Positions 1-46,520 of a stretch of 46,520 nt of DNA are shown here, piece by piece. The DNA lies in the NCBI GenBank assembly GCA_015066445.1, contig SVOK01000013.1, positions 1 to 46,520 of the forward strand, in the 5' to 3' direction. Source of the stretch: Oscillospiraceae bacterium (GTDB taxonomy: Bacteria; Bacillota; Clostridia; Oscillospirales; Acutalibacteraceae). Each line of letters begins with the position of its first letter. The first letter of the stretch is position 1. The notes beneath the pieces were generated by a model that had not been told where the DNA came from, searched no databases, and worked only from the letters and a program-made list of their open reading frames with translations. A program made the position numbers and the translations under genes.

Positions 1-1
1 C

Positions 2-1039
2 GGCGGTACGGTTCCTATCGGTTATGTTATTAACAAGGACCAAATGTTTGAGGTGGATCCTGTTAAAGCACCGTATGTGGTTGCTGCTTTCCAAGCATAC
101 GCGGATGGTAAAACAATAAAAGAGATTGTGAAAATGCTAAATGCAAAAGGTGTTACTACTTCTCACGGAACTAAAATAACCATTAATATCGTAACGGATA
201 TGCTGAAGAACCGACGGTATATCGGTGAATATAAGTTTCGGGATATTGTTAATAAAGACGGTATACCGAGGATAGTACCACAGGCGTTATTCGACAAGGT
301 GCAACGTGAGCGTGCGAAGAATAAGAGAGCAACAGCAAGACATAAAGCCGAAGATGATTACTTACTGACAACAAAACTGTTTTGCGGTAAATGCGGTGTT
401 TATATGACCGGTGAAAGCGGAACCGCACGAAACGGTACAGTTCACCGATATTACAAATGCAACAACGCTAAATACAAACATACCTGCGATAAAAAGACGG
501 TTAAAAAAGAATGGATTGAAGACATTGTTGTTAAGCACACACGTGAGATGATGATTAACGACAATGTAATTGAGGATATCGCAAGTATTGTGTTCAGAAA
601 TGCAAAGAAAGAAAATCCCGCAATACAATTACTTAAACAACGGCTTAGCGAAACAGAAAACGCACTTAATAATTTGCTTAGAGCAATAGAAGAAGGAATT
701 ATAACTCCGACCACAAAACAAAGAATGATTGAGTTGGAGCAGACGAGAGATGAGATTAAATTAAAGCTCATCAAGGAAGAAATGAAGAAGCCCACAATCA
801 CGAAAGAGGGCTTAGTATTATGGCTAAAGCATATTCAAAGCATGAGCTTGGAAACGAAGGAACACAAACAGAGACTGATTGACATTTTTGTAAACGCCGT
901 ATATCTCTACGACGACAAATTGGTCATAACATTTAATTATAAGGAAGCAAGCAAAACCGTCACTCTAAAAGAGGTAAACGGTTCGATTATAGAATGCTCA
1001 GGTGCACCATCATCTCTCAAGCTCAGTGTAAATGCTTAG
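2..1039 (+). CDS. Large serine recombinase, C-terminal part (cut by window edge)
   Basis: This is the C-terminal part of a large serine site-specific recombinase, the family that moves phages and conjugative or integrative elements. The reading frame is open back to base 2, and the residues before the first internal ATG (GGTVPIGYVIN) match the start of the Recombinase domain, so the gene begins outside the window. A DNA-binding recombinase domain follows (LNAKGV... then NRRYIGEY). Next comes a zinc ribbon starting LFCGKCG, with later cysteines in YYKCNN and HTCDKK, and then a long charged helical stretch that looks like the usual coiled coil. The catalytic resolvase domain with its serine is not visible. 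The family assignment is firm; which element it moves cannot be told from here. Confidence 0.92.
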   Translation, partial: GGTVPIGYVINKDQMFEVDPVKAPYVVAAFQAYADGKTIKEIVKMLNAKGVTTSHGTKITINIVTDMLKNRRYIGEYKFRDIVNKDGIPRIVPQALFDKVQRERAKNKRATARHKAEDDYLLTTKLFCGKCGVYMTGESGTARNGTVHRYYKCNNAKYKHTCDKKTVKKEWIEDIVVKHTREMMINDNVIEDIASIVFRNAKKENPAIQLLKQRLSETENALNNLLRAIEEGIITPTTKQRMIELEQTRDEIKLKLIKEEMKKPTITKEGLVLWLKHIQSMSLETKEHKQRLIDIFVNAVYLYDDKLVITFNYKEASKTVTLKEVNGSIIECSGAPSSLKLSVNA

Positions 1040-1054
1040 TTTGAGAGATTTTAT

Positions 1055-1083
1055 TTTTCTGAAAAATTCTGTTTTTCAGAAAA
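1055..1083. terminator. AT-rich hairpin after the recombinase gene
   Basis: TTTTCTGAAAAA (1055-1066) and TTTTTCAGAAAA (1072-1083) form a perfect 12-bp stem with a 5-base loop, 16 bp after the recombinase stop. It lacks a strong T run on either side, so it may be a weak terminator or only a structured AT-rich boundary. Confidence 0.4.
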
Positions 1084-1126
1084 TTCAACATTAAAAGCAG
1101 GTGTTTTTGTCTCTTGCATATAACAC

Positions 1127-1154
1127 TTGCTTATTTGGTGAATTGTATTATAAT
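1127..1154 (+). promoter_or_regulatory. Sigma-A promoter for the lipoprotein gene at 1191
   Basis: TTGCTT (1127-1132) and TATAAT (1149-1154) are separated by 16 bp and lie 37 bp before the start codon. The -10 is exact consensus. Confidence 0.6.
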
Positions 1155-1190
1155 TGAATTATAGTTATGGTACATTTTTGAGGTGAGTTA

Positions 1191-2762
1191 ATGAGAAAAA
1201 ACCTTTTTATAAAGATGTTGTCCCTTTTTCTGTCAGTTTCGGTGGTTTTTTTATTTTGTGGCTGTAATGGTTTGAAACGTGGTGGCTTTAATACCGGTGA
1301 AGGAAAGGGTAAAAATAATCTTTCTATTAGCGGTGAGGGCAGGGTAAACAACTTTTCCTTTTCTGCAAATGAGTCTCAAACTATTGAGTTTTCTTCAAAG
1401 AGTGTAGATGTTGTGCTTAAAACCGTAAATGAGCAAACAGCAGATTACTTTTTATCCCATTTGTATGATCTTAACGAGGTTAAAAAAAGGCTCAATTTTA
1501 ACGCTTCTGTAAAATCCCATAAATATTCTGCACTTAACGAAGCGGATGAGCTTGATGCCGATTATTTAACCGATATTGTTATTAAAAATAATGATGATTT
1601 TTTGGCAGAAAAGAGTTATCGCTATGAGAAACCCACAAGAGATTATATTTTAGATATAGCCGGATTAATTGTTGATACTGTAAATATAATGAAATCAAAA
1701 TATCCTGATATTGACTGGCAACGTGTGTACTGCAATTTAGGTAATCTTAAAATTTTATATAATGTTGGAATGCTCAGTTATGCGCAGGTATCCGAGGATA
1801 TGATATTATCGGTTAGCAAAAATAATACTGAAATCGTTTTGAATATGAAGGGCGAAAACGGATTCAGAAATGTGCTGATTCACGAGACGATGCACATTAT
1901 TCAGATGGGTTGTGAATGTGAGAATATTGAAAACTGCTCAAGAAGAGCGGGCATATCTCTTTATTGGGACGATTTTTCCCTTAACACTACTGATTGGGTG
2001 TGGTTTGTGGAAGGCTCTGCTGAACGGAATATGTGCAATATAACGGGCGATGCTGCTACTACTTATCAATATAAAATGGATTATATATGTAGCTTTACAA
2101 TGTCTTTATTACTAAAGAATGATATAAAGCCGGATACAATGGAAACTATAACCTTTTATGATGATCCCGAACTGCTTTTTAATGCTTTTGACTGTAAAAC
2201 AGAGGCGGAGCGTGAGGAAATACTTAATTTAATGATTACGTTAAATATTTTGCAAATGCAACCCGAAAACTTTTATGAGGCATATAAAAAAGCAACAGGC
2301 ATTAATGTGACAGAGAACGATGAAACCCAAAACGAGTTCAGCTATTCTTTAAAGCCTGCAGTTTGCATAACGTTATCAAAGTATTTTTTCAAAAGCCTGG
2401 TTGCTTTTTTGGAAAAAGAAACTGTTACGGTTAATGATCTATGCTTTTTATTAACGCTTTATGAGGGTCATTTGAATCAGCATTTGAAATTCAACGATCA
2501 AAGCAAGTATGACATAAATAAGCCGTTTTTTGATAGCTATCTTGCTATGCGTAATGCTTTATTTTCGGCAATAAAAAAAGAAAATCCCGATGTTGATTTA
2601 AAAACGGCTTTTGCGGAGTATAATATCACTGCATTGGAAAAAAGTTTGCTCAATGCCGAACTTAGTATGCTTTCTGCCGATAAAAGGGCTTTTTTGGCAG
2701 AGCGTGCGGAGTGGCAGGCTGGATTATCAGGCTTGGGTGTAAAATTGGCTTCCGATAAATAA
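1191..2762 (+). CDS. Putative zinc metallopeptidase lipoprotein
   Basis: The family is not recognised by name, but two features are clear. The first 25 residues are a lipoprotein signal: basic start, hydrophobic core, and lipobox LFCGC with the modified Cys at about residue 25, so the protein should be anchored outside the membrane. HETMH at residues 231-235 is a zincin HExxH motif, in the context VLIHETMHIIQMG. Downstream WFVEGSAE (271-278) offers E274 or E278 as a third zinc ligand, as in gluzincins. The protein has 523 residues, and the second half is helical with no recognised domain. The start ATG follows a good AGGTGAG site. It is a single gene with its own promoter and terminator, next to the end of a mobile element. 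Peptidase activity is inferred from the motif only. Confidence 0.7.
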   Translation: MRKNLFIKMLSLFLSVSVVFLFCGCNGLKRGGFNTGEGKGKNNLSISGEGRVNNFSFSANESQTIEFSSKSVDVVLKTVNEQTADYFLSHLYDLNEVKKRLNFNASVKSHKYSALNEADELDADYLTDIVIKNNDDFLAEKSYRYEKPTRDYILDIAGLIVDTVNIMKSKYPDIDWQRVYCNLGNLKILYNVGMLSYAQVSEDMILSVSKNNTEIVLNMKGENGFRNVLIHETMHIIQMGCECENIENCSRRAGISLYWDDFSLNTTDWVWFVEGSAERNMCNITGDAATTYQYKMDYICSFTMSLLLKNDIKPDTMETITFYDDPELLFNAFDCKTEAEREEILNLMITLNILQMQPENFYEAYKKATGINVTENDETQNEFSYSLKPAVCITLSKYFFKSLVAFLEKETVTVNDLCFLLTLYEGHLNQHLKFNDQSKYDINKPFFDSYLAMRNALFSAIKKENPDVDLKTAFAEYNITALEKSLLNAELSMLSADKRAFLAERAEWQAGLSGLGVKLASDK

Positions 2763-2774
2763 CATAAATTATTA

Positions 2775-2805
2775 CAGCGCACAAGTTTCCTTGTGCGCTG
2801 CTTTT
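2775..2805 (+). terminator. Rho-independent terminator of the metallopeptidase gene
   Basis: CAGCGCACAAG (2775-2785) pairs perfectly with CTTGTGCGCTG (2790-2800) around a TTTC loop and is followed by CTTTTAT. It begins 12 bp after the stop codon. Confidence 0.85.
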
Positions 2806-2860
2806 ATAAGATATAAGTAAATTTTTAATTAGATATTAACTCTTTTGAAGTTCTAATTAT

Positions 2861-4432
2861 TTAAAATTCAACAATAGTATTATTTTTAACAGCTTCAAAA
2901 TCTTCTTCAATTTCCTTTGAAGGGGGAGCGGTTAAAAGTGAAACTACAATAATGCAGATAGATGAGAATATGAAAGCGGGAAGCAGCTCATAAATTGCAA
3001 AAGCACCGCCGAGCTTACTGATAACAAGCTTCCATAAGAATACCATACCGGCACCGCTTATCATACCTGCGATAGCACCTGCACGGTTGATACGCTTCCA
3101 GAAAAGTGAGAATACCATAAGCGGACCGAAGGTGGCACCAAAGCCTGCCCAAGCGAAGGAAACTATCTGGAAGATTACGCTGTCCTCATCCAAAGCGATA
3201 AGGATTGCAATTAAAGCTATTACAAGCAAAGTAATTCTTGTAACTAACATAACCTGCTTGTCATTTGCGTTTTTCTTTGCAACGCCTTGGAATATATTCT
3301 TTGCAAATGCTGAAGCGGCAATAAGCAAATAAGAGTCAGATGAACTGATAGTAGCTGCCAAAATACCTGCCATTACAAAGCCTGCTAAAATTGGAGGAAG
3401 AGACTTTGTTGCAAGAGTAATAAATATGCTTTCAGCACCTGATTTTGTGAGGTGCTCTGTAGGATAAAGCTGTCTTCCTACAATACCGATAAATACAGCA
3501 ACAGCAAGAGAGATTACAACCCAAATCATAGCAATTCTTCTTGAACGCTTTAATTCGTCCTCTCGTCTGATAGCCATAAAGCGAAGAAGTACCTGAGGCA
3601 TACCGAAGTAACCGAGACCCCAAGCAAGCATAGAGCAAACGCTTAAGAATCCGTAAGGAGCGGCATCACCGAATTTGGGAGCACCGTTAACAACGATTTG
3701 CTCACCAACTTCGTTAAGCTCAGGAGTAGCCAGACCAAAGAACTCTAAAAATCCTGGAATTTCACTTGCATTATCAATTACAGCACCCATACCGCCTGCA
3801 TTAACAACACCGATAATAACAATAACAGTTAATGCTATTATCATAACGATAGCCTGCATAAAGTCTGATGCACTTTCAGCCAAGAAGCCGCCTAAAATAG
3901 TATAAAGCAGAACGAATACAGCTCCTATTATCATCATAGCGATATAAGGCGTACCGAACAGGGTAGAGAAAAGCTTTCCGCAGGTTACAAAGCAGCTTGC
4001 TGCATAAACTGTAAAGAAAATTAAGATAAACAGCGCTGCCAAAGTCATAATAATCTTGTTTTTCTCACGGAATCTGTTAGAGAAAAATTCAGGTAAGGTT
4101 ATAGAGTTGTTAGCTCTTATACTGTAACGGCGAAGTCTTTTTGAAACTATAAGCCAGTTAAAATATGTACCAACTGCAAGACCGATAGCAGTCCAAGCGG
4201 CATCTGCCAGACCGCACCAATATGCAACACCAGGGAGTCCCATCAAAAGCCAACCGCTCATATCGGAAGCCTCAGCGCTCATAGCGGTAACCCATGGGCC
4301 TAAAGAACGTCCTCCTAAGAAATAGTTTTCGGAGCTTTTGTTAGCTTTTTTAGCAAACAAAACACCTATTGCGATAACTACAGCCATATAAATTGCCATA
4401 GCAATCAAAATCTGTATGGTATTACCGTCCAT
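2861..4432 (-). CDS. putP: Sodium/proline symporter, PutP-type (SSS family)
   Basis: A member of the sodium:solute symporter family (SSSF), most like PutP, which imports L-proline with Na+. Its 523 residues are almost entirely hydrophobic helices (about 13 membrane segments expected for the family). Family-typical stretches are visible: YFLGGRSLGPWVTAMSAEASDMSGW near residue 40 (sodium-site region) and ILAATISSSDSYLL around residue 360. The start ATG lies after AAAAGGAGATG, a strong ribosome binding site. The gene is monocistronic, with its own promoter back-to-back with the aromatic operon promoter and a palindrome between the -10 and the RBS. Proline as substrate is inferred from overall likeness; pantothenate or another solute cannot be fully excluded. 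Confidence 0.88.
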   Translation of the reverse strand: MDGNTIQILIAMAIYMAVVIAIGVLFAKKANKSSENYFLGGRSLGPWVTAMSAEASDMSGWLLMGLPGVAYWCGLADAAWTAIGLAVGTYFNWLIVSKRLRRYSIRANNSITLPEFFSNRFREKNKIIMTLAALFILIFFTVYAASCFVTCGKLFSTLFGTPYIAMMIIGAVFVLLYTILGGFLAESASDFMQAIVMIIALTVIVIIGVVNAGGMGAVIDNASEIPGFLEFFGLATPELNEVGEQIVVNGAPKFGDAAPYGFLSVCSMLAWGLGYFGMPQVLLRFMAIRREDELKRSRRIAMIWVVISLAVAVFIGIVGRQLYPTEHLTKSGAESIFITLATKSLPPILAGFVMAGILAATISSSDSYLLIAASAFAKNIFQGVAKKNANDKQVMLVTRITLLVIALIAILIALDEDSVIFQIVSFAWAGFGATFGPLMVFSLFWKRINRAGAIAGMISGAGMVFLWKLVISKLGGAFAIYELLPAFIFSSICIIVVSLLTAPPSKEIEEDFEAVKNNTIVEF

Positions 4433-4448
4433 ATTTTTACATCTCCTT

Positions 4449-4467
4449 TTGAAAATATTATTTTCAA
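4449..4467. promoter_or_regulatory. Palindrome in the putP leader, possible operator
   Basis: TTGAAAATA (4449-4457) and TATTTTCAA (4459-4467) are a perfect inverted repeat with one central base. It lies between the putP -10 hexamer and its ribosome binding site, where a repressor would block transcription. The bound factor is unknown. Confidence 0.4.
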
Positions 4468-4495
4468 TAATAACACATTATATAGAAAAAGGCAA
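4467..4495 (-). promoter_or_regulatory. Sigma-A promoter of putP
   Basis: Read on the minus strand, TTGCCT (4495-4490) and TATTAT (4472-4467) are separated by 17 bp, about 35 bp upstream of the putP start codon. Confidence 0.55.
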
Positions 4496-4513
4496 TTATT
4501 TTTTAATAAAATG

Positions 4514-4542
4514 TTGACAAATGCTTAAAAAGGGAGTATTAT
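4514..4542 (+). promoter_or_regulatory. Strong sigma-A promoter of the aromatic amino acid operon
   Basis: TTGACA (4514-4519), a 17-bp spacer and TATTAT (4537-4542) make a near-perfect sigma-A promoter. Transcription would start near 4549, giving a leader of about 215 bases before the first enzyme gene. That leader contains a leader peptide and an attenuator-like structure. Confidence 0.85.
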
Positions 4543-4575
4543 TAGTAAAAATTGTTTTAAAAAGAGGTGGACAGC

Positions 4576-4647
4576 GTGTTCGTAAAATCTTATTTTCGAT
4601 TTTATTACTATATGAATGCGGACTGTCTGTACACCTGTGAAGCCTGA
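4576..4647 (+). CDS. Aromatic-rich leader peptide of the aro/phe/tyr operon
   Basis: A 23-codon reading frame with a GTG start at 4576, five bases after the ribosome binding site AGAGGTGG (4563-4570), ending in TGA at 4645. Residues 6-12 read YFRFYYY, so six of seven codons are Phe or Tyr, and eight of 23 residues overall are aromatic. It lies between the operon promoter and a terminator-like hairpin that precedes the first structural gene. This is the layout of classical transcription attenuation, in which a ribosome stalls at Phe/Tyr codons when the charged tRNAs are scarce and so allows an antiterminator to form. The peptide itself need have no function. Peptide, SD and promoter are read directly from the sequence; the attenuation mechanism is inferred. 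Confidence 0.75.
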   Translation: MFVKSYFRFYYYMNADCLYTCEA

Positions 4648-4680
4648 AGCGTAAGCTTTATTTCATATTTTACAGTCAGC
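4618..4680 (+). promoter_or_regulatory. Candidate antiterminator pairing in the aro leader
   Basis: GACTGT (4621-4626), just past the Tyr codons, can pair with ACAGTC (4672-4677). After one mismatch, GC (4618-4619) pairs with GC (4679-4680). The 3' arm shares bases 4678-4680 with the downstream terminator stem, so the two structures compete. A small hairpin around 4645-4660 (TGAAGC with GCTTTA) would sit inside it. Pairing was found by eye, without energy calculation. Confidence 0.45.
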
Positions 4681-4730
4681 CTGCTTTTCGTCGTGCATTA
4701 AGCATTGCGATTTGCGGGTTTTTATTTTTT
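4678..4730 (+). terminator. Attenuator terminator before the aromatic operon
   Basis: A compound stem: AGCCTGC (4678-4684) with GCGGGTT (4714-4720), containing G-T wobbles, encloses TCG/CGA (4691-4693/4708-4710) and TGC/GCA (4694-4696/4702-4704). It is followed by a run of T broken by one A (4719-4730). It ends 33 bp before the first enzyme gene, so it can only make sense as a conditional terminator. Confidence 0.55.
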
Positions 4731-4763
4731 GAAAACTTTTAGCTTTGTAAGGAGAATACAAGT

Positions 4764-5948
4764 ATGATTTCTGAAAAGATGATGGGTCTTGGCAAAAAAC
4801 GCTCGGTTATAAGAGAAATTTTCGAGTACGGCAATAAAAGAAGACAGGAAATAGGAGCTGAAAATGTTTTTGATTTCAGCCTCGGTAATCCGAGCATTCC
4901 TGCTCCTGAGTTTGTTAATGAGACTATGAAAAGGCTTATTACTGAAAAGGATAGTGTGGCTCTTCACGGCTACACCTCAGCTCAAGGCGCACTTCCTGTA
5001 AGACAGGCGATAAGCGACCATATAAATAAGCGATTTTCAATCGGCGCTACACCCGACCTTTTATACATGACCTGCGGTGCGGCGGCTTCGCTCACAATTA
5101 CACTTAATGCTTTAATTAATTCGGGTGACGAGGTTATCGTTTTAGCTCCGTTTTTCCCAGAGTACCGTGTATTTGCCGAAAAGGCAGGAGCAGAAATCAA
5201 GGTTGTTAAATGCAGAGAAAATGATTTACAGATAGATTTCACTGCCTTGGAAAACGCCCTCACCAAAAATACAAAGGCTATTATTGTAAATTCTCCCAAT
5301 AACCCGAGCGGTGTGGTTTTAAGTGAAGATACAATTAAGGAATTAGCAGAGCTGCTTAATAAAAAGAGTGCTGAATTTGGTACTGATATTTATATCATTG
5401 CAGACGAGCCTTACCGCGAGCTTGTATACGGTGATGTGGAAGTACCTTATATTCCAAGCTATTACAATAATACAGTAGTTTGTTATTCTTACAGTAAATC
5501 TCTTTCCTTACCGGGGGAGAGAATAGGTTACATATTTGTTTCTCCAAGGCTTGAGAATTGTACTGATGTTTATGCTGCTGTTTGCGGTGCAGGCAGAGCG
5601 TTAGGCTTTGTGTGTGCTCCGAGTCTTTTACAGTATACAGTTGCTGAATGTTTAGGACTTACAGGCGATATTTCTGTATATGAGAAAAACCGTAATATTC
5701 TTTATAATGCGCTTACCGAGTATGGCTATACTGCTGCTAAGCCCGACGGTGCGTTTTATCTCTTCATAAAGTCTCCTGAAGCTGACGCTAACGCATTTTG
5801 CGAGAGGGCTAAAAAGTATGAGCTGCTTTTAGTTCCTGGTGATGATTTCGGTTTCCCGGGATATGTTAGAATAAGCTACTGCGTAAGTACGGAAATGATA
5901 GAAAAATCGTTACCAAGCTTCCTAAAGTTAATTAAAGAATACAGGTGA
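4764..5948 (+). CDS. Class I/II PLP aminotransferase, probably aromatic
   Basis: A 394-residue fold-type I PLP enzyme of the aspartate/aromatic aminotransferase superfamily. Landmarks are NSPNNPSG near residue 176, ADEPYRELVYG (the Asp that contacts the PLP ring nitrogen) near 213, and SYSKSLSLPGER, in which K245 should form the Schiff base and the Arg lies on the phosphate/substrate side. The start ATG follows AAGGAGAATACAAGT. As first gene of an operon that ends in phenylpyruvate and 4-hydroxyphenylpyruvate (pheA, tyrA), it most likely performs the final transamination to Phe and Tyr. The substrate is inferred from context, since family members with aspartate or alanine specificity look alike. 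It is separated from pheA by only 4 bp. Confidence 0.88.
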   Translation: MISEKMMGLGKKRSVIREIFEYGNKRRQEIGAENVFDFSLGNPSIPAPEFVNETMKRLITEKDSVALHGYTSAQGALPVRQAISDHINKRFSIGATPDLLYMTCGAAASLTITLNALINSGDEVIVLAPFFPEYRVFAEKAGAEIKVVKCRENDLQIDFTALENALTKNTKAIIVNSPNNPSGVVLSEDTIKELAELLNKKSAEFGTDIYIIADEPYRELVYGDVEVPYIPSYYNNTVVCYSYSKSLSLPGERIGYIFVSPRLENCTDVYAAVCGAGRALGFVCAPSLLQYTVAECLGLTGDISVYEKNRNILYNALTEYGYTAAKPDGAFYLFIKSPEADANAFCERAKKYELLLVPGDDFGFPGYVRISYCVSTEMIEKSLPSFLKLIKEYR

Positions 5949-5952
5949 GAAT

Positions 5953-7041
5953 ATGACAGAGCTAGAAACTGCCAGACAAATTATTAATTCTGTTGACAAG
6001 CAGATGGCAGAGCTTTTTGAGCAGCGAATGGACGCCGCTAAAAAGGTGGCAGAATATAAGCGTTTGCACGGAATACAGGTTACTGATGCCGCACGCGAGG
6101 CAGAGGTTATAAAAAGAAATTCCGAGCTTATTAAAAATGAGGATTACAAATCATATTATATTAATTTTTTGCAGCATAATATGGATGTTTCAAAAAATTA
6201 TCAGCACCGCCTTTTAGAGGGAATGCGTATAGCTTTCAGCGGTGTTGAGGGCGCTTTTGCAAATATTGCCGCTAACAAGGTTTTCCCTGATGCAGTGGCA
6301 GTACCTTACCCTGATTTTAAAACTGCTTACAATTCTGTGGTTGACGGAGAATGCGACTGTGTTATTCTGCCTATAGAAAACAGCTATAACGGTGATGTGG
6401 GTCAGGTTATGGACCTTGCGTTCTTTGGCCCATTGTATATTAACGGTGTTTATGATATCGGTGTGGTTCAGAATTTACTTGTTGTTAAGGGAACTACTAT
6501 GGATCAGGTAAAGCAGGTTATAAGTCACCCACAGGCGTTAGGTCAGTGTGCAAGCTATATAAAGAAACATGGATTTGAGACTATAGAGGCTGTAAACACA
6601 GCGGTTGCCGCAAAACAGGTAGCTGAAATGGGCAGACACGATATTGCCGCTATCGCAAGTGACGAGGCGGCTGAGAAATATGGGCTCAAAAAATTAGAGG
6701 CGCATATTAACGAAAGCAATAATAACACTACCCGTTTTGCTGTATTTTCACGCAGTGCAAAAACTCCCTCTAAAGACGATAACCACTTTATTATGCTGTT
6801 TACCGTTACTAATGAGGCAGGCTCTTTGGGTAAAGCAATATCAATTATAGGTGAAAACGGTTTTAACCTTAAAGCACTTAAAAGCCGACCTACAAAGGAG
6901 CTTATCTGGAGCTATTATTTCTTCGCTGAGGGCGAGGGTAATATTAACGGCGATAACGGTAAAAAAATGATGGAAGAATTAAAAAATAAATGCAGCGAAA
7001 TTAAAGTAATAGGCAGTTTTGAGAAAGAAATTGCTTTATAG
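5953..7041 (+). CDS. pheA: Bifunctional chorismate mutase / prephenate dehydratase (P-protein)
   Basis: It converts chorismate to prephenate and then to phenylpyruvate. Three domains are visible. Residues 1-85 are an AroQ-type chorismate mutase helix bundle (RQIINSVDKQMAELFEQRM... KVAEYK). A prephenate dehydratase domain starts near M91 (MRIAFSGVEGAFA) and carries the catalytic TRF at 260-262. A C-terminal ACT domain (about 278-357, TVTNEAGSLGKA) includes LKSRP, the counterpart of the ESRP phenylalanine-binding motif, so feedback inhibition by Phe is expected. Length 362 is normal for the fused enzyme. It is second in the aromatic operon. Confidence 0.96.
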   Translation: MTELETARQIINSVDKQMAELFEQRMDAAKKVAEYKRLHGIQVTDAAREAEVIKRNSELIKNEDYKSYYINFLQHNMDVSKNYQHRLLEGMRIAFSGVEGAFANIAANKVFPDAVAVPYPDFKTAYNSVVDGECDCVILPIENSYNGDVGQVMDLAFFGPLYINGVYDIGVVQNLLVVKGTTMDQVKQVISHPQALGQCASYIKKHGFETIEAVNTAVAAKQVAEMGRHDIAAIASDEAAEKYGLKKLEAHINESNNNTTRFAVFSRSAKTPSKDDNHFIMLFTVTNEAGSLGKAISIIGENGFNLKALKSRPTKELIWSYYFFAEGEGNINGDNGKKMMEELKNKCSEIKVIGSFEKEIAL

Positions 7042-7050
7042 GAGAAATTT

Positions 7051-8061
7051 ATGATAATACCCGTAAAAACCTCTACAGGAGAATATAACATTGTTTTAGA
7101 GCGAGGCGCATTATCACAGCTTAATAAGCATTTGAAACTTAATAGAAAGGTGCTTATTGTAACGGATAGCGGTGTGCCCGCAGAATATTCAAAAATCGCA
7201 GCAGCGCAGTGCAAAGAGCCTTATATCGTAACTATCCCCGAGGGAGAAGCCTCAAAATGCTTTGATAATTATAAAATGCTACTCGGGAAAATGGTTGAAT
7301 TCGGGTTTACCCGTAGCGATTGCGTTATGGCTGTAGGCGGCGGTGTTGTGGGGGACCTTTCGGGGTTTGTGGCAGCTTCATTTATGAGGGGCGTAGATTT
7401 TTACAATATCCCTACAACGGTGCTGTCTCAGGTAGATTCCTCTGTAGGGGGAAAGGTTGCAATAGATTTTGAAGGCTATAAAAATATTGTGGGTGCTTTT
7501 TATCCGCCTGGGGCTGTAATTATAGATTCAGATACCTTAAAAACCTTACCTCAAAGACAGATTTCAAACGGACTTTCTGAGTCGGTTAAAATGTCTCTCA
7601 CTTCGGACGAAAAGCTGTTTGAGCTTTTTGAAAATGAGGAAATAATGCCTAATATCGACCCTATTATCGAAGCCTCACTTAAAATTAAAAGATATGTTGT
7701 AGAGCAGGACGAAAAAGAGGGGGGACTTCGTAAAATCTTAAACTTTGGTCACACCTTGGCGCACGCTATTGAAAGTGAAAATGAAATGCAGAATTTATAT
7801 CACGGGGAATGTGTTGCGCTTGGTATGATTCCAATGTGTGCAGACGGAGTAAAACCCCGTTTAATAAAAGTTTTAGAAAAGCTTAATTTGCCTACAACTG
7901 TGGATTATGATACCGATATTATTATCGAGGCTATGCGTCATGATAAAAAAATGTCAGGAGACGAAATTACAGTTGTTTATGTGCCAAGTGTGGGCACATT
8001 CCAAATGAAAACAATGCCTTTTAGCGAATTAGCAAAAGAGTTTAAAGGAATGAAACAGTAA
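7051..8061 (+). CDS. aroB: 3-dehydroquinate synthase
   Basis: Second shikimate-pathway step: DAHP to 3-dehydroquinate, NAD- and metal-dependent, cytoplasmic. The NAD-binding GGGVVGDLSGFVAASFMRG, the following PTTVLSQVDSSVGGK, and the metal-ligand regions LSESVK, NFGHTLAHAIE and YHGECVALGM are all present in family order. At 336 residues it is slightly shorter than typical AroB, mainly at the C-terminus. An AGGAGAAATTT ribosome site precedes the ATG. The stop overlaps the aroC start by one base (TAATG), indicating translational coupling. Confidence 0.96.
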   Translation: MIIPVKTSTGEYNIVLERGALSQLNKHLKLNRKVLIVTDSGVPAEYSKIAAAQCKEPYIVTIPEGEASKCFDNYKMLLGKMVEFGFTRSDCVMAVGGGVVGDLSGFVAASFMRGVDFYNIPTTVLSQVDSSVGGKVAIDFEGYKNIVGAFYPPGAVIIDSDTLKTLPQRQISNGLSESVKMSLTSDEKLFELFENEEIMPNIDPIIEASLKIKRYVVEQDEKEGGLRKILNFGHTLAHAIESENEMQNLYHGECVALGMIPMCADGVKPRLIKVLEKLNLPTTVDYDTDIIIEAMRHDKKMSGDEITVVYVPSVGTFQMKTMPFSELAKEFKGMKQ

Positions 8062-9152
8062 TGAAAAATACTATTGGACAAAATGTTTCACTTACCATTT
8101 TCGGCGAAAGCCACGGTGACAGTATCGGCGCTGTTATTGACGGTTTAGCACCTGGTATTGCGGTGGACGAGGAGTTTATAAAAAATCAGCTTTCTCTTCG
8201 CCGTCCTGTGGGAAGTATTTCTACACCAAGGGTTGAAGCGGATAATTTTCGGATTATAAGCGGTGTTTTTGAAGGCCGTACTACAGGCACTCCTATTTGT
8301 ATAGTTATTCCTAACGAAAACACAAAATCAAAGGACTATAGTGAAATCAGGAGCAAAGCCCGTCCCGGTCACGCTGATTTTACAGCTTACGAGAAATACC
8401 ACGGTTTTGAGGATTATCGTGGCGGCGGTCATTTTAGCGGAAGAATTACTGCAGGAATTGTAGCCGCAGGCGCTATTGCAATATCTGCATTAAATAAGAA
8501 GGGTATTTATATCGGTACTCACATATCTCGTTGCGCTAATATCAGTGACGCTTCTTTTACCGATTATAAAACCGACATTCTGTCACTTAATAAAAAACAG
8601 TTTGCAGTTATTGACGATACTGTGGCAGAAAAAATGCAAAATGAAATTGTAAAGGCTAAGTCAGAAGGCGACAGCGTAGGCGGTGTGCTTGAAACTGCGA
8701 TTATAGGTATGCCGCAGGGTGTTGGTGAGCCTTGGTTTGACAGTATAGAGAGTCTGTTATCCCACGCTTTATTTGGTATTCCTGCTATTAAGGGTGTTGA
8801 GTTTGGCGGTGGTTTTGCGCTTGCTGATATGCTTGGTAGCGGGGCTAATGACAGCTTTTATGTTGACGGTGATACCGTTAAAACCAAAACCAATAATAAC
8901 GGCGGTATAAACGGTGGAATTACTAACGGAATGCCTGTTATATTCCGTTGCGCTGTAAAACCCACACCGACTATCAGTAAAACCCAGCAAACGGTTGATT
9001 TTATTAAAACAGAGAACACCGAGCTAATAGCCGGCGGCAGACACGACCCTTGCATAGTTCACAGAGCACGTGTTGTGGTTGACAGTATAACCGCTTTAGT
9101 TCTTTGTGATATATTATCGGGCAGATTTGGTACAGATTGGTTGGCAGATTAA
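8061..9152 (+). CDS. aroC: Chorismate synthase
   Basis: Last common step: EPSP to chorismate with a reduced FMN cofactor. The 363-residue protein begins TIFGESHGDSIG, with the first signature histidine. It contains RPGHADFTAYEKYHG and DYRGGGHFSGRITAGIVAAGAIA, the standard flavin/substrate motifs, and ends near GGRHDPCIVHRA. Both junctions, with aroB and aroE-aroK, use a one-base TAATG overlap. Confidence 0.97.
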   Translation: MKNTIGQNVSLTIFGESHGDSIGAVIDGLAPGIAVDEEFIKNQLSLRRPVGSISTPRVEADNFRIISGVFEGRTTGTPICIVIPNENTKSKDYSEIRSKARPGHADFTAYEKYHGFEDYRGGGHFSGRITAGIVAAGAIAISALNKKGIYIGTHISRCANISDASFTDYKTDILSLNKKQFAVIDDTVAEKMQNEIVKAKSEGDSVGGVLETAIIGMPQGVGEPWFDSIESLLSHALFGIPAIKGVEFGGGFALADMLGSGANDSFYVDGDTVKTKTNNNGGINGGITNGMPVIFRCAVKPTPTISKTQQTVDFIKTENTELIAGGRHDPCIVHRARVVVDSITALVLCDILSGRFGTDWLAD

Positions 9153-10405
9153 TGAAATACGGACTTATTGGTGAAAAGTTAGGACATAGCTTTTCAAAAA
9201 TAATACATAGCGAATTAACAGATTACGATTATGAGCTAAAGGAAGTAGCAAAAGATGAGCTTGACAGCTTTATGAGAAAAGCTGATTTCAAGGCTATTAA
9301 TGTTACAATTCCTTATAAGCAGGACGTAATTCCATATCTTTATGAGATAGATGAAACCGCAAAGGCTATAGGCGCAGTCAATACTATAGTAAATAAAAAC
9401 GGCAAGCTTTACGGCTATAATACCGACTTTTTAGGTTTAAAGTCGCTTATAGAGAATGCGAAAATCACAATAAGAAATAAAAAGGTTATAATTCTCGGTA
9501 GTGGCGGCACTTCAAAAACCGCTCTTGCAGTGGCTAAGAGTATGGGCGCTAAAGAGGTTTACCGCGTTTCAAGAAAAGGCGGAAACGGACTTATAACCTA
9601 TAACGAAGCCGAAAATAGTCACAACGATGCTGAGGTTATTATTAACACAACCCCTTGCGGAATGTATCCAAATATAGGCGAAGCAGCGGTCGGGATAGAT
9701 AAATTCACAAAGCTTGAGGGCGTTGTTGACGCTATTTATAACCCTCTTAATTCTTTCCTTGTAACAAGTGCAAAGGAAAAGGGAATTGCAGCTACAGGCG
9801 GACTTTATATGCTTGTGGCTCAGGCGGTTTTTGCGGCAGAAAAATTTACTGACAGTATAATTGATAAATCTGAAATAGACCGCATATACAATAAGATTTT
9901 CAACCAAAAAAGAAATTTAGTGCTTATTGGTATGCCGAGCTGCGGTAAAACAACTATTGGCAAAGCAATAGCCGAGCAGTTGGGTAAAGAGTTTATTGAC
10001 AGCGATGATGAAATTGTTAAAAAACAGGGAATGCCAATTCCTGAAATCTTTGAAAAATTCGGTGAAAAGCATTTCAGAAATATAGAATCAGAGGTAATTG
10101 CAGAATTATCCTTAAAGCAATCGTCTGTAATAGCAACAGGCGGCGGAGCAGTGCTTAATAGGCGGAATGTGGATTTACTTAAAGAAAACGGATTGGTTGT
10201 TTTTATAGACAGACCGTTAGAAAAGCTTATTACTACTGATGACAGACCGCTTTCAAGTAACAGAGAGCTGCTTACAAAAAGATATAACGAAAGATACGAT
10301 ATATATTGCTCATCAGCAGATATAATTGTAAATTCCGATTGTGATTTAGAAGAAAACATCGGTCGGGTAAAAGAGGCGTTTTTAAATGAAAATTCTTGTA
10401 ATTAA
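9152..10405 (+). CDS. aroE-aroK: Shikimate dehydrogenase-shikimate kinase fusion (AroE-AroK)
   Basis: A fused enzyme for two consecutive steps: 3-dehydroshikimate to shikimate (NADPH) and shikimate to shikimate 3-phosphate (ATP). Residues 1 to about 254 are AroE: LGHSFSK at 10-16 (usually GHSxSP), NVTIPYK with the catalytic Lys, GAVNTI, GYNTDFLG, the dinucleotide loop ILGSGGTSK and NTTPCGMYP. Residues from about 257 are AroK: Walker A GMPSCGKT at 260-267, DSDDEI, FRNIES, ATGGGAV and the lid DDRPL. The ATG at 9152, overlapping the aroC stop (TAATG), is preferred over an upstream TTG at 9137. The ORF runs through without a break, so this is a true fusion rather than two overlapping genes. Confidence 0.93.
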   Translation: MKYGLIGEKLGHSFSKIIHSELTDYDYELKEVAKDELDSFMRKADFKAINVTIPYKQDVIPYLYEIDETAKAIGAVNTIVNKNGKLYGYNTDFLGLKSLIENAKITIRNKKVIILGSGGTSKTALAVAKSMGAKEVYRVSRKGGNGLITYNEAENSHNDAEVIINTTPCGMYPNIGEAAVGIDKFTKLEGVVDAIYNPLNSFLVTSAKEKGIAATGGLYMLVAQAVFAAEKFTDSIIDKSEIDRIYNKIFNQKRNLVLIGMPSCGKTTIGKAIAEQLGKEFIDSDDEIVKKQGMPIPEIFEKFGEKHFRNIESEVIAELSLKQSSVIATGGGAVLNRRNVDLLKENGLVVFIDRPLEKLITTDDRPLSSNRELLTKRYNERYDIYCSSADIIVNSDCDLEENIGRVKEAFLNENSCN

Positions 10406-10820
10406 CGGACCTAATATTAATATGTTAGGTATAAGAGAGCCTGCAATTTACGGTAGTGAAAATTTTGCCACACTTTGCGGTAATATTGAAAGCTATGCGA
10501 AAGAAAACGGAATTGAAGTTAAACTTTTTCAGTCTAATCACGAGGGCGATTTGGTGGACGAAATTCAAAAAGCCTATAATCAGTTTGATGGTATTGTAAT
10601 AAACCCTGGCGCTTATACTCACACAAGTATAGCTATTTTGGACGCTGTAAAGGCGGTGGGTATTCCCACAGTTGAGGTTCATATTTCTGATGTTTCCAAG
10701 AGAGAGGATTTCCGTCAGGTAAGCTATATAAGAGCAGCCTGTGTTAAGACTATTGCAGGTCATGGAATAAAGGGATATATAGAGGCAATAGAATTTTTAG
10801 TTAGCAATTACGGTGAATAA
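10386..10820 (+). CDS. aroQ: Type II 3-dehydroquinate dehydratase
   Basis: Third shikimate step: dehydration of 3-dehydroquinate by the small dodecameric type II enzyme. The 144-residue length and motifs fit: ILVINGPNINMLGIREPAIYG at the N-terminus (with the catalytic Tyr), FQSNHEGDLVD, INPGAYTHTSIAI with the catalytic His region, and VEVHISDVSKREDFRQ. The ATG lies 20 bases inside the aroE-aroK reading frame, so expression is probably coupled. Confidence 0.96.
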   Translation: MKILVINGPNINMLGIREPAIYGSENFATLCGNIESYAKENGIEVKLFQSNHEGDLVDEIQKAYNQFDGIVINPGAYTHTSIAILDAVKAVGIPTVEVHISDVSKREDFRQVSYIRAACVKTIAGHGIKGYIEAIEFLVSNYGE

Positions 10821-10823
10821 TAA

Positions 10824-12029
10824 ATGACAGTTAAAATTAATAAAAGCACTGCTTTCGGCAGAATTTCGGCACCGCCGTCTAAAAGTATGGCGCACAGATA
10901 TTTGATTTGCGGAGCATTGTCGGGCGGAAGTGTAATAAAAGGAATTGATTATTCCGAAGATATTAAAGCAACACTTGGCTGTCTTGAAGCATTAGGGGCT
11001 GAAATTAAAGCCGAGGACAGCGGTATCACAATAGGCGGTATTAACCCCTTGGAGCCTATTAAATCCAATAAGCTTTTTTGCAATGAAAGTGGAAGCACAT
11101 TAAGGTTTTTAATACCGATTTGTCTGCTGTTTAATAGCGAGATAACTCTTTCAGGCACAGAACGACTTTTCAGCCGTTCGTTATCGGTTTATGAGGAAAT
11201 CTGCGCCGCTCAGGGAATAAGCTTTATTAAAACCTCAAACAGCGTTACTTTAAAGGGTAAGCTTAAAAGCGGTAAATATTCTGTAAGAGGAGATATCTCA
11301 AGTCAGTTTATAAGCGGTCTTATGTTTGCTCTCTCACAGTTGCCGGAAGACAGCACAATTGAAATCGAGGGTACTATTGAGAGCGGCTCTTATTTAAGCC
11401 TTACAATAAAGGCACTTGCTGACTTTGGGGTAAGAATAAGCCGCGTTGATGAGAGAACAATTTATATCAAAGGCGGTCAAACCTGCAAGAAACGGAATAT
11501 TACAGTTGAGGGAGACTATTCTAATGCTGCGTTTTTAGATGCCTTTAATTTGTTTGGCGGCAATGTAATGGTAAAGGGGCTTAGCGATAAAAGCGTTCAG
11601 GGAGACAGGGTTTATAAAGATAAATTCGCAGAGCTTGAAAAAGGCTTTGCTTCAGTGGATATTTCTGATTGCCCCGATTTAGGACCTATACTTATGGCGG
11701 TAGCAGCGGCTAAGAATGGTGCGGTTTTTACAGGCACTAAGCGTCTTAAAATAAAAGAAAGTGACCGTGGCGAGGCTATGAAAGCTGAGCTTTCAAAATT
11801 TGGGTGCGAGTGTTTAGTAGAAGAAAATAAAATCACTGTAAAGGGCGGCGAGCTTAAAGCTCCTGAAAGACCCTTGCTTGGCTACAATGACCACAGAATA
11901 GTAATGTCTATGGCGGTGCTTGCAAGTGTTACAGGCGGTGAAATCTTAGGCGCAGAGGCTGTGGCAAAAAGCTATCCCAGATTTTTTGAGGATATAAAAG
12001 CATTAGGTATTGATGTTGAGGCGATTTAA
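10824..12029 (+). CDS. aroA: EPSP synthase (3-phosphoshikimate 1-carboxyvinyltransferase)
   Basis: It joins shikimate 3-phosphate and phosphoenolpyruvate to EPSP. Visible motifs are PSKSMAHRYLI near residue 13 (substrate lysine and serine), GDISSQFISGLMFAL, the aspartate in DCPDLGPI, LKIKESDRGEAM, and YNDHRIVMSMAVL near the C-terminus. The PEP-loop segment is CNESGSTLRF rather than the GNAGTALRP of enterobacterial (class I) enzymes, so it resembles the divergent Gram-positive forms. At 401 residues it is shorter than the usual 425-430. It is immediately followed by tyrA with no gap. Confidence 0.95.
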   Translation: MTVKINKSTAFGRISAPPSKSMAHRYLICGALSGGSVIKGIDYSEDIKATLGCLEALGAEIKAEDSGITIGGINPLEPIKSNKLFCNESGSTLRFLIPICLLFNSEITLSGTERLFSRSLSVYEEICAAQGISFIKTSNSVTLKGKLKSGKYSVRGDISSQFISGLMFALSQLPEDSTIEIEGTIESGSYLSLTIKALADFGVRISRVDERTIYIKGGQTCKKRNITVEGDYSNAAFLDAFNLFGGNVMVKGLSDKSVQGDRVYKDKFAELEKGFASVDISDCPDLGPILMAVAAAKNGAVFTGTKRLKIKESDRGEAMKAELSKFGCECLVEENKITVKGGELKAPERPLLGYNDHRIVMSMAVLASVTGGEILGAEAVAKSYPRFFEDIKALGIDVEAI

Positions 12030-12893
12030 ATGAAATTAATTAAAAAGGTGAATATTTTAATAGTAGGCTTAGGTCTTTTGGGCGGCAGCTATGCCAAGGG
12101 TCTTAAAAAATTGGGCTTTACAGTTAATGCAATCACAAAGGATAGATTTTCTATAGACTATGCTATGGAAAACGGCATAATTGATAACGGCACAACTGAT
12201 GTTAACCCTGAAATGGTAGCCGAGGCTGATTTAGTTGTGTTTGCGCTTTATCCGCATACCTTTATTGAATGGATAAAGGCTAATCAGCAGTATTTTAAAA
12301 GCGGAGCGGTTATCACCGATGTTACGGGTGTTAAAGGCTGTGTTGTTCACGAAATTCAGGATATTTTGAGAGAAGATGTAGAATATATAGCCGCTCACCC
12401 GATGGCAGGTAAAGAGGTTTCGGGCGTAGTTAACAGTGATGATACTATTTTTAAAGGCGCTAACTATATAGTAGTTCCTACCGAAAAAAACACTCCTGAG
12501 GCTATTGAGCTTTGCAGAAATCTCGGTGAAATATTAGGCTTTAAGCAGGTGGCAGAGCTAAGTGTTGAGGAGCATGACAGAATGATAGCATTCCTGTCAC
12601 AGCTTACCCACTGTATTGCCGTATCGCTTATGTGCTGTAACAATACTCCGGGTCTTGAAAGCTATACGGGTGACTCTTTCAGGGACCTTACCAGAATTGC
12701 CCGAATTAATGATGAAATGTGGAGCGAGCTGTTTTTGAGCAACCGTGAGGTTTTGCTTGAGGAAATGGAGCGTTTTCGCAGTTCGTTTGATGAGCTTTAT
12801 GAAAAAATTAAGGACGGCGACCGTGACGGTATGCGCCAGATGATGCGTCTGTCCACTGAACGCCGAAAGCTGTTTGACAAGAAAGATAAATAG
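12030..12893 (+). CDS. tyrA: Prephenate dehydrogenase
   Basis: Oxidative decarboxylation of prephenate to 4-hydroxyphenylpyruvate, the tyrosine branch. The 287-residue protein opens with a Rossmann NAD site, VGLGLLGGSYAKGL. It contains DVTGVKG, the substrate motif AAHPMAGKEVSGV with the catalytic histidine, and QLTHCIAV in the helical dimerisation domain. There is no fused chorismate mutase or ACT domain, so tyrosine feedback on this enzyme is not obvious from sequence. The ATG directly follows the aroA stop codon. Confidence 0.94.
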   Translation: MKLIKKVNILIVGLGLLGGSYAKGLKKLGFTVNAITKDRFSIDYAMENGIIDNGTTDVNPEMVAEADLVVFALYPHTFIEWIKANQQYFKSGAVITDVTGVKGCVVHEIQDILREDVEYIAAHPMAGKEVSGVVNSDDTIFKGANYIVVPTEKNTPEAIELCRNLGEILGFKQVAELSVEEHDRMIAFLSQLTHCIAVSLMCCNNTPGLESYTGDSFRDLTRIARINDEMWSELFLSNREVLLEEMERFRSSFDELYEKIKDGDRDGMRQMMRLSTERRKLFDKKDK

Positions 12894-12902
12894 GTGAATG
12901 AT

Positions 12903-13934
12903 ATGAATTTGGATTTTAAAAGAAAGCTACCAATACCTCAACAAATAAAAACACGCTATCCTTTAACCCCTGATTTGGAGGCTATAAGAGACGAGCGTGC
13001 TTTGGAGCTAAAAAAAATATTCACAGGTGAAAGCAATAAATTTGTACTCATAATTGGTCCTTGCTCTGCCGATAACAGAGAGGCTGTGCTTGATTATATT
13101 TCAAGACTTCGCACTGTGAGTGAAGAGGTTAAGGATAAAATCTTTATCGTTCCCCGTATTTACACCAACAAGCCCCGTACTACAGGCGACGGCTATAAAG
13201 GCATGCTTCATCAGCCTGATCCTGATGAGACACCTGATATGCTTAAAGGCATTGTAGCTATAAGAGATTTACATATGGCGGCTTTAAAGGATTACGGCTT
13301 TACCTGTGCAGACGAAATGCTTTATCCCGATAATTACCGTTATTTATCTGATATTTTAGCTTATGTAGCTGTGGGCGCACGCTCGGTTGAAAATCAACAG
13401 CACCGCCTTACCGCAAGCGGTATAGAAGTTCCTGTAGGTATGAAAAATCCCACAAGCGGCGACCTTTCTATTATGATGAACTCAATCACAGCAGCTAAAC
13501 ACCGCCATACCTTTATATACAGAGGTTGGGAGGTTACAAGTCAGGGTAACCCATTAGCTCACGCAATAATGCGAGGCTATATTGACTATGCAGGAAAGAG
13601 CGTTTCCAACTATCACTATGAGGACCTTGTAAAGCTTTATGATATTTATGCCGAATCAGGTTTAGGTAACCCTGCCGCAATAATAGATACAAACCACGCA
13701 AACTCAGGCAAAAAATATCTTGAGCAGATAAGAATTGCAAAGGATGTTGTTTATAGCTGTAACCATAATAGTGATATCCGCAAAATGGTAAAGGGTCTTA
13801 TGATAGAAAGCTATATCGAGGACGGCGCACAGAAAATAGGCGAGCATATTTACGGCAAATCTATTACTGACCCTTGTCTTGGTTGGGAAAAGACACGAGA
13901 GCTTATTTATAAAATAGCCGATACCTTGGAGTAA
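12903..13934 (+). CDS. aroF: DAHP synthase, class I (AroF/AroG/AroH type)
   Basis: First committed step: erythrose 4-phosphate and PEP to DAHP. The class I-alpha pattern is clear: LIIGPCSADNREA, PRIYTNKPRTTGDGYKG, GARSVENQQHR, PVGMKNPTSGD, TFIYRGWE and IDTNHANSGKK (metal ligands C, H, E, D). The ATG at 12903 is preferred over a GTG at 12894, because AGGTGA (12892-12897) is properly spaced only for the ATG; this gives 343 residues. It is unusual that the pathway's entry enzyme is encoded last in the operon. Its end overlaps the convergent araC-type gene by 28 bp. Confidence 0.94.
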   Translation: MNLDFKRKLPIPQQIKTRYPLTPDLEAIRDERALELKKIFTGESNKFVLIIGPCSADNREAVLDYISRLRTVSEEVKDKIFIVPRIYTNKPRTTGDGYKGMLHQPDPDETPDMLKGIVAIRDLHMAALKDYGFTCADEMLYPDNYRYLSDILAYVAVGARSVENQQHRLTASGIEVPVGMKNPTSGDLSIMMNSITAAKHRHTFIYRGWEVTSQGNPLAHAIMRGYIDYAGKSVSNYHYEDLVKLYDIYAESGLGNPAAIIDTNHANSGKKYLEQIRIAKDVVYSCNHNSDIRKMVKGLMIESYIEDGAQKIGEHIYGKSITDPCLGWEKTRELIYKIADTLE

Positions 13935-14659
13935 TCAAGCTGCTTTAAGTAGGCTGCAGGTGACATTCCTGTTTTTTTGCTGAAGGACTTTGAAAAATAA
14001 ATATAGTCTGTGTATCCGCACATTTCGGATATGCTGCCAAGACTTATACTATGCCCGTAAATTTCAATGAATTTGCGGGCTTTTTCGATGCGTGTTTCGG
14101 CTAAAAAAGTTACGGGGGAGCAGCCCATTTCTTTTGTGAAACAGTCTCTTATATAGTCACGTGAATAACCGCTTTGGTCAAGAAAATCGGTCACGTTAGT
14201 ATCGGGCAAGTGAAAGCTTTGTTGAATTTTTTTGGCTATTTCTAAAACAGCAACGGTGGTATGGCTTTTGGGTTTCGCATTTTCTATGAAAAAATACGCA
14301 AACGCCTCAGTCAGAGCGGATAAAAGATTCTGACTGCCAAAACGGTTTTTATATATAAGATTAGCAAGGGTCTTGCCTTCAAGGTGAGCATTATCATTTA
14401 TGGCAACAGGGGAATTGTAATGTAACAGATGAGAAAAATCTGCACCGATGGATATATTGCAAAAACCGTTTTGGGATACCGAACCGTGCGGGGTATTGGG
14501 AGGTACTGCTATTATAGTGCCAAATGTGAAATCTATGTTTTCACCATTTGTTAAAAGATAACCCTCTCCTGAGGTGTAATACATAATTTCCCAATGATTA
14601 TGCGTGTGTATCGGGTATTTAATCGTTCCTTCTTCTGTAAGGCTTATGCTGATTTTCAT
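13907..14659 (-). CDS. AraC-family transcriptional regulator (cupin + HTH)
   Basis: The N-terminus is a cupin-like sugar-sensing half: PIHTHNHWEIMYYTSGEG and later NTPHGSVSQNG carry the histidines. The C-terminal 100 residues form the double helix-turn-helix of AraC/XylS proteins (VTDFLDQSGYSRDYIRDCF; ISEMCGYTDYIYFSKSFSKKTGMSPAAYL). The start used is the ATG at 14659, because the GGGGTGA ribosome site overlaps the upstream GTG at 14668. It is divergent from the GH5 glycosidase and transporter, which it probably controls in response to a sugar (inference). Its 3' end overlaps the DAHP synthase gene tail-to-tail. Confidence 0.88.
   Translation of the reverse strand: MKISISLTEEGTIKYPIHTHNHWEIMYYTSGEGYLLTNGENIDFTFGTIIAVPPNTPHGSVSQNGFCNISIGADFSHLLHYNSPVAINDNAHLEGKTLANLIYKNRFGSQNLLSALTEAFAYFFIENAKPKSHTTVAVLEIAKKIQQSFHLPDTNVTDFLDQSGYSRDYIRDCFTKEMGCSPVTFLAETRIEKARKFIEIYGHSISLGSISEMCGYTDYIYFSKSFSKKTGMSPAAYLKQLDYSKVSAIL
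13956..13978 (+). terminator. Possible weak terminator of the aromatic operon inside the araC 3' end
   Basis: GCAGG (13956-13960) can pair with CCTGT (13968-13972), with one wobble, followed by seven T. It lies 22 bp after the DAHP synthase stop, within the convergent gene. The short stem makes this uncertain. Confidence 0.35.
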
Positions 14660-14694
14660 TTTTATCACCCCAATAATATTAACATAAATCTATG

Positions 14695-14709
14695 AATTGT
14701 GCAACAATT
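14695..14709. promoter_or_regulatory. Inverted repeat between araC-type gene and GH5 gene
   Basis: AATTGT-GCA-ACAATT is a perfect 6-bp inverted repeat with a 3-bp spacer, in the 111-bp divergent region. It is a candidate binding site for the AraC regulator or a global repressor. Confidence 0.3.
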
Positions 14710-14740
14710 GATATTTTTAACACTATTACTATTTCTTTTT

Positions 14741-14756
14741 ATACATTAAAATGTAT
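14741..14756. promoter_or_regulatory. ATACATT-AA-AATGTAT palindrome before the GH5 gene
   Basis: A perfect 7-2-7 palindrome directly upstream of the GAGGTG ribosome site of the glycosidase gene. It could be an operator or simply part of an AT-rich promoter. Confidence 0.3.
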
Positions 14757-14770
14757 TCGAGGTGTTTGAA

Positions 14771-15859
14771 ATGAAAGAATTTACAGGTTTTTTGCACGGT
14801 ATGGGTATAGGCGGTTGGCTTACAAATTATAAGCGCTTTAATGTTTTGCCAAATGATAAAAGATATTGCCTGACTATAGGTGATTTTGAGCATTTTGAAA
14901 GCTATATTACCGAAAAGGATATTGAATATATAGCATCTCTCGGCATGGACCATATAAGACTCGGTTTTGACCAATTGGTTATTGAAAAAGAAAGAGGAGT
15001 TTATAGAGAAGAAATCTTCGTTCTTATTGATAAATTTATAGGCTGGTGCGAGAAATATAATCTTAATATTGTGCTTAATCTTCATAAAGCAATTGGTAAT
15101 TACTGTGATATCAAGGAAGAAAAGGAGCTTTTGAATGATACAGAGCTTCAAGAACGCTTTATTGATATGTGGCTTGCTTTTGAGAAAAGATACAGCTTAA
15201 AACCGCAGGTGGCTTTTGAGCTTTTAAACGAAGTACGTGATGTTGACCCAAATCTTTGGAATGAGCTTGCGGACAAGACTGTAACGGCGCTGAGGGTTTC
15301 TAATAAAACCCGAAAAATCATAATAGGCTCTATCAGCTGGAATGACTGTAATTTTCTTAAAGATTTAAGGCTCTATGATGACGATAATATAATATATACC
15401 TTTCATACATACGCACCCTTTGAATTTACTCACCAAAGAGGTGTGCTTCAGCCAAATACCTGTTATTATAACCGTGAGATGCCATACCCCTCAGATATTG
15501 AACGCTATAGAGATGCAAGATTTGTCTCTTACGACGAAAAAAATGCGTATCCGGATTTTGAGAGAATGAATAAGGAATTTATTAAAAAATCCTTACAGCC
15601 TGCAATAGATTTTGTGAATAAAAATCCCGATAAAACACTTTGGTGCGGAGAGTTCGGCACAATACGCCACGCTAATATTAAATGGCGTGAAAATTGGATG
15701 CGTGATGTGATTTCGGTTCTTAAGGAAAACGGTATTCCTTATTGCGTGTGGAATTATTTAAGCACCCCTAATGACGGTAACCGCTTCAGCCTTGTGGATG
15801 ATGATAACCGCAAGATATTAAGTGAAGAAATGGCGAGAATAATTAAGGGGCAAGTGTAA
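14771..15859 (+). CDS. Glycoside hydrolase family 5 enzyme, cytoplasmic
   Basis: A TIM-barrel GH5 (cellulase-family) retaining glycosidase of 362 residues. FELLNEV supplies the acid/base E154 and WCGEFG the nucleophile E294; GMGIGGWLTNY at the N-terminus, HIRLGFDQ, NLHKA and YTFHTYAPFEFTHQ match barrel strands of the family. There is no signal peptide, so it should act on imported oligosaccharides rather than polymers outside. The ATG at 14771 follows GAGGTG and is preferred over a GTG at 14762. It is translationally coupled to the next transporter gene (one-base overlap at 15859). The exact substrate (beta-glucan or mannan fragment, or glycoside) cannot be read. Confidence 0.9.
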   Translation: MKEFTGFLHGMGIGGWLTNYKRFNVLPNDKRYCLTIGDFEHFESYITEKDIEYIASLGMDHIRLGFDQLVIEKERGVYREEIFVLIDKFIGWCEKYNLNIVLNLHKAIGNYCDIKEEKELLNDTELQERFIDMWLAFEKRYSLKPQVAFELLNEVRDVDPNLWNELADKTVTALRVSNKTRKIIIGSISWNDCNFLKDLRLYDDDNIIYTFHTYAPFEFTHQRGVLQPNTCYYNREMPYPSDIERYRDARFVSYDEKNAYPDFERMNKEFIKKSLQPAIDFVNKNPDKTLWCGEFGTIRHANIKWRENWMRDVISVLKENGIPYCVWNYLSTPNDGNRFSLVDDDNRKILSEEMARIIKGQV

Positions 15860-16713
15860 TGAATGTAGTATTACTTTTGTTTGCTGTTATGCTTGGAACG
15901 GGCAGAAGTGTTTTTTCTAAGCGTATGATATCAGGAAAAAACGGTAAAAAGAGCTTTTATTTTAATCAGTTTTTACTGTTTTTAAGCGGATTAGTAAGTA
16001 TATTTGCCTGTAATATAAAGGCATTTTCCACAGTAACCGCAAAAACATTTTTTTACGGCGCTATCTTTGGCATAGTAACAATTATTGCGCAATGGTGTTA
16101 TACTGTAGCGCTTAGTATGGGGCCTACTTCTATTTGCGCAATGGTATATTCCTTTGGCTTTATTTTTCCAACTGTTTCGGGGGCGATTTTCTGGAATGAG
16201 CCTTTCGGCGTTACAACGCTCATCGGTTTGATTATTGCGGTGTCTGCTATTATTGCCTCCTCTTTTTCGGATAAAAAAGAAAATAAAAAGAATATCGGCT
16301 TTATAATTCCAAATCTTATTGCTATGGCGGCATCTGGGGGATTAGGAATACTTCAGAAGCTGCATCAGGAGTCAGCAGATAAGCATAATCTGGATGGATT
16401 TTTAGTAATAGCTTTTATGCTTGCAACTATAATTTCACTTATTATGACTTTAGTTTCTAAGGCAGAAGACACAAAAAAACCAAAATTCAATATATTCCCG
16501 ATTCTGGCAGGTGCTTGTTTTGGTATTGTTAGTCTGGTTAACACGTTGCTTGCAGGCAGAATGGAAAGTGCTATCCTTTTTCCAACCCTTAATATTGGAG
16601 TTATGATGGCTTGCCTTATATCAGGCATAATAATTTTCAAAGAAAAGCCCACAAAGCCTCAGCTTATAGCCTTTGGTTTAGGTATAGCAGCTATTTTAGT
16701 ATTAAGCATATAA
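15859..16713 (+). CDS. EamA/DMT-family transporter
   Basis: A 284-residue membrane protein with about ten hydrophobic helices in two EamA-like halves. For example, the first half holds FFYGAIFGIVTIIAQWCYTVALSMGP and the second GACFGIVSLVNTLLAGRM, and each half ends with a segment like FWNEPFGVTTLIGLIIAVSAI or IFKEKPTKPQLIAFGLGIAAILVL. Members of the drug/metabolite transporter superfamily move sugars, amino acids or other small metabolites. Coupling to the GH5 gene suggests a sugar or glycoside, either as import of substrate or export of product. The substrate is not identifiable. Confidence 0.82.
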   Translation: MNVVLLLFAVMLGTGRSVFSKRMISGKNGKKSFYFNQFLLFLSGLVSIFACNIKAFSTVTAKTFFYGAIFGIVTIIAQWCYTVALSMGPTSICAMVYSFGFIFPTVSGAIFWNEPFGVTTLIGLIIAVSAIIASSFSDKKENKKNIGFIIPNLIAMAASGGLGILQKLHQESADKHNLDGFLVIAFMLATIISLIMTLVSKAEDTKKPKFNIFPILAGACFGIVSLVNTLLAGRMESAILFPTLNIGVMMACLISGIIIFKEKPTKPQLIAFGLGIAAILVLSI

Positions 16714-16715
16714 AT

Positions 16716-16751
16716 AAAAGAGTTATCCGTTTTTTAATGGATAACTCTTTT
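16716..16751. terminator. Bidirectional terminator between the DMT transporter and the RluA gene
   Basis: AAAAGAGTTATCC (16716-16728) pairs perfectly with GGATAACTCTTTT (16739-16751) around a 10-base loop. A T run lies on one side and an A run on the other, so it can serve both convergent genes. Confidence 0.9.
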
Positions 16752-16754
16752 TTA

Positions 16755-17726
16755 TCAAAGTAGTCTTTTGTAGCTGTCACCAAAAAGCTTTTCTGCAAAC
16801 CAAACCTCTCTAACTGTAAAACGTTTGCCGTTAAGATAATTAAGAATACCAGCATCAGTTTTAAAATCAAATTTAAGGCTGTAGGAATAAAGCGCTTGCT
16901 TATCAAAGCCTGATTTTTTATCATTGGATTTACTGTATTTCCCTTCGCCTAAAAGGGGGTGACCTATAGCCGCCATATGCGCACGGATTTGGTGGGTGCG
17001 CCCTGTGAGAAGTTCGATTTCAAGCAATGAAAGATTATTAAGTGTTTGAAGCACAGTATATTTTGTGCGAACAAATTTATTTGTGTCGGTAGATTTTTTG
17101 GACATATAAACACGGTTTTTGTCCTCGTCCTTTTCAAGATATCCCTCAAGCAAATCGGTTTTCTTTTTGGGAATACCGTGAACCACGGTAAGATAACGCT
17201 TGTCAATTTCACGGCACTTGATTTTATCGCATAAAATTCTTAGAGCCTCGGCGTTTTTTGCCGCTATTACAATGCCGCCTGTGTTTCGGTCAATACGGTT
17301 TGCAAGGGCAGGTCTGAAGCTGTTTTCGTCCTGAGGGTCGTATTCACCTTTATCGTAAAGATAGTGTTGAATTCGGGCTATAAGGGTGTTGGTGTATTCG
17401 TTTTTATCGGGGTGAACAAGTAAGCCCTGCTTTTTATCGGCAAGTAAAATGTTTTCGTCCTCGTAAACTATATCAAGCTTGCTTGGAGCTGATAAAAAGT
17501 CGTAAGTGGGCTTGATTTCGGTGAAAAATTCATCATTTATATATGCTTCAACCTTATCGCCCGCATTTAGCCTTGTGCTGATTTCCGCACGTTTTCCGTT
17601 AACCTTTATACGCTTTGTGCGTATATATTTAAACATAAGTGAGGAGGGAAGTGTCGGGCAGTTTTTGGTTATAAACTTATCAAGTCTTAATGAGGCATCA
17701 TTTTTTGTAATAGTAAATTCTTTCAT
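16755..17726 (-). CDS. RluA-family 23S rRNA pseudouridine synthase
   Basis: It isomerises uridine in ribosomal RNA. An S4 RNA-binding domain is at about residues 13-60 (LRLDKFI... SLMFKYIRTKRIKVNGKRA). The catalytic domain carries ANRIDRNTGG, with D146 as nucleophile (HRLDxxTSG-type motif), and LLTGRTHQIRAHMAAIGHPLLGEGKY. Length 323 is typical of RluC/RluD relatives. The target uridines are not determined by sequence alone. Confidence 0.92.
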   Translation of the reverse strand: MKEFTITKNDASLRLDKFITKNCPTLPSSLMFKYIRTKRIKVNGKRAEISTRLNAGDKVEAYINDEFFTEIKPTYDFLSAPSKLDIVYEDENILLADKKQGLLVHPDKNEYTNTLIARIQHYLYDKGEYDPQDENSFRPALANRIDRNTGGIVIAAKNAEALRILCDKIKCREIDKRYLTVVHGIPKKKTDLLEGYLEKDEDKNRVYMSKKSTDTNKFVRTKYTVLQTLNNLSLLEIELLTGRTHQIRAHMAAIGHPLLGEGKYSKSNDKKSGFDKQALYSYSLKFDFKTDAGILNYLNGKRFTVREVWFAEKLFGDSYKRLL

Positions 17727-17739
17727 TTCACAGTCCTAC

Positions 17740-17768
17740 TTGAAAAATTGATTTTTATAGAATATAAT
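17740..17768 (+). promoter_or_regulatory. Sigma-A promoter of radC
   Basis: TTGAAA (17740-17745), a 17-bp spacer and TATAAT (17763-17768) lie 35 bp before the radC start. Confidence 0.7.
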
Positions 17769-17803
17769 TAATTAACATCTTATTTTAAAAAAGAGGAAAA
17801 ACA

Positions 17804-18508
17804 ATGAGCGATAATCTTCATAAGGAGCACCGCAAACGCTTGAGAAACGAATTTTTATCTCAAGGCTTTAACGATAGCACTCCAAAGCATAAGCTCCTTG
17901 AGTTACTTATGTTTTACAGTATACCGAGAAAGGATACCAACGATATTGCCCATCTTCTTATAGAGCATTTCGGCTCTTTTGCTCGGGTTATTGATGCTCC
18001 GATTGAAGAGCTTCAGAAGGTGAACGGCGTGGGCGAAAATACAGCTTTGCTTATAAGTCTTATGAAACCGATTATCCGTGCTTATGTGGACGAAAAGCAA
18101 AGCGGTAAAAAGAGCTTTGAAAATATGGACGAAATCGGCAAATATCTTTCTCATAAATATATTGGCTTTACCAAAGAGGTTTTTTCCATACTTTCGCTAG
18201 ATAATAAGGGCGGTCTGATAGGCTTTGATATTATTGCAGAAGGCGATGTTGGAACGGTTAATGTTTCAACAAGAGCTGTTGTTGAGGCAATAGTAAAAAG
18301 AAATTCAAGGTGTATTGTATTAGCTCATAACCACCCAGGCGGAAATGCTATACCAAGCAAAGAGGATATTGAAACCACCGCCACTCTTTGCGAGGCTTTA
18401 CGCAATATTAATGTGGCAGTTCTTGACCATGTCATTATCTGTGATGACGATTATGTTTCACTGTCTGTAAGCCAAAATTACAGGCACATGTTCCGCAACG
18501 GTTTTTAA
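17804..18508 (+). CDS. radC: RadC-family JAB-domain protein
   Basis: 234 residues with the RadC arrangement: a helix-hairpin-helix region (LQKVNGVGENTALLI, about 70-84) followed by a JAMM/MPN+ metal motif, HNHPGGNAIPSKEDIE, with H175, H177 and D188. The biochemical role of RadC proteins is not settled; the old link to recombination repair is weak, while the JAMM domain suggests a metalloprotease fold. Start ATG after AGAGGAAAAAC. The gene ends four bases into the convergent response-regulator gene. Confidence 0.93.
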   Translation: MSDNLHKEHRKRLRNEFLSQGFNDSTPKHKLLELLMFYSIPRKDTNDIAHLLIEHFGSFARVIDAPIEELQKVNGVGENTALLISLMKPIIRAYVDEKQSGKKSFENMDEIGKYLSHKYIGFTKEVFSILSLDNKGGLIGFDIIAEGDVGTVNVSTRAVVEAIVKRNSRCIVLAHNHPGGNAIPSKEDIETTATLCEALRNINVAVLDHVIICDDDYVSLSVSQNYRHMFRNGF

Positions 18509-19206
18509 AAACGGTTTTCGGCAATTCTGTATCCGATACCGTTTTCGGTGAAAAGATATTTCGGGTTTTCGCCGTCCATTTCGAGCTTACGGCGAAGATT
18601 TGTTATATTAACCCTTAAAATTCCTGTGTTACTGTCGGTTCTGGGTCCCCAAACTGATTTAAGAATAAAATCATAGGTTAAAACCTTTCCGCTGTGGCGG
18701 CATAAAAGGGATAGTATCTTAAATTCGTTTTTGGTGAGATGAATTCGCTTATCATTAAGAAAAACAGAGCTGTTCTCAAGCTCAACCCGTAACTCTCCGT
18801 TTTGATAAAGCGGTGTTTGGGGAACGCCCTTTGCAGCATTAAGCTTTGCTATCCGTTTTACACAGGCTGTTATTCTGGCTGTAAATTCGGCAGAAAAAAA
18901 CGGCTTTCTTATGAAATCGTCAGCACCCGCTTCAATTACAGTAACTGCGGCATTTTCAGTTCCGTTGTTTGAAACTGCAATAATAGGGCAGTCACTCCAT
19001 TCGCGCACCGAACGTATAAATTCTATGCCCTCTTTTTTTGGGAATAGAGGGTCTATTATAAGAATATCTGGATTATGCGAGGTTATTGCCGAATACCCGT
19101 CATTTACGGATTCGGTAAAAATAACCTCGTATTTTTTGCTTAAAAGCCCTGTGATAAGCTTTCTGCTTCCACGGTCAGGGTCAATTACAAGTATTTTATA
19201 TTTCAT
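18505..19206 (-). CDS. Orphan OmpR/KdpE-like response regulator
   Basis: A receiver domain (phosphoacceptor D52 in ILIIDPLFPKKEG, K101 in IRKPFF) is joined to a winged-helix DNA-binding domain (HLTKNEFKILSLLCRHSGKVL; LRVNITNLRRKLEMDGENPKYLFTENGIGYRI). The C-terminal wording resembles KdpE. No histidine kinase gene is adjacent, so its partner is elsewhere or it is orphan. The residue normally Thr/Ser in the switch position is a Ser in IAVSNNG. Start ATG with ACGGAG upstream. A 15-bp inverted repeat just upstream may be its own operator. Confidence 0.9.
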   Translation of the reverse strand: MKYKILVIDPDRGSRKLITGLLSKKYEVIFTESVNDGYSAITSHNPDILIIDPLFPKKEGIEFIRSVREWSDCPIIAVSNNGTENAAVTVIEAGADDFIRKPFFSAEFTARITACVKRIAKLNAAKGVPQTPLYQNGELRVELENSSVFLNDKRIHLTKNEFKILSLLCRHSGKVLTYDFILKSVWGPRTDSNTGILRVNITNLRRKLEMDGENPKYLFTENGIGYRIAENRF

Positions 19207-19230
19207 AAAAACTCCGTTAAATTAATGCTT

Positions 19231-19264
19231 ATTAAAGTTTAGCGGTTGGCCGCTAAACTTTAAT
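19231..19264. promoter_or_regulatory. Perfect 15-bp inverted repeat upstream of the orphan response regulator
   Basis: ATTAAAGTTTAGCGG (19231-19245) and CCGCTAAACTTTAAT (19250-19264) with a TTGG loop. It lies 24 bp upstream of the regulator start and lacks a T tail on either side, so it looks more like an operator or a 5' UTR hairpin than a terminator. Confidence 0.5.
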
Positions 19265-19400
19265 TTACCATATTGTTAAGAAACTGTCAAGAAAAAGCTT
19301 AAAATTGTGAAAATGGCGAGAATTGTTTTAATGTGACACAGGTTTGTTTAAAAAAATTTATAATGTACATAATATATTTACAAATATTGCATTAAATAAC

Positions 19401-19430
19401 TTGACTTTTATACATAAGTGAATGTAAAAT
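19401..19430 (+). promoter_or_regulatory. Sigma-A promoter of rnj
   Basis: TTGACT (19401-19406), an 18-bp spacer and TAAAAT (19425-19430). A start near 19437 leaves a leader of about 135 bases. The rest of the 366-base gap 19207-19572 is very AT-rich and holds only this promoter, the inverted repeat at 19231 and the leader hairpin at 19491. Confidence 0.6.
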
Positions 19431-19490
19431 AGATTAGATATAATTATAAGGGATAATTTACCTTTAAATAATTTCAAATTTAAATTTTTT

Positions 19491-19515
19491 GTATTCTGTG
19501 GGGTGTGCAGAATAC
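19491..19515 (+). promoter_or_regulatory. Hairpin in the RNase J 5' leader
   Basis: GTATTCTG (19491-19498) pairs perfectly with CAGAATAC (19508-19515) around the loop TGGGGTGTG. It is not followed by a T run. It lies about 58 bases before the rnj start and could stabilise the mRNA or serve in autoregulation by the nuclease. Confidence 0.4.
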
Positions 19516-19572
19516 TTATATAAACTGATTTTCAGATACATAACTTTTTAATTTACGGAGGCAATTTTTTTA

Positions 19573-21432
19573 ATGAAAGAAACACTACCCAAAAAGAATT
19601 TAAACGGAAGTGGAAATAAAACTACTAAAAAGAATAGTACCAAGCCACAAAACAAGGCTGACAAAGAGAAAAAAAGAAGTAATACCGCAAAGAAAAGCGG
19701 TGACAACAGAAGAAAAACAAATACTAAAAATACAGCGCCTAAAAAAAGAAATTCTTATAAAAACACAGTGCCTAAAAAGCCTGTCAGAATAATTCCTTTA
19801 GGCGGACTTGGTGAAATAGGCAAGAATATAACCCTTTATGAGTATGACGGCGATATGTTTCTTGTGGACTGCGGAATGTCCTTTCCGGACGAGGATATGC
19901 CTGGTATTGACATTGTAATTCCCGATTTCACCTATGTGCTTGAAAATAAGGACAAAATAAAGGGACTTGTTGTTACTCACGGTCATGAGGACCATATCGG
20001 GGCAATTCCGTATTTGCTGAAGAATTTTAATCTCCCGATTTATGCCACTCGTCTTACAATAGGTCTTATCGAGGGTAAGCTTAAAGAGCATAAGCTGCTT
20101 GGTGACGCCAAGCTTAATACAGTAAAACCCGGCGAAAAGGTTAAGTTAGGTAAATTTGAGGTTGAGTTTATCCATGTGAACCATTCAATTCCCGATGCTG
20201 TAGGTTTTGCGATATCCTGTCCCGCAGGTACGGTTGTTCACACGGGTGACTTTAAAATCGATACCACTCCAATTGATGAGTATGTAATTGATATAGGCCG
20301 CTTTGCAGAATATGGTAAGCGTGGAGTTCTGGCATTGCTTGCGGATTCCACTAATGTGGAAAGACCGGGATATACCGCTTCTGAAAAGCTGGTTGGAGGC
20401 TCTTTTTCAAACCTTTTTGCTAAGGCGGAGGGTCACCGCATTATAGTAGCAACCTTTTCTTCAAACATTCACCGAATTCAGCAGATTATTGATGAGGCTG
20501 TCAATTGCGGACGTAAGGTTGCAGTTTCGGGCAGAAGTATGATAAATGTTGTAACAGTAGCGGCAGAGCTCGGATACCTTAATGTGCCCGATAATGTGCT
20601 TATAGATGTTGCCGATATAAGAAATTATGACCCCGGCAGAATTGTAATTGTTACAACAGGCTCGCAGGGTGAGCCGCTTTCGGCGCTTCACAGAATAGCC
20701 TTTTCCGACCACAGACAGATAGAGATTATCCCCGGTGATATGATAATCATTTCCGCCACACCCATACCCGGAAATGAAAAGCTTGTAAGCAAGGTTATAA
20801 ACGAGCTTATGAAGAGCGGCGCTAACGTGGTTTATGAGCGTATGTACGATGTTCACGTTTCAGGTCACGCCTGTCAGGAAGAATTAAAGCTTATGATGAG
20901 TGTGGTTAAGCCGAAATATGTAATTCCGCTTCACGGCGAGCAAAAGCATCTTATGAAGCACGCTCAGCTTGCTGAACAGATGGGTATTGATTATGAAAAC
21001 ATCTTAGTTGCGGCAAACGGAAATGTTATTGAGCTTACAGATAATTCAATAACAGCCAAGGAAAATGTTCAGGCGGGCAGAGTTCTGGTTGACGGCTTGG
21101 GTGTTGGTGATGTTGGAAGCATAGTGCTTCGTGACCGTAAGCACTTAGCTGATGATGGTATTATAATAGTAGCGGTTTCAATTGACCGTATCACACGTGA
21201 GGTTGCGGCAGGCCCTGATGTTGTTTCAAGAGGCTTTGTTTATGTTAAGGAATCGGAAGAGCTTATGAGTGAAATCAATGAGCTTGTGTGTGATATTCTT
21301 GAACGTTGCTATATCAATAACGTAAGGGATTGGAACACTATTAAAACCCGCATTAAGGACGGCGTTGCAAGATTTTTATTCAGTAAAACAAAGCGCAGTC
21401 CTATGATACTTCCCGTTATTATGGAAGTTTAA
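19573..21432 (+). CDS. rnj: Ribonuclease J
   Basis: A metallo-beta-lactamase/beta-CASP ribonuclease with 5'-3' exonuclease and endonuclease activity, central to mRNA turnover and rRNA maturation in Firmicutes. The core starts near residue 70 (VRIIPLGGLGEIGKN), with the zinc motif HGHEDH at 136-141 and later HTGDFKID, VATFSSNIHRIQ and HVSGHA. It is 619 residues, about 60-65 longer than the core enzyme. The extra part is an N-terminal Lys/Asn/Thr-rich, low-complexity basic tail (residues 1-68) that is probably disordered and RNA- or ribosome-binding. Start ATG after TACGGAGGCAA. It heads the cluster before rplI and dnaB. Confidence 0.95.
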   Translation: MKETLPKKNLNGSGNKTTKKNSTKPQNKADKEKKRSNTAKKSGDNRRKTNTKNTAPKKRNSYKNTVPKKPVRIIPLGGLGEIGKNITLYEYDGDMFLVDCGMSFPDEDMPGIDIVIPDFTYVLENKDKIKGLVVTHGHEDHIGAIPYLLKNFNLPIYATRLTIGLIEGKLKEHKLLGDAKLNTVKPGEKVKLGKFEVEFIHVNHSIPDAVGFAISCPAGTVVHTGDFKIDTTPIDEYVIDIGRFAEYGKRGVLALLADSTNVERPGYTASEKLVGGSFSNLFAKAEGHRIIVATFSSNIHRIQQIIDEAVNCGRKVAVSGRSMINVVTVAAELGYLNVPDNVLIDVADIRNYDPGRIVIVTTGSQGEPLSALHRIAFSDHRQIEIIPGDMIIISATPIPGNEKLVSKVINELMKSGANVVYERMYDVHVSGHACQEELKLMMSVVKPKYVIPLHGEQKHLMKHAQLAEQMGIDYENILVAANGNVIELTDNSITAKENVQAGRVLVDGLGVGDVGSIVLRDRKHLADDGIIIVAVSIDRITREVAAGPDVVSRGFVYVKESEELMSEINELVCDILERCYINNVRDWNTIKTRIKDGVARFLFSKTKRSPMILPVIMEV

Positions 21433-21469
21433 TTAAAATTCAAACCACCTTAAAAGGAGAAGATACAAA

Positions 21470-21910
21470 ATGAAGGTTGTTTTATTGGCAGATGTTAAAG
21501 GTCTTGGAAAAAAAGGTGAGCTTTGCAATGCTTCTGATGGCTATGCAAGAAACTTTTTATTCCCCAAAAAGCTTGCGGTTGAGGCAGATAATGCCGCTCT
21601 TAACGAGCTTAAAAACCGTGAGGAATCTGCGGCTCACCATAAGCAGGAGGAAATCAATGCCGCAAAGAAAACCGCTTCCTTGCTTGACGGTAAAACTGTA
21701 AGCATTGTGGCTAAAGCAGGTAGCGGCGGCAGACTTTTCGGCTCAGTAACTTCTAAGGAAATTGCTGCTGAAATCAAGAATACCTTGGGCGTTGAAATTG
21801 ATAAAAAGAAAATGAATGCTCCTGATATTAAGAATTTTGGCGAATATACTGCTGAAATTAAGCTTTATCAGGGTATTATTGCAAAAATAACTGTAAAGGT
21901 TACGGAATAA
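21470..21910 (+). CDS. rplI: 50S ribosomal protein L9
   Basis: 146 residues with the L9 signature at the N-terminus: [14 protein letters not shown], then [16 protein letters not shown] long connecting helix (about 40-75) and the C-terminal domain ([11 protein letters not shown]) follow. It binds 23S rRNA near the L1 stalk and helps maintain reading frame. Strong AAAAGGAGAAG ribosome site. The next gene, dnaB, starts 7 bp later, a pairing common in bacteria. Confidence 0.97.
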
Positions 21911-21916
21911 TTAAAA

Positions 21917-23290
21917 ATGAGTGAAGAGAAGCTTATTTATAATCTTGACGGCGGAAGAATGCCTTATTCTGTTGAGGCTGAGCAGGCGGTTCTGGGTTCT
22001 GTGCTTGTAGACCCAAACTGCCTTAGCGATATAGCTGTAAGTATGAAAGCGGATTATTTTTATATTCCGCAGCATAAGGAAATATATAAGGCCATGGCTT
22101 CAATGTATGAGCTTAGTCAGACTATAGACTTTGTATCACTCCTTGAAGCACTTAAAAAATCCGGAGTTTATGATGAGGCAGGCGGTAAGGCTTATCTTAC
22201 CCAGCTTGTTCAGACAGTACCCTCTGCAGCTAATGTGCTTACATATGTTGCTATAATAAGAGAACGTTATTATGCCCGTTCTCTTATGACTGCCGCTCAG
22301 GATATTATTAAAGATGTTAATGAGAATACCAAGGATTCGGGCAAACTGCTTGACTCTGCTGAGCAGCGTATTTTTGAGATAAGACAGGGTAGGGAGATAA
22401 GCGGTCTTACCCATATTAAGGATGTTATTTTAAACGAAACTTATGACCGTCTTTCAAAAATGGCTGACCCTGAAACCAGAAACGATTATATCGGTATTCC
22501 CTGCGGTATAGGCGACCTTGATAAAATGATAACAGGACTTAATAAGTCTGACCTTATTATATTGGGCGCTCGTCCCGGTATGGGTAAAACCTCTTTTGCG
22601 CTTAATATTGTGCGCAATGTTGCGGTTAACACAAATAAAACGGTATGCTTTTTCTCGCTTGAGATGACCCGCGATCAGTTGGCTCAGCGTATGCTTTCGA
22701 GCGAAGCGGGCATCAAGAGTGAAAAGCTTCGCACAGGCGAGCTTGACGATAAGGAATGGGCAAGGCTGGCTCAGGCAGGTGCAACCCTTTCTGAGGCTAA
22801 TATCTTCTTTGATGAAACCTCGGCAATAACGGTACCTGAAATGAAGGCAAAGCTAAGACGTATGAAGCCGGCTCCCGACCTTGTTGTAATAGACTATCTG
22901 GGTCTTATGAAATCTGCTAAGGCTACCGAAAACCGTGTTCAAGAGGTTTCCGAAATTACACGAAACCTTAAAATTATGGCTAAGGAATTAAAGGTCCCTG
23001 TAATTGCCTGCGCACAGCTTTCACGTGGTACTGAGGCTAAGGGTAAATCGCATAAGCCTGCTCTTTCCGACCTTCGTGAATCGGGCTCTATCGAGCAGGA
23101 TGCGGATATAGTTCTTTTCCTTTACAGAGAAACCTATTACGACAGTGAAAAGACCGATGATGAGGACAGAGGCGACCCGAATAAGGCTGAATGTATCGTA
23201 GCTAAAAACCGCCATGGTGAAATAGGTACGGTAGATCTCCATTGGGACGGTCAGTTCACCAGATTTACCTCTGTGGATGTGTTCAGATAA
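21917..23290 (+). CDS. dnaB: Replicative DNA helicase
   Basis: The hexameric helicase that unwinds DNA at the fork. An N-terminal primase-interaction domain begins MPYSVEAEQAVLGSVL. The RecA-like domain has Walker A GARPGMGKTS (217-226), FFSLEMTRDQLAQR, Walker B LVVIDYLGLM, and SDLRESGSIEQDAD with the arginine finger region following. Length 457 is normal and no intein is present. Its stop overlaps the tilS start by one base (TAATG). Confidence 0.97.
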   Translation: MSEEKLIYNLDGGRMPYSVEAEQAVLGSVLVDPNCLSDIAVSMKADYFYIPQHKEIYKAMASMYELSQTIDFVSLLEALKKSGVYDEAGGKAYLTQLVQTVPSAANVLTYVAIIRERYYARSLMTAAQDIIKDVNENTKDSGKLLDSAEQRIFEIRQGREISGLTHIKDVILNETYDRLSKMADPETRNDYIGIPCGIGDLDKMITGLNKSDLIILGARPGMGKTSFALNIVRNVAVNTNKTVCFFSLEMTRDQLAQRMLSSEAGIKSEKLRTGELDDKEWARLAQAGATLSEANIFFDETSAITVPEMKAKLRRMKPAPDLVVIDYLGLMKSAKATENRVQEVSEITRNLKIMAKELKVPVIACAQLSRGTEAKGKSHKPALSDLRESGSIEQDADIVLFLYRETYYDSEKTDDEDRGDPNKAECIVAKNRHGEIGTVDLHWDGQFTRFTSVDVFR

Positions 23291-24600
23291 TGGAAAAAGC
23301 TGTTTTAGAAGCACTGAAAAAATTCTCTCTTTTAGAGGGTTTTAAAACTGTTACAGTTGCATTATCAGGCGGAGCAGATTCGGTTGCACTGTTATATTGT
23401 CTGGTTTCTTTAAAAGAGGAATTGGGAATAACCGTTAAGGCGGCGCATCTTAATCATCTTATCCGTGGCAAGGAAGCCTTTAGTGATGAGAACTTTGTGA
23501 TAAAAACCTGTGAAAGCTTAGGTGTTGAGTTAACCGTTAAAAGAGCCGATGTTCCAAAGTTTTCTAAAGAAAAGGGAATTAGCACTGAGCTTGCGGCAAG
23601 AATATTAAGATATGAGTTTTTGGAATCTGTGGCAGAGGGCGGAGTTGTTGCAACAGCGCATACAGCCAGCGATAATCTTGAAACGGTGATTTTAAATCTC
23701 GCCCGTGGCAGTGGTATTGAAGGGCTTTCGGGTATTCCACCTAAAAGAGGGATTTTTATCCGTCCGCTGATTTTTTGTACAAGAGCTATGATAGAGGATT
23801 ACTGTGAAAAAAACAGTCTTTCTTTTGTTACTGACAGTACAAATCTTTCAGACGATTATACCAGAAATAAAATAAGGCATAATATTGTGCCACTCCTTAA
23901 AGAACTTAATCCTTCGGTAGAAAAGGCGGTCACAAGAAGCTCATCTGTGTTAAGAGAAGATTCCGCCTTTTTGGATAAAGAGGCTGAAAAATTTTTGAAT
24001 GCAGGCATTTTGCCAAACGGCAGGCTTTCCTTATCGGGCTTTAAAGACTTGGATGTTTCGGTTGCTAAAAGGGTTATTAAGAAGTATATAGAAAATCATA
24101 GCCCCGAAATAACACCGGAAAACGTGCATATTGAAGAAGCTTTGAAAATTGCGTATGCAGGTGGCAGGACAAGTCTCCCACGAAACTTTTCTGTTGTTTC
24201 TTCAAGGGGAAATCTGTTTTTGGAGAAAAATTCGAAAGCCGAAAAAGCCGAATTTGAGGTAAGTCTTACCGAATGTGAGAACATTTTTTTTGATAATACA
24301 GAAAAAATTAATAATTTGTTATTAAATAATTTGCTTAACTGTGATAAAATTATAGGAAAATTGGTTGTAAGGACAAGAAATCCTGGAGACAGTATAAGAA
24401 TTTACGGCAGAGGATGTACAAAATCACTTAATAAGCTTTATAACGAAAATAATGTGCCTATCAATTTGCGTGAAACATTACCTGTAATTGCAGACGATGA
24501 GGGAGTTGTCTGGGTTTGCGGAATAGGTGTAGCGCAAAGATGCGCAGTGAGCAGTAAATCTGAAAGAGTTATAAAAATAGAAGTGAAGGGGAATATTTAG
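23290..24600 (+). CDS. tilS: tRNA(Ile)-lysidine synthase
   Basis: It modifies C34 of the CAU-anticodon isoleucine tRNA to lysidine using ATP and lysine, so that AUA is read as Ile. The PP-loop SGGADS lies at 26-31, followed by AAHLNHLIRG, the second core motif TAHTASDNLETVILNLARGSGIEGLSGIP, and DYTRNKIRHNIVPLL. A C-terminal TilS domain (VRTRNPGDSIRIYG) is present. The ATG at 23290 overlapping the dnaB stop is preferred over an in-frame start at 23242 inside dnaB. 436 residues. In order with hpt and ftsH, as in Bacillus. Confidence 0.95.
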   Translation: MEKAVLEALKKFSLLEGFKTVTVALSGGADSVALLYCLVSLKEELGITVKAAHLNHLIRGKEAFSDENFVIKTCESLGVELTVKRADVPKFSKEKGISTELAARILRYEFLESVAEGGVVATAHTASDNLETVILNLARGSGIEGLSGIPPKRGIFIRPLIFCTRAMIEDYCEKNSLSFVTDSTNLSDDYTRNKIRHNIVPLLKELNPSVEKAVTRSSSVLREDSAFLDKEAEKFLNAGILPNGRLSLSGFKDLDVSVAKRVIKKYIENHSPEITPENVHIEEALKIAYAGGRTSLPRNFSVVSSRGNLFLEKNSKAEKAEFEVSLTECENIFFDNTEKINNLLLNNLLNCDKIIGKLVVRTRNPGDSIRIYGRGCTKSLNKLYNENNVPINLRETLPVIADDEGVVWVCGIGVAQRCAVSSKSERVIKIEVKGNI

Positions 24601-24603
24601 GAT

Positions 24604-25146
24604 ATGATGGAGAAAGACATTAAGGAAGTTCTGATTACAGAAGAAGAAATTAAGGAAATCTGTAAAAGACTCGGCGAGCAGATTTCAAAAGATTACGAGG
24701 GCAAAAAGCTTTTCCTCGTAAGCGTGCTTAAAGGTGCAGTTGTATTTATGGCAGACCTTATGCGCAACATAACCTGTGACTGCGAAATTGATTTTATGGC
24801 GGTTTCTTCTTACAGCGGAACAAAAACCACAGGTGTTGTTAAATTTAAAAAGGATTTGGATATCAACCCCGAGGGTTGCGATATACTTCTTGTTGAAGAT
24901 ATTCTTGACTCTGGTATAACCCTTTCATATCTTAAAAACGTTTTGCTTCAAAGACACGCTAACAGTATTAAAGTTTGCACCTTCCTTGATAAGCCGGCTA
25001 ACCGTCAGGCTGATATTGAGGCTGATTATGTTGGAAAAGTTGTGCCTGATGAGTTTATAATCGGGTACGGACTTGATTATAATGAAAAATACAGAAATTT
25101 ACCCTATGTTGGAATATTATCTCCTGAGGTTTATTCCAAAAAATAG
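24604..25146 (+). CDS. hpt: Hypoxanthine phosphoribosyltransferase
   Basis: Purine salvage: hypoxanthine or guanine plus PRPP to IMP or GMP. In the 180-residue protein the PRPP-binding motif LLVEDILDSGITL sits near residue 100, and LVSVLKGAVVFMADL, SSYSGTKTTG and PDEFIIGYGLDYNEKYRNLPYVG match the type I fold. It lies between tilS and ftsH, a widely conserved order in Firmicutes. An ATGATG double start leaves a one-codon ambiguity. Confidence 0.96.
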   Translation: MMEKDIKEVLITEEEIKEICKRLGEQISKDYEGKKLFLVSVLKGAVVFMADLMRNITCDCEIDFMAVSSYSGTKTTGVVKFKKDLDINPEGCDILLVEDILDSGITLSYLKNVLLQRHANSIKVCTFLDKPANRQADIEADYVGKVVPDEFIIGYGLDYNEKYRNLPYVGILSPEVYSKK

Positions 25147-25161
25147 GAAAGGAGCAAGGTT

Positions 25162-27000
25162 TTGAAAAAGAATATTAAAAATTTGCTTTTGTATATAGGT
25201 ATTCCTATTGTATTTATTATTACAATGATGTCGGTTTCCTATATCACAAAGCACACTACTGAGATGAAGTATTCCGAAATCGTTTCAATGGTGAAGAACA
25301 ACGAAATTTCGGAATATACCCTTAATCTTTATAGCGGAGAGCTTACTTACACAAAGCGTGATGATGGTAAGCAGTACCGTTATAATGTTGCAGATGCTTC
25401 CATTTTCTATAACGATGTTAATGAAGCTGTTATGGAAATTAATGAGAAACATGAGGGTACAAGCAAGGCTATTAAATACGACTATGACGAAGGCGGTCAG
25501 GGCGCTTGGATTTTAAACTTATTGCCTACAATTCTTATGATAGGTATTATGGTTGTGTTCTGGATATTCTTTATGAAACGAATGAACGCTTCCATGGGCG
25601 CAGACAAAACTATGGGCTTTGGAAAATCAAAAGCCCGTAAGGATGACGGTAAAAAGAAAACCACCTTTGCCGATGTTGCAGGCGCCGATGAAGAAAAGGA
25701 AGAAATGTCCGAGATAGTTGACTTCCTTAAAGACCCCAAAAAGTTCAACGATTTAGGCGCAAGAATTCCTAAAGGTGTTTTACTTGTGGGCCCTCCCGGA
25801 ACAGGTAAGACCCTGCTTGCACGTGCTGTTGCAGGTGAGGCAGGCGTGCCCTTTTTCTCAATTTCAGGCTCTGACTTTGTTGAAATGTTCGTTGGTGTGG
25901 GTGCTTCCCGTGTGCGTGACCTTTTCGGTGAAGCTAAAAAGGAAGCTCCTGCTATAGTGTTTATTGATGAAATTGATGCTGTTGGTCGTCAGCGAGGAGC
26001 TGGTCTCGGCGGCGGTCACGATGAGCGTGAGCAGACCCTTAACCAGTTACTTGTTGAGATGGATGGTTTTGGTGCTAACGAGGGTGTTATCGTTATGGCG
26101 GCAACAAACCGCCCTGATATACTTGATAAGGCGCTTTTAAGACCTGGTCGATTTGACCGTCAGATAACAGTTGGCTATCCTGATGTTAAGGGTAGAGAGG
26201 AAATTTTAAAGGTTCACTCCCGTGGAAAGCCATTGGGACCTGATGTTAACCTTAAGACTATTGCTAAATCAACCTCAGGATTTACAGGTGCTGACCTTGA
26301 AAACCTCCTTAATGAGTCAGCTTTGCTTGCTGTTCGTCACGGCAAAAAGGCTATCACTCAGCAAGAGGTTGAGGAGGCTACCATTAAGGTTGTAATGGGT
26401 ACAGAAAAGAAATCTCACGTTGTTAGTGATAGAGATAAGATGATAACCTCTTACCACGAGGCAGGTCACGCTATCGTTTCTTACTTCCTGCCTACTCAAG
26501 ACCCTGTTCATCAGATTTCAATTGTTCGCCGTGGTATGGCAGCAGGTTATACAATGTATTTACCAAATGTTGAAAAGGGCCACGTTTCCAAAAAGCAGAT
26601 GTTGGAGCAGATATGCTCGCTTCTTGGCGGTCGTGCCGCAGAGCAGCTCACTCAGGACGATGTTTGCACAGGCGCTTCTAACGATATTGAACGTGCTACA
26701 GATCTGGCACGTAAAATGGTTACCAGGTTCGGTATGAGCGACCGTTTAGGTCTTGTAGCTTACGGCAATGATAATAACGAAGTGTTCTTAGGCAGAGATT
26801 TCTCCTCAACTCCTAATTATTCCGAAAAGACTTCGGCTGTAATTGATGAGGAAATCGAAAATGTAGTAATGAATCAGTATGCTAAGGCTATAGAGCTTCT
26901 TAAAAATGCTATACCTAAGCTGCACGAGGTTGCAAAAATACTCTTTGAAAACGAAAAAATGTCTGGCGAAGAGTTCAGAAACTTAATGGAAGCAAATTAG
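25162..27000 (+). CDS. ftsH: ATP-dependent zinc metalloprotease FtsH
   Basis: A membrane-bound AAA+ protease for quality control of membrane and short-lived proteins. Two transmembrane helices (about 7-27 and 117-138) flank a small extracytoplasmic domain. Walker A GPPGTGKT is at 210-217, Walker B IVFIDEID near 265, the second region of homology [20 protein letters not shown] at 314-333, and the zinc site HEAGH at 432-436, with an Asp in [11 protein letters not shown] as third ligand. 612 residues. The start is TTG at 25162 after AAAGGAGCAAGG. Confidence 0.97.
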
Positions 27001-27055
27001 TGTAGAGAGAATAATCTGAACCTATCTTAAAGTTCACTCTACCATAAGGACTTAA

Positions 27056-27098
27056 AAAGCGATGCAAAAATAATAAATTTGCATCGCTTTGTGTTTTT
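27056..27098 (+). terminator. Terminator of the rnj-ftsH gene cluster
   Basis: AAAGCGATGCAAA (27056-27068) pairs perfectly with TTTGCATCGCTTT (27078-27090) and is followed by GTGTTTTT, 56 bp after the ftsH stop. Confidence 0.85.
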
Positions 27099-27137
27099 AA
27101 AACCGAAATATAGGGCACAATATTTTCGGTGATGAAA

Positions 27138-27746
27138 ATGAAGAAAAAAATTAAAATTTTTATGGGCTCGTTGGCCGTGTTTCTGGTGTGCTGTTTATTT
27201 TTTGGTGGCATTGGTTATTTTTATATTGATTCAAAAATTGCAGATGTAAAAAATGATACGCCCTCTGTACCTTATTACAGTGAAGTTCCCGAAAATGCCG
27301 GTGTTTTATTTGAAATAGGGCAGGAGCAAACCTTCTTTTTTCTTGATTTTTATTATAAGAGGTTAAACATTATTTTCAATGCTGAGGAAAGTGTTGAAGA
27401 CGGAAATATCTTGGGTTATCCTATTGACCATTATATTAAAGCTGATTATAGTCTGTTGGCAGAAATTATTGATATTGTGGGCGGTATTGAGCTTGATACC
27501 GAAGAAGCGAGCCTCAGGTACACAGGTGTACAAATTACCGATTTGCTTACAACATCAACTGACTATGACAAAATAGAACGTAAGATAATTCTTAAAACAA
27601 TTAAAAAAATCAGTGAAAATGGCTTTCAAAAGGAAGACTTTTTGTATATAATAGAGAATAGTGAAACCACACTTACGGTCCCTGTTTGTTATTATTGGGC
27701 TGATTATATAAAAGAGATTTGCGGTTTTGTTAATGAGGTTAATTAA
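27138..27746 (+). CDS. Divergent LytR-CpsA-Psr (LCP)-like membrane protein
   Basis: A short protein (202 residues from the ATG at 27138, which suits the upstream GGTGAT better than the GTG at 27129) with one N-terminal transmembrane helix and an extracytoplasmic domain. The stretch GYPIDHYIKADYSLLAEIIDIVGGIELD closely follows the LCP pattern in which IxHYxxxDF precedes the VDxxGGVxV turn. Later YDKIERKIILKTIKKI resembles the GRIQRQQQVLKAL helix. However, the Asp and Arg residues that bind the lipid pyrophosphate and Mg2+ in LCP glycopolymer ligases are not evident, and the protein is about half the usual size. It may be a non-catalytic or repurposed LCP fold. It is followed by a transglutaminase-like lipoprotein 23 bp on. 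Confidence 0.6.
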   Translation: MKKKIKIFMGSLAVFLVCCLFFGGIGYFYIDSKIADVKNDTPSVPYYSEVPENAGVLFEIGQEQTFFFLDFYYKRLNIIFNAEESVEDGNILGYPIDHYIKADYSLLAEIIDIVGGIELDTEEASLRYTGVQITDLLTTSTDYDKIERKIILKTIKKISENGFQKEDFLYIIENSETTLTVPVCYYWADYIKEICGFVNEVN

Positions 27747-27769
27747 AATTTTGGCTTTGGAGGTGTGTA

Positions 27770-29020
27770 ATGAAAAGGTTTTTAAGCTTGAGCTTTGCAA
27801 TGCTGTTATTGGTATTTTCGATTTGTGGTTGCAGTGTTATTTATGAAGATATTGCGGTTTCCGAACTTGCAGAGATAGCCGAGAGGGTAGAATCTCAATT
27901 TGTTTCTCCTTTAGAAAGGTTTGAGGTTGGAGAAATCTCTTATGATGAGCCGTTTGTTTATAATACTTATTACGATTCGGGATATACCGTTTTAAACGAA
28001 AAACAACGTGAAATTTATGAAAACCTTTATCTGATAGCACTCCAGATGCCTGAGGGTTATGTCAGACTTTGCGAGTATTACGATAATTATTATGAGGATA
28101 CGGGCCTTGCCTATAATGCAATGATAAACGACCATCCAAGCTTTTTTTGGATGCCGTATACATACTTTACCTGTGAGGCAGAGGACAGTGAAGGAAATTT
28201 TGTATGTATAGCTTTTCAGCTTGATGAGGAAGAAAACCAAAATGATTATCTGGTGGAAAAATCAAGCCGAGAGCAAATGCAGCAAGAGCTGGATTTAAAA
28301 ATCAATGAGATAATAAATAAGTCAATGGAATACAGCTCTGCTTATTCAAAGGTTGAATTTTTTAACAATTATATATGTGATAATACCGAATATAACGAAA
28401 ATGCCGACCTTTGCCAGACTGTATATGGCTGTCTTATAAATGGACAGGCATTGTGTGAGGGTTATTCCCGAGCATTTAAACTTTTGTGCAATAAGGTTGG
28501 AATAAGATGCGATTTGGTTTACGGTAAATCCGAAAACGAAAATCATATGTGGAACTGCGTGGGTATTGGGAATAATTATAGCCATACAGATGTTACATGG
28601 AATGACAATGGCGAAGAATATAGATATATGTATTTAAATATGACCGATGCACAGGCTAAGGCGGACAGATATTTTTTCCCGCATTTTTCTGAGCTACCTA
28701 AAGGCAGCATTAAAAACGGCGATATAATTAACTTTGTAAATCACCAATGCGATTATAAAGGAAACAGCTATTATTCTAAAAACGGTCTTGTTTTAAGCGG
28801 TGAGAATCCCAAAAAAATAGCTGCTAAAATTAAGAAGGCTGCACAAGAGGGGAAACAAAGTATTCAGCTTATGATTTATGATGAGCAGATACTTAATGAA
28901 ATAAGTGATAAAAACACCGATGAAATATCCGAGATACAAAATGAACTCGGTTCAATTATTATTAACGAATATCAGCTTGAAAGAGATGTTTTAACACTGT
29001 TTTTTGCGTGTATTGATTGA
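27770..29020 (+). CDS. Lipoprotein with transglutaminase-like domain
   Basis: The signal ends in lipobox SICGC with Cys21 as the lipidated residue, so the protein is anchored outside the membrane. Residues about 190-280 form a transglutaminase-like (papain-fold) core with the full triad: C229 in LCEGYSRAF, H259 in ENHMWNCV and D274 in HTDVTWND. Such domains in Clostridia are often cysteine peptidases or cross-linking enzymes acting at the wall. The N-terminal 180 residues and a C-terminal lysine-rich tail of about 130 residues are not recognised. Good GGAGGTG ribosome site. It probably shares a transcript with the LCP-like gene. Confidence 0.8.
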   Translation: MKRFLSLSFAMLLLVFSICGCSVIYEDIAVSELAEIAERVESQFVSPLERFEVGEISYDEPFVYNTYYDSGYTVLNEKQREIYENLYLIALQMPEGYVRLCEYYDNYYEDTGLAYNAMINDHPSFFWMPYTYFTCEAEDSEGNFVCIAFQLDEEENQNDYLVEKSSREQMQQELDLKINEIINKSMEYSSAYSKVEFFNNYICDNTEYNENADLCQTVYGCLINGQALCEGYSRAFKLLCNKVGIRCDLVYGKSENENHMWNCVGIGNNYSHTDVTWNDNGEEYRYMYLNMTDAQAKADRYFFPHFSELPKGSIKNGDIINFVNHQCDYKGNSYYSKNGLVLSGENPKKIAAKIKKAAQEGKQSIQLMIYDEQILNEISDKNTDEISEIQNELGSIIINEYQLERDVLTLFFACID

Positions 29021-29045
29021 CAAATACTTTTTATAAATGTATACT
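29017..29045 (+). promoter_or_regulatory. Consensus sigma-A promoter of the glutamine synthetase gene
   Basis: TTGACA (29017-29022), a 17-bp spacer and TATACT (29040-29045). The -35 overlaps the stop codon of the preceding gene. Confidence 0.8.
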
Positions 29046-29074
29046 AAAATAAATTATCATAGGGAGGATATATC

Positions 29075-31162
29075 TTGGATAAAGTAAGCGAGCTTTTCGG
29101 TATAAATGTCTTTAACGATTCGGTTATGAAAGAATATTTGCCGACAGATGTATATAAAATTTTAAAAAGCACAATCAAAGAGGGAAAAACTATTGACAGC
29201 AGTATCGCCGATACTGTGGCTTCAGCAATGAAGGAGTGGGCTATCTCTAAGGGTGCTACTCATTTTACTCATTGGTTTCAGCCTCTCACAGGTATAACCG
29301 CTGAAAAACACGATAGCTTTATAAGTCCAACAGATGACGGTCATATTATTATGGAGTTTTCGGGCAAGGAGCTTATTAAGGGCGAGCCTGATGCTTCATC
29401 CTTTCCCTCGGGAGGACTCAGGGCTACCTTTGAAGCCCGTGGTTACACCGCTTGGGACCCCAGCTCTTATGCCTTTGTAAAGGATGAAACACTTTGTATT
29501 CCCACTGCCTTTTGCTCCTACACAGGCGAGGCTCTCGACCAAAAAACACCGCTTCTTCGCAGTATGGATGCTATTAATAAGCAGGCGCTTAGAATTATCA
29601 AGCTTTTCGGTCATGATGATGTTAAGCGTATAAACGCTACTGTAGGTCCTGAACAGGAATATTTTCTTGTTGATAAGGCGATGTATGAAAAACGCCCCGA
29701 CCTTATTTTCTGCGGAAGAACACTTATAGGTTCAATGCCGCCAAAGGGGCAGGAAATGGACGACCATTATTTTGGTGTTTTAAAACCAAGGGTAGCTGCC
29801 TTTATGCGTGAGCTTGATAGTGAACTTTGGAAATTGGGAGTTCTTGCCAAGACCGAGCATAACGAAGCAGCCCCTTCTCAGCACGAATTAGCCCCTATTT
29901 TCACAACCACAAATATTGCTGCTGACCATAATCAGCTCACAATGGAAATGATGAAGAAAACAGCTATTCGTCACGGTCTGGTGTGCTTGCTTCACGAAAA
30001 ACCCTTTGACGGTGTAAACGGAAGCGGTAAGCACAATAACTGGTCTCTTTCTACTGATACAGGTATAAATTTCTTAAAGCCGGGTAAAAATCCCGAAGAA
30101 AATCCCTTGTTCTTGCTTTCCTTGGCTGCGGTAATAAAAGCAGTTGATGAGCATCAGGAATTGCTTAGAATTTCGGTTGCAACAGCGGGAAATGACCACC
30201 GTCTCGGCGCTAATGAGGCGCCTCCTGCAATTATTTCAATATTCCTTGGTGAAGAACTTACCGATGTCCTAACCTCCATTGCCAAGGGTGTTCATCACGA
30301 TAATACAGAGCGTATAAAAATGAATATGGGCTCTGAGGTTATACCGAGTATCCGCAAGGATAATACCGACCGCAACCGTACTTCGCCCTTTGCATTCACC
30401 GGTAATAAGTTTGAATTCAGAATGTTGGGCTCAGCGTCCTCTATATCGGACACCAACGTAATGCTTAACACCATGGTTGCTGAGGTTTTCTCCATTTTTG
30501 CTGACAGACTTGAAAAGGCAGAAGATTTCAAAAAGGAAATAAACCTTATAATCAAAGAGGTTGTAGAGCAAAACGGAAGAATTATCTTCAATGGCGACGG
30601 ATATTCTGAGGAATGGGAAAGAGAGGCTGAAAAACGAGGTCTTCTTAATCTTCGCAGTACAGTAGATGCTATACCTCTTTTAAAGAGCGAAAAGAATATC
30701 GAGATGTTTGAAAAGCATAAGGTGCTTAATCGCACAGAGCTTAATTCACGTGTTGATATAATTCTTGAAAATTACACTAAAATTCTTCATATCGAGGCTC
30801 TTACCCTTATTGATATGATGAACAGGGAAGTAATACCTGCTATTACTGCTTATACTGATAAGCTCTGCCGTGCTGTGCTTAATAAGAATAGTCTCGGTGG
30901 TATTAATTCCACTGTTGAGCGAGAGCTTATTGCCCGTCTCAGCGCCGCTAATAAGGAGATTTTCACTCTTACGAGCGAACTTAAAATGGCAGTAGCTTCG
31001 GCTGAGAAAGCTACCACCGTTTTAGATAAATCACGTCTTTATCACGATAAGATACTAAGTCTTATGGTTGATATAAGAAAATATGCTGACAGTGCTGAGA
31101 GTGTAATGCCGTCAGACTGTTGGCCATATCCCAGCTATGGCGATTTGCTGTTTAGTATTTAA
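29075..31162 (+). CDS. glnN: Glutamine synthetase type III
   Basis: ATP-dependent formation of glutamine from glutamate and ammonia. Its 695 residues, with an N-terminal GSIII domain, match the large type III enzymes of Bacteroides, cyanobacteria and Clostridia rather than GSI (about 450) or GSII. Motifs are [60 protein letters not shown] and [20 protein letters not shown]. The start is TTG after AGGGAGGATATATC. No nitrogen regulator or glnR-type gene lies nearby, and no adenylylation-type GSI signature is expected in this type. Confidence 0.96.
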
Positions 31163-31170
31163 TAAAAGAA

Positions 31171-31206
31171 AAAAGGCTGTCTCACTTTTTTGTGGGACAG
31201 CCTTTT
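31171..31206. terminator. Bidirectional terminator between glnN and the pyridoxamine kinase gene
   Basis: AAAAGGCTGTCTCAC (31171-31185) pairs with GTGGGACAGCCTTTT (31192-31206), 15 bp with one G-T, loop TTTTTT. It lies between convergent genes. Confidence 0.92.
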
Positions 31207-31226
31207 AGCATATAATCATTATAAAT

Positions 31227-32063
31227 TTAATTGAGATTAAGCATTTTAATAAGTGTCGGCAAAACAGCTTCAAATTTAACGCCGTACCAATGAGTTGGGT
31301 CATTTTGGGTAATTTCAATGCACTTAACTGTATAATCTGCGGCAATTTTTGCGGCTTCAAAAATGGTTTTATCATTCATTAATGCACCCACAAAAGCAGA
31401 GGCATAAACATCGCCAGTGCCGTGACAGCCATTTGAAACTTTATCGTGCTCGTAATAATTTGAATTTTTCTCTTCATTTACATATATACCCGTTTTGCCT
31501 TCTTTGAAGCTGACACCTGTAAGCACAACGGTTTTGGCTCCTAAGGCTTTAAGCTTTTCTGTTAGCTTTTTAATATATGTCTGGTCATATTCGGTTTTAT
31601 ATTCAGTTCCTGTAAGGAAGCAGGCTTCTGTAATATTGGGCAATAAAATGTCTGCTTCTGCACAGAGAGTTTTCATCGCCTCAACATAAGTCTCATCAAA
31701 AGCGGGATAGAGCTTACCGTTGTCAGCCATAGCAGGATCTACTATTTTAATACATTTATCTGCGCTAACATTACTGAAAAGGTCCTTTACATAATCTATT
31801 TGCTTTGTGCTACCTAAATATCCTGTGTAAATAGAGTCAAATTTAATATTTTCCTTTTGCCAATGTGAGCTTATAGCGGGAATATCGTCAGTAAGGTCTC
31901 GGAAAGTGAAGCCACTGAATCCTGCTGTGTGGGTTGAAAGTACTGCAGAGGGAAGTATGCAGGTCTCCATACCACAGGCAGAAAGAATAGGTAAAGCAAC
32001 AGTTAATGAGCACTGGCCTACACACGAAATATCCTGAACGGTTAAAATCTTTTTGTATGACAT
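31227..32063 (-). CDS. pdxY: Pyridoxamine/pyridoxal kinase
   Basis: A ribokinase-like vitamin B6 salvage kinase (278 residues) that phosphorylates pyridoxal or pyridoxamine. The N-terminus VQDISCVGQCSLTVALPILSA and HTAGFSGFTFRDLT match the PdxY/PdxK group. The C-terminal anion-hole motif GCHGTGD (212-218) provides the catalytic D218, followed by the usual ASAFVGAL helix. It is transcribed divergently from a MocR/PdxR-type regulator, which supports a B6 role. Confidence 0.9.
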   Translation of the reverse strand: MSYKKILTVQDISCVGQCSLTVALPILSACGMETCILPSAVLSTHTAGFSGFTFRDLTDDIPAISSHWQKENIKFDSIYTGYLGSTKQIDYVKDLFSNVSADKCIKIVDPAMADNGKLYPAFDETYVEAMKTLCAEADILLPNITEACFLTGTEYKTEYDQTYIKKLTEKLKALGAKTVVLTGVSFKEGKTGIYVNEEKNSNYYEHDKVSNGCHGTGDVYASAFVGALMNDKTIFEAAKIAADYTVKCIEITQNDPTHWYGVKFEAVLPTLIKMLNLN

Positions 32064-32173
32064 TAGTTTTCACACCTTTATGCTTGAAAAATTTTCTTTA
32101 TGATGATATTATATAAGCAAAGTGACCGCTTTAAAATAGCCAATTTTAATTATTTTTGAAAGGACAGTTTAAG

Positions 32174-33526
32174 ATGCTGTTTGATTTTGCAGATTTGGGG
32201 CAGAAAAACAGAGGTGAGCTTTATCACACTCTTTATACTAAAATTAAAGAAGCAGCAGAGCTTGGAGCTATAAAAAAAGGAGAAAAACTTCCGTCTGTCA
32301 GAGAAGCCGCAAAACAGCTTGGCGTTAGCCGAACAACGGTTGAAAATGCTTATACAAGACTTTGTATTGAAGGAATTGCCGAAAGCCGCCCTCAAAGGGG
32401 ATATTTTATAACCGGAAATAATAATAATTTCAAGAGCGGCGTTTTAAAATCTGAGCCACAGACAATAAAAATCGAGTATGATTTTTCAAGCCGCAGTATA
32501 GATACAGATGCCGCTGATACCGAGGCTTGGAAGCGGACGCTCCGTTCAGTGCTGTGGGACTCCTCACTTCTTACCTCTTACGGCGAAAGCATGGGCGAAA
32601 TTAAGCTTAGAAAGGCTTTGGCAGATTATTCTTATAAAGCAAGGGGAGTAAGAGCAGATGCCGAAAATATTGTAATAGGTGCAGGTGTCGGTCCACTTCT
32701 TAATATATTATGCGGTCTTATTGGCAGAGAGGTTACTATAGGCATTGAAAACGGTGGATTTGCTGAGGCTGAGGGCATTTTTTCTGACTATGGAATTAAT
32801 ACCGTTTTATTAAAAAGCGATTCAAACGGAGCTATAGCCGAAAGCTTAAACCAAAACGAAATTGATGTTTTGTTTTTATTGCCGTCTTTACTTTCCAAAA
32901 TCAGTGTTTCTGCTATTAATAATCGCAGAAATGAATATATTAAATGGGTCAGAGAAAAGAAAAACCGATTAATTATCGAAGATGATTATAACGGCGAGCT
33001 GAGATATACTGCAAGAACTGTTTCGGCATTTCAGGGAAAAGCACCTGAGAATACTGTTTATATAGGAAGCTTTTCTAAGCTTTTGTTGCCAAGCGTGCGT
33101 ATTGCATATATGGTTTTGCCACCGCATTTGTCAGAAGCTTTAAAAAACAGAAAAACAGGCTACAATCAAACCTGTGGAAAAATTGAACAGTTAGCACTCA
33201 GTGAATATATTTTAAAGGGAGCATTGGAAAAGCAACTGAGAAGACTGCGCCGAATTTATTATAACAAAAGCCTTTTACTTTGTGAGGAGCTTAAAAAAGG
33301 AATTCCCGACTGTGATATTAAGCTTTATGAGTCATCACTTACGTTGGAGCTTTCGGTGGATAAAAGCATTAAAAGCGAGGAGATTTGTTCCGCTGCATTA
33401 AAATCAGGAATAAAGCTTATAAAAACCGAAAAAGAGGGGACAGTAAGGCTTTGTTTTGCAGGGATATCCGAGCAAAAAATCCCTGCGGCGGCGAAAAAGC
33501 TTTCAAGTTTGTTGAAAGAGCTGTAA
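32174..33526 (+). CDS. MocR/PdxR-family PLP-dependent transcriptional regulator
   Basis: A GntR-type winged helix (residues about 16-80, GEKLPSVREAAKQLGVSRTTVENAYTRLCIEG) is fused to a fold-type I aminotransferase-like domain. K302 in YIGSFSKLLLPSVRIAYM corresponds to the PLP-binding lysine, so the protein can probably sense PLP. The ATG at 32174 after GAAAGGACA is preferred over the upstream in-frame TTG at 32156. Divergence from the pyridoxamine kinase gene suggests it is the PdxR that controls B6 salvage; that target is inferred from position, as other MocR proteins regulate GABA or taurine genes. Confidence 0.9.
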   Translation: MLFDFADLGQKNRGELYHTLYTKIKEAAELGAIKKGEKLPSVREAAKQLGVSRTTVENAYTRLCIEGIAESRPQRGYFITGNNNNFKSGVLKSEPQTIKIEYDFSSRSIDTDAADTEAWKRTLRSVLWDSSLLTSYGESMGEIKLRKALADYSYKARGVRADAENIVIGAGVGPLLNILCGLIGREVTIGIENGGFAEAEGIFSDYGINTVLLKSDSNGAIAESLNQNEIDVLFLLPSLLSKISVSAINNRRNEYIKWVREKKNRLIIEDDYNGELRYTARTVSAFQGKAPENTVYIGSFSKLLLPSVRIAYMVLPPHLSEALKNRKTGYNQTCGKIEQLALSEYILKGALEKQLRRLRRIYYNKSLLLCEELKKGIPDCDIKLYESSLTLELSVDKSIKSEEICSAALKSGIKLIKTEKEGTVRLCFAGISEQKIPAAAKKLSSLLKEL

Positions 33527-33562
33527 ATGAAAAAATTACTAATAAAAAATAGTGTTTTATGG

Positions 33563-33591
33563 TTGAAAAAACGTATATGTTGTAGTATAAT
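33563..33591 (+). promoter_or_regulatory. Sigma-A promoter of the DUF3048 gene
   Basis: TTGAAA (33563-33568), a 17-bp spacer and TATAAT (33586-33591), 30 bp before the start. Confidence 0.7.
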
Positions 33592-33620
33592 GAAAAATAG
33601 TTAATATATATGGAGGCAGA

Positions 33621-34673
33621 ATGATGTCAAAGCGAATTTTAGTTCTTTTAATGTGTTTATGTTTATGTTTGGTTGTGGGCTGTTCAAAAGAGCCTGAAAG
33701 ACTTAGTGTTGATGTGGGTGATGATATTTCTGTCCCCGAAACTCCAATTGTTAAGGAAGAATTTTCTGTAAATCCGTTAACAGGCGTTAAGGATTTAGAG
33801 ATAGGTAAAGAAAAAGACCGTCCGGTTGCGGTTACTATTAACAATATCTCTGTAGCTCAGCCCGTTCAGACAGGTCTTGGCAAGGCTGATATTGTATACG
33901 AAACCGAGGTTGAGGGTGGAATTACAAGACTTCTTGCTCTTTTTCAGGATGTGAGCAAGGTTAAAAAATTGGGTACAATACGTTCCGCCCGTTATGTTTT
34001 TATTGACTTGGCAATGGGTCACAATGCGGTTTACGCTCACCACGGTCAGGATTCTTACCACGCAGGTCCTCACCTTAATGATTTGGATCACTTTGTTATT
34101 GACGAAAATAACGCAGGTGTCAGAATTTCAAATAACCTTTCAAGAGAGCATACCCTTTATGCTTACGGTAAGGATTTGTGGGAGTGTATTGAAAATAAAT
34201 TCGATACCGAAAACAATTCTCAAAAACCTTGGGTTAATTTTGCCGCCGAGGAAGCCAATATAACCTTTGATAATAAGGCTACATCTGTAAAGGTTCCCTT
34301 TTCTCAGTCTTATACTTCAAGCTTTAAATATAATGAAGAAAGTGGAAAATACATAAGATATTTTAACGGTACAGAGCGTAAGGATTATAACACAGGTGAA
34401 AACGAGCAATTTACAAATGTTTTCGTGCTTCTTACTGATATATATACATATCCTAACTGTAATGACGGTTATAAGCATAAAAAGGTTGACCTTAAATCAG
34501 GAAACGGTTATTATTTTGCAAACGGTACTTATACAATGATTAGCTGGAGCAAGGGTAATTCTTCAAGCGGCTTCGTATTCAAGAGTGTTGACGGTACTCA
34601 GCTTTCTGTACAGCCGGGTAACAGCTGGGTTTGTATTGCAAATCAGCAAACTGTGTTCCCTGTAATAGAGTGA
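33621..34673 (+). CDS. DUF3048 (YerB-like) lipoprotein
   Basis: A 350-residue lipoprotein with lipobox LVVGC (Cys21) and then the YerB/DUF3048 family sequence: NPLTGVKDL, RPVAVTINNI, QTGLGKADIVYETEVEGGITRLLALFQD, LGTIRSARYVF and AVYAHHGQDSYHAG, with a C-terminal domain (NGYYFANGTYTMISWSKG). The family is widespread in Firmicutes and located outside the membrane; its biochemical function is not established. GGAGGCAGA ribosome site; ATGATG start. It has its own promoter and terminator. Confidence 0.92.
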   Translation: MMSKRILVLLMCLCLCLVVGCSKEPERLSVDVGDDISVPETPIVKEEFSVNPLTGVKDLEIGKEKDRPVAVTINNISVAQPVQTGLGKADIVYETEVEGGITRLLALFQDVSKVKKLGTIRSARYVFIDLAMGHNAVYAHHGQDSYHAGPHLNDLDHFVIDENNAGVRISNNLSREHTLYAYGKDLWECIENKFDTENNSQKPWVNFAAEEANITFDNKATSVKVPFSQSYTSSFKYNEESGKYIRYFNGTERKDYNTGENEQFTNVFVLLTDIYTYPNCNDGYKHKKVDLKSGNGYYFANGTYTMISWSKGNSSSGFVFKSVDGTQLSVQPGNSWVCIANQQTVFPVIE

Positions 34674-34678
34674 TTTTC

Positions 34679-34721
34679 AAAGGAAACGCCGTATGAGTTT
34701 TCATACGATGTTTCCTTTTTT
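34679..34721 (+). terminator. Terminator of the DUF3048 gene
   Basis: AAAGGAAAC (34679-34687) with GTTTCCTTT (34710-34718), and CGTATGA (34690-34696) with TCATACG (34701-34707), form one long stem with an internal mismatch and a GTTT loop. A T run follows. Confidence 0.88.
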
Positions 34722-34739
34722 TAAAAAATTCCAAATTTT

Positions 34740-34767
34740 TGAAACCTTTAGCCTTTGTCAAAAGTAT
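34740..34767 (+). promoter_or_regulatory. Possible ECF-type autoregulatory promoter
   Basis: TGAAACCTTT (34740-34749) matches the TGAAAC -35 of ECF sigma factors, and AGTA (34763-34766), 17 bp after TGAAAC, resembles their CGTA -10. It lies directly before the ECF sigma gene, the usual place for autoregulation. The transcript would begin very near the ribosome site. Confidence 0.45.
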
Positions 34768-34788
34768 TATAAGCGAAGGGGGATGTAT

Positions 34789-35286
34789 ATGAACAGTACG
34801 GTTTTTGTTAAAAATCAGGATTTTGCCTCTCCTGAGGCGGCTTTTGTTAAGTTTGCCGATACGGTATATCGGTTAGCTTTTGTGCGCACAAAAAACAGAA
34901 ATGACAGTGATGATATTCTTCAAGAAGTATTCCTGCGGTATATGAAGGTCTGGCAAAAAATGCAGAGCGAGGAGCACGTTAAGGCAATGCTGCTCAGAAT
35001 AACAGTTAATTGCAGTAACAGCCATAAAACCTCCTTTTGGTCTAAAAAGACCGAACCCTTAAGTGAGACTCTTGCATCACCGCAGAATTTAGAAGAAAGC
35101 AATGTTTTGGAGGAGGTTTTAAAGCTGCCCATAAAGTACCGTACAGTTATACATCTGCACTATTATTGCGGATATTCTGTTAAGGAAATTGCAGAAATCA
35201 ATAATACTAACCCTTCCACAGTTAAAACTCAGCTATCAAGAGCACGAGAATTACTCAAAAAAACAATAAAAGCGGAGGATTTATGA
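34789..35286 (+). CDS. ECF-family RNA polymerase sigma factor
   Basis: 165 residues with sigma region 2 (about 18-85; AFVKFADTVYRLAF..., DSDDILQEVFLRYMKVW) and region 4 (about 108-160; LPIKYRTVIHLHYYCGYSVKEIAEINNTNPSTVKTQLSRARELLK), and no region 3: a group IV (ECF) sigma factor. The ATG at 34789 is spaced correctly from AAGGGGG (34776-34782); an upstream ATG at 34783 is too close. It overlaps the next gene by four bases (ATGA), so the membrane protein that follows is the likely anti-sigma partner. Confidence 0.93.
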   Translation: MNSTVFVKNQDFASPEAAFVKFADTVYRLAFVRTKNRNDSDDILQEVFLRYMKVWQKMQSEEHVKAMLLRITVNCSNSHKTSFWSKKTEPLSETLASPQNLEESNVLEEVLKLPIKYRTVIHLHYYCGYSVKEIAEINNTNPSTVKTQLSRARELLKKTIKAEDL

Positions 35287-37247
35287 TGTTCCAAGACGAA
35301 TACTCTAAGCAGTTAGACAGTATCCGTGCTGACGGATATATAAAACAGAAGGTTTTAAAAAATATTGAAAATAAAAGTAAAGTCAAAAAAAGCGGTAAAA
35401 AAATCCACTTTATAAGAGCGGCTGCGGCTATTGCTGCCTGCTTTGCGGTGGTATTATCGGTTGTGATTGTAAAGAATAACGGCAGAAATACACAGCTTCC
35501 TGTTGGTGATACAGTTAAAACCTACGGTGATATTTATAAAACAGTTGAATCCTTTATGCCGAAGAACGACCCAGTGGATAAGTTTTTTGATATTTTGACT
35601 GGCTTTGGTAATAAATACGCGGTAGATGAAGAATATATGGTTGAATATGAATATGCCACGGAGGATTCTGCTACAGACGGTGCAGGTGTGCCGAATGCCG
35701 GAAATTCGAGTCAGAATAACGGAGCAAATAATTATACTTCGGAAACAAAAGGCTCGTCTGCAAACAAGCAGGACGATGCTGTGGATAAAAGCAAAACCAA
35801 CACTCAGGTTGAGGGTGTTGATGAATCGGATATTATAAAGACAGATGGTAAGTATATCTATAGCTTTTCTGCTACTGAAGGCGAAATAAGAATTATAAAA
35901 GCAGGCAAAGAGCCTAAGCTTTTAAAGAAACTAAGTGTCAGAAACTCCGATTTCAGCCCTACATCAAATATGTATCTTTCATCAGGAAAGCTAATTTTGG
36001 TAGGAACAAGAACTTCAAATGAAAAGTCGGGAACAGTGGTTTATATTTATGATGTTTCAAATCCCGAGAAGGCAGAAAAGTCTTATGAGTGTATTCAAAG
36101 CGGTTTTTATAATACTTCAAGACTTATAGGCGATAAGCTTTATGTTATTTCCAATTATAATCTTAACGTAAACCGTGTTGATAAGGATAATCCCGAAACC
36201 TTTGTTCCCTGTGTTAAGGGTGAAAACTTTAACGGCACAGTTGAAGCTGAGGATGTATATATAAACCGTAACTGTTCGAGAGCGGTTTACACTGTGGTTT
36301 GCGGTTTTGATATCAATAACGGTAAGCTTTTGGGAAGTCAGTCCCTTTTGGGCGGCACATATACCCTTTATTGCAGTACTGAGAATATAATCACAGCTGA
36401 TTACTCATCCGGCGGAAAAACCAATGTTGCCCGTTTTGCAATAGATAACGGCGAGGTTGAGTTTAAGGCAGAGGGCGAAATCAACGGTAATCTGCTTAAT
36501 CAGTTCTCTATTGATGAGTACGGCGGTTATTTCAGATTTGTTACTACCACCGAGCTTGGTAAAGAAACCCGAAACGGTGAAGTGGTTATGTATGAGTTAG
36601 AACAGGCTAATGCCCTGACTGTGCTTGACAGCGAGCTTAAAAAGGTCAGCAGTATTGACAATATCGCACCTGACGAGCGTGTTTATTCAGTACGCTTTAT
36701 GGGTAACATTGCTTATTTTGTAACCTTCCGTCAGGTCGACCCACTCTTTAGTGTTGATTTAAGCAACCCCCAAAATCCTAAGATTATCGGTGCTTTAAAA
36801 ATCCCCGGTTTTTCTAATTATCTCTTCCCTTATGGTAAGGGTCAGCTTTTAGGTATTGGTCAGGACGCTGACGAAAGCACAGGCAGAACAAGAGGAATGA
36901 AGCTTTCAATGTTTGATATCAGCAACCCTGCCGATGTTAAGGAAAGCGCAAAGCTTATTCTTGATACGAGCAATTCCTCTGCGCTTTACGGTCATAAGGA
37001 GTCTATTGTAGACCCTGATAAAAATGTTATAGGATTTTCAGTTTGGGGTAAAAATGGAAGTGAATACCGCATTTACAGCTTTAATGACGGTCAGTTCTCT
37101 CTCAAGGCTCAGATAAAGCTGAATAATATTTATGATAATGTAAGAGGACTTTATATAAACAGTGAATTCTATGTTGTAACCGAAAAAAATCTCCTCGTGT
37201 ATGATATGAATTCTTATACTAAAATTGCCGAGATTAGCTTAAGCTAA
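35283..37247 (+). CDS. Membrane-anchored beta-propeller protein, probable anti-sigma partner
   Basis: 654 residues. A short cytoplasmic N-terminus (1-42) precedes one transmembrane helix (about 43-63, IRAAAAIAACFAVVLSVVIV). A Ser/Asn-rich linker (about 130-160) and a large extracytoplasmic beta-propeller domain of the PF09826 type follow (NTQVEGVDESDIIKTDGKYIYSF; repeated blades such as IYDVSNPEKAEK, VDLSNPQNPKIIGALKIPG, FDISNPADVKE). Translational coupling to an ECF sigma gene suggests that the N-terminus binds the sigma factor and the propeller senses the envelope. That role is inferred; no known anti-sigma domain motif is seen in the 42-residue tail. Confidence 0.85.
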   Translation: MMFQDEYSKQLDSIRADGYIKQKVLKNIENKSKVKKSGKKIHFIRAAAAIAACFAVVLSVVIVKNNGRNTQLPVGDTVKTYGDIYKTVESFMPKNDPVDKFFDILTGFGNKYAVDEEYMVEYEYATEDSATDGAGVPNAGNSSQNNGANNYTSETKGSSANKQDDAVDKSKTNTQVEGVDESDIIKTDGKYIYSFSATEGEIRIIKAGKEPKLLKKLSVRNSDFSPTSNMYLSSGKLILVGTRTSNEKSGTVVYIYDVSNPEKAEKSYECIQSGFYNTSRLIGDKLYVISNYNLNVNRVDKDNPETFVPCVKGENFNGTVEAEDVYINRNCSRAVYTVVCGFDINNGKLLGSQSLLGGTYTLYCSTENIITADYSSGGKTNVARFAIDNGEVEFKAEGEINGNLLNQFSIDEYGGYFRFVTTTELGKETRNGEVVMYELEQANALTVLDSELKKVSSIDNIAPDERVYSVRFMGNIAYFVTFRQVDPLFSVDLSNPQNPKIIGALKIPGFSNYLFPYGKGQLLGIGQDADESTGRTRGMKLSMFDISNPADVKESAKLILDTSNSSALYGHKESIVDPDKNVIGFSVWGKNGSEYRIYSFNDGQFSLKAQIKLNNIYDNVRGLYINSEFYVVTEKNLLVYDMNSYTKIAEISLS

Positions 37248-37250
37248 ACT

Positions 37251-37284
37251 AAAAAGCTGCTTCGTAAATACGAGGCAGCTTTTT
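37251..37284 (+). terminator. Terminator of the sigma/beta-propeller operon
   Basis: AAAAAGCTGCTTCG (37251-37264) pairs with CGAGGCAGCTTTTT (37271-37284), 14 bp with one G-T, loop TAAATA. Confidence 0.88.
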
Positions 37285-37320
37285 AAAATCAAGATTATCT
37301 ATTAAAATAGAAGCTTTCTT

Positions 37321-37388
37321 GTAGGGGAGGGTTTCTACGCCCTCCCGCAAAAAAATATTAACGGGCGGGCACAGAGACTTGCCCCTAC
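37321..37388. repeat. Imperfect palindromic GTAGGGG...CCCCTAC intergenic element
   Basis: A 68-bp GC-rich island in AT-rich surroundings. The left half contains an internal stem, GGGAGGG (37324-37330 region) with CCCTCCC (37340-37346), and the ends GTAGGGG/CCCCTAC are inverted repeats. The right half GGGCGGGC...GCCCC is a diverged mirror of the left. This is the form of dispersed REP/MITE-like repeats found between genes in many bacteria. Only one copy is in the window. Confidence 0.6.
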
Positions 37389-37424
37389 TATATTATTTAA
37401 ATAGTTTTCATAGGTAAACATTCT

Positions 37425-38408
37425 TTATTTTTTTGATTTTACATTTGCTAAAGGGTTTTTATCAACAGCGTGTTTTATCTGTTTATCGGAAACGTGGGTG
37501 TAAATCTGGGTTGTGCCTAAATTTGCATGGCCCAAAATGTCCTTTAAAACTCTTATGTCAACATCACCGTGCTGGTACATAAGGGTTGCGGCGGTATGGC
37601 GGAGCTTGTGGGTGGAAAAGCCCTGATCGCCAAGGCCCGCCTTTTCAAGATAAGTTTTAACTATATGCTGAACGGTTTTGGGACTGATTCTTCGGTGATT
37701 ACGACTGATGAAAAGAGCATTTTTATCGGTGATGGGTATACCGTCGTTAGGTCTGACCTGCATATAAGCATTAATAGCTTCAAGGCAGGCGGAATTAAGA
37801 TATACCACACGCTCTTTGTTTCCTTTACCTATAACCTTTAAGGTGCCGTCGGTAGAAATACTGCTGAGATTAAGTGCGCATAGCTCTGCAAGACGCAGAC
37901 CGCAATTAAGGAAAAGCACTAAAATACAAAAGTCTCTTTCTTTGTTAGGCCCCTCTACCGAGCTTAGAAGCTCTAACGAATCTTCAAGGGTAAGGTGCTT
38001 TGGAAGCGCCTGCTTTACCTTTGGGGATTCAAGCATTAATGCAGGGTTGTTTTCTATCTGATGGGTTTGCGAGGACAGATATTTAAAGAAAATTCTAAGG
38101 GTTGAGGTTTTTCTCGCCCTTGTGGCGGCATTGTTTTCCCTCTCGTTTTTACAGAAAACCAAAAACGCATAAAGGTCAGAAATAGTTACAGTTTTAATAA
38201 GCTCAATATCAACACTGGAAATGTCAATTTCTTCAAATTCGGTATCCTTTGCCACTTTTCCTCTAACGGTCAGCAAATAGCGAAAAAAGGTTTGCAAATC
38301 AAGAAAATACCCCTCCACTGAGCGGCTTGATTTTCCTTTTATGGTTTCGTTATAGGTTAAAAAATCTCTTATCACAGAAGGGCAGCTTTGCAAAATCTCA
38401 AGCTTCAT
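37425..38408 (-). CDS. XerC/XerD-like tyrosine recombinase
   Basis: A 327-residue lambda-integrase family protein with an N-terminal SAM-like core-binding domain (about 8-120) and a full catalytic set: R172 (NCGLRLAEL), K195 (VIGKGNKER), H267 and R270 (HKLRHTAA), H294 (ILGHANLGTT) and Y303 (IYTHV). Length and wording fit chromosome-dimer resolvases of the XerC/D type more than phage integrases, but a Firmicute may carry several such proteins. The ATG at 38408 after ACGGAG is preferred over an upstream in-frame start at 38450. Confidence 0.9.
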   Translation of the reverse strand: MKLEILQSCPSVIRDFLTYNETIKGKSSRSVEGYFLDLQTFFRYLLTVRGKVAKDTEFEEIDISSVDIELIKTVTISDLYAFLVFCKNERENNAATRARKTSTLRIFFKYLSSQTHQIENNPALMLESPKVKQALPKHLTLEDSLELLSSVEGPNKERDFCILVLFLNCGLRLAELCALNLSSISTDGTLKVIGKGNKERVVYLNSACLEAINAYMQVRPNDGIPITDKNALFISRNHRRISPKTVQHIVKTYLEKAGLGDQGFSTHKLRHTAATLMYQHGDVDIRVLKDILGHANLGTTQIYTHVSDKQIKHAVDKNPLANVKSKK

Positions 38409-38470
38409 AATTGCAACTCCGTTTAATATGTAGTAAAATAATTGTAACACGAAAAGACAGAAATTTCAAT

Positions 38471-38527
38471 CTTAAAGAAATCTTAATAAATTAACATATT
38501 TTTTCTTAAAATCCTATTTGATATAAT
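38471..38527 (+). promoter_or_regulatory. Promoter region of the two-component operon with spaced CTTAA repeats
   Basis: The -10 TATAAT is at 38522-38527, with a poor -35. Upstream, CTTAA occurs at 38471 and 38482, 11 bp apart, and again at 38505. Repeats at one helical turn before a weak -35 are typical of OmpR-class activator sites, so the operon may be autoregulated. Confidence 0.45.
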
Positions 38528-38551
38528 AATACCGCAGGAGGGGTTAAAAGG

Positions 38552-39244
38552 ATGTATAACATACTTATTTGTGATGATGAAAAGGATATTGTTTCTGCTC
38601 TTAAAATATATCTTCAAGCAGAAGGGTACAATACTCTTTGCGCATACAACGGAAACGAGGCATTAAAGCAAATTGAAGATAATGAAGTACACCTTGTGCT
38701 TATGGATATAATGATGCCTGAGCTTGACGGTATTTCGGCTATGATAAAATTAAGAGAGGTTTCAAATATTCCTGTAATTCTGCTTACAGCTAAAAGCGAG
38801 GATACAGATAAAATTTTAGGTCTTAATGTTGGCGCTGACGATTACATAACCAAGCCATTTAATCCTATTGAGGTTATAGCCCGTGTGCGTTCTCAGCTGC
38901 GGCGCTATATTCAGCTTGGCGGTAAAACCGAAGAAAAAACCTCGCTTGTTATCGGCAATATAGAGCTTGATGATAAATCAAAGGAAGTAAGAGTTGACGG
39001 CGAGACTGTGGCTCTCACTCCCACAGAATTTGAAATTTTAAAGCTTTTGATGACTAATGCGGGAACGGTGATGAGCCCTAAGGATATCTACCGCAAGGTT
39101 TGGAATGATGAGGCTTACGGTGCTGAAAGCACGGTAGCGGTGCATATAAGACATTTGAGAGAAAAAATAGAAATCAACCCTGCCGAACCGAGATATTTAA
39201 AGGTGGTTTGGGCGCACGGTTATAAAATGGAAAAGGGAGTGTGA
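38552..39244 (+). CDS. OmpR-family response regulator
   Basis: Receiver domain with acidic pair DD at 8-9, phosphoacceptor D52 (LVLMDIMMPELDG) and K101 (YITKPFNP), then an OmpR/PhoB winged helix (ALTPTEFEILKLLMTNAGTV; YGAESTVAVHIRHLREKIE; VWAHGYKM). 230 residues. Good AGGAGGGG region upstream. It is the first gene of an operon with a histidine kinase four bases downstream, and it likely controls this cluster including the ABC transporter. Confidence 0.95.
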   Translation: MYNILICDDEKDIVSALKIYLQAEGYNTLCAYNGNEALKQIEDNEVHLVLMDIMMPELDGISAMIKLREVSNIPVILLTAKSEDTDKILGLNVGADDYITKPFNPIEVIARVRSQLRRYIQLGGKTEEKTSLVIGNIELDDKSKEVRVDGETVALTPTEFEILKLLMTNAGTVMSPKDIYRKVWNDEAYGAESTVAVHIRHLREKIEINPAEPRYLKVVWAHGYKMEKGV

Positions 39245-39248
39245 GCCG

Positions 39249-41153
39249 ATGAGATTCAGGGAAAGCCTTGCCGCAAAAATCTCAAGCATTATTGTTTCCT
39301 ATGTAATGGTGCTTGTGTTAGCTATAAGTGTTGCAGGAACGGTTGTTATGGGCGTTTATAAATTTTATTTCAGCGAAGTGGGCGCCTTAAAGGAGGAAAT
39401 ACTCTCCGATATGGCTCAGAACGAGGCTTATCACATACACAACCTTCTCGAATGGGGAGATGACCTTGACGATTATTACAGAAACAAAAATGTGTATTAC
39501 AGAGTAACCTATACCGATTCGGAGAAAATCATTACTAACTATGATGATGAGCCTTATATCGCATCTGCTACAAGCGGGCATTACGATTATGAATATGAGT
39601 CACAATTGGTTGTGGATAAATATGGAAACGAATATTATAAAAATAAAGAAAAAAAGCTTGCAGATATAGAGGTTTTTATTGCTAAAGATCTTCACAAAAA
39701 TGATATATTTGCGGCGGTGGCTAAAATAATAGAAATCGGCTATGATTTAAGATATGCTGTGGTATTCATAGCCTTGGGCTCCTTGGCGGTGTTTATTTAT
39801 CTTCTTTGCTTCCTTTACTGCGCAGCAGGTCACAAGCAGGGTGGGGAGATCAAATGCAATTATCTCGATAAAGTCCCCTTTGATTCACTAAGCGCTATGG
39901 TAGCGGTGTTAGCTTTTTTAAGCATCAGTATAGCTTATGAAATGCCGGGTGACTTTTTCACGGATATATTGATATTATTACCGGTATTAACGGTGGATTA
40001 TTTTGTGGCTTTGGGTTATACAATGAGCTTTGCAACCCGTATTAAAACACGAACTCTTATTAAAAATAATATTTTGTATTTTGTTTTAAGCTTTATAAAT
40101 AAACGCCTTAAAAAGTTTTTCGGCTGGATAAAATTTGTTTATTCAAATTCTTCTCTTTTAAAGAAATGCTGGATAATTATTTTAGCGATAGTTGTATTTT
40201 CACTTATTTTTACTGTGGCAGTTGTCAATAATCTATATGATGCTCACGAATTTTTTGTTCTTGTGATGTTTGTAACAGTTACAGCTGTTATACTTGCTAT
40301 ACTATATTTAGCGATTATTATGCAGAAAATCAAATCGGGCGGAGAAAGAATTGCTAAGGGTGATTTGCAGTATAAAATTGATACAAAGTATATGTTTGGA
40401 GATTTTAAAGCCTTTGCCGAAAGTCTTAATAATATTAACGATGGGCTTCAAACAGCTGTGAATGAAAAAATGAGAAGCGAGCGCTTTAAAACCGAGCTTA
40501 TTACTAATGTTTCACACGATATTAAAACTCCGCTTACCTCGATTATAAACTATGTTGATTTAATCAAAAAAGAGGATATAGAAAACGAAACCGCCAGACA
40601 GTATATTGCAGTTCTGGATAGACAGTCGGGTAGACTTAAAAAGCTGGTAGAGGATTTGGTGGAGGCATCAAAGGCTTCTTCGGGAAGTCTTAGTGTGGAG
40701 CTTGTGCCCTGTGATGTTACTGTGCTTCTCACCCAAACCTTGGGTGAATTTGAAGATAAGCTTAATAAGCGTGGTCTTACCCCTGTTGTTAGCACTCCTG
40801 AACAGCCTTTGAGAATTTTGGCTGATGGCAGACATCTTTGGCGCATTTTTGATAATCTTATGGGAAATATCTGCAAATATGCGCTTTACGGTACACGTGT
40901 TTATATTGATGTGAAAAACGAGCAGGGAAGAGCGGTTATAACTTTTCGCAATATTTCGGAAAATCAGCTTAATGTATCTGCTGATGAGCTTATGGAGCGC
41001 TTTGTGCGTGGGGATAAATCACGCAACACCGAGGGCAGTGGTTTGGGTCTTTCTATTGCAAAAAGCCTTGCTGAGCTGCAGGGAGGCGTAATGAAGCTTA
41101 ATGTTGACGGCGATTTATTCAAGGCAAGCGTAATTTTTGATATTATTAATTAA
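39249..41153 (+). CDS. Multi-membrane-span sensor histidine kinase
   Basis: 634 residues. TM1 at about 11-36 is followed by a tyrosine-rich acidic extracytoplasmic region (about 40-160). Further hydrophobic spans lie near 167-195, 210-230, 236-262, 308-330 and 336-360, then a HAMP-like linker (GGERIAKGDLQYKI). The kinase core has H423 in ITNVSHDIKTPLTS, the N box in IFDNLMGNICKYAL and the G box EGSGLGLSIAKSLAELQGG. It phosphorylates the upstream regulator. The signal is not known; the neighbours point to the cell envelope. Confidence 0.93.
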   Translation: MRFRESLAAKISSIIVSYVMVLVLAISVAGTVVMGVYKFYFSEVGALKEEILSDMAQNEAYHIHNLLEWGDDLDDYYRNKNVYYRVTYTDSEKIITNYDDEPYIASATSGHYDYEYESQLVVDKYGNEYYKNKEKKLADIEVFIAKDLHKNDIFAAVAKIIEIGYDLRYAVVFIALGSLAVFIYLLCFLYCAAGHKQGGEIKCNYLDKVPFDSLSAMVAVLAFLSISIAYEMPGDFFTDILILLPVLTVDYFVALGYTMSFATRIKTRTLIKNNILYFVLSFINKRLKKFFGWIKFVYSNSSLLKKCWIIILAIVVFSLIFTVAVVNNLYDAHEFFVLVMFVTVTAVILAILYLAIIMQKIKSGGERIAKGDLQYKIDTKYMFGDFKAFAESLNNINDGLQTAVNEKMRSERFKTELITNVSHDIKTPLTSIINYVDLIKKEDIENETARQYIAVLDRQSGRLKKLVEDLVEASKASSGSLSVELVPCDVTVLLTQTLGEFEDKLNKRGLTPVVSTPEQPLRILADGRHLWRIFDNLMGNICKYALYGTRVYIDVKNEQGRAVITFRNISENQLNVSADELMERFVRGDKSRNTEGSGLGLSIAKSLAELQGGVMKLNVDGDLFKASVIFDIIN

Positions 41154-41165
41154 TTGGTGTTTAAA

Positions 41166-41894
41166 ATGCAGGATAACAGTTACTATTCAAGGTCTGCCGT
41201 CATAGAAAGGCGGAGGCTCAGACGCCGACGGATAGCTATAAGAAGATTGTTTTTGTGTGGGCTTACCGTCATTCTGGCTGTGTTGGTAGTGGGTGCAGGC
41301 GTGCTTGTTTACAGACTTTTTAACCCCGAGTCTTATGACGACGGCTTTGTGCCCTCTGCTTTTGGAAGAAATGTTTCCGAAAGAGTGACCAAGGCTAAGG
41401 AATTGGAAATGCCTGAGTGGGTTGATGTACAGCTTATTCATAAGCATACCACCGCCAGGACGGGAATTAATCTTACAGATATAAAAAATATAGTTATTCA
41501 TTATGTTGGAAATCCGAATACCACAGCGCAAAATAACAGGGATTATTTTGATAAGGCGGATACCACCGTCAGTTCTCACTTTGTGGTGGGGCTTGAAGGT
41601 GAAATAATACAATGCGTTCCTCTTTATGAAAAATCGGCGGCGAGCAATGAAAGAAATAAGGATACTATTTCTATTGAGGTCTGTCACCCCGATAATAGCG
41701 GTAAATATAACGATAAAACCTATGAATCTGTTATAAAGCTTATAGCATATCTTTGTGAAAATTTTTCTCTTGACGAAAATGATATTATAAGGCATTATGA
41801 TATTACAGGAAAAATCTGTCCGAAATATTATGTTGAGCACGAGGATGCCTGGGAAACTTTAAAAGAGGATGTTAAAGAGAAATTAGATGAGTAA
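41166..41894 (+). CDS. Membrane-anchored N-acetylmuramoyl-L-alanine amidase (Amidase_2/PGRP fold)
   Basis: A very basic cytoplasmic N-terminus (ERRRLRRRRIAIRR), one transmembrane helix (about 28-51), then an extracytoplasmic amidase_2 domain. Zinc ligands are H112 (IVIHYVG), H210 (IIRHYDI) and C218 (GKICPKY), with the catalytic region TISIEVCHPDNSG. It would cleave the amide bond between muramic acid and the stem peptide in peptidoglycan. The ATG at 41166 is chosen over an upstream TTG at 41154. It overlaps the next gene by eight bases and is part of the two-component/ABC operon. Confidence 0.9.
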   Translation: MQDNSYYSRSAVIERRRLRRRRIAIRRLFLCGLTVILAVLVVGAGVLVYRLFNPESYDDGFVPSAFGRNVSERVTKAKELEMPEWVDVQLIHKHTTARTGINLTDIKNIVIHYVGNPNTTAQNNRDYFDKADTTVSSHFVVGLEGEIIQCVPLYEKSAASNERNKDTISIEVCHPDNSGKYNDKTYESVIKLIAYLCENFSLDENDIIRHYDITGKICPKYYVEHEDAWETLKEDVKEKLDE

Positions 41895-42591
41895 TATAAG
41901 AAAAGCGGAAGCTTTAAGTGAAAAGCAAAAGAAAATAATTGCGGGTATTGCATTTGGTTTGTTTTTAGTGTTTTGCGGTGCGGTAGGCTGGTTTATAGGC
42001 AGACCTATGATAGCGTTTGTATCCGAGCCCGAGGCTTTCAGAGTCTGGGTCAAGTCACACGGCATTTTAGGTGAAATCGCCTTTATAGGTATGACCGTGT
42101 TTCAGGTGGTTATCGCTTTAGTTCCGGGCGAACCGCTTGAAATCGGTGCGGGTTATGCCTTTGGTGCTTTTAAGGGTACAATTCTTTGTATGATAGGCAC
42201 TTTTTTTGGTAGCCTTATTGTTTTTGCGCTTGTTAAAAGGTTTGGTATAAGACTTGTGGAGGTTTTCTTTTCAAAAGAAAAAATAGGAAGCCTTAGAATA
42301 CTCAAAAAATCCAAAAAGCGTGATGTGCTTATGTTTTTGGTATTCTTTCTTCCCGGAACACCAAAAGATTTAATAACCTATTTTGCAGGACTTACCGATA
42401 TTAAAACTCTTAATTTTGTTTTGTTTGCAACCTTTGCACGTTTTCCTTCTGTTGTCACCTCTACAGTAGGCGGAAGTGCTCTCGGGGTAGAACAGTATAA
42501 AACCGCAATAATAGTTTTCGCTGTGACCCTTATAGTAAGTCTGATTGGCTGGGTAATATATAATTTTATAATCAAAGAAAAAAAGAAATAA
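41887..42591 (+). CDS. VTT-domain (TVP38/TMEM64, DedA-like) membrane protein
   Basis: 234 residues with about six hydrophobic segments and the VTT/DedA core: VVIALVPGEPLEIGAGYAFG, FFGSLIVFALVKRFGIRLVE, and the conserved FFLPGTPKDLITYFAGLTDI followed by FARFPSVVTSTVGGSALG. The DedA/TVP38 superfamily includes lipid scramblases, among them undecaprenyl phosphate flippases, so a role in recycling envelope lipids is plausible but inferred. It is coupled to the amidase gene (8-base overlap), in a cluster that looks like an envelope stress response. Confidence 0.9.
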   Translation: MSNIRKAEALSEKQKKIIAGIAFGLFLVFCGAVGWFIGRPMIAFVSEPEAFRVWVKSHGILGEIAFIGMTVFQVVIALVPGEPLEIGAGYAFGAFKGTILCMIGTFFGSLIVFALVKRFGIRLVEVFFSKEKIGSLRILKKSKKRDVLMFLVFFLPGTPKDLITYFAGLTDIKTLNFVLFATFARFPSVVTSTVGGSALGVEQYKTAIIVFAVTLIVSLIGWVIYNFIIKEKKK

Positions 42592-42603
42592 ATGCTTAGC
42601 GCC

Positions 42604-42631
42604 CTCCCGTTAAGCGTTTATTTAACGGGAG
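42604..42631 (+). promoter_or_regulatory. Hairpin that sequesters the ABC transporter ribosome binding site
   Basis: CTCCCGTTAA (42604-42613) pairs perfectly with TTAACGGGAG (42622-42631) around GCGTTTAT. The Shine-Dalgarno GGGAG (42627-42631) is entirely in the 3' arm, 8 bases before the ATG at 42640. A weak terminator role is an alternative, but only a short T stretch follows. Confidence 0.55.
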
Positions 42632-42639
42632 CTGATTTT

Positions 42640-45402
42640 ATGTTAGAAACCAAAGATTTAATAAAGATTTATAAACCTAAAAAGGGAGTGCCTGTAACAG
42701 CACTCGATAAAGTAAGCCTTAAATTTCCCGAAAAGGGAATGGTTTTTTTGCTTGGTAAATCGGGTAGCGGTAAATCAACGCTCCTTAATGTTTTGGGCGG
42801 TCTCGATAAGTATGACGGCGGAGAAATAATAATCAAGGGAGTTTCTTCCAAGGCTTTCAGACAAAAACATTTTGACTCCTACCGCAATACCTATGTTGGC
42901 TTTATTTTCCAAGAATATAATGTGCTTGATGATTTTACTGTGGGCGCTAATATTGCGCTTGCAATAGAGCTTCAAAACCGCAAGGCAAATGACAGCGAAA
43001 TAAACAAAATTCTTGCCGAGGTTGATTTAGAGGGCTACGGCAACCGCAAGCCAAATGAGCTTTCGGGAGGACAAAAGCAAAGGGTTGCAATAGCACGTGC
43101 TCTTGTTAAAAATCCTCAGATTATTATGGCAGATGAGCCAACAGGTGCGCTCGATTCTAATACAGGCAAGCAAATTTTTGATACCCTTAAAAAGCTTTCA
43201 AAAAATAAGCTCGTTATTGTTGTATCCCATGACCGTGAATTTGCTGAAAGCTATGCCGACCGTATTATTGAGCTTAGTGACGGCAGAGTAATAAGCGATG
43301 TAGAGTATGATGAGAATTACACCGAAAAAGCAAATGATGCACTCAGCTTTAACGGTAATATTATAGAAGTGCCAGAGGCTTATCACATCACAGAAGCTGA
43401 CCGCAATGTTATAAATGATTATATTAAAAGCTTAAATAGCAAGACTTCCATAAAAATTAATAGTTCATCAAATAATAAATTCAAGAAAACTGATGAATCC
43501 AAAATCAGTTTTAAAGATAGTTCTCCTTTTAAACTGATTAAATCCAAATTACCGCTTAAAAATGCTTTTAAAATAGGCGGAAGTAGTTTGAAGTATAAAA
43601 AATTCAGGCTGGTTATAACAATTCTGCTTTCCTGCATTGCTTTTGGACTTTTTGGCCTTGCTGATACTTTTGGCGCATACAACCACATAAACGCCTGCAC
43701 TAATTCTCTTATCGACAGCGGCGTTGATTATGTTTCGTTAGCTAAATCCCGCAAGGTTGGAGTAGGGGAATATAGCTATTGGCGGGATTATGGTTTTTAT
43801 CTTTCACAAGATGAGCTGAATAAAACAGAGGATAAAACCAACGTTAAAATGCACGGAGTTTATATGCCTTTAAACAGTAACCTTGAATTTACAGGGAACA
43901 TAGACCCTGCAACCGAGTTTACTGAAACAGAATTTAACATTTATAATACTTGTTTTTCGGGCTTTGCCGATATAAATGAGGATATTTTAAAGGATATGGG
44001 CTTTAAGCTTTTAGCAGGTGCCTTGCCCGATGGCAATAAGGACGAAATTGCCATAAGCGAATATGTTTTTGAGATTTTCAAAAAAGCAAAATATACCGAC
44101 GGCACTACCAAGATAAAAAACGAAAAAGGCGAAGAAGTTCCCAAATATTATGAGGTGAACGATTATCTTGATATACTCGGTAAGTATATAAATATTAACG
44201 GTAAAAATTACTGGATAACCGCAATAATTGATACCAATTTTGATTTGGAACGTTATGAAGAGCTGACACAGGCTAAGGAGGGGGTTACCAAAGCAGAGTC
44301 ACTTGTCAGATATATTCTTTCAAACGAATTTGATTTTGCTTCAAGATATTCTTATGCAGGCGTTATTATGACGGGCGAAGGCTTTGTTGACCGCTTGATA
44401 GCTGCCGAGCCTAAAATCTCTAATATTACTAAAGGCTATCTAAGCTTTTACGGTGATAGCTTCAGTGTGGATTCAAATTATATTGCCCGTTTTTCGGATA
44501 TGGCAAATGAAAAGATAATCTGGGTTGACGGTGAAAAGCAGGCCTTGGGTGATAAGGAAATTATCGCTACTGTAGATGCAATACACATTAACGAATATAA
44601 TAATGAGGATAACACCGAATATGAAACCGAGGAACAGAAATATAAAGCGTTTTTAAGCAAAGCTAAACCGCTAACCGTATTTAAGGATTATTTCTTTAAT
44701 CGGAATGAGGAAGAAAGATATGTAAACGAGGAAGGCTATAGAGTGGTTGGCTTTATAATGAATGATGAAAAGTCAACTAAAATTGCTTCAACGGTTGTTT
44801 GTTCGGATACTATTTATAATGAGTTTGCCGACGGTGTTGAGTATAAATACACCTTTGCAGTTGGTGCTATGCCTGAGGAAAAGGAAGAAATTAAAAATCT
44901 TGTAAGCTACTGTTATAATGAGCAACAGAATACACGTTATCCGGTGCAGAACTCTGTTACCTATGAGCTTGATTCTATAAATGATGCGCTTAAAACTGCT
45001 TCAAAAGTATTTTTTTATATCGGTCTTGGCTTTGCGCTGTTTGCAGCCTTAATGCTTTCAAACTTTATTGCTACAAGTATTTCCTATAAAAAGCAGGAAA
45101 TCGGAATTTTAAGGGCAATTGGCTCACGCAGTAATGATGTTTTCAGAATTTTCTTTGCCGAAAGCTTTATTATCGCTATGATAAATTTCACTCTCTCTGC
45201 TATAGGAGTATTTGCCGCAACTTTAATAATCAATTTTGTTATAAGAAATCAGATTGGTATTCTCATAACTCTGCTGAGTTTTGATATAAGACAGATAGCT
45301 TTGCTTCTCGGTGTGAGTATTTTGGTGGCTTTTGTGGCAAGCTATATTCCTGTAAAGCGAATTGCCTCAAAACGTCCTATTGATGCCATAAGAGGAAGAT
45401 AA
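42640..45402 (+). CDS. Fused ABC transporter ATPase-permease (FtsX/MacB-like)
   Basis: 920 residues. The N-terminal MacB/LolD-type ATPase has Walker A GKSGSGKS (39-46), signature LSGGQKQR (141-148) and Walker B IIMADEP (161-167). A transmembrane helix follows near 320-343 (LVITILLSCIAFGLFGLADTFGAY). Then comes a very large extracytoplasmic domain of about 430 residues and three C-terminal helices of an FtsX domain (SKVFFYIGLGFALFAALMLSN; KQEIGILRAIGSRSNDVFRIFFAE). Such fused transporters next to a two-component system often defend against cell-wall-active peptides or export lipoprotein-like substrates; the substrate here is unknown. The start at 42640 fits the GGGAG site; a longer in-frame start at 42592 has a poor RBS. 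Confidence 0.9.
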   Translation: MLETKDLIKIYKPKKGVPVTALDKVSLKFPEKGMVFLLGKSGSGKSTLLNVLGGLDKYDGGEIIIKGVSSKAFRQKHFDSYRNTYVGFIFQEYNVLDDFTVGANIALAIELQNRKANDSEINKILAEVDLEGYGNRKPNELSGGQKQRVAIARALVKNPQIIMADEPTGALDSNTGKQIFDTLKKLSKNKLVIVVSHDREFAESYADRIIELSDGRVISDVEYDENYTEKANDALSFNGNIIEVPEAYHITEADRNVINDYIKSLNSKTSIKINSSSNNKFKKTDESKISFKDSSPFKLIKSKLPLKNAFKIGGSSLKYKKFRLVITILLSCIAFGLFGLADTFGAYNHINACTNSLIDSGVDYVSLAKSRKVGVGEYSYWRDYGFYLSQDELNKTEDKTNVKMHGVYMPLNSNLEFTGNIDPATEFTETEFNIYNTCFSGFADINEDILKDMGFKLLAGALPDGNKDEIAISEYVFEIFKKAKYTDGTTKIKNEKGEEVPKYYEVNDYLDILGKYININGKNYWITAIIDTNFDLERYEELTQAKEGVTKAESLVRYILSNEFDFASRYSYAGVIMTGEGFVDRLIAAEPKISNITKGYLSFYGDSFSVDSNYIARFSDMANEKIIWVDGEKQALGDKEIIATVDAIHINEYNNEDNTEYETEEQKYKAFLSKAKPLTVFKDYFFNRNEEERYVNEEGYRVVGFIMNDEKSTKIASTVVCSDTIYNEFADGVEYKYTFAVGAMPEEKEEIKNLVSYCYNEQQNTRYPVQNSVTYELDSINDALKTASKVFFYIGLGFALFAALMLSNFIATSISYKKQEIGILRAIGSRSNDVFRIFFAESFIIAMINFTLSAIGVFAATLIINFVIRNQIGILITLLSFDIRQIALLLGVSILVAFVASYIPVKRIASKRPIDAIRGR

Positions 45403-45425
45403 TGTATATTTATCTCAAATAACAC

Positions 45426-45454
45426 TTGATTTTAAATTCCATTTGGTATACAAT
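45426..45454 (+). promoter_or_regulatory. Sigma-A promoter of fba
   Basis: TTGATT (45426-45431), a 17-bp spacer and TACAAT (45449-45454), 37 bp before the start. Confidence 0.65.
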
Positions 45455-45491
45455 AGTTGGTGGCAAAAAACTAAACTATGGAGGAATTTAA

Positions 45492-46355
45492 ATGTTAGTT
45501 TCAGCAAAAGAAATGCTTAATAAAGCAAAAGCAGGCAAATATGCCGTAGGTCAGTTTAATATCAATAACCTTGAATGGACAAAGGCTATTCTTCAGACTG
45601 CTGAAGAATTAAAGTCTCCCGTTATCCTCGGTGTATCTGAGGGCGCAGGTAAATATATGTGCGGCTATACCACTATCGTTGGTATGGTAAACGGTATGAT
45701 CAACGAGCTTGGCATCACCGTTCCTGTAGCACTTCACCTTGACCACGGTAGCTATGAGGGCGCTTTAAAGTGCATCGAAGCAGGCTTCTCTTCTGTTATG
45801 TTTGATGGTTCTCACTATCCTATCGAAGAAAATATCGCTAAGACTAAGGAATTAGTTGCTATCTGTGAAGAAAAGGGTCTTTCCCTTGAAGCAGAGGTTG
45901 GCGCTATCGGCGGTGAGGAAGATGGCGTTATCGGCAGCGGTGAGGTTGCAGACCCCAATGAGTGCAAAATGATAGCAGACCTCGGTGTTACAATGCTTGC
46001 TGCAGGTATCGGTAATATCCACGGTAAGTATCCTGCAAACTGGGCAGGTCTTAGCTTTGATACTCTTGATGATATTCAGAAGCTCACAGGCACCATGCCT
46101 CTCGTTCTCCACGGTGGTACCGGTATCCCTGCTGATATGATTAAGAAGGCTATTTCCTTGGGTGTTTCTAAAATCAATGTTAATACTGAGTGTCAGTTAG
46201 CTTTCGCTGAGGCTACACGTAAGTATATCGAAGCTGGTAAGGATCTTGAGGGTAAGGGCTTCGACCCCAGAAAGCTTCTTGCAGACGGTACTGCTGCTAT
46301 TAAGGCTACCGTTAAAGAAAAGATGGAGCTTTTCGGTTCTGTTGGCAAGGCTTAA
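45492..46355 (+). CDS. fba: Class II fructose-bisphosphate aldolase
   Basis: Glycolysis/gluconeogenesis: reversible cleavage of fructose 1,6-bisphosphate, zinc-dependent. In the 287-residue protein, HLDHG contains the catalytic D84 and zinc ligand H85. Other metal and phosphate sites are SLEAEVGAIGGEEDG, IGNIHGKY, LVLHGGTGIP and SKINVNTEC. Size fits the class IIA/B short form of Firmicutes. The codon choice is visibly more biased and GC-richer than in neighbours, as expected for a highly expressed gene. Strong TATGGAGGAATTT ribosome site; single-gene transcript with a strong terminator. Confidence 0.96.
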   Translation: MLVSAKEMLNKAKAGKYAVGQFNINNLEWTKAILQTAEELKSPVILGVSEGAGKYMCGYTTIVGMVNGMINELGITVPVALHLDHGSYEGALKCIEAGFSSVMFDGSHYPIEENIAKTKELVAICEEKGLSLEAEVGAIGGEEDGVIGSGEVADPNECKMIADLGVTMLAAGIGNIHGKYPANWAGLSFDTLDDIQKLTGTMPLVLHGGTGIPADMIKKAISLGVSKINVNTECQLAFAEATRKYIEAGKDLEGKGFDPRKLLADGTAAIKATVKEKMELFGSVGKA

Positions 46356-46369
46356 TTAAAGCTTTAATT

Positions 46370-46403
46370 CAAAACTCCTGTGTTTACAGGAGTTTTGTTT
46401 TTT
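46370..46403 (+). terminator. Terminator of fba
   Basis: CAAAACTCCTGT (46370-46381) pairs with ACAGGAGTTTTG (46386-46397) around GTTT, followed by a T run. Confidence 0.92.
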
Positions 46404-46406
46404 AAT

Positions 46407-46520
46407 GGCTCTTTGTCAATAGTTGGGGTAAAGAGTTAAAATGAAAATGTTTTATGCAAGCAGTCGCAATTAAGCGGCTGCTTGTTGCGTTTTGAGTTGT
46501 TGATGAGAAAATATATGTAA
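46407..46520. mobile_element. Possible end of an insertion sequence (ISL3-like), truncated by the window edge
   Basis: GGCTCTTTGTCAA (46407-46419) resembles the terminal inverted repeat of ISL3-family elements. It includes an inner inverted repeat CTCTTT (46409-46414) / AAAGAG (46430-46435). A strong hairpin follows: CAAGCAGTCGC (46457-46467) with GCGGCTGCTTG (46474-46484). No transposase is visible in the window, so the assignment rests on the end sequence alone. Confidence 0.35.

Follow-up and report, generated by a model that had tools for sequence, protein, structure and literature searches.

A predicted Phe/Tyr leader-peptide attenuator family upstream of clostridial operons for aromatic amino acid synthesis

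Our analysis of a stretch of 46,520 nucleotides from an Oscillospiraceae bacterium (GCA_015066445.1, contig SVOK01000013.1, positions 1-46,520, here called the window) identifies a conserved RNA element in front of an operon for phenylalanine and tyrosine synthesis, which most probably (about 90%) acts as a ribosome-mediated transcription attenuator sensing charged tRNA-Phe and tRNA-Tyr. Observed are a short reading frame and its conservation, three covarying helices, the spacing between the aromatic codons and the helices, a promoter-like site and the gene context; from these we infer ribosome stalling, the order of events, the cellular outcome (termination or read-through) and the dominant one of the two amino acids. 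An initial annotation had proposed a Phe/Tyr attenuator for the whole aromatic operon, and in outline this proposal is supported by the conserved frame, the covarying stems and the aromatic contexts, the mechanism itself being deduced from them. Its individual parts were also recovered, namely a near-consensus promoter, a 23-codon GTG frame with a Shine-Dalgarno sequence (SD) and an aromatic run, and stems with a T-rich terminator before the aminotransferase gene (Table 1).

Table 1. Features of the leader region and its surroundings in the window.
Feature	Position	Strand	Remark
Sodium:solute symporter gene	2861-4432	minus	divergent from the operon
Promoter TTGACA-17-TATTAT	4514-4542	+	11 of 12 consensus matches; predicted transcription start near 4549
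Leader SD AGAGG	4563-4567	+	8 bases before GTG
Strand 1, GGTGGACAG	4566-4574	+	overlaps leader SD; partner 4627-4635; covarying helix
Leader peptide frame, (M)FVKSYFRFYYYMNADCLYTCEA and stop	4576-4647	+	GTG start, 23 codons; conserved in relatives
Phe/Tyr codons 6, 7, 9-12 of the leader frame	4591-4611	+	
Strand 2, CGGACTGTCTGT	4619-4630	+	alternative partners: strand 1 (via 4627-4635) or strand 3
Strand 3, ACAGTCAGCCTG	4672-4683	+	antiterminator partner of strand 2; overlaps terminator 5' arm
Intrinsic terminator	4678-4729	+	AGCCTGC 4678-4684 with GCGGGTT 4714-4720 (strand 4), inner stem, T-run
Aminotransferase ATG	4764	+	first operon gene
Nine-gene operon, aminotransferase to DAHP synthase	4764-13934	+	co-transcription predicted from spacing and strand

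The leader lies within a gap of about 330 bases between the divergent symporter gene and the operon, and translation of its frame gives VFVKSYFRFYYYMNADCLYTCEA, followed by the stop codon. The first gene of the operon encodes an aminotransferase of the PRK06836 type; the others are pheA, whose product combines chorismate mutase and prephenate dehydratase, aroB, aroC, an aroE-aroK fusion, aroQ, aroA, tyrA and a DAHP synthase gene of the aroFGH type. Together they cover the complete pathway that begins with the first step of shikimate synthesis and leads to phenylalanine and tyrosine. The names given to the prephenate dehydratase part, AroE-AroK, AroA and TyrA denote the best match only, since these matches stay below the NCBI curated whole-protein cut-offs. 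A single frame of 422 amino acids (9137-10405) encodes both shikimate dehydrogenase (AroE) and shikimate kinase (AroK) as a fusion. The closest relatives of the aminotransferase among the matches listed come from genomes named 'Clostridia bacterium' and 'Oscillospiraceae bacterium' (84-81% identity). On the other side of the gap, beyond the symporter gene, a frame of 523 amino acids at 1191-2762 gave no Pfam match at E<=0.01; it is followed in that direction by a recombinase-domain gene (44-1039).

The conservation of the leader frame was evaluated at 110 loci around relatives of the aminotransferase, consisting of the best 30 from the family (where 38 of 200 genomes matched) and the best 80 of 433 from a second search; four duplicates and three loci lacking usable upstream DNA (L054, L057, L070) were dropped. 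A leader was scored at a locus if, within 300 bases upstream, the best short frame preceded by an SD contained at least four Phe or Tyr in seven residues. This was found at 36 of the 54 loci with pheA downstream and at one of the 49 where pheA was not found, compared to 48/1080 and 18/980 in the respective shuffled controls. With at least five aromatic residues in seven, the counts were 31/54 and 0/49, and 8/1080 and 3/980 for the shuffles. At two of the 49 loci (L039, L112) pheA would not be visible because fewer than 400 bases are available downstream. A chance short frame is ruled out by the shuffles together with the control loci, and it is the operon, not the aminotransferase gene, to which the leader is tied.

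The last four codons of the run encode Phe or Tyr in 36, 36, 35 and 33 of the 36 aligned leaders. Within the run Phe and Tyr exchange for each other and some third positions change between C and T, while not a single Trp codon occurs across the 36 leaders. In all of them the frame is intact from the start codon to strand 2, which in the window codes for the end of an Ala codon, for Asp, Cys and Leu, and for the beginning of a Tyr codon. Moreover, the first base of the last Phe/Tyr codon lies 8-17 nt from the start of strand 2 in 36/36 leaders, a distance at which strand 2 would stay accessible beside a stalled ribosome but be covered by one that keeps moving. When the 110 bases preceding the leader were examined, the best promoter match had TTGACA in 33 and TTGACT in 3 leaders, with a spacer of 17 and TANNNT in 36/36; these sites end 22-47 nt before the leader start in every case, as a plain count without shuffle control. 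A further feature of the run is an Arg at its third codon (4597-4599 and the corresponding position in relatives), which is encoded by CGA in all 18 leaders that have it. CGA is often a slow codon, and it may contribute to the timing of ribosome and polymerase.

Folding of the leader RNA (4549-4763) was compared with that of shuffled sequences and gave a z-score of -2.5 (4 of 200 shuffles as good), and for the segment 4626-4735 the score was -4.4 with none of 200 shuffles as good. In the latter fold, AGCCUGC (4678-4684) pairs with GCGGGUU (4714-4720), followed by an internal loop, an inner stem and the T-run. A simple pattern scan had missed this terminator, its sole hit being at 6399; the structure was revealed by folding.

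Three helices covary in two sets of sequences: strand 1 with strand 2 (the SD helix, 1:2), strand 2 with strand 3 (the antiterminator, 2:3) and strand 3 with strand 4 (the terminator, 3:4). The first and the last are each mutually exclusive with 2:3. In the alignment of 36 leaders, 80.6% of the cells of the 12-pair antiterminator are paired, with two-sided changes in 8 pairs; on 57 sequences the values are 81.4% and 9 of 12 pairs. For the seven pairs of the terminator, 97.2% of the cells are paired (95.7% on repeat), with compensatory changes in four pairs. The nine pairs of the SD helix all show two-sided changes, with 63.3% of the cells paired in the 36 leaders and 62-63% over both evaluations in fixed register, a value which is low partly because the SD spacing shifts by one base in some rows. 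When the partners were offset by one, two or three columns, all three helices lost paired cells and covariation score. By single measures the picture is less uniform: 62 of 500 shuffles had at least as many terminator pairs with two-sided changes, 344 of 500 at least as many further pair types, and the SD helix has 34 doubly changed cells when shifted by +1 against 30 in the true register.

In a register-free test, the energy of the duplex formed by strands of one and the same leader was compared with that of duplexes with strands from other leaders (5000 permutations), a design in which shared ancestry is reduced, not fully removed. The first set comprised 29 of the 36 leaders, after leaving out L047 and L049, which are misaligned at the 5' end, and relatives at least 80% alike. 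Own strands paired better than foreign ones, with -13.1 versus -10.2 kcal/mol for 1:2, -15.7 versus -13.3 for 2:3 and -15.0 versus -12.2 for 3:4 (z -6.2, -4.75 and -6.2), and none of the 5000 permutations was as good for any helix. The own partner was the single best one in 7, 6 and 4 of the 29 leaders, respectively. The control pairs of the SD strand with strand 3 and of strand 2 with strand 4 gave no signal in these leaders and were flat again in the second set. This second set, 27 of 31 rows outside model building that were found by the model and passed the same filter (excluding L155 and an antisense match in L150), yielded z-scores of -7.3 (1:2), -4.0 (2:3) and -6.7 (3:4). Here 2:3 is the cleaner test, because the aligning model includes 1:2 and 3:4 but not 2:3. 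The alignment across relatives, which the initial annotation had suggested as a check, thus found the aromatic codons and compensatory stem changes conserved.

In the order of events that we infer for the switch, a shortage of charged tRNA-Phe or tRNA-Tyr would stall the ribosome at codons 6-12, with its front reaching strand 2 or stopping slightly before it. Strand 2 would then be free to pair with strand 3, taking up the 5' arm of the terminator, and RNA polymerase would enter the operon. When both tRNAs are plentiful, the ribosome would cover strand 2, reach the stop codon and depart. The released strand 2 would be caught by strand 1, that is by the leader's own SD, so that the leader would be shut to further rounds of translation; with 1:2 paired, strand 3 would be left to the 3:4 terminator and transcription would end. 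If initiation failed, 1:2, which is made first, would favour the terminator and the operon would be kept off.

Folding with a masked ribosome, likewise suggested earlier as a check, reproduced the expected switch in part. In the window leader, as long as strand 4 has not been made, a ribosome with its A-site at codons 6-12 allows 2:3 to form, one at codons 15-22 does not, and with the ribosome at the stop codon 1:2 prevails (6.9 versus 1.6 pairs). The full leader did not switch at equilibrium: 3:4 is present with at least four pairs in 29 of 34 leaders without a ribosome, in 27 of 34 averaged over the Phe/Tyr run and in 32 of 34 at the stop. Averages over the 34 leaders separate the ribosome states only partly, and less cleanly than the window leader. 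Before strand 4 and without a ribosome, 2:3 beats 1:2 (mean 8.8 versus 2.1 pairs), and with the ribosome at the stop 2:3 persists in 15 of 34 leaders. Since the terminator forms in nearly every state, the switch would have to rest on kinetics beyond equilibrium folding; attenuators are kinetic devices, and equilibrium folding therefore decides neither way.

The same helices would be needed if the choice between antiterminator and terminator were made by a small ligand or by a protein regulator (for instance a TRAP-like one), with leader translation being secondary, since any attenuator requires exclusive and conserved 2:3 and 3:4 pairings. Some of the leaders are, moreover, highly conserved in nucleotide sequence around the CGATTTTATTA run, which would be in line with such control. 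Leaders regulated by TRAP have tandem (G/U)AG repeats that overlap the antiterminator. The conserved SD-preceded frame, the exchange between Phe and Tyr without Trp and the narrow spacing from the run to strand 2 point instead to translation, so that we regard control by a protein or ligand as improbable. The dominance of the terminator in equilibrium folds at nearly all ribosome positions could furthermore suggest that the leader acts mainly on translation, or that a constitutive terminator is combined with re-initiation, in either case with no sensing of tRNA charging. This would leave the covarying 2:3 antiterminator without a role, and the aromatic run fits the pathway in the contexts seen; we rate this explanation as very improbable. 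Least probable of all, with hardly any weight, is a T-box that senses uncharged tRNA directly next to an incidental short frame: T-boxes are frequent in Firmicutes and the window's genome has eight matches to RF00230, seven of them above the cut-off, but all lie on other contigs, the window has no match at gathering level, and the leader frame, its Phe/Tyr run and its phase are conserved.

The window gave no match at gathering level to any Rfam family, and thus a T-box or another Rfam family was rejected as identity of the leader; the five sub-threshold matches at 4500-4800 (E 0.13-7) include neither a T-box nor a leader family. The T-box matches elsewhere in the genome precede trpB, asnS, thrS and a leuA-like gene. 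Two of the T-box matches lie close to each other (G000:C37:73246-73483 and 75848-76096), one of them just below the cut-off, and by eye the proteins behind them start like a regulator with HTH and cupin domains and seem to continue into another domain.

The distribution of the element was studied using two covariance models, the first applied to the window's genome, the order and the class, the second to the family and the phylum. The searches over many genomes were strictly filtered and missed weak copies, so that their counts are lower bounds. With the first model we found one copy in the window's genome, copies in at least 30 of 295 genomes of the order (families f1, f15, f16, f17, f19, f20 and f23) and in at least 7 of 341 genomes of the class; the second detected copies in at least 16 of 200 genomes of the family and at least 2 of 398 of the phylum, one of the latter being the window's own. 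In the 47 carrier genomes pooled from the window-genome, order, class and family searches, every copy precedes a gene of the aromatic pathway. The first gene behind it is an aminotransferase, pheA or AroF, and in one genome (G770, locus L155, E 3e-4) a DAHP synthase of the B. subtilis type. Because copies precede different first genes, the element appears to follow the pathway rather than one gene. Among 30 loci not identical to the training leaders, the automatically picked frame had at least four Phe/Tyr in seven residues in 27; L138 and L154 had three and L140 had one. L155 (1480-1660) has a divergent Phe/Tyr leader, MMRHDSYYYAYSFYYFSPKD; the genes behind it encode the B. subtilis-type DAHP synthase and a TyrA-like protein, and its genome contains a TrpE match.

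The occurrence of the same operon in related genomes without the leader had been named in advance as an argument against the proposal. Such loci do exist (18 of 54), and they include the close relatives L036 and L037, whose aminotransferases are 81% and 78% identical, while 36 of 54 carry the leader. The flanks of the leaderless operon loci, L054 with its missing upstream DNA included, contain no Rfam family at gathering level except one tRNA, and no T-box. Elsewhere in the genomes of the same loci the element has no credible copy; a single weak match (E 0.003) has no aromatic gene nearby. A search of the 23 genomes with a leaderless aminotransferase locus gave two real copies elsewhere and one false match. 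In these two genomes (G800 and G801, with the no-pheA loci L039 and L043), the element sits before a pheA gene at another place in the genome.

A sensor for phenylalanine and tyrosine only may be able to run the common pathway because little else drains chorismate in these genomes. In the window's genome, a type-I search found a single DAHP synthase family match, which is the operon's own, and no chorismate-binding enzyme of the TrpE/PabB type was found in this 87% complete assembly. A lone trpB stands behind a T-box (G000:C17:46878-47111), and the organism may rely on indole salvage rather than making tryptophan from chorismate. A TrpE-like match is present in 3 of the 47 carriers and in 10 of the 33 non-carriers compared with them (Fisher p 0.006), a count confounded by kinship in that the window's family supplied all 33 non-carriers. 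When only carriers with a completeness of at least 90% are taken, the ratio is 1/30 versus 10/24 non-carriers other than those with a leaderless operon (p 0.001), the 24 having been chosen from those listed, mostly very complete, with six further non-carriers left out. The leaderless genomes that possess the operon have no TrpE-like match either (0/9), so that absence of the tryptophan branch seems to accompany the operon and not the leader itself.

Overall, our data make it fairly plausible, with less confidence than we place in the attenuator itself, that these observations describe one undescribed RNA family, with members in seven families of a single order and outliers elsewhere in the class, whose strand 1 is the leader SD. 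A single reading of charged Phe- and Tyr-tRNA would close both leader and operon, one switch could govern all chorismate synthesis since most carriers lack the tryptophan branch, and the element would have remained linked to the pathway while the first gene varied. This provides a conserved and testable case of aromatic leader-peptide attenuation in apparent Clostridia, in a genome that has T-boxes before other amino acid genes. It raises the questions why a T-box lineage uses a peptide sensor for phenylalanine and tyrosine and whether loss of the tryptophan branch permits one Phe/Tyr sensor for the common pathway. The family could be entered into Rfam and may aid the annotation of aromatic operons in uncultured bacteria.

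Transcription attenuation by leader peptides is textbook knowledge for the enteric trp, phe and his operons, whose leaders we take to be the Rfam families Phe_leader, Trp_leader and His_leader. With the enteric pheL/pheA, trpL and his leaders our element shares a short peptide rich in the product of the pathway, the strands 1:2, 2:3 and 3:4, and a terminator before biosynthetic genes. It differs in its mixed Phe/Tyr run, in its position before a whole operon leading from shikimate to phenylalanine and tyrosine, and in the absence of even a sub-threshold match to an Rfam leader. Strand 1 of the enteric leaders lies within or after the peptide codons, whereas here it is the leader's own SD.

In Firmicutes, leader-peptide attenuators of ilv-leu operons have been reported for Staphylococcus aureus and others (PMC5794164) and for Listeria (PMC5864092). 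They share the mechanism and differ in sensing branched-chain amino acids and in the genes controlled. A His leader-peptide attenuator was predicted before hisS/hisZ-type genes in Bacilli, where it replaces T-boxes; the authors stated in 2010 that, ermC apart, no such attenuators were known outside Proteobacteria and Actinobacteria (PMC2965389). It is likewise a predicted leader-peptide attenuator of Firmicutes and differs in amino acid (His), in its genes of the tRNA-ligase type and in its occurrence in Bacilli. Closer in context is the uORFC-13-1 motif, a predicted Phe upstream frame with a terminator before aroF of Acholeplasma, whose 24 examples are reported only from Acholeplasma and environmental DNA (PMC8632094). 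Two shikimate-associated uORF candidates with Phe and Tyr codons were described in 2019 (PMC6429828). Both reports share with the present family upstream Phe codons, and in the 2019 candidates also Tyr codons, before shikimate genes, the latter comparison being based on the published description.

The initial annotation's contrast between Firmicutes, with T-box or TRAP control, and Proteobacteria, with stalling leader peptides, was too strong, given the Firmicutes attenuators for branched-chain amino acids (PMC5794164) and, as predicted, for his (PMC2965389), and it is weakened further by the Phe or Phe/Tyr frames predicted before shikimate genes (PMC6429828, PMC8632094). In the literature that our search covered, which had incomplete journal coverage and did not extend to supplements, we found no description of the present family before clostridial aromatic operons. 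The leader-peptide mechanism in general is thus already known; what is new is the present family, the use of its own SD as strand 1 and the link to genomes that lack TrpE.
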